Shown: positions 1 through 64,000, counted from the first letter of the stretch. The stretch is 64,000 nucleotides of DNA from an uncultured Opitutaceae bacterium (GCA_903890485.1 CAITBM010000006.1:137901-201900); one strand, 5' to 3'. Notes: generated from the letters alone by a model not told the origin. Program-made: numbers and translations.

Positions 1-1514
1 GAGCCCCCCATCTTCCAGAATTCCGTGAACTCTGCGTTTCGCGTGTTGATGTCGATTGTCCACTGGGGAGCGTCCATCGAGCTCCACGAATGGTAGCCCA
101 AGGCAAACTCGCCCCGGGAGCGGTTGATCAACGCGAGGGCAAACCGGTATTGGTCGGGGCGGGAGTCGGGCCGGGCCGCGCCCTCGGTGATCAGGACACT
201 GGTGGCGCGCAGGTGCTGAAGCGTGGCGACCACCTTGCCCTGTTCGATGGCCATCCTCCGAATCCTCCACATCTGGCCGTCATGGGTCCAACGGGAGCCG
301 CTCAGGGCGGGCATCCGCGCGAGGTCGCGGAACTGCAGCTCGTAGAGCTTGAGGGTGGCCGTGAGCGTGCCCTTTTCACCCTTGTGGGCGACCGCCGTCT
401 CATCGGGAACGTTGAACAGCCTGAGCCTGGGTTGTTTGACGGCATCGGCCGGGAGCGCAGGGGGCTGCAGTCCCAGCTGGCGGCAGACGGCCGTCGCCTG
501 GGCGACGCTGGACCAATACGGCCAGAACTCCCTACCGATTTGCTCGAGGGGCAGCGGCTGGGCATCCCCAAAGCGCATGGCCGAAGAGATGGACTCAATC
601 TGGATGATGCGTCCCTCCGGGATGCTGCGCAGGGCGGCATTGAGCGCCATGGTGTGTGAACGAACGGACCTGCCCGTCGCCGGATCGTTCATATAGCCGA
701 CGCTCCAGGTAACGACTGGGGGGATCAGCATCACCTGGACCGAGTCGGAGGTTCCGGGTTTCGCCTGGAGTTCGGATGCGGCCTGGGGCATCGGGATCGA
801 GAGCGGCCAGTGGCTGGCGCACGCGAGCACGGCCGGAATAAGCACCGCTCCGAGCACAAGGGTGCGGGCCAGTCGCCTCGTGGCATACTGGTGCACCACG
901 AGCCCAATCGCCGCCAGGCCGCTGAAGAGGCCGATGGACGCCATGCGCGCGGCGTGGTCCGGAAGGTCCATCCTCCAGGGGGCGAAGAAGAGGGGAAGCG
1001 GAACGAGCACGGTCGCGGCCACGACGACAAGGAAGGCAGCCAGCGTGGCCGCGACGGCCTGCATCATGCTCCGGGTCACCGAGCCGATCATCGCGAACAC
1101 GAGACTCTCAACGGCGATCATGCCCGTCGATTCGATCACCATGCCGAGCGCAACGCGCAAGGGCGTGTCTAGGGAAACCGCCAGGTAGGCGTTGACCGCC
1201 AGCGAAGGGACGGCGAATACGAGAAAGAGCAGGAGCAGCTTCGCCGACAGGAGCAAACCCGGGGAAATGGGGCGGGTGCGCCAGAACGCGCGGTCACCCA
1301 CAGGGGGGTCGGACTGGACGATCGCAACCGAAAGGACGAAGAGCACCACGACCGGTGCAATCTGGCTGACGACAAAGACCAGCATTCCCGAGGAGCGCGG
1401 CCACAGGTCCCAGTACCATCCGAGAGTGGAAAGGAAGCTGAAGAGGACGCCAAGGATCGCGAGCACCCAGAGGTGGCGGAGGTCCTTCTTGAGGATGAGG
1501 AGCACGGTTCTCAT
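1..1514 (-). CDS. ABC-2 type transporter permease (partial, runs off the left edge)
   Basis: The reading frame starts with ATG at 1514 and stays open to base 1, so the C-terminus is missing. The first 230 or so residues hold several hydrophobic segments (near residues 12-30, 38-58, 80-100, 120-165, 180-220) with the pattern of ABC-2 membrane subunits, followed by a long soluble, probably extracytoplasmic part. It overlaps the upstream ATPase gene by 4 bases (ATGA), so the two are translationally coupled and likely form one exporter with the GntR gene as regulator. The substrate cannot be told from sequence. Family assignment rests on topology and context, not on a sharp motif. Confidence 0.75.
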   Translation of the reverse strand, partial: MRTVLLILKKDLRHLWVLAILGVLFSFLSTLGWYWDLWPRSSGMLVFVVSQIAPVVVLFVLSVAIVQSDPPVGDRAFWRTRPISPGLLLSAKLLLLFLVFAVPSLAVNAYLAVSLDTPLRVALGMVIESTGMIAVESLVFAMIGSVTRSMMQAVAATLAAFLVVVAATVLVPLPLFFAPWRMDLPDHAARMASIGLFSGLAAIGLVVHQYATRRLARTLVLGAVLIPAVLACASHWPLSIPMPQAASELQAKPGTSDSVQVMLIPPVVTWSVGYMNDPATGRSVRSHTMALNAALRSIPEGRIIQIESISSAMRFGDAQPLPLEQIGREFWPYWSSVAQATAVCRQLGLQPPALPADAVKQPRLRLFNVPDETAVAHKGEKGTLTATLKLYELQFRDLARMPALSGSRWTHDGQMWRIRRMAIEQGKVVATLQHLRATSVLITEGAARPDSRPDQYRFALALINRSRGEFALGYHSWSSMDAPQWTIDINTRNAEFTEFWKMGG

Positions 1515-2422
1515 AGGGCCCCCTTTCCGCGGTTCATCCGCGCCAGCACGAGGAAGATCTCCTGGAGCATCATGGCCTGCACCGAGACTTGCGCACCTGG
1601 AAACACGCTAGCGATCTGGACCTCGCCCCCCGACGGTTCAAAGGAGCTGCAGACGAACCTCACCACGTTTTCAGAGGGTTGCTTGGCCTCAAGCCAGCCC
1701 GAGGGCAGCGGCGAGGGAAGCGAGACGGGAGCCCCGCCGACCACCTCCACCAGCCGAAACCGGCCCCGCAGGGCATCGGCGGGCTCGTGGACCAGGAGCC
1801 TGCCGCCGGCCAGAAAACCCACGTCATCGGCAAGGCGCTCCACCTCGTCGATGTCGTGGGAGGAGACGATGAAGGTCCTCGGCCGGTCGTCCCCGGGGAG
1901 TTCAAGGAGACCCTGGATGAAGTCGTCTCGGACCAGGGGATCGAGGCCCCCGAAGGGCTCGTCCAGGACCATGAGTTCCGGCCGGTAGGCGAGACCGCTC
2001 AGGAGGGCCGCCTTCATGCGCATGCCCCGAGAGAGCTTGCTGAGCGGCCGGTCAGACGGCAGGTCAAACTGCACCGTGAGCCTTGCCGCAAGGTCCTTGT
2101 CCCAGGTCGGGTAAAACGGCCGGCAGAAACCCAAGAATTCGGAGACCGTCATCCAGTCGGGCAGGTCCTGGCCGTCGGCGACGTAGCCGATGCGCTGGAA
2201 ATCCACGGCGCGAAGCGACGTGCTCTTTCGGCCGAGGACGCTCGAGGTCCCGGTCGACGGCCTCAAAAGGTTAAGGAGCAGCTTCAGGAGCGTCGACTTG
2301 CCGGCGCCGTTGGGACCGAGGAGGGCGAAGAAGCTTCCCGCCGGGACACCCAGGTCCAGCCGGTCAACCGCCTCAAGCCGGCCGAAGGATCGGCCCAAGT
2401 TTTCGCATTCGATGGCATTCAT
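1511..2422 (-). CDS. ABC transporter ATP-binding protein
   Basis: This 303-residue ATPase has a Walker A motif GPNGAGKST (residues 36-44), an ABC signature LSRGM in place of the usual LSGGQ, and Walker B with the following LDEPFGGLD. The long C-terminal tail (about 80 residues after the switch His) is usual for drug- or bacitracin-type exporters. I chose the ATG at 2422 because the frame upstream has no ABC sequence and the ATG overlaps the stop of the GntR gene by one base (TAATG). It should energise the permease encoded just downstream. Exported substrate unknown. Confidence 0.9.
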   Translation of the reverse strand: MNAIECENLGRSFGRLEAVDRLDLGVPAGSFFALLGPNGAGKSTLLKLLLNLLRPSTGTSSVLGRKSTSLRAVDFQRIGYVADGQDLPDWMTVSEFLGFCRPFYPTWDKDLAARLTVQFDLPSDRPLSKLSRGMRMKAALLSGLAYRPELMVLDEPFGGLDPLVRDDFIQGLLELPGDDRPRTFIVSSHDIDEVERLADDVGFLAGGRLLVHEPADALRGRFRLVEVVGGAPVSLPSPLPSGWLEAKQPSENVVRFVCSSFEPSGGEVQIASVFPGAQVSVQAMMLQEIFLVLARMNRGKGAL

Positions 2423-2805
2423 TAGGATTTTGGGAATTTCCGCCAGTGGGAACGGACCGCGCTGAGAACCTTCTCCTCGTCGAGCCCCAGCCGGCGGGCC
2501 TCGACAACCAGGCGTTCCAACTCGTCGTTGAGGAGCGCCGCGCGGTCCGCGGCCGAGCCGCTCGCGGGCTCCGCCACGACCGTCCCAATTCCCGGGTGGA
2601 CCAGGAGAACGCCCTCCGCCGTGAGCGAGGCCACGACCTTGTGCGCCGTGTTGGGATTGATGCGGAGCTCCTGGCTCAGGGTCCGGACGGCCGGGAAGCG
2701 CGAGCCCGCGAGAAGCTGGCCCGTCGCTATCGCCCTTTTCACGGCATAGGTCACCTGCTCGTAGACGGGCTCTCCCGGCTTGAAAACGATGGTGAAGGGA
2801 AGCAT
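2422..2805 (-). CDS. GntR-family regulator, YtrA subfamily
   Basis: A short 127-residue GntR protein: an N-terminal winged helix (residues about 10-75, including the typical YEQVTYAVKRAIATGQL and LRINPNTAHKV stretches) followed by only about 50 residues, which is the length of YtrA-type regulators. These are known to repress their own ABC transporter operon. Here the gene is first in an operon with the ATPase and permease, and a palindrome lies immediately before its start codon, so autoregulation is likely. No Shine-Dalgarno sequence is visible before the ATG, and the predicted promoter is so close that the transcript may be leaderless. Confidence 0.88.
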   Translation of the reverse strand: MLPFTIVFKPGEPVYEQVTYAVKRAIATGQLLAGSRFPAVRTLSQELRINPNTAHKVVASLTAEGVLLVHPGIGTVVAEPASGSAADRAALLNDELERLVVEARRLGLDEEKVLSAVRSHWRKFPKS

Positions 2806-2806
2806 C

Positions 2807-2842
2807 GTGTACTATGCATACTAATACACCTAATACTGTCAA
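2807..2842 (-). promoter_or_regulatory. Promoter and palindromic operator of the GntR-ABC operon
   Basis: Read on the minus strand, TTGACA (2842-2837) is a perfect -35 hexamer, and 16 bases on is a -10-like TATGCA (2820-2815). Bases 2807-2829 form an interrupted palindrome with outer arms GTGTA and TACAC and a self-complementary centre TATGCATA. The palindrome covers the -10 region and ends one base before the ATG at 2805. This is the arrangement expected of a YtrA-type repressor site. Assignment of operator function is inference. Confidence 0.65.
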
Positions 2843-2930
2843 CTGGGAATTTTTTGCTGCCTGAGGTGACAAGGCCCCTTTCGGCATGTTGGCATTGATG
2901 GCCCGGGAATGCTGGGCTACGTTCCGAGCG

Positions 2931-3359
2931 ATGACCGACACCCGGACACCCGTGCTCCTCTTTGACGGAGAGTGCGGGCTGTGCCTAGCGGTGGTGCGCT
3001 TCCTGATCCGGCGCGACCCCGAGGGCCGCATCAGGTTCGGCGCGCTCCAGGGTCCGAGCGCCCAGCGCTACCTGGCCTCGCAGGGCCTGCCCACCGCTTC
3101 GTTCGACACCCTCGTCTTTGTCCCGGATTGGAATGATCCGAGACCGGGGGCGTACCTCCTGAGGACCTCCGGCGCCCTGGCCTGCTTCGCGGAACTCCAG
3201 GGTGGGTGGCATGCCGTCTCCTGGCTCCGAGTGATTCCAGCATTGCTGCGCGATCCCGTTTACCGGCTTATTGCGCGGACCCGCCGCTCCCTTTTCGGAA
3301 ACACCCGTCCCAACCCCTTACCCGACCCTGCATGGACCCGCAGACAGCTGGACCCGTGA
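2931..3359 (+). CDS. DCC-family (DUF393) thiol-disulfide oxidoreductase-like protein
   Basis: The 142-residue protein opens with LLFDGECGLC (Cys15, Cys18), the DxxCxxC signature from which the DCC family takes its name. DCC proteins are thioredoxin-like and of largely unknown substrate. I prefer the ATG at 2931 because homologues begin a few residues before this motif; the frame is open back to 2886. The end overlaps the next gene by 28 bases in another frame. Confidence 0.85.
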   Translation: MTDTRTPVLLFDGECGLCLAVVRFLIRRDPEGRIRFGALQGPSAQRYLASQGLPTASFDTLVFVPDWNDPRPGAYLLRTSGALACFAELQGGWHAVSWLRVIPALLRDPVYRLIARTRRSLFGNTRPNPLPDPAWTRRQLDP

Positions 3360-3862
3360 TACGGCGCAGATTCTGGCAGCGCTGGCTTGTCGATCCCGTC
3401 GCCCGGCAGCTGACCCAAGGGGTCTCCCCCAGCAAGATCGCCCTCAGCATCGCCGTGGGGAGCGCCCTAGCGCTTTTCCCCATCCTCGGGACGACCACGA
3501 CCCTCTGCGTCATCGCCGGGGTCGTCCTCGGCCTGAACCAGCCCATTATCCAGGGAGTTAACGCCCTGTGCACGTTCGTCTACTTCCCGCTGATCGTGGC
3601 CTTTGTGCGCTTGGGCGACCGGATCCTCGGCTCCGTGCCCTCGAGCCTGGACATCCCGCTCATGATCTCGCTCTTTAGCCACCATCCCCGTGATTTCTTC
3701 AGGCAGTTCGGCACGACCGCCCTGCATGCCATCCTGGGGTGGGCCGTCGTCGCGCCGTTCTGGGTGCCCTTGGTCTATTGGGCCGCGCTTCGGCCGCTGC
3801 GGGCCGCGGCCGAGCGGCTGTCCCGCAGGCGTTCGGAACCCCCATTGGGAGGCCCGGTTTAG
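3332..3862 (+). CDS. DUF2062 integral membrane protein
   Basis: A 176-residue protein with an N-terminal basic stretch then the DUF2062 pattern (QGVSPSKIALSIAVGSALALFPILGTTT) and three or four hydrophobic helices. Members are inner membrane proteins of unknown function. The ATG at 3332 is chosen because the residues encoded upstream look non-genuine and overlap the DCC gene in another frame. The overlap suggests co-transcription with the DCC gene. Confidence 0.8.
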   Translation: MDPQTAGPVIRRRFWQRWLVDPVARQLTQGVSPSKIALSIAVGSALALFPILGTTTTLCVIAGVVLGLNQPIIQGVNALCTFVYFPLIVAFVRLGDRILGSVPSSLDIPLMISLFSHHPRDFFRQFGTTALHAILGWAVVAPFWVPLVYWAALRPLRAAAERLSRRRSEPPLGGPV

Positions 3863-3923
3863 CTCCTGAAGAGGCCAATATTTGTCTGCCAAAGTGCGCC
3901 CCAAGCGTCTTGTATGCTGGGCG

Positions 3924-5159
3924 ATGAACAAACGCAGGGTTGTCGTTACCGGTCTCGGTGTCGTTGCGTGCAATGGGATTGGCGTCCAGGAATTCTGGAA
4001 GGCCAACGTCTCCGGCCGGTCGGGAATCAGCCCGATCGACGCCTTCGACGTGAGCGACCTCTCGTCAAAGATCGGCGGCCAGGTCAGGGGATTCAATCCC
4101 GGCGACTTCATCCCCGAGGACATCGCCAAGCGGGTGGACCGCTTCGTCCACTTCGGGCTCGCCTGCGCGGACATGGCGCTGAGGGAGAGCGGGCTGGACC
4201 TTTCGAAGGAGGACCCTGACCGGGTCGGGGTCGTCATCGGATCCGGTCTCGGGGGCCAGCTCTACCACGAGGAGCAGATGGTCGCGGCATTCGACAAGGG
4301 GGCCCACCGCATAAACCCAGCTTCCGTCGCTAGGATAAGCCCCAACGCCGTCGCCAGCCACGTCGGGATCCGGTACGGTTTGAGGGGGCCGAACATGGTC
4401 ATCTCGACGGCATGCGCCTCAGGGGCCCACGCTATCGGCGAAGCCTTCCGCAAGGTGCAGCACGGCGAGGTCGATGCGTGCATCACCGGAGGGGTCGAGG
4501 CCCCCCTCTCGCGGTTCAATTTCGGGGCCTATTGCGCCCTGCGGGTCCTTTCGAAGGCCAACGACAACCCGACCGGGGCCTCCCGGCCGTTCGACCTCGG
4601 GCGCGACGGTTTTGTCATGGGCGAGGGGGGGGCTGCGCTGGTCCTGGAGGAGCGCGAGCACGCCCTGGCTCGCGGTGCGGCGATCCTCGGGGAGATCATC
4701 GGCTATGCGAGCAACTCCGGGGCCCACCACATGGTGATGCCCGAGCCTGAGGGATCGGACGCGGCCCGGGTCATGACTGCGTCGCTTAAAGACGCCGGCC
4801 TGAGCCGGGTCGACTACATCAACGCGCATGCAACCTCAACCCGGGCCAACGACGCGGCCGAGACCAAGGCCATCAAGACCGTGTTCGGGGCCGCCGCGGC
4901 CTCGATTCCCATCTCCTCCACCAAGTCCATGATCGGACACACCATCGGCGCCGCCGGTGCGATCGAGGCCGTGGTTTGCATCAAGGCGCTCCAGGACCAG
5001 GTGATCCCCCCCACGATCAATCTCGATAATCCCGACCCGGCGTGCGACCTTGATTACGTCCCCCATCAAAGCCGCTCCGCAAAGATGGAACACGTGATGT
5101 CCAACTCGTTCGGATTTGGTAATTGTAATGTAGCCCTGATATTCTCAAGGGTGCACTGA
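3924..5159 (+). CDS. Beta-ketoacyl-ACP synthase (KAS II/FabF type)
   Basis: This 411-residue condensing enzyme has the complete Cys-His-His triad: Cys164 in STACASG, His302 in NAHAT and His339 in SMIGHTIGAAG. Length and motifs match FabF, which extends acyl-ACP by decarboxylative condensation with malonyl-ACP in the cytoplasm. The next gene, six bases downstream, is a dedicated acyl carrier protein. Other fatty acid genes (fabD, fabG) are absent, so this may be a specialised pair for a lipid or secondary metabolite rather than the housekeeping FabF. The ATG at 3924 places the VVVTGLGVV start at residue 6, as in the family. Confidence 0.93.
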   Translation: MNKRRVVVTGLGVVACNGIGVQEFWKANVSGRSGISPIDAFDVSDLSSKIGGQVRGFNPGDFIPEDIAKRVDRFVHFGLACADMALRESGLDLSKEDPDRVGVVIGSGLGGQLYHEEQMVAAFDKGAHRINPASVARISPNAVASHVGIRYGLRGPNMVISTACASGAHAIGEAFRKVQHGEVDACITGGVEAPLSRFNFGAYCALRVLSKANDNPTGASRPFDLGRDGFVMGEGGAALVLEEREHALARGAAILGEIIGYASNSGAHHMVMPEPEGSDAARVMTASLKDAGLSRVDYINAHATSTRANDAAETKAIKTVFGAAAASIPISSTKSMIGHTIGAAGAIEAVVCIKALQDQVIPPTINLDNPDPACDLDYVPHQSRSAKMEHVMSNSFGFGNCNVALIFSRVH

Positions 5160-5165
5160 ACCGAA

Positions 5166-5435
5166 ATGACGAATCAGGAAATCGACCTCAAGGTACGCAC
5201 CATCCTGGCGCAGAAGCTCAATGTTGGGCTCGACACCATCACGGCGGATTCCCGCCTTGCCGAGGACTTGGGCGTGGACTCGTTCGGCGCCGTCGAGCTC
5301 ATGTTCGAGATCGAGGAGGCGTTCCAGCTGAAGATTCCCGACAGCGACATCGAGCACGTGCGGTCCGTGAAGGACATCGTCGCGTACCTGGACGGCTGGA
5401 TCAACAAGCCCGCCGGGACCCCGCCGGCCTCCTAG
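5166..5435 (+). CDS. Acyl carrier protein
   Basis: An 89-residue acidic ACP with the phosphopantetheine attachment site GVDSFGAVEL (Ser39). It follows the ketoacyl synthase by six bases and must be its partner. The GVDSFGAVEL variant (Phe after the Ser instead of Leu) is less common than DSL in housekeeping AcpP. The last codon overlaps by four bases with the end of the convergent aminotransferase gene. Confidence 0.92.
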   Translation: MTNQEIDLKVRTILAQKLNVGLDTITADSRLAEDLGVDSFGAVELMFEIEEAFQLKIPDSDIEHVRSVKDIVAYLDGWINKPAGTPPAS

Positions 5436-6838
5436 GCGGTCTCGGCGAGCGCCCGCTTCAGGGCCTCCTCAAAGAGCGCGATCGCGGTGTCGATCTCCTC
5501 GTTCGTGATGTAGAGCGAGGGGGCGATCGTGAAGACGTTCTTGTAGTAGCCGCCCACGTCGAGGATCAGGCCCTTGCTCTTCCCGCCCGAGGTGAGGGTG
5601 CCGCTCAGCCCGATGTTCATCATGGCGTCGACGAGTTCGCGGTTGGGAGTGAAGCCATCCTTCTGGCACATCTCGACCCGGAGCGCGAGGCCCAGGCCGT
5701 CGACGTCGCCCATCTGGGGATAGTGCTTCGCGAGGTCCTTCAGGCGGGCAAGGAAGTAGGCGCCGGCCTTCATGACCCGGGCCTCAAAATCCTCGTCCTC
5801 CATGATCCTCATCGCCTCAAGGCCGAGGGCCGTTCCCTGCGTGTTCGAGGAGAACGTCGAGTGGGTCGAGCCGGGCGGGAACACCGTCGGGGAAATGAGC
5901 TCCTCCCGAGCCCAGATCGCAGAGATCGGGTTCATCCCGTTGGTGAGGGCCTTTCCGAACACGATGACGTCCGGCTTCACGCCGAAGTGCTCCAGGGCGA
6001 AGAATTTTCCCGTGCGGTAGAATCCCATCTGGATCTCGTCGTCAACGAGGAGAATCCCGTGGCGCTCCAGGATCTTCTTGAGCCCCGGGAAGTAGCCCTC
6101 CGGGGGGACGACGTAGCCGCCGGTCCCCTGGACCGCCTCGACAAAGAACGCGCCGAACTCCGCCTTGCCGGTTTTGTTGACGACGCCGTAGTACTCGGTC
6201 TCGAAGAGCCGCTCGAACTGCTTCAGGCAGTAGAGTTCGCAGGACTCCCGCTTCATCCCGTACGGGCACCGGAAGCAGTACGGGTAGGGAATGAAGTTGG
6301 CCCTGTCGCCGAAGTGCCCGAATTTTTCACGGTAGCGGTAGCTCGACGTGATCGCCGACGCCCCGAGGGTCCGGCCGTGGTAGCCCCCCATGAAGGCGAA
6401 GGCCAGGTTCTTCTTCGTGTGGTTGCGCACCACCTTCCAGGCGTCCTCGATGGCGCTCGCGCCGCCGACGTTAAAGTGGATGCGGCCCTTCTCGCCGAAG
6501 ACGGCCTCGACCTTCCGGGCCAGCTTGGCCGCGAGGAGGATCTTCTCCTTGTGGAGGTACTGGCAGGCGAGCTGCGGAAGGACGTCCACCTGGTTCTTCA
6601 GGGCGGCGTTCAACCGGGGGTTGCCGTAGCCGAAGCTCGCGGCCGAGTACCACATCTGGAGATCCAGGTACTGGGTCCCCTTCTCGTCGAAGAGGTAGCT
6701 GCCCTCCGAGCGGGTGAACATCGTGAGCTCCTTGGCGTAGTGGACGGTGTCGCCCCAGGAGCAGTACTTGGCCTCGAGCTCAAGCAGATCTTCGCCGAGA
6801 TACTCGGAATCCGAGGGGGTGGAGGGAGTGGAATTCAT
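5432..6838 (-). CDS. Class III (PLP-dependent) aminotransferase
   Basis: A 468-residue fold-type I aminotransferase of class III. The PLP lysine is Lys296 in VFGKALTNG, and VDDEIQMG (Asp267, Glu268) is the cofactor-ring motif; HFNVGGASAIEDAWK and GGYHGRTLGA bind phosphate. Residues 186-204 form a four-cysteine insert (Cys188, 191, 200, 204) that could bind a metal; a similar cysteine pair is known in some archaeal class III enzymes. Third gene of an operon in which each gene overlaps the next by four bases. Substrate not predictable; an omega-amino acid or amino-sugar is possible. Confidence 0.9.
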   Translation of the reverse strand: MNSTPSTPSDSEYLGEDLLELEAKYCSWGDTVHYAKELTMFTRSEGSYLFDEKGTQYLDLQMWYSAASFGYGNPRLNAALKNQVDVLPQLACQYLHKEKILLAAKLARKVEAVFGEKGRIHFNVGGASAIEDAWKVVRNHTKKNLAFAFMGGYHGRTLGASAITSSYRYREKFGHFGDRANFIPYPYCFRCPYGMKRESCELYCLKQFERLFETEYYGVVNKTGKAEFGAFFVEAVQGTGGYVVPPEGYFPGLKKILERHGILLVDDEIQMGFYRTGKFFALEHFGVKPDVIVFGKALTNGMNPISAIWAREELISPTVFPPGSTHSTFSSNTQGTALGLEAMRIMEDEDFEARVMKAGAYFLARLKDLAKHYPQMGDVDGLGLALRVEMCQKDGFTPNRELVDAMMNIGLSGTLTSGGKSKGLILDVGGYYKNVFTIAPSLYITNEEIDTAIALFEEALKRALAETA

Positions 6839-7494
6839 GGGAGAAGTGTCTTAAGGTGCTCCTCGACGGAGCTCAGGTCGGCAAACGGGAAGCAGTTTCC
6901 CCGGATCTTGGCATAGTGGTCATAGAGCGTCCCCTTTGCAAAAAGGATCTCGCAGAACTGGGCCGGGCAAATGTCGGATCGGCCGTCGCCGACGTAGACC
7001 TTGCGCGTTCCCGCCGGGCGGTTGCGCCGGAGAAGGTGCGACGTCTTGCAGTTGCCGCTCGTGCTGCAGATCGACCCGAAATAGGGGAACGAGACCTTGG
7101 GCACCCGGCCGTCGATCCGGATCTCGTTGGCGAAGATGTCGATTCCGGCCACGCCGTTTTGGCCGAGGATCGCGGAGATGAACGGGGTGAAGCTGTCGCT
7201 CAGGATCACCGGCTTGATGCCCGCCTCTCCCAGGAGGCGCACGATGCGCGGGAAGGCCGGGTCGATGCGGACCGTTGCCAGGTAATCGCGAAGCTCGGCG
7301 TCGGACACCCGGACTCCGGCAAACTGGCGCTCGAGGCACTCCCGGGAGCCGATTTCCCCGGACTCCCAGGCCGCCTCGGCAACCTTCCAGCCCTCGTCCA
7401 CGGAGAAGCGCCGGATGACCTCGTCCAGCACGTCGAAGTCCGTGATCGTGTTGTCGAAGTCGAAGTAGACCTCAAGCAGGCGGTCGGGCATCAT
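6835..7494 (-). CDS. HAD-superfamily phosphatase (MtnX/SerB-like)
   Basis: A 219-residue haloacid dehalogenase-type phosphatase. Motif I is YFDFDNT (Asp12 nucleophile, Asp14), motif II is ILSDSF, and motif III/IV is VGDGRSD. Layout matches the phosphoserine phosphatase/MtnX branch with a small helical cap. It overlaps the aminotransferase and the hydrolase by four bases each, so it probably dephosphorylates an intermediate of the same short pathway. Two adjacent ATGs (7494 and 7491) are possible starts. Confidence 0.85.
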   Translation of the reverse strand: MMPDRLLEVYFDFDNTITDFDVLDEVIRRFSVDEGWKVAEAAWESGEIGSRECLERQFAGVRVSDAELRDYLATVRIDPAFPRIVRLLGEAGIKPVILSDSFTPFISAILGQNGVAGIDIFANEIRIDGRVPKVSFPYFGSICSTSGNCKTSHLLRRNRPAGTRKVYVGDGRSDICPAQFCEILFAKGTLYDHYAKIRGNCFPFADLSSVEEHLKTLLP

Positions 7495-8360
7495 ATGGCT
7501 TTCAGGAATTCAAGGGTCTCCTGGGCCACGGTCTCCCTCTGCTGGTCGGCCGTGATCACGTGGTAGGAGTCCTTCAGCACCACCAGCTTTTTGACGGGCG
7601 AGGAGATCCCCTGGAAGATCAGCTCCGAGTTCCTGACGCTGGCGGTGTCATCCTCCTCGGGGTGGATCAGGAGCATCGGGGTCGTGACCCGGTCCAGCAT
7701 CGGGATGATCCGCTTTGCCAGGAGGTGGAGCTGGCGGAACAGGGCGATGGGAAAGAAGGCATAGCCAAACTTGGAGATTCCGTCGATGTCCCCGATCTTG
7801 GCCTTGCTGAAGTAGCGGTGGACCATCGCGCGCATCCGCTCGTTCTTGATGCCGTAGGGGGGATCCTCCTTGAAATAGATGCTGTACTCAAACGGCGTGT
7901 AGGCGGCGAGCGGCAGGAGCCGGTTGTACCACGGGACGTTCCACCCGTCGAAGAAGAGCGTGGGGGCCAGGCACACGCCCCCGGAGAGCTTCTCGCCGAA
8001 CTCCTCGGCCAGGAGGAGCACGAACAGTGCGCTCATGGAGAGCCCGGCCACGTAGACCCTGTCCCCGGTCTCCAGGGCCTTGAGGAACACAACCCTCAGG
8101 GATTCGTAGAACTCCTCCCAGGTGGTGCGCTTGAGGATGCGTAGGGGCTGCCCGTGGTTGGCCAACCGTGGACAGATGACGCTGTACCCCTGGCGGTTCA
8201 AGGTGAACGCCAGGTGGCGCATCTCGTTCGGGGTCCCCGTCAGGCCGTGAACCAGGATGACGGTCCGGCCGAGAGTGCCTTTGAGGACAATCTCGTCGTT
8301 CGGGACATCGATACGCTCAGGTAAGCCTTTGAAGAAGCTCGGGTGGAAGATGAGGGACAT
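7491..8360 (-). CDS. Alpha/beta hydrolase, carboxylesterase/lysophospholipase-like
   Basis: A 289-residue serine hydrolase with the oxyanion motif VHGLTG (His39) and nucleophile elbow GLSMS (Ser108); HPEEDDTAS and DSYHVIT supply the acid and the histidine. No signal peptide, so cytoplasmic. The ATG at 8360 gives a normal N-terminus; the reading frame upstream (to 8465) encodes an unlikely Arg/Pro/Cys-rich leader. First gene of the hydrolase-phosphatase-aminotransferase operon. Could release an acyl product formed by the facing synthase/ACP pair, but that is speculation. Confidence 0.85.
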   Translation of the reverse strand: MSLIFHPSFFKGLPERIDVPNDEIVLKGTLGRTVILVHGLTGTPNEMRHLAFTLNRQGYSVICPRLANHGQPLRILKRTTWEEFYESLRVVFLKALETGDRVYVAGLSMSALFVLLLAEEFGEKLSGGVCLAPTLFFDGWNVPWYNRLLPLAAYTPFEYSIYFKEDPPYGIKNERMRAMVHRYFSKAKIGDIDGISKFGYAFFPIALFRQLHLLAKRIIPMLDRVTTPMLLIHPEEDDTASVRNSELIFQGISSPVKKLVVLKDSYHVITADQQRETVAQETLEFLKAI

Positions 8361-8706
8361 ACTACAGGCACAGCACGGCGTGGCCCCGGCGCGCCTCCGG
8401 GAGGGGCTGTCCCTCGGGTGCTCGGATGTGCCTGGTAAGCGCCAGGCACAAGGGCCAAGGGGCACACGGTTTTCCAGAGCCCAGCTTACGTCAACGCCAA
8501 CCGCCAGATCTCAAAACACCTGGAACCGGAGGGGTTCCGGACGGGGTCCCTCCCGTCTCCTATCGCGTCGGGCGGACCGGGCCCAGGCAGCCCTCGAATC
8601 CCCCGACCCGATCCGGTTCGGCCGGAGTTAACTTATTGCCGATTCGTGGGATGGCTCGGTTCGTGCTTTTCATGCCGAACCTCAGCGTGATGAACCCATT
8701 CCTTCG
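8361..8706. promoter_or_regulatory. Divergent intergenic region between hydrolase operon and lysR gene
   Basis: 346 bases without a credible gene. It should carry the promoters of the hydrolase operon (minus) and of the LysR regulator (plus). The one clear structure is the hairpin at 8428-8449. A reading frame at 8426-8710 lacks any protein-like features and is discounted. The LysR-type regulator might control the divergent operon from here, the usual LysR arrangement. Confidence 0.45.
8428..8449. repeat. Inverted repeat (8-bp arms, 6-base spacer)
   Basis: Perfect arms GTGCCTGG and CCAGGCAC separated by six bases. No T-run follows on either side, so it is a poor terminator. It may be an operator for the adjacent regulator, or one copy of a dispersed palindromic repeat; I saw no second copy in this window. 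Confidence 0.6.
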
Positions 8707-9642
8707 GTGAAGCCCATCGTCGACAGCAGGCAGCTGGTCGCCTTCGCGGAACTTGCTCGGTGCGGCAGCTTTACCTTGGCCGCCCGGAAGCTCTCCGTGA
8801 CGCAATCCGCCGTCAGCCATGCGATAAAGGCGCTCGAGAAGGACGTGGGAAGCCGCCTCGTCGACCGCATTGGAAAGAGGGTCCAGCTCACGCCGTCGGG
8901 AAGGGTATTCCTGCGTCACGCGGACAACATCCTGAGGGAAATGGGGGCCGCGCGATCGGGAATCCAGCTCCTGGCCAATACCGACCAATCCCTCCTTCGG
9001 GTGGGCGCCGGGACGACCTTCTGCCAACACCTGCTCCCCGGAGTGATCACGGAGTTCCAGCTGAGCCACCCCACTTGCATCCCGAGGGTCGAGCCCGGCG
9101 GCCAGGACCGCCAGCTCGAGCTTCTCCGAAGCGGCCATGTGGACCTTGCCTTTCTGCAGGAGCCGCCCAGCGGCAAGCCAGATGACCTGGTCTTTGTTCC
9201 GCTCTTCGAGGACGAGCTCCGTTTCTTTGTCTCCCAAAACCATCCCTGGGCGGAGCAGCAGCGGGTTCCCGAGCAGGCGCTTGCAAGGGACACGGTCATC
9301 GTCGGCAGGCGCACGAGCCACACGTACCGCCTTGTCTCACACTATTTCAAACAGGAGAGGGTCGTCCTTGGAAATGTGATCGAGCTCGGGAGCGTGGAGG
9401 CGATAAAGGAGATCACCAAGCTGGGGCTCGGCGCCGGCATCCTGGCGCCTTGGAGCGCGAGCGCGGAACTCGCGAACGGGGAACTGCTTTCCCTACCCCT
9501 GGGCCGGCGGAAGCTGCGACGGCTTTGGAGCCTGGCCTATTGGAAGGGCCGGCACCTGACGCGCGCCGAACAGGCCTTCATCAGCCTGTCGGAGACCGCG
9601 GCCCGGACCCTGGCCCTCACTGAGGCGGGCGTTTCGGGCTGA
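8707..9642 (+). CDS. LysR-family transcriptional regulator
   Basis: 311 residues with the LysR winged helix (residues 5-65, including ELARCGSFTLAARKLSVTQSAVSHAIKALE) and a C-terminal substrate-binding domain beginning near residue 95. The start is GTG at 8707; an ATG nearby at 8690 is in another frame. No clear ribosome binding site. Divergent from the hydrolase operon, which it may regulate; the ligand is unknown. Confidence 0.92.
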   Translation: MKPIVDSRQLVAFAELARCGSFTLAARKLSVTQSAVSHAIKALEKDVGSRLVDRIGKRVQLTPSGRVFLRHADNILREMGAARSGIQLLANTDQSLLRVGAGTTFCQHLLPGVITEFQLSHPTCIPRVEPGGQDRQLELLRSGHVDLAFLQEPPSGKPDDLVFVPLFEDELRFFVSQNHPWAEQQRVPEQALARDTVIVGRRTSHTYRLVSHYFKQERVVLGNVIELGSVEAIKEITKLGLGAGILAPWSASAELANGELLSLPLGRRKLRRLWSLAYWKGRHLTRAEQAFISLSETAARTLALTEAGVSG

Positions 9643-9649
9643 ACCCGCC

Positions 9650-10249
9650 TCAGGAAACGGGGGAGGACGCCCACCCGTTTTTCTGCTCGGGCGTGTTCAC
9701 GCTCTGGACCCGGCGCTTTGCCGTATCGTCCAGGCTGACAAAATTCATTTGCCCCGAATCCGCCAGGTCTCGGGCTAGGCGCTGGAGGGAGTAGTTGCCC
9801 TTGGCGATGGCCGCCTCGGCAAAGGCGAGCGCCCCGGGGGGATAGAGTGCCGCGAGGGGCTCGCACCCGGCGCCGTGCCGGGCCATCGCGCCCACCCCCT
9901 GGGCGCAGAACCCCGACAACCAGGCGTACCAATCCGGCCCGATCCCCGGCATGTCGACCGCCAGGACGGCCACGGGCGAATTGCCGGCCTCGCGCAGGGC
10001 CGCGTGGAGACCACCCAGGGGGCCTATCCCCGGCACGGAGTCCCGTAGGCACGGCACGCCCTCGGGAGCGGACTGCCCGGGCTGCCTCACGAGAAAGACC
10101 CGGACGACCCCCGCATCCCGGAGGACGTCCCTCTGCCGGCTCCAGAGCGGGACCCCCTCACGCATCATCGCAGCCTTGTCGGACCCCATGCGTTTTGAGT
10201 GGCCGCCAGCAAGGACGGCCCCGAGCCAGGTCTGCGGGTCCCCGATCAT
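9650..10249 (-). CDS. mobA: Molybdenum cofactor guanylyltransferase-like protein
   Basis: A 199-residue nucleotidyltransferase with the GTP-binding signature AVLAGGHSKRMGSDKA (residues 11-26) and a later VDMPGIG segment, the usual MobA layout. MobA attaches GMP to molybdopterin to give the guanine dinucleotide form. The ATG at 10249 overlaps the stop of the MOSC gene. The main Moco genes lie 20 kb further on. The C-terminal half is divergent, so a related nucleotidyltransferase is possible. Confidence 0.75.
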   Translation of the reverse strand: MIGDPQTWLGAVLAGGHSKRMGSDKAAMMREGVPLWSRQRDVLRDAGVVRVFLVRQPGQSAPEGVPCLRDSVPGIGPLGGLHAALREAGNSPVAVLAVDMPGIGPDWYAWLSGFCAQGVGAMARHGAGCEPLAALYPPGALAFAEAAIAKGNYSLQRLARDLADSGQMNFVSLDDTAKRRVQSVNTPEQKNGWASSPVS

Positions 10250-10707
10250 GTGGGCACCAGGATGCCGTCGTTGAGGATCCGGGCCCTTAGTCCCCCACCC
10301 TTGGCGTCCGCCAATTTCTGGTAGGCACCAGGGCCGAAGGCCTGGTCCATCCAGGAGCACGGCTTGCAGTATTCCGCTCCCTTGAAGCGAATACCCTGCA
10401 CTTCAAACTCAGCGTCCACGAGCGCCAGCAGGTCCGTGTCACGCGTGAGGATATTGCGGCGGAAAACCCCGGGGCCGACTTCGGGCCTGCCCAGCTCCTC
10501 GCCGAGCTTCCTCCACATCTCCTCGGCGAAAAACGTCACCTGCCCCTTGTGGCCGAGCGGCCTGTCGAAATAGCGGTCCCCGACGATTCCACGTCCCGCA
10601 ACGAGCTCAAGCTTCCCGGCCTTCCGCATCGGGGCATCGGCGGGCGTTGTGCCGAAGTGCCCGACGTAGACGTGCACCGGCGACCAGAATAGACTGACGA
10701 TGTTCAT
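10246..10707 (-). CDS. MOSC-domain protein
   Basis: A 153-residue single MOSC domain, with the family features GDRYF, an internal RRNILT segment and the conserved cysteine in EYCKPCSWM. MOSC domains bind sulfurated molybdenum cofactor or carry sulfur for it. It is translationally coupled (ATGA) with mobA, in keeping with a role in maturing molybdoenzymes. Confidence 0.85.
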   Translation of the reverse strand: MNIVSLFWSPVHVYVGHFGTTPADAPMRKAGKLELVAGRGIVGDRYFDRPLGHKGQVTFFAEEMWRKLGEELGRPEVGPGVFRRNILTRDTDLLALVDAEFEVQGIRFKGAEYCKPCSWMDQAFGPGAYQKLADAKGGGLRARILNDGILVPT

Positions 10708-10851
10708 GGGGGACGCGCAGCTCTGGCAGGATTAACTCGCCTAAAGAAGGTCAAACTTTCCAAAGGCGCAAGGGCGGCGGGTTTTTCCGAGCACTTCCCT
10801 ATCGACAGCGCGCCGCGCGCGGATTCGATCGGTAAACCCCCCTCCTGCCCC

Positions 10852-12366
10852 ATGACCCCCCGCTCCGCTTCCTCCGTGCATTGGCTCACTGCCCTGATCG
10901 CCTTTGGCGCTGCCGCTGGCGCGCTCCCCGGGGCGCCCCAGGTCGCCGCGCCGCTGCTGCGGCCCATCTCGGTCAATGCCGAGGGCCACTACCTGCAGAC
11001 CGACGACGGCAAGCCGTTCTTCTGGCTGGGGGACACGGCGTGGCAGCTCATCGATGCGACCACACGGGACGAGTGCAGCTACTACCTGAAGACGCGCGGC
11101 GAGCAGGGTTTCACCATCGTCCAGACCGTGGTCCTCGCGGAGTTCGACGGCCTGAACCGCCCGAGCGCGCTCGGTGAGCGGCCTTTCGCGGATAACGACC
11201 CGGCGCGGCCCAACGAGCGCTATTTCGACCGCGTTGTGGAGGTCGTCGACGAGGCGGCTTCGCGCGGGCTCTACGTGGCCCTCCTCCCCACGTGGGGTGA
11301 CAAGCTCACAGCCCCCTGGGGCGCCGGGCCCCGCATCTTCAGGAACGACAACCTTCCCGTCGCCCGAGCCTACGCCCGCTACCTCGGCGCGAAGCTGAGA
11401 GGCCGGACCAACGTGGTCTGGATGCTCGGCGGCGACCGGCCCGCGAGGGCCGAGGCCTCGGGCCCCGGTGCGTGGTCGGAACAGCAGGCCACGGCGAACG
11501 GTTTCCCGAGCGGGTACGATTGGCGCCCCATCTGGCGGGAAATCGCCGCGGGGTTGAAGGAGGGCGTGGGTGGGGCGATTGTCTGCGCCTATCATCCCTC
11601 GGGAGGGGAGTTCACGACATCGGTCATGATGCCCGACGAGCCCTGGCTCTCCATCAACGGAATGCAGAGCGGGCACGGCGGCGGCCATGACCAGCCCGTG
11701 TGGGACTGGGTCGCCCGCGACTACGCGCAGACCCCGGCGAAGCCGACCCTCGACCTGGAGCCCAACTACGAGGACCACCCGTACAACCCCTGGCCCAAGT
11801 GGGATCCCGCAACCGGCTACTTCCGGGATTATGACGTCCGCAAGCAGACTTACCGCTCCGTGTTCGCGGGCGCATGCGGGGTCACCTACGGCCACCATGC
11901 CGTCTGGCAGTTCGCGAACGCGCGCAATGGGGTCATCAACTTCGCCGACCGGGACTGGATCGACGCCCTGCAGCGGCCCGGAGGACGGCAGGTGCGGTAC
12001 CTCCGGCAGCTGATCCAGTCGCGCCCGTTCTTCTCGCGCATCCCGGACCAGGCGATGATCGCGGGCGGCCAGGCCCCCGGGGGCGGGCACCTTCAGGCGA
12101 CGCGGGACCGGGAAGGCACCTACGCCTTCGTGTATTTCCCACGGAACGACCAGGACGCGACGATTGACCTGTCGCGCCTGCGCCCCGGACGGCTGACCGC
12201 ATGGTGGTTCGACCCGAGGACCGGGATCGCAACGCCTGGCGGCGAGGTCGACGGCGGCTCCGGCCACGTGTTCCGGTCACCGCCCCAGGGGCCCGACTGG
12301 GTCCTCGTGCTCGACGACACGGTCGCGCGCTACGCCCCGCCGGGCCTTCTTCCGGTGGATCGCTAG
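10852..12366 (+). CDS. Secreted glycoside hydrolase, GH140-like (DUF4038, apiosidase type)
   Basis: A 504-residue protein with an N-terminal signal peptide (hydrophobic to about residue 27) and a DUF4038 barrel starting at HYLQTDDGKPFFWLGDTAWQL. Further family landmarks are NVVWMLGGD, the DLEPNYED segment and VTYGHHAVWQF; a C-terminal beta domain (DUF5060/putative collagen-binding type, residues about 415-500) follows. GH140 enzymes release apiose from rhamnogalacturonan II; related ones act on other pentosides. The exact substrate is not certain. It converges on the GH172 gene with a 4-base overlap. Confidence 0.85.
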   Translation: MTPRSASSVHWLTALIAFGAAAGALPGAPQVAAPLLRPISVNAEGHYLQTDDGKPFFWLGDTAWQLIDATTRDECSYYLKTRGEQGFTIVQTVVLAEFDGLNRPSALGERPFADNDPARPNERYFDRVVEVVDEAASRGLYVALLPTWGDKLTAPWGAGPRIFRNDNLPVARAYARYLGAKLRGRTNVVWMLGGDRPARAEASGPGAWSEQQATANGFPSGYDWRPIWREIAAGLKEGVGGAIVCAYHPSGGEFTTSVMMPDEPWLSINGMQSGHGGGHDQPVWDWVARDYAQTPAKPTLDLEPNYEDHPYNPWPKWDPATGYFRDYDVRKQTYRSVFAGACGVTYGHHAVWQFANARNGVINFADRDWIDALQRPGGRQVRYLRQLIQSRPFFSRIPDQAMIAGGQAPGGGHLQATRDREGTYAFVYFPRNDQDATIDLSRLRPGRLTAWWFDPRTGIATPGGEVDGGSGHVFRSPPQGPDWVLVLDDTVARYAPPGLLPVDR

Positions 12367-13562
12367 GGTTTCTTCTCGTTGCCCCAGAGCGTCGGCCCGG
12401 CGCCCTGCTGTTTGCGCCAGGCGTCCCGCCAGAGGTGGATGTCGGCCGCGGAGATGGCGGGCATGGGCTGGCGCTCCGCTTTCGTGGGCGACTTGGGCAG
12501 CGGGCTCGCCTCGTCCTGGTACCAATAGGCCACCGAGGCCAGGTCGAGCGTCAGGCAGTTGTTGTGCCCGTGCTCGATCGTGTAGCGGCACGCCTTGTCG
12601 AAGTAGATCGGGTCGGCAATGTGGAAGCGGTACAGGTGGGTCCGCCCGAGCCAGCCCGTCTCGCCGTTCACCCGCGCGTAGCCGAAATACGGGTGCTGGA
12701 AGAGCTCCTTCGGGGACCAGGACGTGTTGAAATAATCCTCGGTGCCGGTGCCGTTGATCGACGGGAGGGCCTCGCCGTCGATGAACACCATCTCGTCGCC
12801 CTCGCCGTACCACATGGTCCCCGGCGAGTTGACGTAGTAGTTCACGCCGACCAGGTGCCCCCGGCCCTTGATGTCGGCGAAGACGTAGTTGCCCCGGCCG
12901 TCGAGGTTCTTGCCCTGCGGGCCCAGGAGGGACCACTCGTTCTCGCCCTCGGCCGGCGCGCGGGTCAGCTCGTGGTTATACCAGGCGTGGAAGCGCCCGA
13001 GGTCGGCCGGTAGCTTCGGCATCTCCTGGTAGTCTATGTTGAAGTAGAGCGCATCAATCTTGTGGCCGCTCTGGTTCTCGATCTCGATCCGCGCGCCCTG
13101 CGCGTAGGGCATTGCAAAGTAGCTCACGTACGACTTGCCCCAGCCCGGGGTGACCGCCAGCGGTGCGCTCACAAAGTTGTAGGACTCGCCCCAGCCGTTG
13201 CCGAAGAAGGGGCCGACCGGCGACTCGACCGAGGGATAGGGTTTCCCGTCCCAGTACATGCGGATGATGACGTCGTTGCGGTTGAGCGCGTCCGGTCCCG
13301 GGCCCATGGTGATCCAGATGTGGGTGATGACGCCGGAGCCCTTCACGTCCATGATCGTGACGCGTGCGCCGTCGGGGATGTTCGAGACATTGTCCGCGTT
13401 GCCCCCGGTACGGTCGTAGCTGCCCGCGCGCTTCGACCGAATGTCGGAATGGATCCGCGAAAGGGTGACGAAGTCCCCTGAGGGTTCCTGGGCGCTGAGC
13501 GGGGAAAGGCCGGCAAGGGCCAGGCAGGCGGACGCGATGAGGCGGGGGAGGTTGGGTTTCAT
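12363..13562 (-). CDS. Secreted GH172/DUF2961 family protein
   Basis: A 399-residue protein with a signal peptide ending near AQ (residues 1-25). The DUF2961 hallmark GTGTEDYFNTSW (residues about 262-273) contains the catalytic Glu; the start SRIHSDIRSKRAGSYDRTGGNAD is also typical. Characterised GH172 enzymes act on fructofuranosides and arabinofuranosides. It lies 8 bases upstream-coupled with the Gfo/Idh gene (stop of that gene at 13571), so the two form an operon. Confidence 0.88.
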   Translation of the reverse strand: MKPNLPRLIASACLALAGLSPLSAQEPSGDFVTLSRIHSDIRSKRAGSYDRTGGNADNVSNIPDGARVTIMDVKGSGVITHIWITMGPGPDALNRNDVIIRMYWDGKPYPSVESPVGPFFGNGWGESYNFVSAPLAVTPGWGKSYVSYFAMPYAQGARIEIENQSGHKIDALYFNIDYQEMPKLPADLGRFHAWYNHELTRAPAEGENEWSLLGPQGKNLDGRGNYVFADIKGRGHLVGVNYYVNSPGTMWYGEGDEMVFIDGEALPSINGTGTEDYFNTSWSPKELFQHPYFGYARVNGETGWLGRTHLYRFHIADPIYFDKACRYTIEHGHNNCLTLDLASVAYWYQDEASPLPKSPTKAERQPMPAISAADIHLWRDAWRKQQGAGPTLWGNEKKP

Positions 13563-13570
13563 AAAGGGGA

Positions 13571-14662
13571 TCAGGGGGCCAAGTCGACGCGCCGGCCGGT
13601 TCGCGCGGATTCGCGCGCGGCGTCCAGGATCTCGCAGACGACAAGGTTTGTCTCCACCGAGGAGAGACCTATCGGCTTCACCCTGCCGCGGACGACCGCG
13701 GCGAGGTAGGAGACAGGGTTGGATTCCGCCTCGGGGAGCGAGGGCAGCTCAAGGGGGCTGTCCTTGCCGTCGCTGTTCCGGAGGACGAGCGAGTCGCGGC
13801 CGGGAACGAAAAGGGCCGCCTTCTCCCCGTAGACCTCCATGTCCTTGCGGCCGAAGGGCCAGTTCCATGAGGCCTGCAGGATCGCCTGCGCGGCCGGGTA
13901 GGTTACGACGATCGTCGCCTCGTCCTCCACCTTCGGGTAGGCCGCCGGCTGCAGGTGCTGGAACACCGCGATGACGGAGGTGGGGCGCGCCCCCTTCATC
14001 AGCCAGGTCGCCAGGTCGGCGCCGTAGCATCCGAAGTCCATCGAGGCCCCGCCGCCGTTCTGCACGGGATCGGTGAGCCACCTCAGGAAGTCGGGCGAGC
14101 AGCCGATCGAGGCCGGACCCTGGTGCCCGTCGTGGACCACGATCTTGCGGATGGCCCCCACGGCGTTGAGCCCGTGCACCATCTCGAAGGCCGCCTGGTT
14201 GCTGCGGTACCACGTGGTCTCGTAGTTCACCACGAGCTGGATGCCCCCCTTTGAGGCCGCGGCCGCCATGGCACGGGCGTCGGCGGCGCTGACGGCCATC
14301 GGCTTCTCCATCATCACGTCGATCCCGAGCGGCGCGCAGGCCTCCACGACCTTCCTGTGGTCGAGGGTGGAGGTGAAGGCCGCAACGGCCTCCACTTTGG
14401 TCGAGGCGACCAGGGCCTCGATCGTCGGGTAGAAGAGCGCCTTGCTCAGGTGGAACTGCTCGGCGTAGCGCGCGGCGAGCCCAGGGTCGGCCTCGACGAT
14501 TCCCACGAGCTCCACGTCGCGGTGGCCGGAGAGGGCCGGGATGAACCCGCGCGCGTGGTCATGCGCAAGCCCAACGATCGCCAGCCGCACCGGCGGCGGG
14601 TCCGATTGCGCGGAAAGGTTACCCGCAACGGCCAATGCGATCAGGACAAGTAAGGGTCTCAT
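13571..14662 (-). CDS. Secreted Gfo/Idh/MocA-family oxidoreductase
   Basis: 363 residues with a signal peptide (cleavage near SAQS, residue 19) followed by an NAD(P)-binding fold (RLAIVGLAHDHARGF) and the EKP motif of the family (VMMEKPMAVS, residues about 115-124). Exported members of this family are frequent in Planctomycetes and Verrucomicrobia; some act as hydratases or glycosidases with bound NAD. Followed by the GH172 gene and divergent from an esterase, so it likely works on a sugar released by these enzymes. Confidence 0.88.
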   Translation of the reverse strand: MRPLLVLIALAVAGNLSAQSDPPPVRLAIVGLAHDHARGFIPALSGHRDVELVGIVEADPGLAARYAEQFHLSKALFYPTIEALVASTKVEAVAAFTSTLDHRKVVEACAPLGIDVMMEKPMAVSAADARAMAAAASKGGIQLVVNYETTWYRSNQAAFEMVHGLNAVGAIRKIVVHDGHQGPASIGCSPDFLRWLTDPVQNGGGASMDFGCYGADLATWLMKGARPTSVIAVFQHLQPAAYPKVEDEATIVVTYPAAQAILQASWNWPFGRKDMEVYGEKAALFVPGRDSLVLRNSDGKDSPLELPSLPEAESNPVSYLAAVVRGRVKPIGLSSVETNLVVCEILDAARESARTGRRVDLAP

Positions 14663-14876
14663 GGGGATCCTGGCGGAGGTTACGGGGAGTCGGGGCGTGG
14701 GGCACGCCAGGGCTCGGGGTCGTGCTTATTGTGCTAACACATCGGGGGCCGGTGCCAACACTTCCCGGGCCTCGGACCCCAGATTGCGATTCCCTCCCCG
14801 GGGGTTGGGGTGGCAGAATCCTTACCGGGGCCGCATCGTCTCTCTACTCGGATTCTCCCGGCCCCCTTTACCCCCT

Positions 14877-15752
14877 ATGAAAACCCTGCCCCGCCGTACG
14901 CTCGGCGTCCTCGCGTCCCTGATCCTTTCCTCTTCCGGCCTCGCGCAGACCCCCCCGCAGGTGATCCACCTCTGGGCCAACGGGGCCCCGGGTTTCGAAT
15001 CCCGCAGGGACGAGCCGGAGCAGGCAAAGGACTACTGGGTGAAGGACATCAACAACCCCTCCGTGACGGTGTTCCTGCCGCCCAGGGAGAAGGCCAACGG
15101 CTGCGCGGTCGTCGTCGCCCCCGGCGGCGGGTTCCGGGAACTGGTCTTCAACGCCGAGGGAAAGCAGGCCGCGGAATACCTGAACAGCATCGGGGTGACT
15201 GTGTTTGCCCTGAAGTACCGCCTGTTTAACGCGCCGGGCTCGCCGTACACCGAGGAGAACACCAAGCAGGACGCCCTCCGCGCAATCCGCCTGGTCCGGA
15301 GCCGGGCATCGGAATTTGGCATCGACCCGAAACGCGTGGGGATGCTCGGCTTCTCCGCGGGCGGCGCGCTCGAGCTGATGGTGGCGTTTGACAAGGCGAA
15401 CGGGGATCCAAGGAGCCCTGACCTGGTGGAGCGCCAGCGCGGGCGGCCCGACTTCCTGATGATCGTCTATCCCGGCGGCGGGCAGTACATCCCGGCCAGG
15501 GTGCCTTCGGATACGCCGCCCACCTTTCTCGTGGCCGCCAACGACGACGAGTACGGCTGCGACAAGGTCGCCCTCCTGTTCCTGGAGCGGCTCCGGGACG
15601 CCAAGGTCTCGGTGGAGGCCCACTTCATCGCCCAGGGCAAGCATGCCTTCAACATGGGCGACCGCTCGAAGTTCCAAGCCGTCCGGCATTGGCCGGACAG
15701 GATGGCGGACTGGATGGCCGACCGCGGGCTGCTTCTTCCCGCAACGCCCTAA
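14877..15752 (+). CDS. Secreted alpha/beta hydrolase (acetyl xylan esterase-like)
   Basis: 291 residues with a signal peptide (to about AQT, residue 22). The fold shows the oxyanion segment APGGGFREL, the nucleophile elbow GFSAGG and a C-terminal GKHAFNMGD histidine region, as in BD-FAE/Axe-type carbohydrate esterases. ATG at 14877 is chosen since it gives the signal peptide; the longer frame starting at 14541 lies over the divergent gene. Its place beside xylanolytic genes suggests deacetylation of xylan oligomers. Confidence 0.87.
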   Translation: MKTLPRRTLGVLASLILSSSGLAQTPPQVIHLWANGAPGFESRRDEPEQAKDYWVKDINNPSVTVFLPPREKANGCAVVVAPGGGFRELVFNAEGKQAAEYLNSIGVTVFALKYRLFNAPGSPYTEENTKQDALRAIRLVRSRASEFGIDPKRVGMLGFSAGGALELMVAFDKANGDPRSPDLVERQRGRPDFLMIVYPGGGQYIPARVPSDTPPTFLVAANDDEYGCDKVALLFLERLRDAKVSVEAHFIAQGKHAFNMGDRSKFQAVRHWPDRMADWMADRGLLLPATP

Positions 15753-15777
15753 AGCCTTGCGGGGCTCCCGCAGCCCG

Positions 15778-16791
15778 TCACCGCTTCGCAGGGCGGACTC
15801 CCCCGTGGCAGTCCTCGCACGAGACCCGGTGGACGTTGTGCCGGCTGGTGGCCGAGAGGAACGTCGTGTCCATCTTCTCGACATCGATCCCGCAGTGCGA
15901 ACTGCCCGGGTGGCAGGAGGCGCACGAGGCCCGCGCGGAGTTGGAATGCCCGCGGTGGCAATCCAGGCAGCTCAGGCCCTCGTGGACCCCGATCGGGGTC
16001 CGGTCGTCGCTCGTCCCCACCTGCCGGGAGGCTTCCGGGGCGTGGCACTGCACGCAGAGGCGCTGGCGGGGATCCGGGGAGAGCCGGACGGTGGAATTCC
16101 CATGCATGAGCGGAACGGCCGGCAGGACCGCAAGGGGGAAGGACGCCTTCTCGCGCCGGACGTACAGGAGCGCGGACCTTCCGTCGGAGGCCGGTGCATG
16201 GACTTGGTGGCACGCCAGGCAGGGTATCGCCGGCTCCCCTGCCTTTGCCGGGTTCTTCAGGGACCACGGACCGGCCGTCGACACCGTCGAGACCAGGTCC
16301 TCGATGTCCCCGTCAAAGAACATGCCGTGGCAGCGCAGGCAATCGGCGGCCATGCGTTCCTTGCGGTTGTGGGTCTCGTCCAGGAAGAAGCGCGCGTAGG
16401 TCGACGCGTGGCCGCTCGCCTTCCAGTCGGCCGCGGATTGGGGGTGGCACCTCTGGCAGGAGGCCTGGAGGCGGAGCACATCGTCCTCCTTCAGGCGGAT
16501 CACCTCGTCCGGGGTCCGGGTAAAGTGGCGCACGACGCGGTTCACGTGTGCGCGCAGGGCGTGGGCGTCGAGCGTGAGCGATCCCCCGTGGCATTCCCGG
16601 CAGTGAAGCGTGCTGTGCACGGATCCCGACCACGCCGCATGGGCGCCGGTCATCTCGTGGCACGAGGCGCAGGTTCGGTCGGGCCGGCCGAAATGGAAGT
16701 AGCCCAGGCTACCCACTGCGGCGGACACGAGGAAGCCGGCGACGTAGAGGGCGCCGGCCAGCGCCAGCTTCTTTTGCCCGCCGGGGCTCAT
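15778..16791 (-). CDS. Membrane-anchored nonahaem c-type cytochrome
   Basis: A 337-residue protein with one N-terminal membrane helix (residues 8-30) and nine CXXCH haem sites at residues 41, 64, 112, 151, 191, 246, 275, 290 and 325. The rest would be periplasmic. It overlaps the GMC dehydrogenase gene by four bases, so it probably carries electrons from that enzyme to or from the quinone pool or an external acceptor. In classical gluconate 2-dehydrogenases the third subunit is a trihaem cytochrome of a different type, so this is a variant complex. The ATG at 16791 fits the overlap and gives a clean anchor. Confidence 0.92.
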   Translation of the reverse strand: MSPGGQKKLALAGALYVAGFLVSAAVGSLGYFHFGRPDRTCASCHEMTGAHAAWSGSVHSTLHCRECHGGSLTLDAHALRAHVNRVVRHFTRTPDEVIRLKEDDVLRLQASCQRCHPQSAADWKASGHASTYARFFLDETHNRKERMAADCLRCHGMFFDGDIEDLVSTVSTAGPWSLKNPAKAGEPAIPCLACHQVHAPASDGRSALLYVRREKASFPLAVLPAVPLMHGNSTVRLSPDPRQRLCVQCHAPEASRQVGTSDDRTPIGVHEGLSCLDCHRGHSNSARASCASCHPGSSHCGIDVEKMDTTFLSATSRHNVHRVSCEDCHGGVRPAKR

Positions 16792-18440
16792 CGGAACGCG
16801 CTCCCCTTCCAGCCCGAGACGATGTGGCCGGAGACCCAATAGGCCATCGCCATGATCGTGAGCACCGGGTTAAAGCCCCCGTTGCTCACATGGAGGCTTC
16901 CGTCGGCGATGAAGAGGTTGTCGATGTCGTGGACCTGGCCGTAGCGGTTCGTGACAGAGGTCGTGGGATCGTTGCCCATCCTGCAGGTCCCGGCCTGGTG
17001 CTGGCCCCCGCTTAGGCCCAGGCCCAGGCGTCCCCGCCACGTGCGGATCGCCCCCATCTCCTGGAGTACCCGCTCCGCCTTGCCCGACATGAACTCTCCG
17101 AGCTTCTGGTCGTAGGGGTGACGCGTTCCCGAGAGTCGGCAGACCGGGATTCCCCAGGCGTCCTTGACCGTGGGGTCGACCGTCACCCGCGCGGAGAAAT
17201 TGGGGATCTCCTGGATGGGGCCGTAAAGGCGGATCACGCGCTTGTAGTTTTGCCTTTGGAAGTCCTTGTGGGCCTTGCCCCACCGGGGCTCGCCCGGGGG
17301 CCTCACCTCGCAGAAGGTGTACGGCAGGGCGATGAACTCGTTAGCGAGCAGGCCCCCGCCCACCAACCCCGCGTTGCCGTGGTTAAAGTCGCAGAAGGCG
17401 ACCGTCGCCCCCGGGCCCGCCTCCTCGTACACTTCGTCCTCCGCGATCCCGAAGGCGCCCACATAGCCGTGGCCCTGGAGGTTGCGCCCGACCCAGTCGT
17501 GGGTGTTGCCGGCACCGTTGGGGAAGAGTTTCGACTTCGAGTTGAGCAGGAGCCTCGCCGTCTCGGTGGCGGAGGCCGATACGATGACCAGGTCGCTCTC
17601 CTGCTCCCATCCCCGCCCCTCCGAGTCAAAGTAGCGCACTCCCCGCGCACGGCCGCGGTCGTCGACCCGCACCTCCGCGACGACGCATCCGGTCCGCACC
17701 TCGCAGTTGCCCGTCGCCAGGGCCCGCGGAATCACGGTGTTCTGGGACCCGCTCTTTGCGTCAACCGGGCAGGCAAACCCCACGCACGACCGCATGTGGA
17801 TGCAGGCGGGGCGCCCGTTGTACGGCACGGAATTGCGCAGCATCGGGATCGGGAACGGATGGAGCCCCATGCGCCGGGTCGCCTCCACAACCCGCTTGCC
17901 CTCCTTGTTGTAGGGGAAGGCGGGCATTGGGAAGGGCTTCTTCCGGGGGCCCCCGAAGGGATTGTCGGAATAGTCGCCCGCCACGCCCACCTCGTACTCC
18001 GCCTTTTCGTAGTAGGGCTCCAGGTCCTCGTAGGAAACGGGCCAGTCCTCGAGCGTGGATCCCTCGACCGCGCCGTAGGTCGAGCGCATGCGGAAGTCCT
18101 GGGGCATGTAGCGCCACGCCATCGCCCCGTAGCTCACGGTGCCCCCGCCCACGCATCCCGCATTATTGCTATAGGCCCCCTCGCTCGGGAGCACGATGGA
18201 CGGGGACCCGTCGGGATTCTCGACGACCCGCCGGTACCGCGCATCGTCCGGCCCGTATGGATTGCCGAGGACGGGAGTCCTCTGGGAGACCAGCTCGTCG
18301 TCGTTGTGCCGGTCGTAGCGCGGCCAGTCCCCGCGTTCCAGGAAGACCACGCTCAGTCCCGCCTCGGCGAGCTCCTTGGCAACAATCCCACCTCCGGCTC
18401 CGGCACCGACCACTACAGCGTTTACTCGGGGTTTTGCCAT
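16788..18440 (-). CDS. GMC oxidoreductase, gluconate 2-dehydrogenase flavoprotein-like
   Basis: 550 residues with the FAD-binding VVVGAGAGGGIVAKEL at residues 9-24, a second FAD element near NAGCVGGGTVSYGAMAW, and the C-terminal GMC pattern GGQHQAGTCRMG, DNLFIADGS and NGGFNPVLTIMAMA. The closest known family is the flavin subunit of membrane-bound gluconate/2-ketogluconate dehydrogenases, which oxidise sugar acids or sugars in the periplasm. The enzyme itself lacks an export signal and is expected to ride with the Tat-signalled small subunit. ATG 18440 is preferred to the upstream one at 18491. Confidence 0.9.
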   Translation of the reverse strand: MAKPRVNAVVVGAGAGGGIVAKELAEAGLSVVFLERGDWPRYDRHNDDELVSQRTPVLGNPYGPDDARYRRVVENPDGSPSIVLPSEGAYSNNAGCVGGGTVSYGAMAWRYMPQDFRMRSTYGAVEGSTLEDWPVSYEDLEPYYEKAEYEVGVAGDYSDNPFGGPRKKPFPMPAFPYNKEGKRVVEATRRMGLHPFPIPMLRNSVPYNGRPACIHMRSCVGFACPVDAKSGSQNTVIPRALATGNCEVRTGCVVAEVRVDDRGRARGVRYFDSEGRGWEQESDLVIVSASATETARLLLNSKSKLFPNGAGNTHDWVGRNLQGHGYVGAFGIAEDEVYEEAGPGATVAFCDFNHGNAGLVGGGLLANEFIALPYTFCEVRPPGEPRWGKAHKDFQRQNYKRVIRLYGPIQEIPNFSARVTVDPTVKDAWGIPVCRLSGTRHPYDQKLGEFMSGKAERVLQEMGAIRTWRGRLGLGLSGGQHQAGTCRMGNDPTTSVTNRYGQVHDIDNLFIADGSLHVSNGGFNPVLTIMAMAYWVSGHIVSGWKGSAFR

Positions 18441-18456
18441 GGCGTCCCTCTCGGCA

Positions 18457-19068
18457 TCAGCCCTGAGCCTCCCGGTAGCGGTTCTGGCCAACCAGGTTCG
18501 GGTAGGCCAGGCCCATCATGCGGTAACTGGCGTAGTCCCGGTTGCCGCCGTGCCTCGGGCTCCCGTAGAAACCCTGGCGCGTGTGGTCGAGGACGAGGTT
18601 AAAGAAGGCCTTTTGCGTGGGCTCACCCCAGAGTTCCCCGGGACACCCCCCCTGCTCAACCAGGGTCACCAGCACGGTCTGCTGGGCGTTGCCCAGCTTC
18701 TCGAAGGCCGTCTGGTAGAGTCTAAGGCTCGTTCTCTGCAGGGAGGCGAGGCCCGACCTGTATCGGCCCTGGTGGCGGGAGAGCGGGCCCAGAAGCTGCC
18801 GGTCGATATAGTTGATCACGCCCGCTTCGGTCGCCCCGGGGGCATCGTCAGCGGGAATCAGCTGTTCGCAGAGCGCCACGAGGGGCGCCGCCTCGTCCGC
18901 CGTGAAAAAATAATACCGCGGTGCCTGGGACCGGTCGAGTCGGGCGACGAGGGCGGTCGCACCCACTCCGACGGCCGCGCCAAGCGAGCCGACCGCGAGC
19001 ATCTTGATCGCGGACCGGCGCGACACTCCCGGGGCGGGATCCTTGAGGGGATCGACCGGGGTGTTCAT
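18457..19068 (-). CDS. Gluconate 2-dehydrogenase subunit 3-like, Tat-exported
   Basis: A 203-residue small subunit with a twin-arginine signal SRRSAIKMLAVGSLGAAVG (residues 16-34) and the subunit 3 body (FFTADEAAPLVALCEQLIPAD, FYGSPRHGGN, GYPN-like GLAYPNLVG). Subunit 3 proteins export the flavoprotein through Tat. First gene of the three-gene operon; 16 bases separate it from the GMC gene. Confidence 0.9.
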   Translation of the reverse strand: MNTPVDPLKDPAPGVSRRSAIKMLAVGSLGAAVGVGATALVARLDRSQAPRYYFFTADEAAPLVALCEQLIPADDAPGATEAGVINYIDRQLLGPLSRHQGRYRSGLASLQRTSLRLYQTAFEKLGNAQQTVLVTLVEQGGCPGELWGEPTQKAFFNLVLDHTRQGFYGSPRHGGNRDYASYRMMGLAYPNLVGQNRYREAQG

Positions 19069-19475
19069 AGCACGGCGTCGCCGGACGCGGCGGACGGGAA
19101 CGGGGCCTGGGGAAGGATACCCATGTCATGGGATCCGCACGGGACGGGATCGTTCCCGGGACGGGTCCAACGCGAGAATAGTCGATCGCGAGAATTTTAG
19201 CTCTGCGGATCTCGTCCCAATGACGACAATTTATGCGCAGCCGAAGCAACTCCCGCGGACCAACGCCCGCCCAGCGCGAGATCCCGCCTCAGGACGAAAC
19301 CCCGAGCCGCAGGCTGGCGAAGGAACGCGGGGGCAGCGTCACCTCAAAGCTGTTGCCCACTGGCGCCAGCTCGGCCGCGCGCGGAACAATGCGGACGGGA
19401 GGGCCCGGCGCGTTCACCGCCTCCGCTTCTGCGGCGCCGAGCGCGGTGAGGATCCAGGCGCCGAGGAAACCGAGC
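19069..19475. promoter_or_regulatory. Intergenic region with promoter of the dehydrogenase operon
   Basis: Upstream of the gluconate dehydrogenase-like operon (minus strand) and downstream of the GH52 gene. It contains a direct repeat at 19172-19195 and an open reading stretch next to the GH52 stop (19289-19498, described separately). No other gene is credible here. Confidence 0.4.
19172..19195. repeat. Direct repeat GCGAGAAT x2, 16-base period
   Basis: GCGAGAAT occurs at 19172-19179 and again at 19188-19195 with eight bases between. The 16-base period lies off one helical turn but is compatible with a dimeric activator site upstream of the dehydrogenase operon. Function not known. Confidence 0.4.
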
Positions 19476-19498
19476 TCAGCCCATCCAGAGCCAGGAGG
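19289..19498 (-). pseudogene. Out-of-frame C-terminal continuation beside the GH52 stop
   Basis: In the frame one base off from the GH52 gene, the minus strand stays open for about 69 codons (just after a stop at 19499-19501, down to TGA at 19289-19291) and has no start codon. The encoded peptide begins around SGWAELGFLGAWILTALG and ends with EVTLPPRSFASLRLG, which looks like the last strands of a carbohydrate-enzyme beta domain. It could be a C-terminal extension lost by a frameshift at the end of GH52, or the remnant of another glycosidase. Known GH52 enzymes end where the in-frame stop lies, so the main enzyme looks intact. Confidence 0.35.
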
Positions 19499-21593
19499 TC
19501 ACGCCCCGGGGGTAATGCTTCGAGCCGTAGGGGAACCCGTCGGAGGACTTGATCTGGTCGCAGAACGCCAGGTGGCGGGTGTGGGAGCTCAGGAGCCAGG
19601 CCTTGTGCGCTACGTCCGCATCCTGGGCGGATTCCTTCCCCAGTGAATTGGGGAAGACCCTTCGGGCTACATACTGGCAAAGGTAGATCTTGCTGAGCCA
19701 GGTGTTGTCGGAAGTGGAGCTCAGCTTCCAACCCCCGGTCGTCGGATCCAGGCACACGCCGCGCTTGAGGACCTCCTTCAGGTGGGTGCCCAGGGCGGAG
19801 ATGATGCCCGTCGCCTTCTCCAGGGCGGCGAGCTCCGCGTCCATCCCGAGATAAAGGGGAAACGCGAGCCCCTCGATGGCCGGGATGATCCGGCTGACGT
19901 TGCCGTCCTCGAAGACCGCCGGGAAGAGCCCCGTTTCGGACTCCCGGTGGGCCATGATGCTCGAAGCGACCAACGTCGCGCGGGCGAGCGCGTCCTGAGA
20001 CTCGGCCTTCTTGCCGAGACGGGAGAAGGCCCGGGAAAGGAGGAGCCAGGCCGCAAGGGTCTTCACGGCAAGGTAGATGTTGTTGCGCGCCTGCCCGAGC
20101 GAGACGTCGAGCGAGTCGTAAGTGGTGATCTCCGAGCCCTTCGGTCCGCAGCGGTCGCTGTCCCACCCGATGATCCCATTGCGCTTGGCGGGATCGGGGT
20201 CATCGCGGCGGCGCAGGCTTTCGGCGCACTGCTCTAGAATCAGGGCCTTGCCCGATAGCCATGCCTGGTCGCCCATGCGCTCGGCGTAGGTGGCGGCGCA
20301 GCAGACCCAGTTTACAAGCTGCTCGGAGCTCATGTAGCTGAAGCAGTCCGTGAGGTTCGGGATCTCGTAGCTCGACTGGCCGGCCGGCGTGAACTGGTTG
20401 TCGACACCCATGTCGTGCGTGAAAGCGATCCCGCCCTCCGCACGGCGCCCGTCAGGGGAGTGGATTGAATCGGTGTAGGCGTAGCGGCTCGCGAACAGGT
20501 CGAGCGTGTCCCGGACTGCCCAGGGCCACCACTCCAGCTCGAAGAACAGGTGGTCCACCGTCAGGTCGAAGGTGTTGATCATCCGGTACTCCCCCTCGTT
20601 CACGACCCAGAGCGGCTTTCCCGAGTGCTCCAGGAGCTGGGTGGAGCCGAGGTAGGTGTGGACGGAATGGGCCACATGCCACTTCTGGTCCGGGGAGAGC
20701 CTCGCGGCGTCCAACTCCCGGTCTCTGGCCCCGGCGATGGCGACGTACTCGCCGAAGTGGTCGAGCCCGAACGAGAGCACGTCGTCGAGACGCGAGAAGT
20801 AGCGCGAGTAGTAGAACGGCGCCTCGATACCTGTGGTGATCAGGCCCTGCTGGAGGAACCCGAGGGCCACGTCGAGGTTCCGGCTTTCCCCCGCAGGGAC
20901 CTTCAGGATGAGGGCGCACTCCGAGCCGAGCAGGTGAAGACCGCGCTGGTCCTCCCTCCAGTTCGAGAAGAGATCCATCCCGGACTTTACCCTGAGGCCG
21001 GGCTGCGGCCGCGTGGCCAGGCCGTAGGCGGTCGCGGATGCGAAGCCGATCAGCGAGGGATCGCCGTCGCCCAGGTAGCGCAGTCCGCGCTCGGTGTCGC
21101 CAAAGCCAAACATGATCTCCAGGTCGCCGGCACCGCTCCGGTTGTCGGCGGTGCACCTCGCGGGGACCACGGGGGCGCAGAGAAATTTGCGCCGCTTGTC
21201 GTCCAGGGACTCCCAGTCCGCCGTCTTTTCAAAGGGGGAATAGATCGAGAGGGAAAGCGGGCCCGACACCCACCGGTCGGAGGCCAGGCCGAGGTGGCGC
21301 TCCACTTCACGCGCCTCGACGATCCGGTGGGCCTGCGTGACTCCCTTGCGCACCGACGCGGTGAACTCGACCGCGCGGTCCGCCCTCTGGCGGACAAAGG
21401 GCAGCAGGTTCCACGGACCGTCCCCTCGGCGCCATCCGACGAAGAGAGACTGCTGCGCGGGGAACCGTGTCGAGGGGCTGAAGCCCCCGGAGTTGGCCGC
21501 GGGGGTCGCGTCCCACGAGACGGCGTAGCCGCACGTGAAGCTGGAAAAGGCCCCGAACGGGGCGTGGAGGGCGTTGAAGCTGAGGTCGGGCAT
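19476..21593 (-). CDS. GH52 beta-xylosidase
   Basis: A 705-residue protein that fits glycoside hydrolase family 52 along its whole length: start MPDLSFNALHAPFGAFSSFT, the nucleophile segment VVNEGEYRMINTFDLTVDH (Glu335) and the acid/base region EITTYDSLDVSLGQARNN (Asp493). Both length and Glu numbering equal those of the studied Geobacillus enzyme (from memory). GH52 enzymes release xylose from xylo-oligosaccharides with retention. No signal peptide, so intracellular. The ATG at 21593 is chosen by homology; the frame is open upstream to 21776. Confidence 0.93.
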   Translation of the reverse strand: MPDLSFNALHAPFGAFSSFTCGYAVSWDATPAANSGGFSPSTRFPAQQSLFVGWRRGDGPWNLLPFVRQRADRAVEFTASVRKGVTQAHRIVEAREVERHLGLASDRWVSGPLSLSIYSPFEKTADWESLDDKRRKFLCAPVVPARCTADNRSGAGDLEIMFGFGDTERGLRYLGDGDPSLIGFASATAYGLATRPQPGLRVKSGMDLFSNWREDQRGLHLLGSECALILKVPAGESRNLDVALGFLQQGLITTGIEAPFYYSRYFSRLDDVLSFGLDHFGEYVAIAGARDRELDAARLSPDQKWHVAHSVHTYLGSTQLLEHSGKPLWVVNEGEYRMINTFDLTVDHLFFELEWWPWAVRDTLDLFASRYAYTDSIHSPDGRRAEGGIAFTHDMGVDNQFTPAGQSSYEIPNLTDCFSYMSSEQLVNWVCCAATYAERMGDQAWLSGKALILEQCAESLRRRDDPDPAKRNGIIGWDSDRCGPKGSEITTYDSLDVSLGQARNNIYLAVKTLAAWLLLSRAFSRLGKKAESQDALARATLVASSIMAHRESETGLFPAVFEDGNVSRIIPAIEGLAFPLYLGMDAELAALEKATGIISALGTHLKEVLKRGVCLDPTTGGWKLSSTSDNTWLSKIYLCQYVARRVFPNSLGKESAQDADVAHKAWLLSSHTRHLAFCDQIKSSDGFPYGSKHYPRGVTSWLWMG

Positions 21594-21784
21594 GGGTTTA
21601 ATGGGGGGATATCCGGCGGCACCGATGGGTCGGAGGGCGGTGGCACTCCTCCTTTTGGTATCGCCTAAACGGGTCCATGAGCATTCGAAGATTCCTGCGC
21701 TCGTCAGCGCAATACCATTAGCGCCCGACCCGTTTCTTTGGCCAACGGGCGCCCCCCACGGCTTTCCCCACCCCAAAAATCGTC

Positions 21785-23716
21785 ATGAATCCCCTTTCCC
21801 CATCCCCCTTGTCGGGGCGCCGCACAAAACCCACCCCCTTTTGGCACCTCCTGTGCCTGCTCCTGGGTGCGGGTTCCCTCGGGGCAGAGGTCCCGCGCTC
21901 CGCAGAATACGCCGCCGTCCAGGAGCGCCTCGCCCAGGGGTGGAACACCTGGGATGTCTCAAGCGTGGCGGCCCAAGTCCTTCTGCCCGAGGGATTCACC
22001 GTCCGGATCGGACTGAAGCACAATTCCGCGCTCTATGCGGACCGGTTCCTTGCCGCGGCGCAGCTTGGGCGCCGCGGCAAGGGCGAGGAGGACGTGATTC
22101 CAGGCCCGCATACCTGGGATGGGAGCTACACCGACATGCAGGTGGTGTGGCAGGGCGACTCCTACCGGCTTGAGACGGCGCACGACGGCGGGGACTTGGT
22201 GATGCTCGCCACGCCCCTTGGCCCAAAGAAAGCTGCACTCCCCGATTCGCTGGTCGTGTCGGCCGGAGTCCTTTGGAACCGCGAAGGCGGTGCCTTTCGG
22301 GAAGGTGACCACATCGCCTTCAGGACCGGTGCGCGCACGCTGCGGGTCTATTGGACGGGAAGAGAGGAGCCGACCTCGGCGCTTCCCGTCTCCGCGCCCC
22401 ACTATGCGGGCCTTTTCCTAGAGCCCATCGGGGTCTCGACCGGACGCCCGCGATCGGTGGAGGAGATCCGCGCCGTCCTTAAGCGCATGAGGCCGGCAGG
22501 CAACGGCGTCGCCCAGGCGATCGAGAGCGTGATGGGCTGGGACACCCTGTACGATCCCTCGAAGGCGCGGGTGATTTCTCCCGTCAGCCGGCTCTGGTCC
22601 GAGGGCTGGGGCGGCTACGTGCTCTTCGACTGGGACACGTTCTTCGCGGCCTCGCTGGCCTCCACGGGGGACCGGGACCTGGCCTACGCCGATGCGATCG
22701 AGACCCTCCGGGAGGAAACCCCGCAGGGGTTCGTCCCCAACTATGCCCGTGCGGGCGGATGGAAGAGCGACGACAGGTCCGAGCCTCCGGTGGGTGCGGT
22801 CACCGTCCTCGGTCTCTTCCGCACGTTCCACGACACCTGGCTTCTAAGGGACACGTTTGATGCCCTCCTGAGCTGGAACCGGTGGTGGGACCAGCACCGG
22901 CAGATGGACGGGTACCTGGTCCTTGGAAGCGACCCCTCGAACATCCCCGCCGACCCCGATGACCCCGCGATCGGCACGCTCCAGGGCGCCAAGTACGAGT
23001 CAGGCCTCGATAACAGCCCACTCTATGACCACGTTCCATTCGACCCGAAGACGGGCAAGATCGCCGTGGCCGACGTCGGCCTCATGGGCCTCTACGTCGC
23101 AGATTGCCAGGCACTGGCCCAGATCGCCGGCGAGCTCGGAAAGCGGGGGGAGGAAAGCGAGCTCTCACTCCGCGCGGGGCGCTACCTCGAGAGCCTGAAG
23201 ACGCTCTGGGACGAGAAGTCGGGGATCTTCCTCAACAAGGACCTGAAGACCGGGGCCTTCATCCCGAGGATGGCGCCCACGTCGTTTTACCCGCTCCTCG
23301 CAAAGGCAGCCACGCCCGAGCAGGCCGCGCGAATGGTGCGGGAGCATCTTCTGAACCCGTCGGAGTTCGGGGGCGAGTGGATGATTCCCTCCATCGCAAG
23401 GTCGGATCCCGCCTTCAAGGACCAGGAATACTGGAGGGGGAGGATTTGGGGCCCGATGAACTACCTGGTCTACCTGGGCCTTCGGAACTACGACCAGCCC
23501 GAGGCCCGGCGGGAACTCGCGAGCAAGTCCCTAGCCCTATTCAACAAGGAATGGGCTGAAAAGGGGCACGTGCACGAGAACTACAACGCGATCACCGGAG
23601 AGGGGGACGACGTGACCTCGAGCGACCGGTTCTACCACTGGGGGGCGCTCCTCGGCCTGATCGACCACCTTGAAAATCCCGTGGGCCCGGCAGCCGCGCA
23701 GCCTAACGGGCGCTAG
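21785..23716 (+). CDS. Secreted GH63/trehalase-like glucosidase (MGH1 type)
   Basis: A 643-residue protein: signal peptide in residues 1-37, an N-terminal beta domain, and an (alpha/alpha)6 barrel from about residue 240. Barrel motifs are LFDWDTFFAASLAS, KYESGLDNSPLYD and YWRGRIWGPMNYLVYLGL, which belong to the GH63 C-terminal domain and MGH1-type glucosidases. The likely substrate is an alpha-glucoside or mannosylglycerate-type glycan. Its divergent position to GH52 suggests joint polysaccharide use. Confidence 0.85.
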   Translation: MNPLSPSPLSGRRTKPTPFWHLLCLLLGAGSLGAEVPRSAEYAAVQERLAQGWNTWDVSSVAAQVLLPEGFTVRIGLKHNSALYADRFLAAAQLGRRGKGEEDVIPGPHTWDGSYTDMQVVWQGDSYRLETAHDGGDLVMLATPLGPKKAALPDSLVVSAGVLWNREGGAFREGDHIAFRTGARTLRVYWTGREEPTSALPVSAPHYAGLFLEPIGVSTGRPRSVEEIRAVLKRMRPAGNGVAQAIESVMGWDTLYDPSKARVISPVSRLWSEGWGGYVLFDWDTFFAASLASTGDRDLAYADAIETLREETPQGFVPNYARAGGWKSDDRSEPPVGAVTVLGLFRTFHDTWLLRDTFDALLSWNRWWDQHRQMDGYLVLGSDPSNIPADPDDPAIGTLQGAKYESGLDNSPLYDHVPFDPKTGKIAVADVGLMGLYVADCQALAQIAGELGKRGEESELSLRAGRYLESLKTLWDEKSGIFLNKDLKTGAFIPRMAPTSFYPLLAKAATPEQAARMVREHLLNPSEFGGEWMIPSIARSDPAFKDQEYWRGRIWGPMNYLVYLGLRNYDQPEARRELASKSLALFNKEWAEKGHVHENYNAITGEGDDVTSSDRFYHWGALLGLIDHLENPVGPAAAQPNGR

Positions 23717-23837
23717 CTGGGCCCGCGTCGACTCCGCCAACGGTGCGGCTCCGATTACGTAATATTGTGTAGATTTCCTTCAAAAACCCCTTTCCGCCGG
23801 GCCCGAGGCGGTCAGGATTCCGCCAGGCCACCGCGCA
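23717..23837. promoter_or_regulatory. Intergenic AT-rich promoter region
   Basis: 121 bases. The short palindrome ATTACGTAAT (23754-23763) sits in an AT-rich patch that contrasts with the GC-rich surroundings and probably marks the promoter of the PDZ-protein gene. Confidence 0.35.
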
Positions 23838-26585
23838 ATGAGTCGACCGGCAAAGCTCCGTAGATCATCGCCACTCCCCGCATGGGTTTGGAGGGCAACG
23901 GTGTTGATTGCCACGGCCATCGTTCTCCGCGCGGAGCCCAAGACGTTCACCGACCTCACGCTGAAGGACGGGCAGGTGCTCCACAACGTGACGATCGTGG
24001 CCATCGGCTCGACCACCGTGATGGCTAAGTGGGACGGCGGCCGCGGGACCATACCCATTGACAACCTGCCCGACGGGATAGCGCCCAAGCCCGTTTTGAA
24101 GCCGCAACCCCAGAAGCCGGCGGCGGCGCCCGTCCCCGGCAGTGCGACCCCCGCCGTTACCTCCGCGCCGCCCCCCGGAGCCAATTTCCAGACGCCCTGG
24201 CAGACCGAGTCGCAGTACATCGTCACCGAGATCGCATCAGACCTGACCGAGATGGCTTATTTCGCAAAGCACCAGAAGGCGCTTCCGAAGGACAAGCTGG
24301 CGGCCCTGGCGGTCCCGGTCCAGGGCCCGCAGGTCACGACCGAGGACGACTACGCCGTCACCTCGAACCTTGCCGACGACGGCCAGGTCTCCTGCGTCCT
24401 GCGCATCACCGGTCCAATCTGGGCCCCCGAATCCTACCGCGCGCTGACGGACGCCCTCTTTGAAAAGCTCGCCCTGAAGGGCGCGCCGAACGAGGCGGGA
24501 GACGCTTCGGACGTGCTTCACGTGCTCCTGGAGCCGACGGTCGAGCACCTGGTCTCCGAGGACAACGATGTCTCGGTGAAGCTTGCCGGTGCGTTCGCGT
24601 CTTCCGCCCCCCACGAGCGCGCGGCCCTCCTCATGGCGGCATTCGAGGCCCGCGATCCACAAGATGTCTTCTACCAGCCCAAGTTCGAATTGTGCCGGAC
24701 GACGGCCCACCTCGCATTTGCGGCCGCCCTCAGGGGGGCTGGGGCGCCCACCACGGAAGGCAAGGTGGCAAGGGCTCTCCTAGCGGTCCTCCACAACAAC
24801 GAGGCTGACGCCCTGCGCCTCGCAAAGGACTTGCCGGAGGACAAGGACGTCAAGGCCTGGCAGAGGGTCATCCGGATGCGGGCCACGTTTGACTACCGCA
24901 TCTTCAAGGAGGCCGAGTCTCCGACCCTCATCGAGCGGTTCGAGCGCCTGAGGGCCTACAACTATCTTGGGCCCGACGTCGCCTGGGCGGATGCGCACCT
25001 CACCCGGGATGACGCCGTGCTCGCCGACTGGTGGCGGATTTCAAGCAACATGAACCGCTCAGTCCCCCTTGGCCACACGCTCCTCTCGGCCCGGGTGCCT
25101 GTCGAGCTGCGTGAGGCGAAGATCGCCTACGAGGCGGAGACAGGCTCCAATTTCACCACGGCGGGCTACGGCTCGCTCAATGCCGAGCCCCAGCGCTGCG
25201 TGAGCGCGAACGCCGACGGCAGCGTCGCGGTCCGAGTGATCGGATGGGGGACCTGGGCCGCATTCCTGCAGCGCGAGCTCTGTGCCGGCATCTACCAGGA
25301 CTTTAACTTCCTGCAGCATTCCTGGGGTGTGCCCGACGAGGCCTCATCCTTCCGCAAGAAGGTGGACGACATGTTCTGGGAACTCCGGCTCTACCCGTTC
25401 GTCAGGCACGAGCAGGCCACCGACCGGACTTACTATCACCAGGCCCAGGACGAATCGATGGCCCTCGTGCGCCACAGCCCGGAAATCGTCCCGGCCCTCG
25501 TCTGGAACGGCGTCTGTTACGACGTGAACGGCCTGGAGCTCTACATCCCTCCTCCGCACGCCTTCATCAATGAATGGCACAGGCCGAACCCGCCGCATGG
25601 CACCGCCTTCAATCCCGAGCCCCGGATGAACCAGCCAAGCCTGACCGCCCGGGGGGACTACCTGGAGGAGCTCGAACGAATGCACACGATCGCCCCCTAC
25701 GACTCCGAGGTCACCATCCGCCTTCTCTACAGGAAGTATGCCAACGACCCGCCCGCCGACAAGGTTGTGGAAGCCTATGGCCCTGCGGTCGACTACCTCT
25801 CATCGCCCTGCGCCTGGATCGCTATGCTTTCAGCCGACATCCCCGGCGCCTACGAGAAGTGGATGCAAAAGGGGATCGCGAATGAGCCGGGCCTTAGGCT
25901 CGACCTCGCCTTTTACTATGCGGCCCGGGGCAGGGACCCCGAGGCCGCTTCGACCTTCGACAAATGGCTGGAGACCGAACAGGACGAGGTGACCGTGGCC
26001 AACAACGTGGAATGGCTGGTCGAATACAAGGAGCGCACGGGCGACGAAGCCGGAGCAACCGCCCTGGCCCAGCGTGCTTATAAAGCCGGGTCGAACCGCG
26101 GGATGCTGACCCTGGCTCACCTGCTCGAGAACCGGGGGCTTTTTGACCAAGCTTACAGGATCCACGCGGAGATCCACGAGCGGTACAACGACGTCCGCTC
26201 CCTGATCTGCTTCCTGATGCGGATGAAGAAGCTCGGGTCCAGCGCCCGCAAAGATTCCCTCCTCGAGGACCTCCTCAAGCAGCACGTCCCAAATGGCCTC
26301 CTCCCGGCGCCCCCTGTGCTCGGTGCACAGCCGCCGACCTACGGAGCAAAAGTGTACGATCCCAGCGACAGCTCCATTGTCACCCGGCTCAAATGGAACG
26401 ACGTGATCGTCTCCATGAACGGCTACAAGATCGAGAGGCCGTCCATGTTTCGCCTCGTGCGCGAGCTCAATCCCGGCGCGCCCCTTGAGTTCGTCGTCTG
26501 GCGGGACAACAAGTACGTGGCACTTCCGGCTTCACCGGCCAAATACATGCCCGCCAGCCCTTCGCTCCTGAACCTGAACGATTAG
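23838..26585 (+). CDS. Large secreted protein with SLA1-like N-terminus and C-terminal PDZ domain
   Basis: A 915-residue protein with an N-terminal hydrophobic export segment (residues about 16-32). Then comes a short beta domain TFTDLTLKDGQVLHNVTIVAIG found at the N-terminus of many Verrucomicrobial proteins, a Pro/Ala linker (residues 80-115), a large unrecognised central region, helical repeats resembling TPRs (residues about 620-820), and a PDZ-like domain (residues about 840-905, with VTRLKWNDVIVSMNGYKI). No protease motif is visible, so the PDZ module may serve as a binding unit. Function unknown. Confidence 0.7.
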   Translation: MSRPAKLRRSSPLPAWVWRATVLIATAIVLRAEPKTFTDLTLKDGQVLHNVTIVAIGSTTVMAKWDGGRGTIPIDNLPDGIAPKPVLKPQPQKPAAAPVPGSATPAVTSAPPPGANFQTPWQTESQYIVTEIASDLTEMAYFAKHQKALPKDKLAALAVPVQGPQVTTEDDYAVTSNLADDGQVSCVLRITGPIWAPESYRALTDALFEKLALKGAPNEAGDASDVLHVLLEPTVEHLVSEDNDVSVKLAGAFASSAPHERAALLMAAFEARDPQDVFYQPKFELCRTTAHLAFAAALRGAGAPTTEGKVARALLAVLHNNEADALRLAKDLPEDKDVKAWQRVIRMRATFDYRIFKEAESPTLIERFERLRAYNYLGPDVAWADAHLTRDDAVLADWWRISSNMNRSVPLGHTLLSARVPVELREAKIAYEAETGSNFTTAGYGSLNAEPQRCVSANADGSVAVRVIGWGTWAAFLQRELCAGIYQDFNFLQHSWGVPDEASSFRKKVDDMFWELRLYPFVRHEQATDRTYYHQAQDESMALVRHSPEIVPALVWNGVCYDVNGLELYIPPPHAFINEWHRPNPPHGTAFNPEPRMNQPSLTARGDYLEELERMHTIAPYDSEVTIRLLYRKYANDPPADKVVEAYGPAVDYLSSPCAWIAMLSADIPGAYEKWMQKGIANEPGLRLDLAFYYAARGRDPEAASTFDKWLETEQDEVTVANNVEWLVEYKERTGDEAGATALAQRAYKAGSNRGMLTLAHLLENRGLFDQAYRIHAEIHERYNDVRSLICFLMRMKKLGSSARKDSLLEDLLKQHVPNGLLPAPPVLGAQPPTYGAKVYDPSDSSIVTRLKWNDVIVSMNGYKIERPSMFRLVRELNPGAPLEFVVWRDNKYVALPASPAKYMPASPSLLNLND

Positions 26586-26782
26586 GCAGCAGGTTGGCAC
26601 GGATTTTCCCAGGCATCCAAAGTGAAAGTCGGCAATCCGTGGTATAAGTGAAATACAGCCTCGGGCTCACCCAGCGTCCTCGGCTCTTCCCGTCCATGCC
26701 CAGCATGGTCTATATTGCTCCCCGTAGCCCAGACTGCCTGAAGCAACTTGCCACCCCTATACTCGGCAGCTAGTTTGTGATA

Positions 26783-27106
26783 ATGGCGACGCCCGTACAA
26801 AGCCAAAGCGCGGCCGTCGCCTTTCAAGATTCGACGAAGACGCTCGAGGTCATCGCAAGACGCGTAGCTTGGTGGAGGACACCGGCGGAAACCCTAGCCA
26901 ATACAAATGATTTTCTTTGCCGGGTCATGACCTTCGGCCTTTGGACAGAGGTTATATTTGTGGCCAAAATGTTTGGCGACGACGCCCTGCGGCGGGCCCT
27001 TAAGGAGGCTCCTGCAGGTGTGTTCGACCCGCCTCCATGGCATTACTGGCATTACCGTCTTGGCTTTGATCAGGTCCCAGAATTGCCCAAGCGCGAGTTT
27101 CGATGA
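26783..27106 (+). CDS. Small antitoxin-like protein, orphan
   Basis: A 107-residue protein. The C-terminal pattern FGDDALRRALKEAPAGVFDPPPWHYWHYRLGF...LPKREF resembles the small proteins that precede AbiEii-type nucleotidyltransferase toxins. No such toxin gene follows; the next gene is gnd on the opposite strand 22 bases away. Base composition in 26586-27100 is less GC-rich than its surroundings, suggesting a transferred fragment. I prefer the ATG at 26783; a GTG at 26777 is also in frame. Family match is from memory of the pattern and is moderate. Confidence 0.5.
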   Translation: MATPVQSQSAAVAFQDSTKTLEVIARRVAWWRTPAETLANTNDFLCRVMTFGLWTEVIFVAKMFGDDALRRALKEAPAGVFDPPPWHYWHYRLGFDQVPELPKREFR

Positions 27107-27128
27107 AAACGGTCACGCCGCGGACCGC

Positions 27129-28631
27129 TTACACAGCGAGTTGCGGCCGCTTCGGGTCGGGCCAATCGAGGTGGAAGAACTTCCCCCGCGGCTGGTCGAC
27201 GCGCTCGTAGGTGTGTGCGCCAAAGAAATCGCGCTGGGCCTGGAGCAGGTTGGCCGGGAGACGCGACGACCGGTAGCCGTCGTAGTAGGCAAGGGAGGCG
27301 CTGAAGGTCGGGGCGGGTACGCCACACTCGGCGGCGAGCGCGATCACCTTCCTCCAGTTGGCCTGCGCGGCCTTGAAGGTCTTGTTGAAGTACGGATCGA
27401 GGAGCAGGTTCGCCAGGTCGGGATTGCGCGCGTAGGCCTCGGTGATCTTCTGCAGGAATGCGGCGCGGATGATGCAGCCGCCGCGCCAGATCTGGGCGAT
27501 CTCGCCGAAATTGAGCTTCCATCCGTACTCCTGCGCGCCCGTGCGCATCAGCTGGAATCCCTGGGCATAGCTGCAGATCTTCGAGCAGTAGAGCGCGTCG
27601 TGGATCGCAGTGATGAGCGCCTTTTTCGAGCCGCGGTAATTCTTGCTCGGTCCCTTCAGGATCTTCGACGCGGCCACGCGCTCGTTCTTGATCGCGGAGA
27701 TGCAGCGCGCAAAGACGGCTTCGGCAATAGTCGGCGCGGGGACTCCCATGTCGAGGGCGCTGGTCGAGGTCCACTTGCCCGTGCCCTTCTGCCCGGCCGT
27801 GTCGAGGACGATGTCGACGAACGGCTTCTTCGTCACGGGATCTTTCTGCTTGAGGATGTCGGCCGTGATCTCGATCAGGAAGCTGTCGAGGATCCCCGTG
27901 TTCCATTCCGAGAAGATGGCGCCCATCTCGGCGGGCTTAAGCCCCAGCAGGCCCCGCATGAGTGCGTAGGCCTCGCAGATCATCTGCATGTCGCCGTACT
28001 CGATGCCGTTGTGGACCATCTTGACGTAGTGTCCGGCGCCGTTGGCCCCGATGTAGGTGGTGCACGGAACGCCGCCGGTGACGGGTTTCCCCGGCAATGC
28101 GCCCGGGATCGGCTTGCCGGTCTTCGCGTCCACCTTTGCGGCGATCGCCTCCCATATGGGCTTCAGCTCAAGCCAGGCCTCAAATTCCCCACCGGGCATG
28201 AGAGAGGGACCGAAGCGCGCGCCCTCCTCCCCTCCGGAAACCCCGCTCCCGATGAAGCGAAGTCCCTTTGCGCTCAGGGCCTTCTCCCTGCGGATCGTAT
28301 CCGTCCAGAGCGAGTTGCCTCCGTCGATCACGATGTCGCCCTTGGCAAGCAACGGAACGAGCCCGTCGATCACGGCATCCGTTCCCTTTCCGGCCTGGAC
28401 CAGGATCACGATCTTTCGCGGCAGGGAGAGCGAGGCCACGAACTGTTCGAGGGTCTTTGTTCCGACGACGCCCCCGGGGGTTCCGGGATTCTCGGCTACG
28501 AACGCGTCCGTTTTTTCTGTCGTTCGGTTGAAGACCGAGATCTGAAAGCCGTGGTCGGCGATGTTCAGGGCGAGGTTCTGACCCATGACCGCAAGGCCAA
28601 CGAGTCCAATGTCGGAAAGTGGTTTAGCCAT
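27129..28631 (-). CDS. gnd: 6-phosphogluconate dehydrogenase, decarboxylating
   Basis: A 500-residue enzyme with the NADP-binding start [17 protein letters not shown], the substrate motif [22 protein letters not shown] and [17 protein letters not shown], all characteristic of the dimeric Gnd family. It catalyses oxidative decarboxylation of 6-phosphogluconate to ribulose 5-phosphate in the pentose phosphate pathway. ATG at 28631 gives the normal N-terminus; the longer frame to 28829 is discarded. It could use gluconate made by the periplasmic dehydrogenase after phosphorylation, but no kinase gene is visible here. Confidence 0.96.
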
Positions 28632-28687
28632 AGCGCCACGAATCTCCCCCACCCTTGCCCCGAAACCAAGCTGTTTCTCAGCCAGCG

Positions 28688-29020
28688 CTACTTCTTCTTG
28701 GTCGAATCGCCGGGCATCGTGGTCTGCTTCGTCTCGTAGGCTCCCGCCGACGGGAAGAAGGGCGCGATCCGGTCCACAATGGGCGTGAGGAACTTCGGTT
28801 CCGTGCGGTGATAGACCCAGTTGAACCACATGAGGCCGCCACCGACAAAGACGACACCACCCAGCACGAACTTATTAATCTTCAACACCTTCTGGATGAT
28901 GATGAAGATGATAATCACCGCCGCTACTGCCCCGCCCGCCTTCAGCCAGAACTCCTTCGGGATCTTCTGGAGCCTATCGAGCGTCGTGGTTGCCGCCAGG
29001 AATGTTAAATTCGAGACCAT
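28688..29020 (-). CDS. Small membrane protein, uncharacterised
   Basis: 110 residues with two hydrophobic segments (about residues 25-45 and 49-66) and a short basic C-terminal tail ending KKK. The ATG at 29020 is the first after a run with no sensible coding signal. It sits between gnd and moaE with no clear link. I do not recognise a family. Confidence 0.65.
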
Positions 29021-29087
29021 GGGAATGCCTCTCTCGTAACAACGGCCTCGGGGCGTGTCGAGCCGAAGGAGGACCCTGGACGGGGAG

Positions 29088-29537
29088 CTAGGCCGGAGCC
29101 GCACCCGAGGCACCCGGACCCCGGGTCGCACAGTTGATCCACTCCGTGGACCCGTCGGCATAGTGCTCTTTTTTCCAGATCGGCACCCGCGCCTTGGCCT
29201 CGTCGATCACGTACCGGCAGGCCTCGAACGCAGCGCCCCGGTGCTCGGCCGTGACGGCAATCCAAACGGCAAGGTCTCCAAGCGCCAGGCTTCCCGTCCT
29301 GTGGACGCACAGGATGTCCAGGACCGCGTGCTTCTCACGGGCCTCGTCCAAGATCTTCATGCCTTCCTTTTCCGCCAGGGGCACGAACGCCTCGTAGTCG
29401 AGGGACTTCACTCCCCGGCCGTCGTTCTGCTGCCGCACCCGGCCCTCGAACGTGACGCACGCGCCCGCGCGCGTGTCGCCTAGGCTCCGGAGCAGCGCGG
29501 CCGGATCGATGTCCCGGTCTGTGATGCGGAATTCCAT
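29088..29537 (-). CDS. moaE: Molybdopterin synthase catalytic subunit
   Basis: 149 residues with the MoaE core: ACVTFEGRVR, LDYEAF, the HRTGSLALGD active-site segment and WKKEHYADGSTEWI near the end (catalytic Lys in KKEHY). With MoaD it inserts two sulfurs into precursor Z to make molybdopterin. Four bases after moaD; probably the last Moco gene of the operon. Confidence 0.95.
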   Translation of the reverse strand: MEFRITDRDIDPAALLRSLGDTRAGACVTFEGRVRQQNDGRGVKSLDYEAFVPLAEKEGMKILDEAREKHAVLDILCVHRTGSLALGDLAVWIAVTAEHRGAAFEACRYVIDEAKARVPIWKKEHYADGSTEWINCATRGPGASGAAPA

Positions 29538-29541
29538 GGGC

Positions 29542-29787
29542 CTAGCCTCCGGCCACCGGGGGAAGGAACGCGAGGCTGTCGCCTTCGCGCACCTCAGCAG
29601 ACCACGGCTGGAAGTCGTCGTTCACGGCGACGCGGATCCGGGTGCCGGGAAGCGTGAACCCGTGGCGCGTCTTTAGCTCCTCGTAGAGTTCCGCGGCCGT
29701 CGAGGCCTCAGTGGCGACCTGCTCGGTGCCGAGGCCCCGCTGCTCGCGAAGGATCGCAAAATAGCTGACGCGGACGGATTTCTTCAT
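29542..29787 (-). CDS. moaD: Molybdopterin synthase sulfur carrier subunit
   Basis: An 81-residue ubiquitin-like protein that ends in Gly-Gly (PPVAGG), the site of thiocarboxylation. Its start overlaps the stop of moaC by four bases and moaE follows after four bases. Confidence 0.93.
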   Translation of the reverse strand: MKKSVRVSYFAILREQRGLGTEQVATEASTAAELYEELKTRHGFTLPGTRIRVAVNDDFQPWSAEVREGDSLAFLPPVAGG

Positions 29788-30284
29788 GGGGCCCGGTAAT
29801 CGCTCTTGCCGCCGGTCTTCGAAAGGAGCCGCACGTCCCGGATCAAGATCCCGTGGGTCACGGCCTTGCCCATGTCGTAGAGTGTCAGCGCTGCGACCGT
29901 GGCCCCCGTGAGGGCCTCCATCTCGACCCCCGTGCGCGCGTTTGTCTTCGCCGTGCAGCGCACGTGGACCAAGGCGGAACCATCCTTCCCGGGAGCCTTG
30001 GCCTCGATCTTAACCTTGCAGTCGTCGAGTGAAAGGGGGTGGCAGAGCGGGATGAGGTCCGCGGTCTTCTTGGCCCCCATGATCCCTGCAAGAATCGCCG
30101 CCTGGAACACGGGCCCCTTCTTGGAGTTGATTTCCCCGCCCTGGATCAGGGCGGCCAGGGCCTTCGGGAAAACGACAATGGCCTCGGCAACGGCAACCCG
30201 CGAGGTGACGGCCTTTGCGCCGACATCCACCATCTGGGGGCGGTCGCGGGCGTCCAGGTGCGAGAGCGGGCTCTTCTTTGCCAT
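29784..30284 (-). CDS. moaC: Cyclic pyranopterin monophosphate synthase
   Basis: 166 residues with MoaC motifs MVDVGAK, PLCHPLSLD and KTNARTGVEMEALTGATVAALTLYDM. MoaC converts the MoaA product to cyclic pyranopterin monophosphate. The ATG at 30284 fits the family; the open frame upstream is discarded. Confidence 0.95.
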   Translation of the reverse strand: MAKKSPLSHLDARDRPQMVDVGAKAVTSRVAVAEAIVVFPKALAALIQGGEINSKKGPVFQAAILAGIMGAKKTADLIPLCHPLSLDDCKVKIEAKAPGKDGSALVHVRCTAKTNARTGVEMEALTGATVAALTLYDMGKAVTHGILIRDVRLLSKTGGKSDYRAP

Positions 30285-30343
30285 GGGAGACAGCAAGCCT
30301 GTGGGGCCGGGGTTCGCCACCGCAAGCCTCGGGTGCAGGTCGC

Positions 30344-31552
30344 CTAGACCCAGGGCCGGTAGGGCGCGAGGTACCCGGCCGGAAACTCCTCGGGGCCGGC
30401 GGGAAGCTCCACAAACCCGTCCGTTCCCACGAGACCGGCGAAGTCGCCCGAGGAATTCGTGGCGCAGGGCGAGGCGATGAGCTCCGCCCGCGGGCCGCTC
30501 GAAAGGCGGACCGGGAGCAGGCAGGCGAGCTTGGGCTTGAAGACCACCCGCTCGGAAAGCGCGGCGTGAAAAGGAGGCCGCAGGGTGAGCCCGCTCGCGT
30601 GGTCGAGGGCGGGCAGCACGTAGCGGTGCAGGCAAGTGTAGGCGGAGACGGGGTTTCCGGGCAGCGCAAACACCGGGGTCATCCGACCGCTCAGGCCAAA
30701 CCAGAACGGCTTGCCCGGGCGCTGGGCGACCCCCTGGAAGATTTTGCGGACGCCCTGGCGGCCAAGCTCCGAGGGGAGGAAGTCGAACTTGCCCTTGGAC
30801 ACGCCGCCGGTGATCAGGATCACCTCGTACTCGGCGAGGATGTGCCAGAGCATGTGCTCAATCTCGTGCCGGATGTCCCGCAGGTGAAAGCGGTCGGACC
30901 TGGGGAAGCCCGCCCGGATCAGCGCGGCCCGCAGCGCGTGGTCGTTGCTCCTTCGGACCTGGTGCGGCGCCACGAGCGAGTCCACCTCGACCAATTCGTC
31001 GCCGGTCGAGATCACGGCTACCTTCGGGGAGTGGGTCACCGTGAGCGCAGGGTGGCCGCACGATGCGGCCACCGCGATCTCGCGGCCCGTGAGTCTCACG
31101 CCCGCGCGGACGACCACGTCCCCCTTGGGGTGGTCCGATCCGCGCCGGTGGACGTGGCGGCCCGCCGGCGAGGGCTCGGCGCCCGGGGAGACCTCCATCC
31201 AATCCCCCTCCCGCGTCGTGTCCTCGTACGCCACGACGCAGTCCGCGCCCTCGGGGAGCACCGATCCCGTCATGACCTCGATGCAGGCCTCGGGTCCGGG
31301 ACCCAGCGTGAACGGGCGCATGCCCGCGGCCTGCGTCGCCTCGACCCGGAACCGGCTGACACCCTGGGCTCGAGACGCCGAGCGCAGCGCAAAGCCGTCC
31401 ATGGTCACCCGGTCAAACGGGGGAAGGTCCCGGTCGGCCTTCAGGTCCGACCGAAGCACCCGGCCATGCGCCTCGGATATCGCGCAGTCCTCCCTGTGGA
31501 AAAGGGGGATCGCCTCCAGAATCAGCCTCTCGGCGCCTTCGGGTGTGAGCAC
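30344..31552 (-). CDS. moeA: Molybdopterin molybdenumtransferase
   Basis: 402 residues with the MoeA signatures DRVTMDGFALR, MTGSVLPEGADCVV, ISTGDELVEV and GGVSKGKFDFL, and FALPGNPVSAYTC in domain III. MoeA inserts molybdate into adenylylated molybdopterin. It is first in the minus-strand Moco operon and divergent from moaA. Confidence 0.95.
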   Translation of the reverse strand: MLTPEGAERLILEAIPLFHREDCAISEAHGRVLRSDLKADRDLPPFDRVTMDGFALRSASRAQGVSRFRVEATQAAGMRPFTLGPGPEACIEVMTGSVLPEGADCVVAYEDTTREGDWMEVSPGAEPSPAGRHVHRRGSDHPKGDVVVRAGVRLTGREIAVAASCGHPALTVTHSPKVAVISTGDELVEVDSLVAPHQVRRSNDHALRAALIRAGFPRSDRFHLRDIRHEIEHMLWHILAEYEVILITGGVSKGKFDFLPSELGRQGVRKIFQGVAQRPGKPFWFGLSGRMTPVFALPGNPVSAYTCLHRYVLPALDHASGLTLRPPFHAALSERVVFKPKLACLLPVRLSSGPRAELIASPCATNSSGDFAGLVGTDGFVELPAGPEEFPAGYLAPYRPWV

Positions 31553-31619
31553 TCCCGTACGCTAGCACACAAATACCGCCTCGCGAAAATAACGATTTGG
31601 TGCTTTTTTCAATTATTAC
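31553..31619. promoter_or_regulatory. Divergent promoter between moeA and moaA
   Basis: 67 bases, much richer in A and T than the flanking genes, shared by both Moco operons. No Moco riboswitch would fit in this length. The moaA ATG follows TTCAATTATTAC directly with no Shine-Dalgarno. Confidence 0.5.
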
Positions 31620-32633
31620 ATGCCCGGACCCCACGACACACTTGGCCGACCCCTGAGGGATCTGCGGGTTTCCGTGACCGACCGGTGCAATTTCCGGTGC
31701 CCGTACTGCATGCCCAGGGAGGCCTTCGGGCCCGACCATCCCTTCCTCGCCGAGTCCAGGCTGATGAACCACGTCGAGCTCGTGCGGATCGTGGCCGCCT
31801 TTGTGGCGCTCGGGGTCGAGAAGGTGAGGCTCACCGGGGGGGAGCCCCTGCTCCGGAGCGACCTTCCCGACCTGGTCGGGGCCATCAAGGCCCTGGGGGT
31901 GAAGGACGTGTCCCTCACGACGAACGGCTGGTTCCTGGCAAAGCAGGCTGCATCGCTCCGCGCGGCCGGGCTCGACCGCCTGAATGTCTCCGTCGATTCC
32001 CTGAACGAGGCCACCGCGGGAAAGATGAACGGCCTGGGCTTCAAAGTCTCGCGGGTCCTCGAAGGGATCGATGCTGCCGCGGCCCAGGGGCTTCCGGTCA
32101 AGGTGAACTGCGTGGTCCAGAGGGGTGTGAACGACGGGGAAATCCTGGACCTGTGCGACTACTTCAGGAGCCGGGGCCACACGCTCCGCTTCATCGAGTT
32201 CATGGACGTCGGCAAAACCAACCACTGGTCCACCTCGCAGGTGGTCGCGGCCCAGGAGGTCGTGGCGCGGATCTCCGCGCGGTGGCCGCTCGAGCCGGCG
32301 GCGCCCGCCTACCGCGGCGAGGTCGCCGCCCGCTACCGCTACCGGGACGGGAAGGGCGAGGTGGGGATAGTCAGCTCCGTCACCGAGCCCTTCTGCAAGG
32401 ACTGCCACCGGGCCAGGCTCTCTGCCGACGGAAAGTTCTTCACCTGCCTCTTCGCATCCACGGGTTGGGACGTCCTGTCGAGGGTCCGGGCCGGGGCCGG
32501 CGACACCGAGCTCCGCGACTACCTGAACGGCATTTGGTCGGGCCGGGCGGACCGCTACAGCGACGAGCGGGCCGAGATCCTCGCGGCCGGCAAGGCGCGC
32601 GAGAAGATCGAGATGAGCTACATCGGCGGCTAG
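31620..32633 (+). CDS. moaA: GTP 3',8-cyclase (radical SAM)
   Basis: 337 residues. N-terminal radical SAM cluster DRCNFRCPYC (Cys23, 27, 30), GGEPLLR, and the second Fe-S cluster near the C-terminus with CKDCHRARLSADGKFFTC; the protein ends in Gly-Gly (SYIGG), which is essential in MoaA. It makes the first intermediate of molybdopterin from GTP. Convergent, four-base overlap with gmk. Confidence 0.96.
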   Translation: MPGPHDTLGRPLRDLRVSVTDRCNFRCPYCMPREAFGPDHPFLAESRLMNHVELVRIVAAFVALGVEKVRLTGGEPLLRSDLPDLVGAIKALGVKDVSLTTNGWFLAKQAASLRAAGLDRLNVSVDSLNEATAGKMNGLGFKVSRVLEGIDAAAAQGLPVKVNCVVQRGVNDGEILDLCDYFRSRGHTLRFIEFMDVGKTNHWSTSQVVAAQEVVARISARWPLEPAAPAYRGEVAARYRYRDGKGEVGIVSSVTEPFCKDCHRARLSADGKFFTCLFASTGWDVLSRVRAGAGDTELRDYLNGIWSGRADRYSDERAEILAAGKAREKIEMSYIGG

Positions 32634-33250
32634 GCCAAAGCGGCGCGGACCTTGGCGAGGATCGCGAGCAGGGCCCCGAAGTCCTCGTCTCGCGTCCTGC
32701 TCTCGATCACAAAGTCGAATTTCGGGGCCTCGCGGAGCTCGGCCTCCGCCGTCTCCATTCTCCGGGCGATCTCGGCCTCGTTGTCCTTGCCCCGCTCCCG
32801 CATCCGCGAGAGGAGCCGCTCGTGGTCGACCCGGATGAAGACGGTCGCCATGGCGCGGCGAAGAACCGGGTTCTGGGCCGCCAGCCGGCGGAAGCTTTCC
32901 ACGCCCTGGACGTCAACGCTCATGACCAAATTCCTCCCGAGGACGAGCGGCCCGAGGACGCTCGAGGCCAGGGTGCCGTAGCGCCTGTCCCCGTGGACCC
33001 ACGCCCATTCGAGGAATTCGCCGGCCTTCACCCTCCGGTCGAACTCCTCGGGGGTGAAGAAGTGGTAGTGGACGCCGTTCACCTCGCCGTCCCTCGGGGC
33101 CCGGGTCGTGCTGGTCACCACGCGCGTGAACGCCTTGTCCTCGTCCACCAGCCGGTCGCACAGGGTGCTCTTGCCCGATCCGGCGGGCCCGGCGAGGACC
33201 AGGAGGACGGGCTCCGGGCGGGCCTTGCCCTCTGTGGGACCCCCACTCAT
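32630..33250 (-). CDS. gmk: Guanylate kinase
   Basis: 206 residues with P-loop LAGPAGSGKST and the kinase signature VTSTTRAPRDGEVNGVHYHFFTPEEF. It phosphorylates GMP to GDP. ATG 33250 is chosen, as it overlaps the stop of the upstream membrane gene (ATGA); the frame continues further but encodes no family sequence. Confidence 0.93.
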   Translation of the reverse strand: MSGGPTEGKARPEPVLLVLAGPAGSGKSTLCDRLVDEDKAFTRVVTSTTRAPRDGEVNGVHYHFFTPEEFDRRVKAGEFLEWAWVHGDRRYGTLASSVLGPLVLGRNLVMSVDVQGVESFRRLAAQNPVLRRAMATVFIRVDHERLLSRMRERGKDNEAEIARRMETAEAELREAPKFDFVIESRTRDEDFGALLAILAKVRAALA

Positions 33251-33789
33251 CGGAGCGTGAACGCCACCCCGCAGAGGAGGAGCCCGTACGCGAAGAGGAA
33301 CCCGCCGAGGCTGCGGGACCGTCCCGGCCGTGCAAAGAGCCAGCCGAAGAAGTCCCTCAGGCGCCACGGCTGGGCCCCGAGCCAGATAGCCAGCGCGATG
33401 GCCGCGTACACAAAGGACACCATGAAGAGGCGGGCCGGGTGGGCGTACTCCATGTAGGCCGCCTGGAGGAAGGGCCCGGCACCGATCAGCACCAGGGCGC
33501 TCGCTCCGCGGACTCCCAGGAAGTCGGGGACGCACTTGAACGACAGGGCCGCCACGACGGCAAAGCCCACGAAGAGCAGGTTCCGGTACTCGCCGAAGTC
33601 GGCATTCGAGAGGTGGAGGATATTGTAGAGGAACCAGACCGAGGCCGCCCCGAAGACCACGTAGCCCGCGGGAGCCGACCTCGGGAAGCCCTTCACCGCG
33701 CTCGTGAAGGCCGAGAGGTCGAGCAGCATCGGGAGCCCGAAAAAGATGAGGATCAGTCCGGGGACAAAGGAGGCGGTGAACAGCGACAT
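33247..33789 (-). CDS. Integral membrane protein, uncharacterised
   Basis: 180 residues, about five hydrophobic helices (near residues 5-25, 40-60, 70-85, 95-110, 120-138, 160-178). Overlaps gmk by four bases, so it is co-transcribed with it and maybe with miaB 15 bases upstream. No family recognised. Confidence 0.7.
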   Translation of the reverse strand: MSLFTASFVPGLILIFFGLPMLLDLSAFTSAVKGFPRSAPAGYVVFGAASVWFLYNILHLSNADFGEYRNLLFVGFAVVAALSFKCVPDFLGVRGASALVLIGAGPFLQAAYMEYAHPARLFMVSFVYAAIALAIWLGAQPWRLRDFFGWLFARPGRSRSLGGFLFAYGLLLCGVAFTLR

Positions 33790-33804
33790 GGGTCTAAAGG
33801 GGCC

Positions 33805-35196
33805 TCAGAGTGACGCCGCCCCCAGCGGGGATTGCAAGCCAGCGCCCGAGATCACGAGGTTGCCGTAGAGGGTGCTGACGCTCGCCCGGGTGATCTCGAC
33901 CTGGACCAGGCTTCCCACCAGGCGGGGCGCGGCCTCGAACACGGTCGCCCGGTTGCCCCGTGTGCGCCCCATGAACCTCTCCCCGGTCTTGTCCGGGCCC
34001 TCTACAAGAACCTCCTGCACGGTTCCCACGAGCGACTGGGCCCGCCTGAGCGAGCCCTTCCCGAGCTCCTCCAGGAGGATCCTGTTCCTCTCCTCGCGCA
34101 CGGGGTCGGGCACCTGCCCCTCCAGGGTCGCGGCGGGGGTGCCGCTCCGCACCGAGTACTTGAAGATGTAGGCCATGTCGAAGTCGACCTGGCGGCAGAG
34201 GTCCACGGTCTGCTGGAAGTCCTCCTCGGTCTCGCCCGGGAACCCCACGATGATGTCCGTCGAGAAGGCCATGCCGGGCTGCGCCGCGCGCAGCGACCGG
34301 ACGATCTCCAGGTAGCGCTCGCGCGAGTAGGGCCTCCGCATCGCCTTCAGGATGCGGTCGCTTCCCGACTGTACCGGCAGGTGGACGTACTCGCCCAGCT
34401 TAGGGAGCCTCCGGAACGCGTCGGCCAGATCCTCGCGGAAGCCGCGGGGGTGCGGCGAGGTGAAGCGGATCCGCTCCAGCTTCGGGATCGCGTTCACCTT
34501 CTCGAGGAGCTGGACGAAGGGGGTCACGTTGCCGGTGTGGGGATAGTCGCGCCGGCCATAGCTGGTGACGATCTGCCCAAGGAGCGTCACCTCGCGGGCG
34601 CCCTTCTCAACGACCTCCTCGCACTCGCGCACGATGTCCTCCATCGGCCGCGATCGCTCGTCGCCCCGCGTCGTCGGGACGATGCAAAACGAGCAGTCCA
34701 TGTTGCAGCCCTGCTGGATCGAGACAAAAGCGCACACCTGGGGCTCGGCCGACTCCACGTGGTCGCGGATCGTGTTCTGGGAGCCGGCCTCCTCCGCGGT
34801 GTCGATGATGGCCTGGCCGACCGGCACCCCGGCGCTGCGCGCCGCGCGCAGGTTGTCCAGGTAGTCGGGGACCCGGTGGAACTTCTGGGTGCCGACGATC
34901 AGGTCCACGTCGGGCAGCCGGTCCAGGAGCTCGGCGCCCCGGTTCTGGGCCATGCATCCCAGGATCCCCAGGACAAAGTCCGGGTTGTGCCGCTTCTTGT
35001 GCAGGCTGTACCCGGCCTTCCCGATCGCCTTCTGCTCGGCGGCGTCCCGGACGCTGCAGGTGTTCAGGAGCAGGATATCGCACTCGTCCTCGGTCTCAAC
35101 GATCCGGTAGCCCCGGGCGCGAAGCATCGCCGCGACAGCCTCGCTGTCGCGTTCGTTCATCTGGCACCCGTAGGTCTTTATGTGGACGCGGTTCAC
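33805..35196 (-). CDS. miaB: tRNA-2-methylthio-N6-dimethylallyladenosine synthase
   Basis: 463 residues in the MiaB order: UPF0004 domain (Cys11, 47 and 81 for the auxiliary cluster), radical SAM motif CNMDCSFC (near residue 165), and a TRAM domain at the C-terminus. It methylthiolates A37 of tRNAs. Start is GTG at 35196. Divergent from the next gene. Confidence 0.95.
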   Translation of the reverse strand: MNRVHIKTYGCQMNERDSEAVAAMLRARGYRIVETEDECDILLLNTCSVRDAAEQKAIGKAGYSLHKKRHNPDFVLGILGCMAQNRGAELLDRLPDVDLIVGTQKFHRVPDYLDNLRAARSAGVPVGQAIIDTAEEAGSQNTIRDHVESAEPQVCAFVSIQQGCNMDCSFCIVPTTRGDERSRPMEDIVRECEEVVEKGAREVTLLGQIVTSYGRRDYPHTGNVTPFVQLLEKVNAIPKLERIRFTSPHPRGFREDLADAFRRLPKLGEYVHLPVQSGSDRILKAMRRPYSRERYLEIVRSLRAAQPGMAFSTDIIVGFPGETEEDFQQTVDLCRQVDFDMAYIFKYSVRSGTPAATLEGQVPDPVREERNRILLEELGKGSLRRAQSLVGTVQEVLVEGPDKTGERFMGRTRGNRATVFEAAPRLVGSLVQVEITRASVSTLYGNLVISGAGLQSPLGAASL

Positions 35197-35317
35197 CCGT
35201 GAGAGGGGTTACCTAATAGGGGGCCGGAAAGGACGGTCAAACGAGGAATTGCCGGGGAGGGGCTCCCGCCCTCCAATTCTGTTCGCCACGGGCGCGGCGG
35301 GTGCTTTGCTCGGAAGC

Positions 35318-36697
35318 ATGGGATTCTTCGACCGTCTGGCAGGCAAACAAGCCTCACCCTCTCCGGCAAACGGGCATCCGGCGACGCCCGTGGCGGCCGG
35401 CGAGCCGTCCGTCGCCGGGGTGGCGCCCCGACTCCTTGCGGCGCGCGAAAAGCTGGACGCCAAGGACTTGAAGGGAGCCATGGCGATCTACGAGGAGGTG
35501 CTCGTGACTGCCGGGGACCGGGCCGATGTCCTGGTCACCATCTCGGGGGACTTGGGGTCGACCGGCCACATCCCGCAGATCATCGAGCTCGTCGCCCCGC
35601 GCTATGACGCGCTGCGCCATGGTCCGGCGACCGGCATCAACCTGATCCAGGCCTATCTCGCGGTCCGCGACGCGGACGCCGCGCAGCACGTCCTCGACAT
35701 CCTTTTTTCGCTCAACCGGCCCGAGCTCGAGGAGCGCCTCCACGGCTTTTCGAACGCCGTCGCCGAGCTGATCAACCACGGCGACGTCCAGGGAATCCCG
35801 GCGTTCACCCCGCAGCCCGGGGAACCGAAGGCGGCCGACGCCCCCGCCGGGGTGGCCCTGGTGACGATCAGCAAGCCCATCTGGGCCTACGGCCTGGAGA
35901 CGGTGACCGACCTCCTGCCCAAGAAGGAGGGAAAGCTCAGGCGGATCGCGTTCGCCCAGCTCTCGCTCACGGGCGTCTATCCCGACCCCGACGAGGCCTC
36001 GCGCCTGCCGGAGGACGAGCTGGGCCGCCTTTCCCGGGCGATCCCGCTCTGGTTCGCCGAGACGTTCTATTTCTCGCCCCTTTACGCCTCGGTCGCCGCC
36101 CTCGGCTGCGTGCACGAGCCGGGTTCCCCGAACCGTCCGGCGATCTTCGGCACCGACTGGACCGTCGACAACCTGAAGAAGCTGGCGGACACCACCTCGG
36201 ACGGGCTCGACTACATCTTCACCGGCTCCCTGAAGAGGGACGGCTCTGAGTACGTGCTGATCATGCGCGTCTGGGAGGTGAAGAAGATGCGCGAGAGGAA
36301 ACAGATCACGGTGCGCTGGACCGCGGCCACGGCGGACGCGGAGCTGAAGAAGCTCCACGAGTACCTCCAGGCCTTCATGGAGTGGGCGCCCTACCCCGAG
36401 GGCCAGGGCGTTCCCTACGCCACCCCGGGAACCCCGACCGTCTGGCTCGAGGCACTCGGCGCCCTTCTCGGCCTCTTCCTCGTCGAGAAAAACCTCCAGA
36501 CCAAGGAGCTCCTCGCCCCGCTCGCGCCCGTGTTCGACGCGTTTGCGCCGCACGCCTTCAGCCCGCCCGCCTCCTCGCTGGCTTGGGTCTCGCTCCGGCT
36601 GAGGGCCTCCGCGCTCGGGATCGCCCCGAACCTTTCCGAGGTTCTCCTGAGCCGGCACCCGACGGTCGTCCAGGCCCGCGCCCTGATTGGCGCCTAG
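35318..36697 (+). CDS. Uncharacterised cytosolic protein, possibly with a helical repeat N-terminus
   Basis: 459 residues without signal peptide. The first 150 residues are helical and TPR-like (residues 40-75 and 95-125). The centre and C-terminus, with LVTISKPIWAYGLETVTDLLP and the segment DYIFTGSLKRDGSEYVLIMRVWEVKKMRE, are not known to me. The second half resembles a curli-assembly/FlgO-like pattern in which a periplasmic-type domain reports activity per family, but this is weak. Followed by the DAHP synthase gene after 28 bases. Function unknown. Confidence 0.6.
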   Translation: MGFFDRLAGKQASPSPANGHPATPVAAGEPSVAGVAPRLLAAREKLDAKDLKGAMAIYEEVLVTAGDRADVLVTISGDLGSTGHIPQIIELVAPRYDALRHGPATGINLIQAYLAVRDADAAQHVLDILFSLNRPELEERLHGFSNAVAELINHGDVQGIPAFTPQPGEPKAADAPAGVALVTISKPIWAYGLETVTDLLPKKEGKLRRIAFAQLSLTGVYPDPDEASRLPEDELGRLSRAIPLWFAETFYFSPLYASVAALGCVHEPGSPNRPAIFGTDWTVDNLKKLADTTSDGLDYIFTGSLKRDGSEYVLIMRVWEVKKMRERKQITVRWTAATADAELKKLHEYLQAFMEWAPYPEGQGVPYATPGTPTVWLEALGALLGLFLVEKNLQTKELLAPLAPVFDAFAPHAFSPPASSLAWVSLRLRASALGIAPNLSEVLLSRHPTVVQARALIGA

Positions 36698-36725
36698 GCC
36701 AAGGCGCCCGACAAGGACGCCCGGC

Positions 36726-37790
36726 ATGCACAGGCCCACCTACGACCTTCGTATCCGCACGACCCGGCCGCTCCCGGCGCCGTCGGTATTGGAGCGGGAG
36801 CTGCCGCTCGACGACGCGGGCGCCCAGCGGATCTCGCAGGCCAGGACCGAGATCTCCGCGATCATGTCGGGCGGGGATGACCGGCTCTTCGTGGTCGTGG
36901 GCCCCTGCTCGATCCACGACCCGGACGCCGCGCTCGACTACGCCAGGCTCCTGAACGCGGAGGCCTCCCGCCATGCCGGGGAGATCGTTGTCGCGATGCG
37001 GGTCTATTTTGAGAAACCGCGCACCGTCCTGGGCTGGAAGGGACTGATCAACGATCCGGATCTCGACAAGACCTTCAACATCTCGAAGGGGCTGCGCACC
37101 GCCCGGAAGCTCATGGCCGACATTACCGCCCTGGGCCTTCCGATCGGCACCGAATTCCTGGAGACTACGTTCGGCCAGTACTACGCCGACTTCGTGAGCT
37201 GGGGCGCGATCGGCGCTCGCACGGTCGAGAGCCAGATCCACCGCGAGCTGGCCTCGGGCCTCTCGATGCCCGTGGGTTTCAAGAACCGGACGGACGGGGA
37301 CGTGCAGGTCGCCGTCGACGCGATCCGGTCGGCCCGCCACCCGCACTGGTTCCCGACGCTCGCCCACGACGGGACGCCCGCGTGCATGCAGACGACGGGA
37401 AACACTGATACGCACCTGGTCCTCCGCGGGGGTTCCCGAGGCCCGAACTATTCGGCGGCCGATGTCGAGAAGGCAGCGGGGCTCCTGGCCAGGCACGGGC
37501 TGCCGACGCGCATCATGGTGGACCTGAGCCACGCCAACAGCCGCAAAGGGGAGCCCGAGCGCCAGAAGGCTGTGGCCTCCGACATCGCCGGGCGGATCGC
37601 CGCGGGCGACCTAGCGGTCGCGGCCGTCATGGTGGAGAGTAACCTGGTGGGAGGGTCGCAGGAGTACGGGGCACTTCCCCTGGTGCGCGGGCAGAGCGTC
37701 ACCGACGCTTGCCTATCCTGGGAGGACACCGTGCCCTTACTCTCCGAGCTGGCGGGCGCCGTGAAGGCGCGCCGCAGCCTGAAGGCCTAG
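36726..37790 (+). CDS. aroF: 3-deoxy-7-phosphoheptulonate synthase, class I
   Basis: 354 residues matching AroF/G/H: GPCSIHDPDAAL, MRVYFEKPRTVLGWKGLINDP, GNTDTHLVLRGG and VMVESNLVGGSQ. It condenses erythrose 4-phosphate and phosphoenolpyruvate at the head of aromatic amino acid synthesis. The ATG at 36726 is typical in length. Ends in a four-base convergent overlap with the following gene. Confidence 0.94.
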   Translation: MHRPTYDLRIRTTRPLPAPSVLERELPLDDAGAQRISQARTEISAIMSGGDDRLFVVVGPCSIHDPDAALDYARLLNAEASRHAGEIVVAMRVYFEKPRTVLGWKGLINDPDLDKTFNISKGLRTARKLMADITALGLPIGTEFLETTFGQYYADFVSWGAIGARTVESQIHRELASGLSMPVGFKNRTDGDVQVAVDAIRSARHPHWFPTLAHDGTPACMQTTGNTDTHLVLRGGSRGPNYSAADVEKAAGLLARHGLPTRIMVDLSHANSRKGEPERQKAVASDIAGRIAAGDLAVAAVMVESNLVGGSQEYGALPLVRGQSVTDACLSWEDTVPLLSELAGAVKARRSLKA

Positions 37791-39379
37791 GGGTTTTCGG
37801 CCGCCGGGGGCTCGTCGCCCTGCTTTTCCTCCGCCGGCTTCTTCTTCGACTTCGGGCGCCTGCCCTTGCCGTCGCCCTCGGACGCGTATTTCGAGGCCTT
37901 GGCATTCAGCCAGAGCTCGCCCTTCGCGTTGCGGTTGAGCCAGAAAATCTCGCCGGCGTGCTCGCCGAAGACCGGCTTCTCGCGCGCCTTCTCCGGCACG
38001 TGCAGGCCCGAGGAGGTGAGCGCCGCGATCAGGTCGTCGACACTCTTCCCAATTTCCCCGGCAAGGCGGTCCACGGGCGCGGCAACGGAACCGGTCTTCG
38101 TCTCCTTCAGGAGTAGCCTGAGGGCGGCAAAGACATTGCCCGGGTCGGGCGCGGGGGTCGGGGCCTGCGCCTCGGACCCAGCGGGACTCTCGGCTGCCGG
38201 GGCTGCCGGCTGGGTTGCGGCCGAATCGCCGCGTTTCTCGCGGGCGTTGATCCAGACCCCGCCGCGGCTGTCCGTGTTCAGCCACCAGGTTTCGTCACCA
38301 ATCTCGACAAAGACCGGGGGATCGCCGGCGGCGGCCTGGGCGCTCAGGCCCATGGCGGTGAAGGCACCGATCAGGGTGGCCTCGCTGCACTTCAGGGCGC
38401 GGGAGAGGAAACTCATGCTGCCCGAGCCGCCCGGCTCGCGGCGGTTCTTCCGCATCAGCGGGCGAATCCGGTCCAGGAGTGCGGGACCCTCGGGCAGGGG
38501 CACGGCGGGTGCGCCCGTGTCGGGCTCCTGCTCGTGCCGGCGCTGGCCCTGCTTGCGCTCGTCCTGTTGGCGCTCCTGGCGCTCTTGGCGTTTCTCCTGC
38601 ATCTTCTCCTCGGTCGGGTGCCGGGGCGCCTCCTCCTCTGCGGGCTCGACCTTCGTCGCCTGCACGGTCCTGAAGACGGGGCGCGTCTTTTCCTTCGTGT
38701 TGATCCAAAGCTCGCCGCGCCGGTTGACGTTCACCCAGTAGAGGTCGCCGTCGTAGTCCACGTAGGTGACCTTGGCGTCCTCGTCGTCGGGTATTTCCAA
38801 GCCGCATTCCTTGAGGGCCCCGAGGACCTCCTGCTCGGTGATGTCCCACTTCTTGGCGAGGTAGTCGACACCGACGGAGAATCCCGGTCCGCGCTGATTG
38901 CGGCGGAGATGGGGGCGCATCGCCTCGAAGAAGGTCGGGATCTCGTCCTCGGCCCCCAGCTTGTCCCATTCCTCCTCGGGGGCCTCCTCGTTCGGGGCGT
39001 CCGGGTCGGAATCACGCTCGGTGTCGCGAAGGCGCCGCAGGCCGTCCGTCTCGCGAAGCGCCTCGTTGGACACAGGCTCCGCCTCCGTCGGCGAGGTCGG
39101 TGACGAGAGTGTGGCGCTCTTGAACTTGGCCTCGAACTCGACGCGAAGCTTGTCCGCCTCCACGCGGGCGGCGGCAGCGGCGGCATCGCCCAGGGTCCAG
39201 TCGCGCTGGGTCGGTCGCCGGGCAAGGCCCGAGAACGCCAGGGGATTGTCGGGCTGACCGCGAAATTCGACGATCTCCCACTCGTCCGTCCCCAGTTGAT
39301 TCAAAAATGATTCAAGCAGCGCGGGCGTGGCAAAGCCCCCCTTGCCGCTCGAGATTACCTTATATTCCCATACTGCCAT
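37787..39379 (-). CDS. Triple-repeat protein with N-terminal DUF4177-like domain
   Basis: 530 residues. N-terminus MAVWEYKVISSGKGG resembles DUF4177. Three copies of a module of about 85 residues follow (residues 146-231, 296-382, 413-497), each ending in a pattern like W-(L/V)-N-x-(N/D)-x-x-G-x-(L/V)-W-(I/L)-N-(A/T)-(K/R) (for example WLNRNAKGELWLNAK). Low-complexity Glu/Lys/Arg-rich linkers (residues 245-290) join them. The module looks like a small alpha/beta fold with a helix-turn-helix-like start; no enzyme motif is seen. Cytosolic, unknown function. Confidence 0.7.
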   Translation of the reverse strand: MAVWEYKVISSGKGGFATPALLESFLNQLGTDEWEIVEFRGQPDNPLAFSGLARRPTQRDWTLGDAAAAAARVEADKLRVEFEAKFKSATLSSPTSPTEAEPVSNEALRETDGLRRLRDTERDSDPDAPNEEAPEEEWDKLGAEDEIPTFFEAMRPHLRRNQRGPGFSVGVDYLAKKWDITEQEVLGALKECGLEIPDDEDAKVTYVDYDGDLYWVNVNRRGELWINTKEKTRPVFRTVQATKVEPAEEEAPRHPTEEKMQEKRQERQERQQDERKQGQRRHEQEPDTGAPAVPLPEGPALLDRIRPLMRKNRREPGGSGSMSFLSRALKCSEATLIGAFTAMGLSAQAAAGDPPVFVEIGDETWWLNTDSRGGVWINAREKRGDSAATQPAAPAAESPAGSEAQAPTPAPDPGNVFAALRLLLKETKTGSVAAPVDRLAGEIGKSVDDLIAALTSSGLHVPEKAREKPVFGEHAGEIFWLNRNAKGELWLNAKASKYASEGDGKGRRPKSKKKPAEEKQGDEPPAAENP

Positions 39380-39489
39380 AAGTGGTCGTAAAGGTAAGAC
39401 ATCCCAAAAGCCGGTCGGGTTGCCGAGTCAATTCTTGGAGAATCGGCCGATTGGGCGGCATCCCTAGGTTGATCTGGAGGCATTAAAGT

Positions 39490-39503
39490 GCCCCAATTGG
39501 GGC
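39490..39503. promoter_or_regulatory. 14-base perfect palindrome just upstream of rsuA
   Basis: GCCCCAATTGGGGC reads the same on both strands and ends four bases before the ATG at 39508. It would block a ribosome binding site if folded in RNA, or could be an operator. The four bases after it, TTCG, leave no Shine-Dalgarno. Confidence 0.55.
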
Positions 39504-39507
39504 TTCG

Positions 39508-40206
39508 ATGCGCCGCCTAGACCAATTACTTGCGAGCTTGGGCTACGGTTCCCGCCGCGAGGTGCGGGAGTGGGTGGAGGCCGGCAGGATTACCGTCCGG
39601 GGGGTCGTGGCGGACGACCCCGGCGCCCGGGTCGATCCCGCCGAGGTCCTGATCGATGCCCAGCCACCGGACCATCCGGGCCCCCTTCTTATCCTCTTGA
39701 ACAAGCCGGCGGGCCGGGTCTGCTCGCACGACGGCGCGGAGGGTCCCTCCGTCTACGACCTGCTTCCCGAGAGGTGGAGGCGGCGCAACCCGCCTGTCAC
39801 GAGCGTGGGGCGCCTCGACAAGGACACGACAGGGCTCCTCCTGTTGACCGACGCGAGCGGCGCCGTCCATCAGCTGACCTCTCCCCGGCGCAAGGTGCCC
39901 AAGGTCTATCGGGTGGTCCTTGACCGGGAACCGGCCCCGCAATGGGTGGAGCTCTTCGCGTGCGGCACCCTGGTTTTGGACGGCGAGGATTCCCCCTGCC
40001 TTCCCGCGGTGCTGCAGCCCCTCGGCGGCCGGGAAGCCGAGGTCACCCTGATAGAGGGGCGCTATCACCAGGTGAAGCGGATGTTCGCCAGCCTGGGATG
40101 CTCGGTGCTGGAACTCGACCGCATCCGGTTTGGGAGTTTGGACCTCGGAAACCTGGCCCGAGGATTATGGAAAGAATTATCTATTAATCTTTTAGATGAA
40201 ATCTGA
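39508..40206 (+). CDS. rsuA: 16S rRNA pseudouridine(516) synthase-like
   Basis: 232 residues: S4 RNA-binding domain (residues 1-60, with LDQLLASLGYGSRREV) and a catalytic domain with VGRLDKDTTGLLLLT, where Asp is the catalytic residue, and GRYHQVKRMFASLG. This is the RsuA/RluB/E/F branch; RsuA versus RluB not certain. Preceded by the palindrome at 39490. Confidence 0.9.
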   Translation: MRRLDQLLASLGYGSRREVREWVEAGRITVRGVVADDPGARVDPAEVLIDAQPPDHPGPLLILLNKPAGRVCSHDGAEGPSVYDLLPERWRRRNPPVTSVGRLDKDTTGLLLLTDASGAVHQLTSPRRKVPKVYRVVLDREPAPQWVELFACGTLVLDGEDSPCLPAVLQPLGGREAEVTLIEGRYHQVKRMFASLGCSVLELDRIRFGSLDLGNLARGLWKELSINLLDEI

Positions 40207-40280
40207 TCGGCGCCAAGGATACGGGTTCCAGGGTGGTTTAAAATGGCAGAATGTGCGTCGAGGGCTTGCAATTCTGGATG

Positions 40281-40294
40281 ATTAGGCGCCTAAT
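40281..40294. promoter_or_regulatory. 14-base perfect palindrome upstream of the efflux operon
   Basis: ATTAGGCGCCTAAT is a perfect palindrome 14 bases before the ATG of the efflux operon. The TTGCAA at 40265-40270 could be its -35 element, with the palindrome covering the -10. The arrangement fits a repressor that responds to an efflux substrate. No regulator gene is adjacent. Confidence 0.55.
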
Positions 40295-40308
40295 TACCCG
40301 TTTGCGCC

Positions 40309-41394
40309 ATGAATAAAGCCGATACCGAAGTCCCCGCAGTACCCGTGGAAATCCCAAAGTCGTCGCAGTCCTCCCGCAGGGTGATTGTGGGTGTTGTCGC
40401 CGCCGTGGCCCTAATCGCCGGCATTGTCTATGGGATCGGCCGTTGGAATTTCGCCCGGGCTCATGAGGAGACGGACGATGCCCAGGTGGAGGGCCACATC
40501 AGCCCCGTCCTTCCCCGGGTGTCGGGGTACGTCACCCGCGTGCTCGTGGCCGACAACCAGCACGTCTCGACGGGCCAGGCACTCCTTGAGATCGACCCCA
40601 AGGAACTCGACCTGAAGGTCGCCGCCGCGCAGGCCTCCCTCCAGAACGCCCTTGCCGACAAGGTTACCGCCGAGGCGAGCCTGGAGAGCGCCCACGCCTC
40701 CGCGGCCACCGCAGCCGCCAACGTGGAAACGGCCCAGGTGCGCCAGCGCAAGGCGGCCAGTGACCTGGCCCGCGATTCCCGGCTCTTTAAGACAGGCGCC
40801 ATCACCGACAGCCAGCTGACCGACACGCAGGCCGCTGCCGACACGGCGGCTTCCCAGCTTGAAGCCGTCCGGAGCGAGGCCCGGTCGGCCCAGTCCCTGG
40901 TCGCGGTCGCGACCGCGCGGGTCGCCGCCGCCCAGACCCAGGCGGCGGAGAAGGCCTCCAACCTCGACTACGCGAAGCTCGAGCGCACGTACTGCACCGT
41001 GACGGCGCCGATCGACGGCGTGGTGTCCAGGAAGAACGTCGAACCCGGGCAGTACGTCCAGTCGGGACAGACGCTCCTTTCGGTGACCACGGACACCGAC
41101 GTGTGGGTTGTCGCCAACTTCAAGGAGACGCAGCTCACCTACATGAAGCCCGGGCAGAATGTGGAATTTGAGGCCGACAGCTACCCGGGCACCACCTACC
41201 GCGCTAAGGTGGAGTCGATCGCCGGGGCGACCGGGGCGCGCTTCGCGCTCCTCCCGCCGGACAACTCCACGGGAAACTTCGTCAAGGTGACCCAGCGGGT
41301 GCCCGTGAAGATCGTGCTCCTTAAGGCGCCCGACTCGGCCCACCCGCTTAAGCCCGGGCAGAGCGTGGACGTGACCGTCCGGGTCAAGGACTAG
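40309..41394 (+). CDS. emrA: Membrane fusion protein of drug efflux pump (HlyD/EmrA type)
   Basis: 361 residues. One membrane helix (residues about 24-43), then biotinyl-lipoyl-like halves (with HISPVLPRVSGYVTRVLVADNQHVSTGQALLEIDP), a long coiled coil (residues 105-220) and a HlyD_D23-type end. It bridges the inner transporter EmrB and the TolC-like channel across the periplasm. EmrB follows after 14 bases. Confidence 0.9.
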   Translation: MNKADTEVPAVPVEIPKSSQSSRRVIVGVVAAVALIAGIVYGIGRWNFARAHEETDDAQVEGHISPVLPRVSGYVTRVLVADNQHVSTGQALLEIDPKELDLKVAAAQASLQNALADKVTAEASLESAHASAATAAANVETAQVRQRKAASDLARDSRLFKTGAITDSQLTDTQAAADTAASQLEAVRSEARSAQSLVAVATARVAAAQTQAAEKASNLDYAKLERTYCTVTAPIDGVVSRKNVEPGQYVQSGQTLLSVTTDTDVWVVANFKETQLTYMKPGQNVEFEADSYPGTTYRAKVESIAGATGARFALLPPDNSTGNFVKVTQRVPVKIVLLKAPDSAHPLKPGQSVDVTVRVKD

Positions 41395-41408
41395 GAAGGC
41401 CGCCTGCC

Positions 41409-42968
41409 ATGGCCGAGCACGGACTGCGCAAGGTGATCATCACGATCACGGTGATCGCCGCGGCGATCATCGAGCTGATCGACACGTCGATCGTGAACGT
41501 GGCGCTCAACGACATGAGCGGCAACCTGGGTACGACCCTGGAGGACGTCGCCTGGGTGATCACGTCCTACGCGATCGCCAACGTGATCATCATCCCGATG
41601 ACCAGCTTCCTCGCGGCGAGGTTTGGGCGGCGCAACTACTACATCGGCTCGATCCTTCTCTTCACGGGCGCCTCCGTCGCCTGCGGCAACGCCCACAACA
41701 TCTGGGAGCTGGTCGCCTTCCGCTTCATCCAGGGAATCGGGGGCGGCGCCCTCCTCTCGACCTCGCAGGCGATCCTCTTTGAGACCTTCTCGGTGGCCCA
41801 GAGGGGCTTCGCGGCCTCGCTCTTCGCGGTCGGCATCTTCGTCGGGCCGACCATCGGACCAACCGTGGGCGGCTGGATCATCGACAGCTACTCGTGGCCC
41901 TGGATCTTCTACATCAACCTGCCGATCGGCCTGGCGGCGGCGTTCCTCTCGTGGCTCTTCGTGCGGGAGCCGGCGCACGCCCGAAACGCGGAGACGATCG
42001 ACTGGCTCGGCATCACCTTCCTTATCGTGGGCCTGGGCTCCCTGCAGACGGTCCTGGAGCGTGGCGAGTCCGAGGACTGGTTCTCCAAGCGCTACATCGT
42101 GGTGCTTTCCATCGTCGCGGCCGTCTCGCTGGTCTCCTTCGTCATCCGGGAGCTCACGACCGACCATCCCGTCGTGGACCTGCACGTGCTCAAGAGCCGC
42201 AGGCTCGCGATCGCCGCGTCACTCACCTTCATCCTCGGGTTCGCCCTCTTCGCCACGGTGTTCATCGTGCCGGTGTTCACCCAGCGTCTCCTGGGCTACA
42301 CGGCGCTCAAGACCGGCATGCTCTTCATCCCGGGGGCCCTGGTGGCCGTGTTCTTCCTGCCCATCATGGGGCGGCTCCTGATGAAGGGGTTTCCGCCCCA
42401 GTTCATGGTCATCACGGGCTTTGCCATCGTCGCAATCTTTGCGCTCCAGCTCTCGCACCTGGACCTCACCTCCCAGTCGAGCGACTTCTTCTGGCCGATC
42501 ATCCTGCGTGCGATCGGCCTGAGCCTGGTCACGATCCCGCTCACCCAGCTGGCGGTCTCCGGGCTCCACGCCCGCGACATGCCCCAGGGTGTGGCCCTCA
42601 ACAACATGATGCGCCAGATGGGCGGATCCTTTGGCATCGCCTTCATCAACACCTTCCTGGACCACCGGGCGGCCGCCCACCGCCAGAGCCTGGTCTCCCG
42701 GTTGGTTGTGGGGGATCCCGCCACCGACGGGCGCCTGGCCCAGCTCACGCATGCGATGCTCGCCAAGGGGGCGACCGCCTGGGAGGCGCCCAAGCGCGCG
42801 CTCGGGCTCCTGGACGCCACGATCCAGCACCAGGCGATCCTCCTGAGTTATATCGACGCCTTCCGGTTTGTGGGGTTCCTATCGCTGGCATGTGTTCCCC
42901 TCATCCTCTTTGCCGGGCGGCCCGGGTCGCTGCCGAAGGCGGCGGCCGCGGCCGCTGACGCCCACTAG
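41409..42968 (+). CDS. emrB: DHA2-family MFS drug exporter (EmrB/QacA type)
   Basis: 519 residues with about fourteen membrane helices; motif LIDTSIVNVALNDM in helix 1 and GRRNYYIGS between helices 2 and 3 and VTSYAIANVIIIPMTSFLAARFG mark the DHA2 family. It pumps drugs or weak acids with proton antiport. Middle gene of the tripartite system. Confidence 0.92.
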   Translation: MAEHGLRKVIITITVIAAAIIELIDTSIVNVALNDMSGNLGTTLEDVAWVITSYAIANVIIIPMTSFLAARFGRRNYYIGSILLFTGASVACGNAHNIWELVAFRFIQGIGGGALLSTSQAILFETFSVAQRGFAASLFAVGIFVGPTIGPTVGGWIIDSYSWPWIFYINLPIGLAAAFLSWLFVREPAHARNAETIDWLGITFLIVGLGSLQTVLERGESEDWFSKRYIVVLSIVAAVSLVSFVIRELTTDHPVVDLHVLKSRRLAIAASLTFILGFALFATVFIVPVFTQRLLGYTALKTGMLFIPGALVAVFFLPIMGRLLMKGFPPQFMVITGFAIVAIFALQLSHLDLTSQSSDFFWPIILRAIGLSLVTIPLTQLAVSGLHARDMPQGVALNNMMRQMGGSFGIAFINTFLDHRAAAHRQSLVSRLVVGDPATDGRLAQLTHAMLAKGATAWEAPKRALGLLDATIQHQAILLSYIDAFRFVGFLSLACVPLILFAGRPGSLPKAAAAAADAH

Positions 42969-42993
42969 CCCCACGGACCCCCACTCTCCTCCC

Positions 42994-44313
42994 ATGAAAA
43001 GCTCAGGCATCCTCGCACTGGCCCTCGCGGCCCTCACCTCCTCGGCACGGGCCGAGGGATCCCCGGGCGGCCCCCTCACCCTGACCCAGACGATCGAGGC
43101 CGTGATCGCGCGCTACCCCTCCATGGACGCCGCGCGCGCAGCCGTCGACGCCGCGGAGGCACGCACGACCCAGGCGGGCGCAGCGCGGCTCCCGCAGGTG
43201 ACCGGCCAGGCCGGCTACACGTACAATTCGCTCAGGCCCTACGTCGCCATCGCGATCCCGGGCCTGAGGGCGGGCGCCCTGTACACGAGCGTCCAGGACT
43301 CCTACGGGGCCAGCGTCACCGCGCGGCAGCTGCTGACGGACTTCGGGCGCACCGACGCCTTGGTGGACATGGCACGGTCGGGGCAGATCGCGGCCAAGGA
43401 CGCGTTGGAGCAGGTCCGCCACCAGCTCGGGTACCAGGCGGTCCAGTCCTTCTACGGGGTGCTGCTGCTCAGGAACTCGGCGGATGTCGCCCGCGAGGAG
43501 ATCACGGCGCTCGAGGAGGCGCTGCGCATCGCCCAGCGGAAATTCGACGCGGGGAGCGCAACCAAGTTTGACGTCCTGACCACCCAGGTCCGCCTGGCCA
43601 ATGCCCGGAACAACCTCACCAACACGCTCGGCTCACTCGAGAAGCAGGAGAACGGGCTCCGCCAGCTGCTCGGCCGGGATCAGGCATCCCCCCTGGAGCT
43701 TGTCGGCGACTTTGACGCCAGCGCACCGGCAATCGCCGAGTCGACGGCCATCTCCGAGGGGCTCCAGAACCGCCCGGAAATGAACGTCGCCCGGGACGAC
43801 GAGCAGACCGCCCGCCTGAGGCTCGACTCAGCCGACCGCGGCAACCGACCCACGCTTGCGGCGCAGGTTTCGGGCGGAGTCGAGAACGGCGTCGTGCCCT
43901 ATCTCTACGACAACAAGGGATATGTCTCGGCGGGGGTCTCGCTCCAGGTCCCCATTTTCACCGGCAAGCGCGTTCAGGGCGAGCGGCTTGAGGCCGGCGC
44001 GGGCGTCCGGTCCGCGCAGGCACGGGAGCGGGAGCTTGGGGAGACCATCACCACCGAGGTCGCCGACGCCTATTCCGACCTGAACGCCGCGCACGCCCGG
44101 CTAGGGAACGCCGACGCCCTGGTGGATGAGGCCAAGGAGGCCCTCTCCCTGGCCCAGTCACGCTATGCGAACGGGGTCATCACGAACTTTGAGCTGCTGG
44201 ACGCCCAGAGCGCGCTCCGGTCGGCCGAGTTGAGCCGCCTGCAGGCGCGCTACGACTGCGTCCTTGCCCGGCAGGCCGTGGCCAGGGCCGCGGGCGTGCC
44301 CCCCGGCCAATAG
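42994..44313 (+). CDS. TolC-family outer membrane efflux protein
   Basis: 439 residues with a signal peptide (residues 1-20) and repeated coiled-coil helices of the OEP domain: DAARAAVDAAEARTTQAGAARLPQV, RKFDAGSATKFDVL, RYANGVITNFELLDAQSAL. It provides the outer channel. ATG at 42994 is after the emrB stop by 25 bases. Confidence 0.9.
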   Translation: MKSSGILALALAALTSSARAEGSPGGPLTLTQTIEAVIARYPSMDAARAAVDAAEARTTQAGAARLPQVTGQAGYTYNSLRPYVAIAIPGLRAGALYTSVQDSYGASVTARQLLTDFGRTDALVDMARSGQIAAKDALEQVRHQLGYQAVQSFYGVLLLRNSADVAREEITALEEALRIAQRKFDAGSATKFDVLTTQVRLANARNNLTNTLGSLEKQENGLRQLLGRDQASPLELVGDFDASAPAIAESTAISEGLQNRPEMNVARDDEQTARLRLDSADRGNRPTLAAQVSGGVENGVVPYLYDNKGYVSAGVSLQVPIFTGKRVQGERLEAGAGVRSAQARERELGETITTEVADAYSDLNAAHARLGNADALVDEAKEALSLAQSRYANGVITNFELLDAQSALRSAELSRLQARYDCVLARQAVARAAGVPPGQ

Positions 44314-44362
44314 GCGCCGGCTCTCGGTTGACGCAGGCCGGCGCCGGTGCTGTCATCCGCCC

Positions 44363-45163
44363 ATGTACACGATCATTGGCGGGGACGGAAAAGAGTACGG
44401 GCCGGTGACAGCTGAACAGATCCGGTCCTGGATCGCCGGCGGCCGCGCCAACAAGGACACGCGGGTGAAAGCGGCCGGATCGGACGCGTGGAAGACCGTT
44501 TCCGAGTGTCCCGAGATCATGAGTCCCGCAGCGGCCGCGCCGGGAGCTTCCGCTCCCGTCATGGCCGGAATCGCCCCCAAGCTCGACATCATCAGCTGCT
44601 ACGAGCGCAGCTGGGCCCTCCTTAAGGCGAATTTCTGGCCGCTGGTCGGGGTGAGCTTCGTCATGGCGTTCATCTACGGCATGCTCGGGTGGTCCCAGTA
44701 CACCGGGTTCTTCTTCGCCTCCCCCCTGCTCGGCGGCCTCCTGAGCGGCGGGTTCTACTACTACTTCGTGCTGAAGATCCGGGGCCAGCCCGCCTCCTTC
44801 GGCGACTTGTTCGCCGGGTTCACCAAGGCGTTCCTGCCGCTTCTGGTCACGGGGATCCTCGTGTCGGTGTTCTCAACGGTGGGCCTCCTCTGCCTCGTCC
44901 TGCCGGGCATCTACCTGATCATCGCCTACGCCTTCGCCTACATCCTGCCCGTGGACAAGGGGCTCGGGTTCTGGGAGTCGATGGAGACCAGCCGCAAGGT
45001 GATCACCCGCCAGTGGTGGCGCGTGTTTGGCCTGATCCTCCTGAGCATTCCGTTTATGCTGCTCGGGGTCGCGGCCCTGGTGGTCGGGATCTTCGTCGCG
45101 ATTCCCCTGATAACCGGGGCCTTCGCCTACGCCTACGAGGACCTCTGCAACCCGAAGGCCTAG
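44363..45163 (+). CDS. Membrane protein with N-terminal GYF_2 domain
   Basis: 266 residues. Residues 1-50 are a GYF_2 domain (MYTIIGGDGKEYGPVTAEQIRSWIAGGRANKDTRV). Then four or five membrane helices, as in DUF975-like membrane proteins. GYF_2 often couples to membrane modules in Verrucomicrobia and Planctomycetes. Function unknown. Ends in a four-base convergent overlap with the DoxX gene. Confidence 0.8.
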   Translation: MYTIIGGDGKEYGPVTAEQIRSWIAGGRANKDTRVKAAGSDAWKTVSECPEIMSPAAAAPGASAPVMAGIAPKLDIISCYERSWALLKANFWPLVGVSFVMAFIYGMLGWSQYTGFFFASPLLGGLLSGGFYYYFVLKIRGQPASFGDLFAGFTKAFLPLLVTGILVSVFSTVGLLCLVLPGIYLIIAYAFAYILPVDKGLGFWESMETSRKVITRQWWRVFGLILLSIPFMLLGVAALVVGIFVAIPLITGAFAYAYEDLCNPKA

Positions 45164-45642
45164 GCCTTCTTCTCGCGGCCCATGAGGGCGTCCAACGAGA
45201 GTCTCCCCGGCCCGAAGGCAAAGACCAGGACCGAGGCGTAGAGGAACAGGAAAGGGTCGGCCCCTAGGAACTTGTCCGGGTTGCTGAACACCACGAGGAG
45301 CGCCTCGCGCTCCGCCGTGAGGTAGGCCACGCTCATGCAGCAGATCAGGGCGAACGAGGCGAAGCGGGAGAAGAGGCCGAGGATCAGGAGGGCGCCACCC
45401 AGGCACTCGGTCGACGAAGCCATGATGGCGTTCAGGTGGGGCGCAGGGATGTTCAGGCTCGCGAAATACTCCGTCACATCCTTCAGCCGGTGCAGCTTCC
45501 CCCAGCCCGTCCCGATGAAGTGCCAGCCCCAGTAGAGGCGGATCACGAGGAGGACGGGGCTCTGCAGCGCGGAACCCACCTTGGCGAGAAGGGCGTAAAT
45601 CTTGTTGATGAGGCTCATGGGCGTGGTCGTCTGGCGGGCCAT
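45160..45642 (-). CDS. DoxX-family membrane protein
   Basis: 160 residues with four hydrophobic helices and the DoxX patterns GWHFIGTGWGKL and GGALLILGLFSRFA. DoxX proteins recur at the end of MNIO (DUF692)-DUF2063 operons, though their role is unclear; redox or copper linkage has been suggested. Two starts are possible (45642 or 45618). Lies 21 bases after the DUF2063 gene, so probably in the same transcript. Confidence 0.85.
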   Translation of the reverse strand: MARQTTTPMSLINKIYALLAKVGSALQSPVLLVIRLYWGWHFIGTGWGKLHRLKDVTEYFASLNIPAPHLNAIMASSTECLGGALLILGLFSRFASFALICCMSVAYLTAEREALLVVFSNPDKFLGADPFLFLYASVLVFAFGPGRLSLDALMGREKKA

Positions 45643-45663
45643 CCGGCCCGGGGGGTTATCCTA

Positions 45664-46599
45664 TCAAGAGGTTTTGGCGGGGCGTTTATTCCCGGCGGAG
45701 CAGAACCATCCGAGGGCCATCCAAGTGGTGAACCACTTGCGGACCTGGGCCGGCTTCACCTTCGGGCCGCCGGCCGCGACGGCGCGCTCCAGGCTTTGTC
45801 CCCGGCTGAGCGAGTCGAGGATCCGGTAGGCGGCGGGATCGAGGCGCTTGTAGAAGAGCCTGTTGTTGTGGCGGTGCACCGCCACAAAGGTGCGCGAGCG
45901 CCGAGGAAGGGGGAGCTTGCGCGCCGCCCTGGGCGCCGGCGCGCTTGAGTCCGGCGTGTTGCTCGCTTCGGAGCGCATCACCTGGCGCCGCTTCACCGAG
46001 ATCACGAAGGTGTCGATCGGGTGCTTCAGGTCGAGGAGCGTCACGTACGGCTGCAGGCCCATGCGAATGCGGCTCGCCGGCTTCTTGCCGAAGTCGGAGG
46101 CCGAAACCACGGGGAGGGCCTCCCCGTCGAACGCCACGGTCTGGGCCCACTCGAAGCGCGCGACCTCGATGGCCAGCGCGGTCCTTGGGGCCGTGAGCCT
46201 GGGGTGGTCGCCGATGAAGTCCACGAGCCGCGAGCACAGGTTTCGAAGCGTGAACGACCGCGACGGGCGGGCTTCCAGGTAGGCCTGCGCGAGTCTCCAG
46301 AACGCGCGCTCCCCGAGCGCCGCGCGCAGGCCCGGGCAGTCGTCCTGGATCGCGTCAAAGAGCCGGAACCAGTACATCCTGTTGTAGAGCTCGAGGCGCT
46401 CGAAGGAGGTCATCCGGTCGTTGGGCTTCACGAACTCCGCCGCGACCTTGTCCATCGGGCGCCCGTCGATCCATTTCGACTGGAGCCCATCGGCCGAGGT
46501 CAGGGGCCGCGTCACGGCCGCCCCCATCATCCTCTGGAACTGGCGCAGGTCCGCCGTCGACTGGATCCTCTTCGGCGCGTGCTTCGGGGGCCTCTTCAC
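45664..46599 (-). CDS. bufC: DUF2063 partner protein of an MNIO enzyme
   Basis: 311 residues: N-terminal DUF2063 domain (residues 15-120: LRQFQRMMGAAVTRPL, RLELYNRMYWFRLFDAIQDDCPGLRAALG) and a C-terminal second half of about 150 residues. In MNIO systems such partners bind the precursor peptide. It starts with GTG and overlaps the enzyme gene by four bases. Confidence 0.88.
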   Translation of the reverse strand: MKRPPKHAPKRIQSTADLRQFQRMMGAAVTRPLTSADGLQSKWIDGRPMDKVAAEFVKPNDRMTSFERLELYNRMYWFRLFDAIQDDCPGLRAALGERAFWRLAQAYLEARPSRSFTLRNLCSRLVDFIGDHPRLTAPRTALAIEVARFEWAQTVAFDGEALPVVSASDFGKKPASRIRMGLQPYVTLLDLKHPIDTFVISVKRRQVMRSEASNTPDSSAPAPRAARKLPLPRRSRTFVAVHRHNNRLFYKRLDPAAYRILDSLSRGQSLERAVAAGGPKVKPAQVRKWFTTWMALGWFCSAGNKRPAKTS

Positions 46600-47444
46600 A
46601 CCGCGGCCTTTTTCGCCCCGTCAATGAACGCGTTGGCCTTCAGCGCCTCGTTGTGCACCTCGTCGAAGGACGGGATCCTGTCGTCCCACTCCAGGAGGGT
46701 CGCGGAGACCCCGCAGAGGTCGGTCGCGTGGGCGTAGAGTTTCCACACCGGGTCAAGGACCGGGTGGTCGTGCGTGTCGAGGATGTACTTCTCGAATTTT
46801 GTGTGCCCGGCGATGTGCATCTGGCCGACCCTCTGGTGGGGCACGTTGTCGACGTAGTCGTAGGGGTTGAAGCCGTGGTTCTTAGACGACACGTAAATGT
46901 TGTTCACGTCCAGGAGTATCCCGCAGTCGGCGAGCTCGACCACCTCGGTCAGGAACTCCCACTCGGTCATCTCGGACTGGTGAAACTCGGTGTAGCTGCT
47001 CACGTTCTCGACGCAGATCGGGACCTCGAGGAAGTCGCGGACCTGCCGGATCTTCTCGGCGGTGCGCCGGGCGGCCGCGAACGTGTAGGGCATCGGCAGG
47101 AGGTCGTGGGTGTAGGTGCCGTCCACGCTGCCCCAGCAGAGGTGGTCGGAGAGCCAGGGAGTCTTCGTGCGCTTCACGAGCGCCTTCAGCTTCCTCAGGT
47201 GGGTGCGGTCCGGCTTGTCGGCGGACCCGAAGTACATGGAGACGCCGTGCTGGACGACCCGGTACTGCTCGAGGATCTGGTCGAGGAGCTCGAGCGGCCT
47301 GCCCCCGTCCACCATGAAATTCTCGGAGATGATCTCAAACCAGTCGACCGTGGGTTTCTTCGAGAGGATGTGCGCGTAGTGCGGGACCCTCAGCCCGATG
47401 CCTATCCCGTAGTCGCAGTTCCCGTTGAATCGGTTGGCAGGCAT
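46596..47444 (-). CDS. bufB: DUF692 multinuclear non-haem iron oxidase (MNIO) for RiPP modification
   Basis: 282-residue TIM barrel. Expected metal ligands are present: QHGVSMYFG (His66), SDHLCWG (His101), CVENVSSY (Glu146), ILLDVNNIYV (Asp179), GQMHIAGH (His210), and the C-terminal LLEWDD. MNIO enzymes convert cysteines in precursor peptides to oxazolone/thioamide or other groups. The start ATG at 47444 lies directly after the poly-U tract of the upstream terminator, with no Shine-Dalgarno; ends coupled with the DUF2063 gene. Confidence 0.93.
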   Translation of the reverse strand: MPANRFNGNCDYGIGIGLRVPHYAHILSKKPTVDWFEIISENFMVDGGRPLELLDQILEQYRVVQHGVSMYFGSADKPDRTHLRKLKALVKRTKTPWLSDHLCWGSVDGTYTHDLLPMPYTFAAARRTAEKIRQVRDFLEVPICVENVSSYTEFHQSEMTEWEFLTEVVELADCGILLDVNNIYVSSKNHGFNPYDYVDNVPHQRVGQMHIAGHTKFEKYILDTHDHPVLDPVWKLYAHATDLCGVSATLLEWDDRIPSFDEVHNEALKANAFIDGAKKAAV

Positions 47445-47447
47445 GTG

Positions 47448-47479
47448 AAAAAAACGCGGCCGGCTTTCGGCCGGCCGCG
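47448..47479 (-). terminator. Intrinsic terminator between precursor and enzyme genes (possible attenuator)
   Basis: On the minus strand, a perfect 10-base-pair stem (47479-47470 with 47464-47455) and 5-base loop is followed by seven Ts (47454-47448). The stem is wholly G and C. It ends three bases before the MNIO start codon. It lies 17 bases after the precursor stop. So most transcripts should stop here, leaving a high precursor to enzyme ratio. Confidence 0.85.
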
Positions 47480-47496
47480 TCGCGTTCGAAAACCGT

Positions 47497-47757
47497 TTAG
47501 ACCTTGGTGCTCTTGCAGCCGCCCTTGCCCTTGCACGAGTTCTGGCCCTTGCAGCCATTGTCGCTCGACTTGCAGCCACCCTGGCCCTTGCAGGAGTTCT
47601 GGCCCTTACAGTCGTGCTTGCCCGCATCCTTGGAGGCGTCCTTCGAGGCATCTCCGCTGCCGGCAGCGCCATCGGCATAAGCGCGCGAGGCCACGGAACC
47701 AGCATAGAGCCCCGCCATGGCCGCGGCGGTGACGATGAAACGTGTCGTTTTGTTCAT
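47497..47757 (-). CDS. Cys-rich RiPP precursor of MNIO system
   Basis: 86 residues with a signal peptide (residues 1-28, AYA cleavage). Six cysteines at 50, 56, 62, 69, 75 and 81 form two near-identical 15-residue repeats, CKGQNSCKGQGGCKS (50-64) and CKGQNSCKGKGGCKS (69-83). The segment before them (residues 35-48) is charged (Asp, Lys). Context with MNIO and DUF2063 genes and the Cys repeats mark it as the substrate peptide, a likely metal-binding RiPP after modification. No matching motif has been shown here; modified residues are inference. Confidence 0.85.
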   Translation of the reverse strand: MNKTTRFIVTAAAMAGLYAGSVASRAYADGAAGSGDASKDASKDAGKHDCKGQNSCKGQGGCKSSDNGCKGQNSCKGKGGCKSTKV

Positions 47758-47845
47758 AACAGACTTCTATTTATTGGGTTTCGGAGTGACCGTCGGGTGC
47801 CAGCGTCATGCCGGCGCCCGCGGTGTGGTATAACAGCAACTACGA

Positions 47846-47860
47846 GGGGTATTATTCCCC
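47846..47860. promoter_or_regulatory. Palindrome upstream of the precursor gene
   Basis: GGGG and CCCC arms around TATTATT form a 15-base interrupted palindrome 89 bases upstream of the precursor ATG. A metal-sensing repressor site would look like this. The leader between palindrome and ATG shows no strong Shine-Dalgarno. Confidence 0.4.
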
Positions 47861-47915
47861 CGGATGCATTTTATTCAACCGCGATCGCGGATTCGCCCCT
47901 TCCGACGCCCCTTTG

Positions 47916-48881
47916 TCACAGGACCCGGTCAGTCATCGGAGCCCCCGCCTCAAACGCTGCCAGGTTGGCCAGGAAGTGGCGGACCAGCTCCGGGTTCACG
48001 TTGTCGCGACCTCCTGCGGTGTGGGGAGTTATGAAACAACGGGGGGTCGACCACAGGGGGCTTTCCGGAGGCAGCGGCTCGGGTACCATCACGTCGAGGT
48101 AGGCGGCCCCGATGCGCCCTGAATTGAGGCCCTGGATCAGGGCCTCCTGGTCCACGGTCGGGCCCCGGCCCACATTGTAAAAACGCGCTCCCACCTTGAA
48201 GCAGGCGATCCTCCGGGCGTTCACGTAGTTGCGGGTCTCGTCGTTCTCGGGGAGCACGTTCACCACGTGGTCGGCCTCGGCAAGGACCCGGGTCAGGCTC
48301 TCCTCGGAGACGACATGGACCCCGGGCTCGCTTCGTATCCGGCGCCGGACGGCGTAGATCTTCACCCGAAACGGGGCGAGAAGCTCGGCCAGCCGGAGGC
48401 CTATCGCGCCGAAGCCGAGGAGAACCACCGTCTGGCCCTTGAGCAGGCGCGAGGCATCGCGCCGTTCCTGGTAGGGCCACACGCGGTCGGTGCGCTGGGT
48501 CTGGAAGGAGGGCAGGAGCTGCCGGCCGAGGGCGAGGATCATCGCCAGGACGTGTTCCGCGCAGGCGTCCGCGTAGACCTGCGAGGCGTTGGTGAAGACG
48601 CTGCCCCGGGCGCGCAGGCCCTCGCGGAAGGCAACCGTGTCGTAGCGGGTGTAGCCGGCGCTTGACACCTCAATCCACCTAAGGCCCGGGTTGGCGAGGC
48701 AATCCTCGGGGTCGGGTTGCCCGAAGGCCACGCTTGCCCCGGCGATCGACGGGTCACGCTGGGGTCCGGCCAGGACCGAGCTGTTGCTGCTGCCGGAAAT
48801 GACGAGCGTATGCGCGCGGGTACCCTCCCTGAGCAGGGCCATCCCCTCCTCCCCGAAGTCTCCGTTGCACCAAATCTTCAC
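47916..48881 (-). CDS. D-isomer-specific 2-hydroxyacid dehydrogenase family
   Basis: 321 residues with NAD-binding VVLLGFGAIGLRLAELLAPF and the catalytic-domain signature ARFYNVGRGPTVDQEAL and ITPHTAGG. Reduces 2-keto acids or oxidises 2-hydroxyacids. Starts with GTG, four-base overlap with the YbaY-like gene, last gene of the operon with the binding protein at 49291. Confidence 0.9.
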   Translation of the reverse strand: MKIWCNGDFGEEGMALLREGTRAHTLVISGSSNSSVLAGPQRDPSIAGASVAFGQPDPEDCLANPGLRWIEVSSAGYTRYDTVAFREGLRARGSVFTNASQVYADACAEHVLAMILALGRQLLPSFQTQRTDRVWPYQERRDASRLLKGQTVVLLGFGAIGLRLAELLAPFRVKIYAVRRRIRSEPGVHVVSEESLTRVLAEADHVVNVLPENDETRNYVNARRIACFKVGARFYNVGRGPTVDQEALIQGLNSGRIGAAYLDVMVPEPLPPESPLWSTPRCFITPHTAGGRDNVNPELVRHFLANLAAFEAGAPMTDRVL

Positions 48882-49294
48882 CGGCCCGCCCGGGTCACGG
48901 TCACGCGGTGCGAATCCGAGGCGTTGCCCAGCGTCACGACGTAACGGTTCAGGTTGTAGTACTGCACCTTCCCCCCGAAGGACACGCGGGCCTCGATGTT
49001 GAGGCCCCGGCGAAGGACCTCGTCCTCCGCTCGGTACTCGACACGGAACGCGACGGGAGTCGCGCCGGGGTTCTGGATCGTCTGGGATCCCAGCACCTCG
49101 GGCGGCATGCCCGTGGCCGACGCGTCGATCACCCGCACCGTGACGGAGGCATCCTGGGGCAGGGGCGCCGAGTCCCCGAGATCGACCTGGCCGGTGAGGA
49201 CCCTGAGCGGGTTGCCCTCGCTCGAGAGCTCGAGGTGCCCGCAGCCAAAGGCCGCGAATGCGGCAACGAGAAGGAATGCGCAGGTTTTTCTCAT
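48878..49294 (-). CDS. YbaY-like periplasmic lipoprotein
   Basis: 138 residues with a lipobox-containing signal peptide (FAAFGCGHL, Cys18) and a YbaY pattern LTGQVDLGDSAPLPQDASVTVRVIDAS. YbaY family lipoproteins have unclear function. Overlaps both neighbours by four bases. Confidence 0.75.
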   Translation of the reverse strand: MRKTCAFLLVAAFAAFGCGHLELSSEGNPLRVLTGQVDLGDSAPLPQDASVTVRVIDASATGMPPEVLGSQTIQNPGATPVAFRVEYRAEDEVLRRGLNIEARVSFGGKVQYYNLNRYVVTLGNASDSHRVTVTRAGR

Positions 49295-50295
49295 GGCAGG
49301 TACTCCGTTGTCATCACTTTGTCCGGGGTGAGTTTTCCCTTGGGCAGGATGCCGAGCTCCTCGAGCTGGGCGATCTGAACGGCGAACCGCTCCTTGGATA
49401 TCCGCCCGACCTGGGAATCGTCGGTCGCGTGCCGGCCGATCACGAGCTTCTCGTCCACGATCATCTTGTGGGAGAAATCGAGGAAGCCATCGGTCACGTT
49501 GGGGTTCACCTTCTTCATAAGCTGGTGGGCGGGAGCCGGGTCCCCCTCGACATAGTCCTTCCAGCCGTGGATGTAGGCCGCCATGAACGCGCGCACCTTG
49601 TCCGCATTCCTCTCGGCCCACGCGCGGTTGGCGAAGATGCAGGTGTAGGCGTCAAAGCCGGCGTCCCACGCGTAGAGGAACTTCGGGTACTTCGCCCCGC
49701 CCTTCACGATGAAGTAGGGCTCGGCCGTGTAGAATCCCTGCTGGATGAAGTTGCGGTCGGCGATGAAGTTCCCGACCGCGAAATTCTGGGGGATGATCTT
49801 GAAGTCGATGTGGTACTTGTTCTTCAGGTACGGCAGGAAGGCCCACTCCAGGCGGGCCATGATCGTCTTGCCGTCCAATTCCTCGAACTTGGTGACCGGG
49901 TTGTCGGCATGGAGCATGAGCACCGACGGGTCGTTCTGGAAGACGGCGCCGATCTGCACGACCGGCAGCCCCTGGTTTGAGGCGAGGATCGTGTTCGTGC
50001 TGTCCGACTGCCCGATGTCCGCCTGGTCGGTCGCCACCTTCTGGAGAACGAAGCCGTTCGGGCCGCCCTGCATGATGTTCACGTCCAGGCCCGCATCCCT
50101 GAAGTATCCCTTTGCCAGGGCCTGGTAAAAGCCTCCGTGCTCGGGCTCCGCGACCCAGTCGAGCTGGACATTGATCCGGAAGAGCCCGGCGGGGCCGGCC
50201 GAGGAGGCCGGGGCGGAGGGCTGCCGGCTGCACCCGACCAGTCCCAGAACAACGGCGGCGGCAAACGCAAGGGCTCTGGGTGTCGTGTGCCTCAT
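49291..50295 (-). CDS. NMT1/THI5-like ABC substrate-binding lipoprotein
   Basis: 334 residues with lipobox LVGC (Cys near residue 22), QLDWVAEPEHGGFYQALAKGYFRDAGLDV and GGPNGFV. This family binds pyrimidine, riboflavin and similar aromatic ligands; known THI5 homologues bind thiamine pyrimidine precursors. It is closely related to the binding protein at 59644 (shared IDFK/RIIP and GFYTAEPYFIVKGG/ CFVTNEPYYVMKNGG stretches). No permease lies next to it. ATG 50295 preferred (longer frame to 50325). Confidence 0.87.
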   Translation of the reverse strand: MRHTTPRALAFAAAVVLGLVGCSRQPSAPASSAGPAGLFRINVQLDWVAEPEHGGFYQALAKGYFRDAGLDVNIMQGGPNGFVLQKVATDQADIGQSDSTNTILASNQGLPVVQIGAVFQNDPSVLMLHADNPVTKFEELDGKTIMARLEWAFLPYLKNKYHIDFKIIPQNFAVGNFIADRNFIQQGFYTAEPYFIVKGGAKYPKFLYAWDAGFDAYTCIFANRAWAERNADKVRAFMAAYIHGWKDYVEGDPAPAHQLMKKVNPNVTDGFLDFSHKMIVDEKLVIGRHATDDSQVGRISKERFAVQIAQLEELGILPKGKLTPDKVMTTEYLP

Positions 50296-50382
50296 TCGAG
50301 CGCATACCTTACGAAGCATGCGCACTCCCGCAACTGCACAATGCTCGCATTTCGGGCACCCTTCATGCTAGGCAAAACCCCA

Positions 50383-51243
50383 ATGAAACTGCTCCTCGCG
50401 GCGGCCGCGCTGTCCCTGCTGGCAACCGCCCCCCAAGTCCGCGCCCTGGAACTGAAGGCGAGCCGGACGTCGCCCTTCGACCTCGCCCTGACCGGCAAGC
50501 TGGCCGGCGTGGCCCCGGGCGAGACCCGCTACGTTTCCTGGTCGGAAATCCGGGCCCTCCCGACGACCCGGCTCATGCTCGACGGCGAGTTCGTGAAGGG
50601 ATCCCAGGAGCTGACTGTCGTCTTCCTGTCGGACCTCTGGGCAGCGCTCTCCGTGGCCCCGGGAGCGGATGCGCTCTTTGCGACCTGCGGCGACGGGTAC
50701 GCCGGAATCTACACCTCCGCCTTCATCTCGCACTACCGCCCCTTCCTGGTGCTGGAGATCAACGGGAAGGGGCCCGGGGACTGGCCGCCGCCCGGCCTCA
50801 CGTTCAATCCCGCTCCCTACGTGATCACGGTGTCGAAGGCCCTCGCGCCGGACGCCTCCAAGTTCCTCGACATCGAGCACAAGAAGCCCTGGGGCGTGCA
50901 GAAGATCGAGATCGCCAGCTTTGGGGAGAGCTTCAGGGGGATCTACTCGGGCAAGTGGGCGGACCCGGGCCCGGCGGCCGTGGCCGGCCGGGATATCTGG
51001 CTGAACTCCTGCGCCAGCTGCCACCCGGGGCCGAGCGGGATCTTTGGCGGCACCAAGTCCGAGCGACCGCTCCCGGTCATCGCGGCCTACGCCGCCTATG
51101 ACAGCCCCTTCTTCATGAAGTATGTGCGCGACCCAAAGTCCCTGGTCGCCAGCGCGAAGATGGAGGCCCACCCGCGCTACACGGACGAGCAGATGGCGCA
51201 ATTGATGGCGTTCATCACGATCGGCGCCGCGCCGGCCCCCTAG
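50383..51243 (+). CDS. Periplasmic c-type cytochrome with molybdopterin-oxidoreductase-like N-domain
   Basis: 286 residues: signal peptide (residues 1-20), an N-terminal region (about 45-150) like an Oxidoreductase-molybdopterin-binding fold (SWSEIRALPTTRLMLDGEF, LFATCGDGYAGIYTSAF) and a C-terminal cytochrome c domain with one haem site CASCH (residues 210-214). Divergent from the SBP at 49291 and convergent with that at 51245. Could receive electrons from a Moco enzyme; Moco genes are elsewhere in the window. Confidence 0.75.
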   Translation: MKLLLAAAALSLLATAPQVRALELKASRTSPFDLALTGKLAGVAPGETRYVSWSEIRALPTTRLMLDGEFVKGSQELTVVFLSDLWAALSVAPGADALFATCGDGYAGIYTSAFISHYRPFLVLEINGKGPGDWPPPGLTFNPAPYVITVSKALAPDASKFLDIEHKKPWGVQKIEIASFGESFRGIYSGKWADPGPAAVAGRDIWLNSCASCHPGPSGIFGGTKSERPLPVIAAYAAYDSPFFMKYVRDPKSLVASAKMEAHPRYTDEQMAQLMAFITIGAAPAP

Positions 51244-51244
51244 G

Positions 51245-52177
51245 TCACGGGGCCAGAAACGCCCCGGGCTCCTCGGCCCGGGAAAGGAGGCCCATCTCGA
51301 CCAGGGCGCCCGACATGGCGCTCCACTTGGCCTTGTCCATGGCCCCGAGGGGCGAGGCTCCCCCGGGCGAGACGTAGGGGGCCTCGGCCTCGACCATCTG
51401 CCGAACGAGTGAGGGATCCGTCCCCGGGGGCATCCGCGCCAGCACCGCGCCGGCGGCGACATCGGGATGGGCGAGGGCGTAGGCCCAGCCCTGCCGGAGC
51501 GCGCGCACGAATGCCCGGATCACGGGCTCGTGGGCGCCCAGCTGGGAGCGGGTGGAGAAGACGACCTGCGAATAGGCATCGAAGCCCAGTGTTCGGAACG
51601 GGAGGAACTGCGCACGGGGCTCCACCCGCCTCAGCTTCACCAGTTCCTCGATCGCGTAGCCCTGCATGAAGTCCACCTCGCCGCGGACAAGGCGGCCCAC
51701 GTCGTCGTCCACGAACACCATCGAGACGGCCGCCGGGTCCATCCCCGCGCGCCTGAGGAAGAGCCGGTAGAGCGGGTCGCCGTACTTATGGACGCCCACC
51801 CTCTTTCCAATGAAGTCCTGGGCCCCGCGGGCCTTCGTGCCCGGGAGCGCCATGTAGCCGGCCGGGCTTTCCCCGAGGACGGCGTTGAGCGCCACCAGGT
51901 CGGCGCCCTTGGCGCGCTTCTCAAGAAGGATGTAGCCCTCCACGGTGCCCACGGCCGCCCGCGCCGGCTCCCGGTCGATCATCGCGGGCGCATCCTGCCC
52001 GAAGGCGAAGGGATGGACCGAGAGGTCGAGCCCCGCGTCCCGAAACAGCCCCCGGTCGAGCGCGACGTAGAGGCCGGCGAACTGCGCCCCGGGGAACCAG
52101 TCCTGGTAATAGGTCAGGGGCTCGGCGGCGCCCGCACAGGAACCCGCCAAGAGGAGGCAGCAGAGAAATCGCGTCAC
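51245..52177 (-). CDS. NMT1/THI5-like ABC substrate-binding protein
   Basis: 310 residues with a signal peptide (residues 1-18) and the family pattern YYQDWFPGAQFAGLYVALDRGLFRDAGLDL. Shorter and more divergent than the two lipoprotein paralogues. Start is GTG at 52177, which sits seven bases past the apparent end of the group II intron; an in-frame TAA precludes a longer protein. Any ribosome binding site is supplied by the intron end or leader. Confidence 0.85.
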   Translation of the reverse strand: MTRFLCCLLLAGSCAGAAEPLTYYQDWFPGAQFAGLYVALDRGLFRDAGLDLSVHPFAFGQDAPAMIDREPARAAVGTVEGYILLEKRAKGADLVALNAVLGESPAGYMALPGTKARGAQDFIGKRVGVHKYGDPLYRLFLRRAGMDPAAVSMVFVDDDVGRLVRGEVDFMQGYAIEELVKLRRVEPRAQFLPFRTLGFDAYSQVVFSTRSQLGAHEPVIRAFVRALRQGWAYALAHPDVAAGAVLARMPPGTDPSLVRQMVEAEAPYVSPGGASPLGAMDKAKWSAMSGALVEMGLLSRAEEPGAFLAP

Positions 52178-52217
52178 AATTTACATAGGTAGGCTGTTAC
52201 CAGCTTTCCCTGTAACA

Positions 52218-52250
52218 CCACCGGACATGCGGGTCCGCATCCGGCGGTTC
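52218..52250 (-). ncRNA. Group II intron domain V
   Basis: On the minus strand, the pairing GAACCGCCGGATGCGG / CCGCATGTCCGGTGG forms the compact bulged hairpin of domain V, the catalytic core of the ribozyme. It sits 10-13 bases downstream of the maturase stop, as usual for introns. Confidence 0.8.
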
Positions 52251-52262
52251 GGTGGAGTGTGA

Positions 52263-53684
52263 TCAGCGGGCGGGTTCAAGGAGAGGTAACCCTTGGGCGG
52301 TAAACCACCTCGTAGGGAAGGCGTAGTGCATGGCGGTCATTCGGCTCACGGGCCAGCTGCCGAGGGAGGACCCAGACAGCTTACCCGCCAGATCGGGGTT
52401 GACGTCACGTTGAAGCAATCCGTGACGACGGCGTGCGCATGTTTTCCAACGTCGCCAGATCAGGGCCCGCAGGCGGCGCCGGATCCAGCAGTCCATTTTG
52501 CGTTGTACGTCGATGTATTGGCAGATCCCAAAATAGGACCGCCACCCAACGAGGTATCGTTTGAGGTCATTAATGATGACCTCAAAGCTAAACCGACCAT
52601 TGCGGGTCAGTTTGCGCACGTTCCCCTTTAGTTTCTCCAACGCCTTCGGTGCGATCCGCCGTTTTACGTCGGGTCCGGGACTGAAGCTAAAGCCAAGGAG
52701 CTTGCGCTCCCACGGCCGGCCCACCGCGCTCTTCGCCCGGTTGACCTTCAGCTTCAGCTTTCCTTCGATGAACGCAGTCAGGTTTTCGAAGGCGCGTTGG
52801 GCCGCTCGCTCACTGCGCACGTAGACGTTGGCGTCATCGGCGTAGCGCACGAAGCGTAGTCCTCGCTCTTCGAGTTCCTTGTCCAGTTCATCGAGCACAT
52901 AGTTAGCGAGCAATGGTGAGAGGGGGCCGCCTTGCGGGGTCCCTTCTGTCGTCGCCGCCACTATGCCCTTTTCCATGACCCCGCTCCTCAGGAAGCCGCG
53001 GATGATCCAGCGCAGGCGCTTGTCAGCGATGCGCTGGCTCAGACGGCTCATCAGTCTGTCATGGTTTACCCGGTCAAAGAACGCCTCCAAGTCGATGTCC
53101 ACCACCCAATCGTATCCCTGCTGGATAAACGCTTGGGCTTGGAACACGGCTTGATGTGCATTTCGGTTCGGGCGGAAGCCATAACTATGCTCGCTGAACG
53201 AGGGGTCGAGGATCGGTTGCAGTACTTGCAGGATCGCCTGTTGTACGAGTCGATCCAGCACGGTGGGGATGCCTAAAAGGCGTTCCCCACCATTGGGTTT
53301 GGGGATCTTAACCCGCCGCAATGGCTGCGGCTGGTAGGTCCCTTCCCTTAGGTCTGCGACCAGTCTATCTTTGCGTGGAGCGAGCCAATCGGGGAAGGCT
53401 TCGATCGTTATGCCGTCGATGCCTGGTGCTCCGTGGTTTGCTCGCACCCTTTTCCACGCCTCGTTCAGGTTGGCCGGATCGGCCACCTCTTCCATCAGTC
53501 TGTCCGTTTTTCGTGGGCTTTCTCCTTCCGCGTTCTCACGTATCGGCTGGACTTCCCCATGCAGGCTAGGAACGGCTTCACCGTTCCCTCCCGGATGGAG
53601 CGCCACCCTGGCGGGCCCTTTCGGTCCTTTCGCTTTCACGGCTACGCGGGCAGTACTTGCCCGTCTCCTTTCACGCGACTGCAA
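52263..53684 (-). CDS. ltrA: Group II intron reverse transcriptase/maturase
   Basis: 473 residues. RT blocks: LLGIPTVLDRLVQQAIL, HSYGFRPNRNAHQAV, DIDLEAFFDRVNHDRLM, TPQGGPLSPLLANYVLDELD and RYADDANVY (YADD at 281-284); then a maturase domain X. No HNH endonuclease motif is present, as in class C. Start may be 53684 or an ATG further in; the first 60 residues look unlike the RT family. Confidence 0.93.
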   Translation of the reverse strand: MQSRERRRASTARVAVKAKGPKGPARVALHPGGNGEAVPSLHGEVQPIRENAEGESPRKTDRLMEEVADPANLNEAWKRVRANHGAPGIDGITIEAFPDWLAPRKDRLVADLREGTYQPQPLRRVKIPKPNGGERLLGIPTVLDRLVQQAILQVLQPILDPSFSEHSYGFRPNRNAHQAVFQAQAFIQQGYDWVVDIDLEAFFDRVNHDRLMSRLSQRIADKRLRWIIRGFLRSGVMEKGIVAATTEGTPQGGPLSPLLANYVLDELDKELEERGLRFVRYADDANVYVRSERAAQRAFENLTAFIEGKLKLKVNRAKSAVGRPWERKLLGFSFSPGPDVKRRIAPKALEKLKGNVRKLTRNGRFSFEVIINDLKRYLVGWRSYFGICQYIDVQRKMDCWIRRRLRALIWRRWKTCARRRHGLLQRDVNPDLAGKLSGSSLGSWPVSRMTAMHYAFPTRWFTAQGLPLLEPAR

Positions 53685-54091
53685 GCAGTCGCACCGTTTG
53701 CGCCTTCGCTCCAGAGTGTTTCCACCCCTTCATCGCTACTACGCGCGCTGCTGACTTCTCGTCGCGGTTCAGGCCACCTCGCGGTGTCCTCAGCCCCCGC
53801 TCTCGCGTGGGCCACGCCGAGATCTCCCCATATAAGCCATACCCCTTTCCTCGCACGGTCGCCGACTTTACGCTTCCGGGCTTTGATCAGTATGGTTTTC
53901 GCGGTCTTTTGTCCGCTCTTCCACCCGTTGCGCCTCAGTAGCCGGTTCTTGTTCATCGACCCGCGATTTTGCTCCACGCTTCTTTCAGACACCCACCTCG
54001 CGGGGGTGCCCTTGCGCTTTGCTACCCTTTGCCCTGATCAGGCTGGGAGAGAAACTTTCATTCTCAGAGGTGTATAACATGCTGGGCATAC

Positions 54092-54117
54092 AAAAAGGGG
54101 GCCCTTTTGGGGCCCCC
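54092..54117 (-). terminator. Intrinsic terminator of the receptor gene
   Basis: On the minus strand, an 8-base stem of G and C (54117-54110 with 54104-54097) and short loop, followed by five Ts. It terminates the TonB receptor gene and was the insertion site of the intron. Confidence 0.8.
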
Positions 54118-54148
54118 GAATTGTTTAGGCCCTTCGGCCGCCAGTCGA

Positions 54149-56776
54149 TCAATAGTGGACCCGGATCGTGAGCGAGGCGGAGATAGGGGCGCGGACGTAG
54201 ATCACGTCGTTGCCGGCGAAGCTCGTGTCGATCGGATCCAGGACGCGCTGGTTGGTGAGGTTCGTGATGTTGAGGCGAATGTCCCACTTCTTGGTGGGCG
54301 CGTACGCGATGTACCCGTCGAACTCGTACTCGCTCGGGATGTGGATCAGCCCCTCGTCATCCTGGTTCTGGCGGCCGATGAAGTTCGGTCCACCGCCGAT
54401 GTCGAAACCACTGCCGAGCTTGTAGTCGACAAACAGGTTGGCCAGGACCGAGGGTACGCCCGCCGCGCGGATGCGCCTGTTCGGCGGCGTGTACGCGTAG
54501 CCCTGGTAGGCGCCGTAGTTGACGGCGCCGACGCCGGTGCCGAACTGGCCGTCAACCTTCGTTGTGGTCGCGTAGGCATCGAGGTAGTTGCCCGTCTCCT
54601 CAAAGAATCCGCCGAAGTCGGTGACGCTCTGGTAGGTGAAGTTGGCGTTGATCGAGAGCCGCTTGGTGGGCTGGAAGACCGCATCAAGCTCGATGCCGTT
54701 GCTCTTGATGATCGTGTTGGGCAGGGGCGGCTGGCCGTGCGGGGGCGGCTGGGAGGGCGAGTTCTTGATCTGCTGGTAGACCGCGGCGCCCAGGAAGAGC
54801 GTGTTGTTCAGGTAGCTTCCCTTGTAGCCCGCCTCGTAGAGCGTTGAGACGTTCTCGATCTCCGTCTGGACCTTGGCCTGTCCCTGGTAGCCGCTGCCGA
54901 TGCCGCCAAAGTTCGTCTGGCCCTTGATCGCGTCGACGCGGTCGTACGTGATGTACACCGACTGGGTGTCGGTCAGCTTGTACACGAAGCTCGCGAAGTA
55001 CGACGGGTCGTTCTTCGAGGCCGAGTAGTGGTAGAGCGCACCGGTGTTGTAGTAGACCGGCGTCGGCAGCGAGTAGTACCCGTAGTAGTTGACGATCGGG
55101 AGCGTGCCGTAGAGCGCGGAGGGATTGTCGGCGATGTTCACGCCCGCCTGGACGTAGGGCGGATTCGCGGTGTTCGCGTTGATGGCGTCCTCGCGGAAGC
55201 CCAGGATCGCCGAGAGCTTGTCGGTGAACTTCACGTCGTCCTGGATGAACGCCGCGTAGTCCTTGATCGTCGTGTCCTGCATCTCCTGGTAGCTGTAGCC
55301 CGGGTGGCCGGCGACCTGCAGGCCCGAGCCCCAGGTGTTGTTCTCAAGCGCGAAGCCGGGATAGTAGATGCTCGTGAGCGGCAGGCTCAGGTCGTAGTAC
55401 GAGAAGGGCTCCGACGTATAGTCGTCGCCTGAGCGAACGTACTGGTAGCGCAGGTCGATGCCGGTGTTCAGGTTGTGCTCGATGGGGCCCGTCGTGAACT
55501 TGGTGCGGTACTCGGTCCTGTCCTGGAGGTTCAGGTTCCTCGGAACCCACTCGTCATAGCCGTAGGTCTCGAACTTGTTCGAGTGCTCGAGGCCGTAGTA
55601 GGCGGTGTTAATGATGCTCGAGTCCGTTGTGAGCGTGAACGTGGTCTTAAGCTGGCCCTGGAAGAGCTTCGAGCGGGCGGTGTCGTTGGGTCCGATCAGC
55701 GAGTCGTAGGCCGGGAGCTTGACGACGTGGGCCTTTGCCGGGTCAACGACCTGGAAGGCGCCGTCCGTGCCGCTCGCGTAGTTGGTGGCCGGGTCACCGT
55801 CGCTCTTCAGGTAGATGTCATAAGCGTAGAAGGCGAGTGGTCCGGACTCGACCGGGATGGTCGGGCCCGCGACATAGCCGCCATTCCAGATGAAGTTCTG
55901 GGTGACGCGGTTGGCGCCGGTGTCCTCGTTCGTCTTGGTCGCGAATCCCTGCGCCCAGAACTCGAACTTCAGGTTCTTGGTCATCAGGTAGGTGAGCGCG
56001 ACATAGAGGTCCTGTGTCTCATCGTGGCCGTTGATGTAGTACTCCTTGCCGTAGCGGCCGAGGTAGCTCACCCGATAGGCGAGCTTGTCGGAGAGCGGGC
56101 CGCCGAAATCCAGCGTGTAGGAGGGATTGCCGTACGAGTGCCCGCTCGTCCAGGAACCGAGGGTCGTGGAGAAGTCGTAGTGCTCGTGGTCGAAATAGGG
56201 CTGCTTCGAGACGAAGTTCACGTAGCCGCCGGGGCCGTTGCCCTGGGGGCCGTAGACCGCCGTGCCGGGGCCCTTGACGATGTCCATGGCCTCGACGCCG
56301 TTGAAGGAGAGCGGAACGCTGTTGCGGGAATAGGGGATCTGCTGGCCGTTCACGTAGACCTGCGCCTCGTCGCCGCGGATCTGGGGGACGCCGGGGATGC
56401 CGTAGTCGGCCGCGGCGTACACGCCGGGCGAGAACTGGCCGAAGTCCATGGCGTTCTTGACCTGGCGGTCGTCCATCCAGGCCTTGTTGACGCTCGAGAC
56501 CGAGCGCGGGATGTCGATGATGCTGCGGTCGTCACCGTAGACGCTGTCGATCGGGCGCACCGTCGGCAGGATCTGGCTCTCGATCGGAACGTCGCTGACC
56601 GTGTACTTCTCAAGCTTCGTCACCTTCTGCTTCTCAGCGTTCGAGGCCGAGGAGCTGTCCGAGCTCGAGGACGGCGGGGGCGTCGAGGACTGGGCTTGGA
56701 GGCCGGTGCCCAGCACGCAGGCCAACCCGAGGAGGGTCGCGCGCGCCCGGAGCATCTTCTTATTCAATAGGTGCAT
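54149..56776 (-). CDS. TonB-dependent receptor (paralogue 1)
   Basis: 875 residues: signal peptide (residues about 10-27), Ser/Pro-rich stretch, a TonB box-like start KLEKYTVSDVPI, plug domain (RPIDSVYGDDRSIIDIPRSVSSV, GVEAMDIVKGPGTAVYGPQGNGPGG) and barrel ending in Tyr (IRVHY). Closely related to the next gene. Family siderophore-receptor-like; ligand unknown. ATG 56776 is after the frame's Tyr/Lys-rich leader. Confidence 0.92.
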   Translation of the reverse strand: MHLLNKKMLRARATLLGLACVLGTGLQAQSSTPPPSSSSDSSSASNAEKQKVTKLEKYTVSDVPIESQILPTVRPIDSVYGDDRSIIDIPRSVSSVNKAWMDDRQVKNAMDFGQFSPGVYAAADYGIPGVPQIRGDEAQVYVNGQQIPYSRNSVPLSFNGVEAMDIVKGPGTAVYGPQGNGPGGYVNFVSKQPYFDHEHYDFSTTLGSWTSGHSYGNPSYTLDFGGPLSDKLAYRVSYLGRYGKEYYINGHDETQDLYVALTYLMTKNLKFEFWAQGFATKTNEDTGANRVTQNFIWNGGYVAGPTIPVESGPLAFYAYDIYLKSDGDPATNYASGTDGAFQVVDPAKAHVVKLPAYDSLIGPNDTARSKLFQGQLKTTFTLTTDSSIINTAYYGLEHSNKFETYGYDEWVPRNLNLQDRTEYRTKFTTGPIEHNLNTGIDLRYQYVRSGDDYTSEPFSYYDLSLPLTSIYYPGFALENNTWGSGLQVAGHPGYSYQEMQDTTIKDYAAFIQDDVKFTDKLSAILGFREDAINANTANPPYVQAGVNIADNPSALYGTLPIVNYYGYYSLPTPVYYNTGALYHYSASKNDPSYFASFVYKLTDTQSVYITYDRVDAIKGQTNFGGIGSGYQGQAKVQTEIENVSTLYEAGYKGSYLNNTLFLGAAVYQQIKNSPSQPPPHGQPPLPNTIIKSNGIELDAVFQPTKRLSINANFTYQSVTDFGGFFEETGNYLDAYATTTKVDGQFGTGVGAVNYGAYQGYAYTPPNRRIRAAGVPSVLANLFVDYKLGSGFDIGGGPNFIGRQNQDDEGLIHIPSEYEFDGYIAYAPTKKWDIRLNITNLTNQRVLDPIDTSFAGNDVIYVRAPISASLTIRVHY

Positions 56777-56897
56777 GTGGTGTAGGCTGTTTATAGGTTT
56801 CGGTTTGGGGCTAACCCTAGCAACCCCCATGCCATAAGTCGTGCTCCACGACCGAATAAACACGGGTCATGGCGTCTTTTTTTGCTCCCCGGGGGAC

Positions 56898-56922
56898 AAA
56901 AAAAGGGGCCCTTGCGGGCCCC
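56898..56922 (-). terminator. Intrinsic terminator of the second receptor gene
   Basis: A 7-base GGGCCCC-type stem (56922-56916 with 56911-56905), loop of four, then seven Ts (56904-56898) on the minus strand. Located 31 bases after the paralogue 2 stop. Confidence 0.85.
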
Positions 56923-56952
56923 TTGGGTTCAATTCTCCTGTCCCGACCCCTG

Positions 56953-59529
56953 TTAGAGATGGAGCCGGAACGTGATCGACGATGAGATCGGCTTGCGGGG
57001 ATAGATCACATCGTTACCTGCAAAGCTCACGTCGATCGGGTCCAGCACCCGCTGGTTCGTGATGTTCGAGATATTGAGGCGCACATCCCACTTCTTGCTG
57101 GGAACGTAGATGATGTAGCCATCGAGCTGGTACTCGTTCGGGATCTGGAGCGTGTCGTTGTCATTGGCATACTGCCTGCCGATGAAGTTCGGGCCGATTC
57201 CAAAACCGAGGCCGTTGCGCAGCTTATACGTGACGAAGAGGTTGGAAACGAGGGCAGGCACGCCCGGGGCCCGCATGCGCCCACCCGGAGGGGACCAGCC
57301 AGTGAAGTTCGTGGCGCCGATGCCGGTGCCGAAAGTCCCGTCGACCTTCGTCGTGGTGGCGTACGCATCGAGGTAATTCCCCGTCTCCTGGAAGAAATAG
57401 TCCCCGAAAGCCGTGGCGTTCTGGAACGTGAGGTTGAAGTTCACCGAAAGCGCCTTGGTGGGCTGGTAGACCAGGTCGAACTCGACACCATTGTCCTTGA
57501 TCGTGAACGGAGGTCCCTTGATCTGCGACTCGATCTTGATCTGCTGGAACAGGGACACGCCCGCAAACAGGGTGTTGTGCAGGAAGCTGCCCTTGTAGCC
57601 GACCTCGTAGAGGGTGCTTCCGACGGAGATCGACTTGTCGACGTTCGCATTGCTGCCCGTCCCAAACACGCCTGGTCCGCTGAACGGGAAGCTGGTCCCG
57701 CTCTCGACGCCGCCGACGTTCGCCGCGCCGTGGATGGCGTCGACGCGGTCATAGGTCGCGTAGACCGACTGGGTATCGGTGATCTTGAAGATCAGGCTCG
57801 TGAAGTACGAGGGGTCCCACTTCGCGGCGCTGTAGTGGTAGAGCTGCCCCTTACCGAAGTACATCGGTGACGTCGGGATGTAATCAAAGTATGAGTCGTA
57901 GTAGCCGACCTGGGTCAGCGGGGGGTTCTCGGTGCTGGCGCTGATGTAGTCCTCGCGGAAGCCGAGGATCATGGAGATCCGGTCCGTGAACTTGACGTCA
58001 TCCTGGGCGAAGAGGCCCAGGTCGTAGATCGTGGTCTGCTGCTGCTCGACCGAGGCGTAGCCCGGGGCCCCGGGCACCTGCGCACCGCCGCCGAAGGTCT
58101 TTCCCTCGTAGTAGTACCCCGGATAGGAGATATTGTTCAGCGTGAGCGGCAGCGACAGGTCGTAGTAGGGGAACGGCTCGGACTGGTAGTCATCGTAGGC
58201 CGTGATGTTCGTGTACCGGAAGTCGACGCCCGTGATCACGCTGTTGGAGACCTTCCCCAGGTCGAAGCTCGTGTGGTACTCGGTCCGGTTTTGGAACGAC
58301 TCCGTGTGGGGGTACCACTCGTCGTAGCCGTAGGTCTCGAACTTCCTCGAGCTCTCAAGCCCGTAGTAGGTGAGGTTCGTGACGCTCGAGTTGGCCGAGA
58401 GGTCCAGGGTCGTCTTCAGCTGGGTGTGGAACAGCTTGCCCCTGGCGGAATCGATGGGTCCCACGAGGGTCTTGTAAGCGGGCAGCTTGACCGTGTGCGC
58501 CTTTGTGGGGTCGACGATCGAATAGGTCCCGTCCGCAATCGTGGGGTACGGGTCGTTGGCGTTGGCGAAGATATCCACGCCGAACGGGAATCCGTACTGG
58601 GAGATGGAGGGGATCGCCGGGCCCGCGATATAGTTGCCGTTGTTGATGTAGTCCTGGGTGACCCGGTTCGCCCCGTTGATCTCGTTCGTGCGGTCGGCGT
58701 AGACCTGGCCCCACCATTCGAACTTGAGGTTGTTGCTCGGCCGGTAGGTCAGGGCCGCGTAGACGTCCTGCGTCTCGTCCTTCACGTTGATGTAGTAGGA
58801 GTCGCCGTAGCGGGCCAGGTAGCTCACGCGGTAGGCCAGCTTGTCGGAGATCGGGCCGCCGAAATCGATCGTGTACTCAGGGTTGGAATTGGAGTGGCCG
58901 CTCGTCCAGTAGCCCATCGTGACGGAGATGTCGTCGTGCTCGTGGTCAAAATAGGGCTGCTTCGAGACGAAGTTCACGTAGCCGCCCGGGCCGTTGCCCT
59001 GGGGACCGTAGACCGCGGAGCCGGGGCCCTTGACGATGTCCATGGCCTCGACGCCGTTGAAGGAGAGCGGAACGCTGTTGCGGGAATAGGGGATCTGCTG
59101 GCCGTTCACGTAGATCTGCGCGTAATCGCCGCGGATCTGCGGGACGCCCGGGATGCCGTAGTCGGCAGCCGCGTAGACGCCCGGGGCAAACTGTCCGAAG
59201 TCCATGGCGTTCTTGACCTGCCGGTCGTCCATCCAGGCCTTGTTGACGCTCGAGACCGAGCGCGGGATGTCGATGATGCTGCGATCATCCCCATAGACGC
59301 TGCTGATCGGTCTCACCGTCGGCAGGATCTGCTCGGTGATCGGGACGTCGCTCACCGTGTATTTCTCAAGCTTGGTGATGGCGCCGTTAGCGGAGGACGA
59401 AGCGGAGGAATTTCCCGAATCGGTCGGCGGAGGCGTTGAGGACTGGGCGCCGAGCGATGCCGCAAACGCGGCAACGATGCCCAGCAATGCGGGGCCCTTG
59501 GCGAGGAGCTTCTTGGTCGAGTGGTGCAT
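56953..59529 (-). CDS. TonB-dependent receptor (paralogue 2)
   Basis: 858 residues with signal peptide (residues 1-28), the same plug as paralogue 1 (identical stretches IDIPRSVSSVNKAWMDDRQ and AADYGIPGVPQIRGD) and a barrel ending FRLHL. Plug sequences of both genes are almost identical at DNA level, while barrels differ. Upstream lies the GTCTGATATCAGAC palindrome, then the SBP gene of the ABC transporter. Confidence 0.92.
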   Translation of the reverse strand: MHHSTKKLLAKGPALLGIVAAFAASLGAQSSTPPPTDSGNSSASSSANGAITKLEKYTVSDVPITEQILPTVRPISSVYGDDRSIIDIPRSVSSVNKAWMDDRQVKNAMDFGQFAPGVYAAADYGIPGVPQIRGDYAQIYVNGQQIPYSRNSVPLSFNGVEAMDIVKGPGSAVYGPQGNGPGGYVNFVSKQPYFDHEHDDISVTMGYWTSGHSNSNPEYTIDFGGPISDKLAYRVSYLARYGDSYYINVKDETQDVYAALTYRPSNNLKFEWWGQVYADRTNEINGANRVTQDYINNGNYIAGPAIPSISQYGFPFGVDIFANANDPYPTIADGTYSIVDPTKAHTVKLPAYKTLVGPIDSARGKLFHTQLKTTLDLSANSSVTNLTYYGLESSRKFETYGYDEWYPHTESFQNRTEYHTSFDLGKVSNSVITGVDFRYTNITAYDDYQSEPFPYYDLSLPLTLNNISYPGYYYEGKTFGGGAQVPGAPGYASVEQQQTTIYDLGLFAQDDVKFTDRISMILGFREDYISASTENPPLTQVGYYDSYFDYIPTSPMYFGKGQLYHYSAAKWDPSYFTSLIFKITDTQSVYATYDRVDAIHGAANVGGVESGTSFPFSGPGVFGTGSNANVDKSISVGSTLYEVGYKGSFLHNTLFAGVSLFQQIKIESQIKGPPFTIKDNGVEFDLVYQPTKALSVNFNLTFQNATAFGDYFFQETGNYLDAYATTTKVDGTFGTGIGATNFTGWSPPGGRMRAPGVPALVSNLFVTYKLRNGLGFGIGPNFIGRQYANDNDTLQIPNEYQLDGYIIYVPSKKWDVRLNISNITNQRVLDPIDVSFAGNDVIYPRKPISSSITFRLHL

Positions 59530-59592
59530 GAATGTTTTTCCTTAATGTTACCTGGCGAATGCAATTTCTGCATCTAATGGCGCAAAATGCCA

Positions 59593-59606
59593 GTCTGATA
59601 TCAGAC
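59593..59606. promoter_or_regulatory. 14-base perfect palindrome upstream of TonB receptor 2
   Basis: GTCTGATATCAGAC lies 64 bases before the ATG of the receptor, in a 114-base gap of lower GC. Likely a repressor or activator site for receptor expression. I did not find this palindrome upstream of the paralogue. Confidence 0.55.
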
Positions 59607-59643
59607 CGACGACAAACAGTTACCCCCAACGACTTAACTCACG

Positions 59644-60669
59644 CTACTGGGCTCCCTGCTGAAGATCGGCGGGCAGCAGGTCGAACCGGGCGAATTTCTC
59701 GATCGGGATCGGTTGCTGAACGATCTTCAACTGCACCAAGTCGTTCACCTGTTCCTCGAGGCGCTTGCGGGTCATGAGCCCGTTGCGCTCCCCGTCCTCG
59801 GGCTTGCCCTCGACGATGTGGGCGTCGTGCATGGCCTTGATCGAGTAATTCATGAACTCGTCCGAAATGTTGGGGTTGCTCTTGGCGATCAGCGCCTTGC
59901 CCGGAGCCGGGTCCCCGCCCATGAAATCCGCCCAGCCTCGGACCGACGCGGCGATAAAGGCCCGGACCTGGGCCTCGTGCCCCTTCAGGTAGCCCTGGGT
60001 CGTAAAGAGGATCCGATACGGCCGGAAGCCGGAGTCGGACATCAGGAGCGTCCTGGGATGCCCCCCGTTCTTCATCACGTAGTACGGCTCGTTCGTCACG
60101 AAGCACTGCTGGATGAAATCCTTGTCCGCCATGAACTGCGCGATGCCAAAGTTCGAGGGGATCAGGCGGAAGTCGATGTGGTAGTGGACCTTGATATAAT
60201 CGATCCAGTTGGATCCCGGCACGCCCATGATGCTCTTGTCGTTCAGGTCGGCGAAGCTCCTCACGGAGCTTTCCTCGTGGACAAGGATGGCCTGTGGGTC
60301 CTTCTCCATGTAGACGCCAACGATGACAAACGGCAGGCCCTTGGACGCATAGACGGCGATGTCGTCGCTCCGGCCGACCGCGATGTCCACCTCCCCGGCA
60401 AGCATCACCTGAGGCACGAGGACCCCCGGGCCCCCGGCAATGATGTCCACGTCGATTCCCGCCTCCTTGTAGTAGCCCTTGGCCTCGGCCTGGTAGAAGC
60501 CCCCATGCTCGGCCTGCGGATACCAGTCGGTCTTGAAGCGGATCTTGGGGGCCCGGGCCGCGGCGTCCTCGGGAAGGTTTGCGGGGGCCGGCTTGGAGCA
60601 CCCTGCAAGGACTGCAGCCGACGCCGACAGGAGAAAAAGGAGGCGCTTAAGGCGGGGTGAGGGTCGCAT
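59644..60669 (-). CDS. NMT1/THI5-like ABC substrate-binding lipoprotein
   Basis: 341 residues with lipobox VLAGCSK and FKTDWYPQAEHGGFYQAEAKGYYKEAGIDV. Overlaps the permease gene by one base (TGATG) and so is the cognate binding protein. The HGGFYQA pattern is the hallmark of the pyrimidine/thiamine-precursor binding branch. Confidence 0.9.
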   Translation of the reverse strand: MRPSPRLKRLLFLLSASAAVLAGCSKPAPANLPEDAAARAPKIRFKTDWYPQAEHGGFYQAEAKGYYKEAGIDVDIIAGGPGVLVPQVMLAGEVDIAVGRSDDIAVYASKGLPFVIVGVYMEKDPQAILVHEESSVRSFADLNDKSIMGVPGSNWIDYIKVHYHIDFRLIPSNFGIAQFMADKDFIQQCFVTNEPYYVMKNGGHPRTLLMSDSGFRPYRILFTTQGYLKGHEAQVRAFIAASVRGWADFMGGDPAPGKALIAKSNPNISDEFMNYSIKAMHDAHIVEGKPEDGERNGLMTRKRLEEQVNDLVQLKIVQQPIPIEKFARFDLLPADLQQGAQ

Positions 60670-61484
60670 CAGGAGTCACCGTGACTGAAAGAATCGTGCC
60701 ACTTGTGGAGGGCGAGCCAACTGAGCGCGATCACCCCCATCACGAAGATGAAGCCCAGGAGGCACCCGACGGCCGCCGTCGCGAAGAGGGCCCCCATCTG
60801 GAACTGCGAGCTGTAGATGATCGTCAGGAATCCCAGGCCTCCCTGCCCGCCCGCGCTGTTGCCCGCGATGTAGTCGCCGACAATGGCCCCGATGGGGGCC
60901 AGGGTGGCGGCGATCCGCAGCCCCGTGAAGAAGTAGGGAAGGGCCGCCGGAACCCGGAGGAAGAGGATCGTCTGCACCTTGGTCGCCTTGCACATCTTGA
61001 AGAAGGCGACCAGGTTGGAGTCGGTCGAGATGAGCCCCTGGGTCGTGTTCACGACCATCGGGAAGAAGCAGATGAGGAACGTGATGATGACGACGCTCTT
61101 CAGTCCCGGGCCGACCCAGAGGATCAGGATCGGGGCGATCACGATGATCGGGGTCATCTGCAGGATCATCAGGTACGGGTAGAAGCTCGCCCGGACGAGT
61201 GGCGAGAGCGAGAGGACCAGCGCGAAGAGGAAGCTCAGGCCCACGGCGAGCGCGAACCCGATCAGGGCCCCGCCGCCCGTGTTGAGCGCCGCGCCCCAGA
61301 GGGCCGGCCCCTTGTCCACGAAAGCGCGGGCCACCTCGTGCGGGGTCGGCAGGAGGAAGCGCTGGTCGGCGCTCAGGCTCATGCAGATGCCGTACCAGAC
61401 GAAGATCATGGCCACCCCGGTCGCGAACGGCAGGAGCTTGCGGGCGATCACCGAGAGCGGGGTCTTTTTCCTCGTCGTGCCCAT
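60669..61484 (-). CDS. ABC transporter permease
   Basis: 271 residues with about six helices and the EAA-like segment FKMCKATKVQTILFLRVPAALPYFFTGLRIAATLAPIGAIVGDY, typical of the SsuC/TauC/ThiX family. Works with the ATPase one base upstream in transcript order and the SBP downstream. Confidence 0.93.
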   Translation of the reverse strand: MGTTRKKTPLSVIARKLLPFATGVAMIFVWYGICMSLSADQRFLLPTPHEVARAFVDKGPALWGAALNTGGGALIGFALAVGLSFLFALVLSLSPLVRASFYPYLMILQMTPIIVIAPILILWVGPGLKSVVIITFLICFFPMVVNTTQGLISTDSNLVAFFKMCKATKVQTILFLRVPAALPYFFTGLRIAATLAPIGAIVGDYIAGNSAGGQGGLGFLTIIYSSQFQMGALFATAAVGCLLGFIFVMGVIALSWLALHKWHDSFSHGDS

Positions 61485-61485
61485 G

Positions 61486-62262
61486 CTAGTGGAGGCGCTC
61501 GACCGAGCGCAGGATCTTCGAGACCTCGGCCACCATCTTCCCGAACGCCGCCGACTCGCGGGTCTCCTCGGTCCTCGGGTAGGGAAAGTCCACCCTCACC
61601 TCGCTGTGGACCCGCCCGGGGTTGGCCGACAGGACAATGATCCGGTTCGAGAGGAACACGGCCTCCGAGACCGAATGCGTGACGAAGAACGCGGTCCAGG
61701 CGAGCTGCTGGCGGATGGCGAGGAGCTCCTCGTTCAGGTGGTCGCGCGTCATCTCGTCCAGGGCGCCGAAGGGCTCGTCAAGAAGCAGGATGCGGGGCGA
61801 CACGCTGAGCGCCCGGGCGATCGAGACCCTCATCTTCTGCCCTCCCGAGAGCTGGCGGGGATAGTAGTCCATCCGGTCGGCAAGTCCCACAAGGGAGAGC
61901 GACTTCCTGACCACCTCGGCGCGCAGCTTAGCGTCCGAGCCGTGGAGCCGCATCGGGACCTCGACGTTCTGGGCCACCGTGCGCCAGGGCAGGAGCGTCG
62001 GCTCCTGGAACACGAACGCGAGCTTCTCGACGGCGTTCGCCGGCTCGAGACCGTCAACCACGATCCGCCCACCCGAGATCGGGTTGAGCCCGGAGATCAG
62101 CTTAAGTATGGTCGACTTTCCGCACCCGCTCGGCCCGATCAGCGTGATGAAGTCCCCGCGCTTGGCAGAGAAGCTGATCTTGTCGAGGATCAGCGGTCCC
62201 TCTCCGTAGCGCTTGTCGACGTCCCGGAGCTCGACGATCGGCAGTGGGGAGTCCTCGGTCAC
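61486..62262 (-). CDS. ABC transporter ATP-binding protein
   Basis: 258 residues; Walker A GPSGCGKST, signature LSGGQKMRVSIARAL, Walker B RILLLDEPFGALDEMTR, and switch His in THSVSEA. SsuB/TauB/ThiZ family. The start is GTG at 62262, overlapping the stop of the oxidoreductase (GTGA). Confidence 0.93.
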   Translation of the reverse strand: MTEDSPLPIVELRDVDKRYGEGPLILDKISFSAKRGDFITLIGPSGCGKSTILKLISGLNPISGGRIVVDGLEPANAVEKLAFVFQEPTLLPWRTVAQNVEVPMRLHGSDAKLRAEVVRKSLSLVGLADRMDYYPRQLSGGQKMRVSIARALSVSPRILLLDEPFGALDEMTRDHLNEELLAIRQQLAWTAFFVTHSVSEAVFLSNRIIVLSANPGRVHSEVRVDFPYPRTEETRESAAFGKMVAEVSKILRSVERLH

Positions 62263-63671
62263 AAGACGGCGGGCTCCGGCGCGAAGGGGTTGATCGGGTA
62301 GGTCTTCATCTTGCCGGGATTGAGGAGCGAGAACGGGTCCACCTCGGCCTTGAACGCCCTCTTGTCGGCAATGTTCGGGTGGCGGCCGCCGTCCTCCAGG
62401 AGTACCGTGTGCGGGTTCGCGATGAAGACTCCGATCCGCTCGCAGGCGGCCAGGATCTCGTTCAGCCGCTCCTCGCCCTTGTAGAAGACGATCGGGATGC
62501 CGCCCACCACGACCTCGTTCGAGCGGTTGATGACCTCGTTGCCCTTCATCATCTTCGCGTTGCCGGCCGTCCATTCCAGGTGGAAGAGGATTTCCCCGGG
62601 GAAAAGCCTGCGGAGCTCGGCGAACTGCTGGCGGAAGTTCGGGCCGAAACCGGACTGCAGGTAGGTGATCGTGGGATCCGCCTTGATCGCCCAGAGTGTC
62701 GTGTGGTTCCAGGTGTAGTCGGTGATGAACGGGGGCCTCGGCGGGTCGGTGAGGGGCTTGTTGAAGACGCAGTCGATCCCTGCAGCCTTGGCGTGCGCAA
62801 TGACCTCCGCGGTCTGGGCCTTGTCGATCAGAAGAAAGGAGATGGAGTCGCCGTCCCTTAAGTGCTTGGCCAGGGGCTTGAAGTAGGAGGGGATCGGCCA
62901 CTCGAACTGAGTCACCAGCCGCTTGCGCCACTCCAGCCGGCGCGAGGCCTCGTCCGTCCAGTCGAGGAGCCTGTCCCAGTCGGGGGCGCTCAGGATCAGC
63001 TGGTCGTAGTCGATCTTCCGGGCGAGGCGCATCTCGATCTCAACCATGAACCCGGTCGTCCCGTAGGTGTGAAGCGCCTTCAGGGATTCCGCCTCCTCCA
63101 GGCGCACCAGGCGCGGGGACTCCTCGCACGTCATCATGGTCACCGATTTCACATTGCCCGGGGCGTTGATTCCGCCCCAGGTGATCGACCCGATCCCCCC
63201 GGAGCCCCCGCAGAAGAACCCGCCCATCGTGGACTTCATCCAGGTCGAGGGCATGCAGCGCAGCTCCCAGCCGACCTTGCGTGCCTCCGTCTCGATGGTT
63301 CCCAGGCGGGCGCCCGCCTGGACGTGGGCCACACCGCCCTCGAGGGAGATGATCTTGTCCAGCCTGGAGAAATCGACCACCACGCCGCCGTAGAGCGGCA
63401 CGCACTGGCCGTAGTTGCCCGTGCCCGCCCCCCTCGGGACGATGGGGACCCTTGCCGCACAGCAGGCGGAGACCACCTTCCTCAGTTCGTCGATAGTCCC
63501 CGGGCGAACCGCCATGTCCGCGCGCTTCTCCTCAAGCTGCTTCTTCAAGACCGGCGAGTACCAGTAGTAGTCCTTTGAAAGGGTCTCGAGCGACTCGCCC
63601 GCGTCGATCAGGTCGGCGGCACCGACGATCGAGCGAAGCTGGGACTTTAGGGCTTCGGTTTGGGATTCCAT
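62259..63671 (-). CDS. FAD-binding oxidoreductase (FAD_binding_4)
   Basis: 470 residues with the PCMH-type FAD domain: RPGTIDELRKVVSACCAARVPIVPRGAGTGNYGQCVPLYGGVVVDFSRLDKI and GWELRCMPSTWMKSTMGGFFCGGSGGIGS. Related to glycolate/D-lactate oxidases, but a dedicated branch found with NMT1-like transporters. No signal peptide, so it would act on the imported compound. First gene of the transporter operon. Confidence 0.9.
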   Translation of the reverse strand: MESQTEALKSQLRSIVGAADLIDAGESLETLSKDYYWYSPVLKKQLEEKRADMAVRPGTIDELRKVVSACCAARVPIVPRGAGTGNYGQCVPLYGGVVVDFSRLDKIISLEGGVAHVQAGARLGTIETEARKVGWELRCMPSTWMKSTMGGFFCGGSGGIGSITWGGINAPGNVKSVTMMTCEESPRLVRLEEAESLKALHTYGTTGFMVEIEMRLARKIDYDQLILSAPDWDRLLDWTDEASRRLEWRKRLVTQFEWPIPSYFKPLAKHLRDGDSISFLLIDKAQTAEVIAHAKAAGIDCVFNKPLTDPPRPPFITDYTWNHTTLWAIKADPTITYLQSGFGPNFRQQFAELRRLFPGEILFHLEWTAGNAKMMKGNEVINRSNEVVVGGIPIVFYKGEERLNEILAACERIGVFIANPHTVLLEDGGRHPNIADKRAFKAEVDPFSLLNPGKMKTYPINPFAPEPAVL

Positions 63672-63719
63672 CGTGGGACTGAAGCAAGAATGTTGCCATC
63701 AAAGTCTCCGCCGCAAGCC

Positions 63720-63741
63720 GTCGTTTGGATTAACTGACGAC
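63720..63741. promoter_or_regulatory. Inverted repeat in the divergent promoter region
   Basis: Arms GTCGT and ACGAC 12 bases apart, in the 140-base gap between the FAD oxidoreductase and the amidohydrolase. Weak candidate operator shared by both operons. Confidence 0.35.
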
Positions 63742-63811
63742 CTGGGGATGGAAGTCTTGCCCAAATTCGGGTGTGGCACATAGCGTGCTTCCCGCAGCTT
63801 TCCCCCAAGGC

Positions 63812-64000
63812 ATGCTTTTACTCAAGAGGGCCCGCGTGCCCGCCGCAGTCCTCCCCCCGTCGGTCGCCCTGCCGCCGCCGGACCCGATTGAGCCGTCCGT
63901 GCTTTGCGACATCGAGATCGCGGGCTCGCGGATCACATCGGTGGGCCGCTCGGGGGGAAGCGCCCCCGCGGGGACCCAGACCGTGGACCTGGACGGGGCC
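63812..64000 (+). CDS. Amidohydrolase, cytosine-deaminase-like (N-terminus only)
   Basis: 63 residues to the right edge, no stop. The start MLLLKRARVPAAVLP, DIEIAGSRITSVG and QTVDLDGA match N-termini of the cytosine deaminase group of amidohydrolases: a small beta domain before the metal-binding barrel. Its metal motif lies beyond the window. Divergent from the FAD oxidoreductase operon, suggesting the imported compound is a pyrimidine-like heterocycle. ATG at 63812. Confidence 0.7.
   Translation, partial: MLLLKRARVPAAVLPPSVALPPPDPIEPSVLCDIEIAGSRITSVGRSGGSAPAGTQTVDLDGA

Follow-up and report, generated by a model that had tools for sequence, protein, structure and literature searches.

A bufferin-type operon of an Opitutaceae bacterium with a variant six-cysteine precursor and a predicted ECF-type promoter

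The window, a stretch of 64,000 nucleotides from an uncultured Opitutaceae bacterium, carries four genes on its minus strand, running from 47757 down to 45160, as found by ORF calling and Pfam searches; all features of the system given below lie on this strand. The first gene encodes a BufA-like precursor of 86 residues with six cysteines (47497..47757), which matches the NCBIfam model Cu_RiPP_BufA2. It is followed by bufB, encoding an MNIO (DUF692) maturase of 282 residues (46596..47444; PF05114, E 7e-106; NF050167, MNIO_BufB), by bufC, encoding a DUF2063 partner of 311 residues with a predicted RRE fold in its AF2 model (45664..46599; PF09836, E 1e-13), and by bufD, encoding a DoxX-family membrane protein of 160 residues (45160..45642; PF07681, E 4e-22; NF050144, HvfX family). 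There is an overlap of 4 nt between bufB and bufC. An earlier sequence-only reading had placed in this interval an exported cysteine-repeat peptide followed by DUF692, DUF2063 and DoxX genes, and had taken them for a bufferin-type RiPP operon of a Verrucomicrobiota-like host. All four genes lie where it put them, the Pfam and NCBIfam matches agree with the operon type, and the host appears to be a soil or lake Verrucomicrobiota bacterium whose nearest named relatives are Opitutaceae MAGs.

With regard to the surroundings, a GYF/DUF975 membrane protein gene runs convergently and ends at 45163, outside the bufferin system. Membership was also weighed for the D-2-hydroxyacid dehydrogenase gene upstream, and rejected, as several buf loci do not have it alongside. 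No metal-related gene is adjacent to the operon, which was counted against the explanation preferred below, and an Rfam search of 44000-49000 returned no match.

The precursor begins with a predicted Sec signal peptide (residues 1-28, 47674..47757), read by eye from a start containing K/R, a hydrophobic stretch and A-Y-A before D (SRAYA, then DG), in a region that is kept in relatives. Its cysteines are found at residues 50, 56, 62, 69, 75 and 81, reproducing exactly the 6-6-7-6-6 spacing first noticed, and the two near-identical repeats of 15 residues are also present: CKGQNSCKGQGGCKS (residues 50-64, 47566..47610) and CKGQNSCKGKGGCKS (residues 69-83, 47509..47553) are identical at 14 of 15 positions. 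Since the peptide aligns in 16 Opitutaceae with all six cysteines invariant, it is a real gene and not a chance ORF.

When the precursor was searched against MNIO-associated peptide families, as the sequence-only reading had proposed, BufA2 was its sole NCBIfam match (E 7e-10), with 39 bits against an equivalog cut-off of 60. Two Pseudomonadota precursors from plasmids, used as controls, scored 88 and 100 bits, six precursors of Verrucomicrobiota and Acidobacteriota scored 19-44, and none of the 289 genomes of the phylum holds a precursor above the cut-off. A match to PF24646 (E 0.014, below cut-off) was rejected. The Pseudomonadota BufA2 form reads HC[YS]G..[NS].CKG...C.TA...CKGQ..CKG.G....K..C...GG, and the form at this locus reads HDCKGQNSCKGQGGCKSSDNGCKGQNSCKGKGGC. 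The first five cysteines stand in the same 6-6-7-6 register in both, whereas the sixth lies 6 residues past the fifth here and about 14 past it in Pseudomonadota. Judging from this comparison, what is unusual in the precursor is the loss of the BufA2 C-terminal segment bearing the sixth cysteine, replaced by a second CKG repeat, together with a change of the first cysteine context from C[YS]G to CKG. In Buf1, a disulphide joins the first and last cysteines (PMC12452194); by analogy only, with CKG at the first cysteine and without the C-terminal segment, no such pair would form, leaving all six cysteines open to modification. The KGQ-type repeats had been described as differing from the EGKCG repeats of HvfA, and EGKCG is indeed absent from the precursor. 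They are not unlike all known systems: they are the Cys-Lys motif of Buf2, and Pseudomonadota BufA2 likewise read CKGQN.CKG.

The conservation of the locus was followed in an MNIO scan of 84,980 species genomes, from which the best 80 loci were taken, almost all of them from Verrucomicrobiota and Acidobacteriota, plus a few odd MAGs. A cysteine-rich precursor was found upstream of the MNIO gene in about 70 of these best 80, several of the misses being contig edges or failures of simple ORF picking, so that the expected co-occurrence of the precursor with DUF692/DUF2063 genes in related genomes is seen. Six cysteines are present in 46 of the roughly 70 recovered precursors, with a range of 4 to 11 once a few misread ORFs are set aside; some Acidobacteriaceae precursors have only four, and some relatives carry pure CKGKDG repeats. 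The commonest gap between cysteines is again 6 (287/366), and a lysine follows the cysteine in 346 of 435 cases. Close Opitutaceae preserve the gene order, which is also widespread among Verrucomicrobiota and Acidobacteriota: the set of bufA, B, C and D is found in the window, in each of the 16 close relatives that have an MNIO gene (contig edges truncate some of these loci) and in six of seven further Verrucomicrobiota, the seventh, on a short contig, being without bufD. All such absence calls rest on draft genomes.

The maturase passes the MNIO_BufB equivalog cut-off of NF050167 (343 vs 310 bits) and scores far below the MNIO models of the methanobactin, pearlin and chryseobasin systems. Each of 18 D/E/H/N positions is conserved in at least 89 of the 90 MNIOs aligned. 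For the partner BufC, a sequence search against the PDB returned no match, and a single-sequence AF2 model (pLDDT 41.5) was set aside; with 38 aligned relatives as input, the model reached a pLDDT of 89.7. Among solved structures it is matched best by Neisseria NGO1945 (3DEE; Z 13.9 over 191 aligned residues, rmsd 4.0) and by TglI (8HCI_A; Z 12.6, 236 aligned, rmsd 4.2), and RRE domains, for example that of TbiB1 (Z about 7), match its C-terminal part. As modelled, the architecture is thus that of PME-type 1 of bufferin clusters, with a predicted fold equal to NGO1945/TglI plus RRE. BufC does not reach the NCBIfam cut-off for HvfC, and BufD scores 69.6 bits against NF050144, below the cut-off of 80.

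Between bufA and bufB lies a predicted intrinsic terminator (47453..47481), identified by folding and a terminator scan, with a 12-bp stem and a fold of -30.8 kcal/mol (z -3.0); the T-run that follows the hairpin ends 3 nt ahead of the bufB ATG. Of 70 intergenic regions between bufA and bufB, 24 have a terminator-like element, where shuffles would give 0.7; it is mainly an Opitutaceae trait and is conserved there. We infer that the element may keep the precursor in excess over the enzyme.

Upstream of bufA, a predicted ECF-type promoter, GGAATAA-N15-CTGTTAT (47830..47858), lies 72 nt ahead of the ATG, and a weak sigma-70 consensus match at 47878-47851 was set aside in its favour. Ahead of bufA the element is conserved as GGAATAA-N15-CT(C/G)NNAY, and it recurs before other genes as GGAATAA-N15/16-CTCNNAY; in the window it occurs once against 0.01 expected. 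Relaxing the motif to GGAATAN brought in hits in the control and targets due to chance, so sites were counted with the stricter form. The host genome holds two sites, one preceding bufA and the other an msrB-msrA operon (control 0), and five further genomes hold 18 (reversed pattern 0), which gives 20 sites in six genomes against none for the reversed pattern. In the wider scan, the element precedes bufA in 27 of 63 loci (reversed control 0), mostly 90-107 nt before the ATG as measured from its first base, and none of these 27 carries an acidobacterial label. Since the motif is missing from about a third of the Verrucomicrobiota loci and from all Acidobacteriota loci tested, the regulon is not a general one.

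The targets of the element comprise bufA, bufD, msrA, msrB, a gene for a molybdopterin MsrP-type protein, genes for thioredoxin/redoxin-like proteins and an ECF sigma gene. With gene classes assigned by short sequence signatures, 44 of 63 classified sites precede bufA, bufD, ecf, msrA, msrB, msrP or thioredoxin-like genes, and such target-class sites account for 43 of 55 in ECF-positive genomes and 1 of 8 in the others (Fisher p 0.0006, uncorrected for relatedness). What links the ECF factor to the motif is their joint presence in related genomes (p 0.025 and 0.0006, uncorrected for phylogeny). The factor is present in 14 of 17 buf-positive relatives; two buf-positive genomes (G009 and G011) have neither the ECF gene nor the motif at bufA, a third (G005, 87% complete) is without the ECF gene, and the buf-negative congeners G001 and G012 have no orthologue. 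In at least 8 Verrucomicrobiota loci of the wider scan the ECF gene lies within the locus, beside buf. Several Acidobacteriota have a different ECF-like gene after bufD. The host genome itself has an ECF orthologue (G000:C98), preceded by an imperfect match of the element (CTCTAGT). The protein encoded downstream of it has one hydrophobic segment, a predicted TM, and matches anti-sigma models weakly; in the predicted periplasmic part of this putative anti-sigma, a C-x13-C motif and a histidine are kept in at least 20 of 22 homologues. The promoter element and the ECF factor, as sequence features, predict a periplasmic oxidant/metal-stress regulon, comparable to those of Caulobacter SigF and Haemophilus RpoE2.

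The explanation that fits best, with a probability of roughly 0.8, is that of a Buf2/Cys-Lys captophorin bufferin operon, in a variant typical of Verrucomicrobiota and Acidobacteriota, under ECF stress control and with a copper-binding product. BufA would be synthesised in the cytoplasm and presented by BufC, through its DUF2063 and RRE parts, to the iron enzyme BufB, which would oxidise cysteines that stand in a Cys-Lys-Gly context; the likeliest products are 5-thiooxazoles, each formed with a loss of 4 H. Sec would then carry the modified peptide to the periplasm, where the product is expected to bind Cu(I), and BufD probably helps at the membrane. The terminator after bufA would hold precursor output above enzyme output. 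Transcription would be turned on by the ECF sigma, otherwise held by the membrane anti-sigma with its periplasmic Cys-Cys-His motif, and the same sigma would also direct the expression of periplasmic methionine sulfoxide reductases and of thioredoxin-like proteins; because these would share its control, the peptide may serve a periplasmic oxidant/copper stress response. The chemistry is borrowed from characterised members by analogy, because the BufA2, HvfC and HvfX cut-offs are not reached; the metal and the choice of modified cysteines are predictions.

A modification other than the thiooxazole would be favoured by an enzyme and a core that differ from those of characterised Buf2. The MNIOs of the relatives form one clade (support 100/99, long stem) that excludes nine Pseudomonadota references; the maturase of the window is 35-48% identical to these nine, and the exact attachment of the clade is unsure given the long branches; the contexts of the first and last cysteines also differ from Pseudomonadota BufA2. 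However, the PME1-dependent MNIOs characterised so far have been assigned 5-thiooxazoles (PMC13097082), and another product seems improbable. Even less credit can be given to a simple metallothionein-like chelator with mostly unmodified cysteines: the cysteine- and lysine-rich repeats, a cysteine number that varies freely among relatives and the precedent of metal stress all suit it, but without modification there would be no evident purpose in so close a linkage to an RRE partner and to an MNIO whose candidate iron ligands are conserved. An HvfA-type oxazolin/EGKCG system, with an identical A-B-C-DoxX gene order and related enzymes, is very unlikely, as the EGKCG motif is absent, BufB scores 247 bits against the HvfB cut-off of 360 and yet passes that of BufB, lysine follows most cysteines in relatives, and NACKG substrates were not processed by fontiphorin enzymes (PMC13097082). 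Of the label "bufferin/HvfA-like" given at first sight, the bufferin part stands, as Buf2 of the Cys-Lys type, while HvfA-like holds for the gene order only. Neither the terminator nor the promoter with its predicted regulon figured in that first reading.

Within the bufferin reading, a more far-reaching version can be put forward tentatively, in which the first and last cysteines would have turned into repeat cysteines, so that all six, and the 4 to 11 of relatives, would be modifiable, and the thiooxazole peptides would stand at the core of a so far undescribed ECF/anti-sigma regulon along with periplasmic MsrA, MsrB and MsrP, protecting against periplasmic methionine oxidation beyond copper buffering. 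No paper joining ECF, MsrP, copper, hypochlorite and DoxX was found in the open-access literature. The gene system as such is already known; judged against that literature, novelty seems to lie in the variant precursor, in the terminator and in the regulon of Verrucomicrobiota.

Among known systems, methanobactin, pearlin and chryseobasin share with BufB the MNIO family and active-site motifs, but have no Sec precursor of the BufA kind. The closest likeness is to Buf2 (BufA2B2C2; NF050166, NF050167), of the captophorin Cys-Lys group, with its six-cysteine CKG Sec precursor, MNIO, DUF2063-RRE protein and DoxX. The survey that defines Buf2 and the ABCD core (PMC12452194) does not name Verrucomicrobiota and Acidobacteriota in its main text, and the sigma genes that it reports belong to Buf1 clusters, with none in those of Buf2; bufferins have been described chiefly from Pseudomonadota, and six-cysteine DUF692/DUF2063 clusters from Antarctic soil Gammaproteobacteria (PMC8692599). 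The locus has the bufA-B-C order with a DUF2063-RRE partner (PME-type 1) and the six (or twelve) cysteines and Sec signal peptide of Buf2, six here, with the signal peptide judged by eye. It also combines an MNIO, PME1 and a cysteine-rich precursor with Cys-Lys motifs, as do the captophorins, a grouping that unites these products, which carry 5-thiooxazoles; one of its precursor groups is of the Cys-Lys kind, and ties to oxidative and metal stress have been noted for it (PMC13097082). It differs from Buf2 in the missing KxxCxxxGG segment, with the position of the sixth cysteine giving an internal duplication, in the variable cysteine number of its relatives and in the ECF regulon link.

Two further systems resemble the locus in the regulation proposed for it. 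Caulobacter SigF controls DUF2282-DUF692-DUF2063-DoxX operons (Buf1) and a periplasmic YedY/MsrP-type gene (PMC3511200), so that genes B, C and D and ECF control, which is predicted here, are common to both; the precursor family differs, with no Pfam match to DUF2282 here, as do the sigma factor and the anti-sigma, which in SigF-NrsF has a counterpart that the putative single-TM protein here does not match. The Haemophilus influenzae HvfABC-DoxX oxazolin operon has the same gene content and is co-regulated with MsrAB by the ECF factor RpoE2 (PMC7907618), but its precursor repeats are EGKCG and the maturase here falls below the HvfB cut-off. The present locus would tie a Buf2-type operon outside Pseudomonadota to periplasmic methionine sulfoxide repair, via a promoter element common to both and an ECF gene that co-occurs with it, which makes its biological role, in copper, oxidant or both, directly testable. 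Together with Caulobacter SigF and Haemophilus RpoE2, it suggests a recurring theme in which MNIO peptides are paired with Msr enzymes, built on different precursor families.

The gene immediately 5' of the precursor gene encodes a D-2-hydroxyacid dehydrogenase-like protein (47916-48881, minus strand) and, despite a synteny that is kept in most close Opitutaceae relatives, lies outside the RiPP system. Close to the operon, consecutive genes for EmrA/HlyD-like, DHA2-type MFS and TolC-like proteins (40309-44313, plus strand) form a drug-efflux cassette.

The precursors of three of the buf-type loci compared from other genomes (L178, L177 and L166) consist mostly of CKGKDG hexapeptide repeats with 9-11 cysteines, and likely represent a repeat-expansion branch. 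The precursors of the Edaphobacter/Granulicella loci L215, L216, L217 and L233 have four cysteines, with the third and fourth missing; these naturally occurring variants would serve for probing which cysteines are required.

With regard to the Buf1 type, msrQ directly follows an operon of this type in Methylomagnum (L240, 2190-5292), which is a further link between bufferin and Msr. In several Acidobacteriota Buf2-type operons, bufD is followed by an ECF-like sigma gene (at about 6300-6870 in the Acidobacteriaceae loci L201, L210, L211 and L214), which differs from the Verrucomicrobiota ECF, with 27-30% identity to it. Sigma genes may thus be more frequent in Buf2-like clusters than has been reported.
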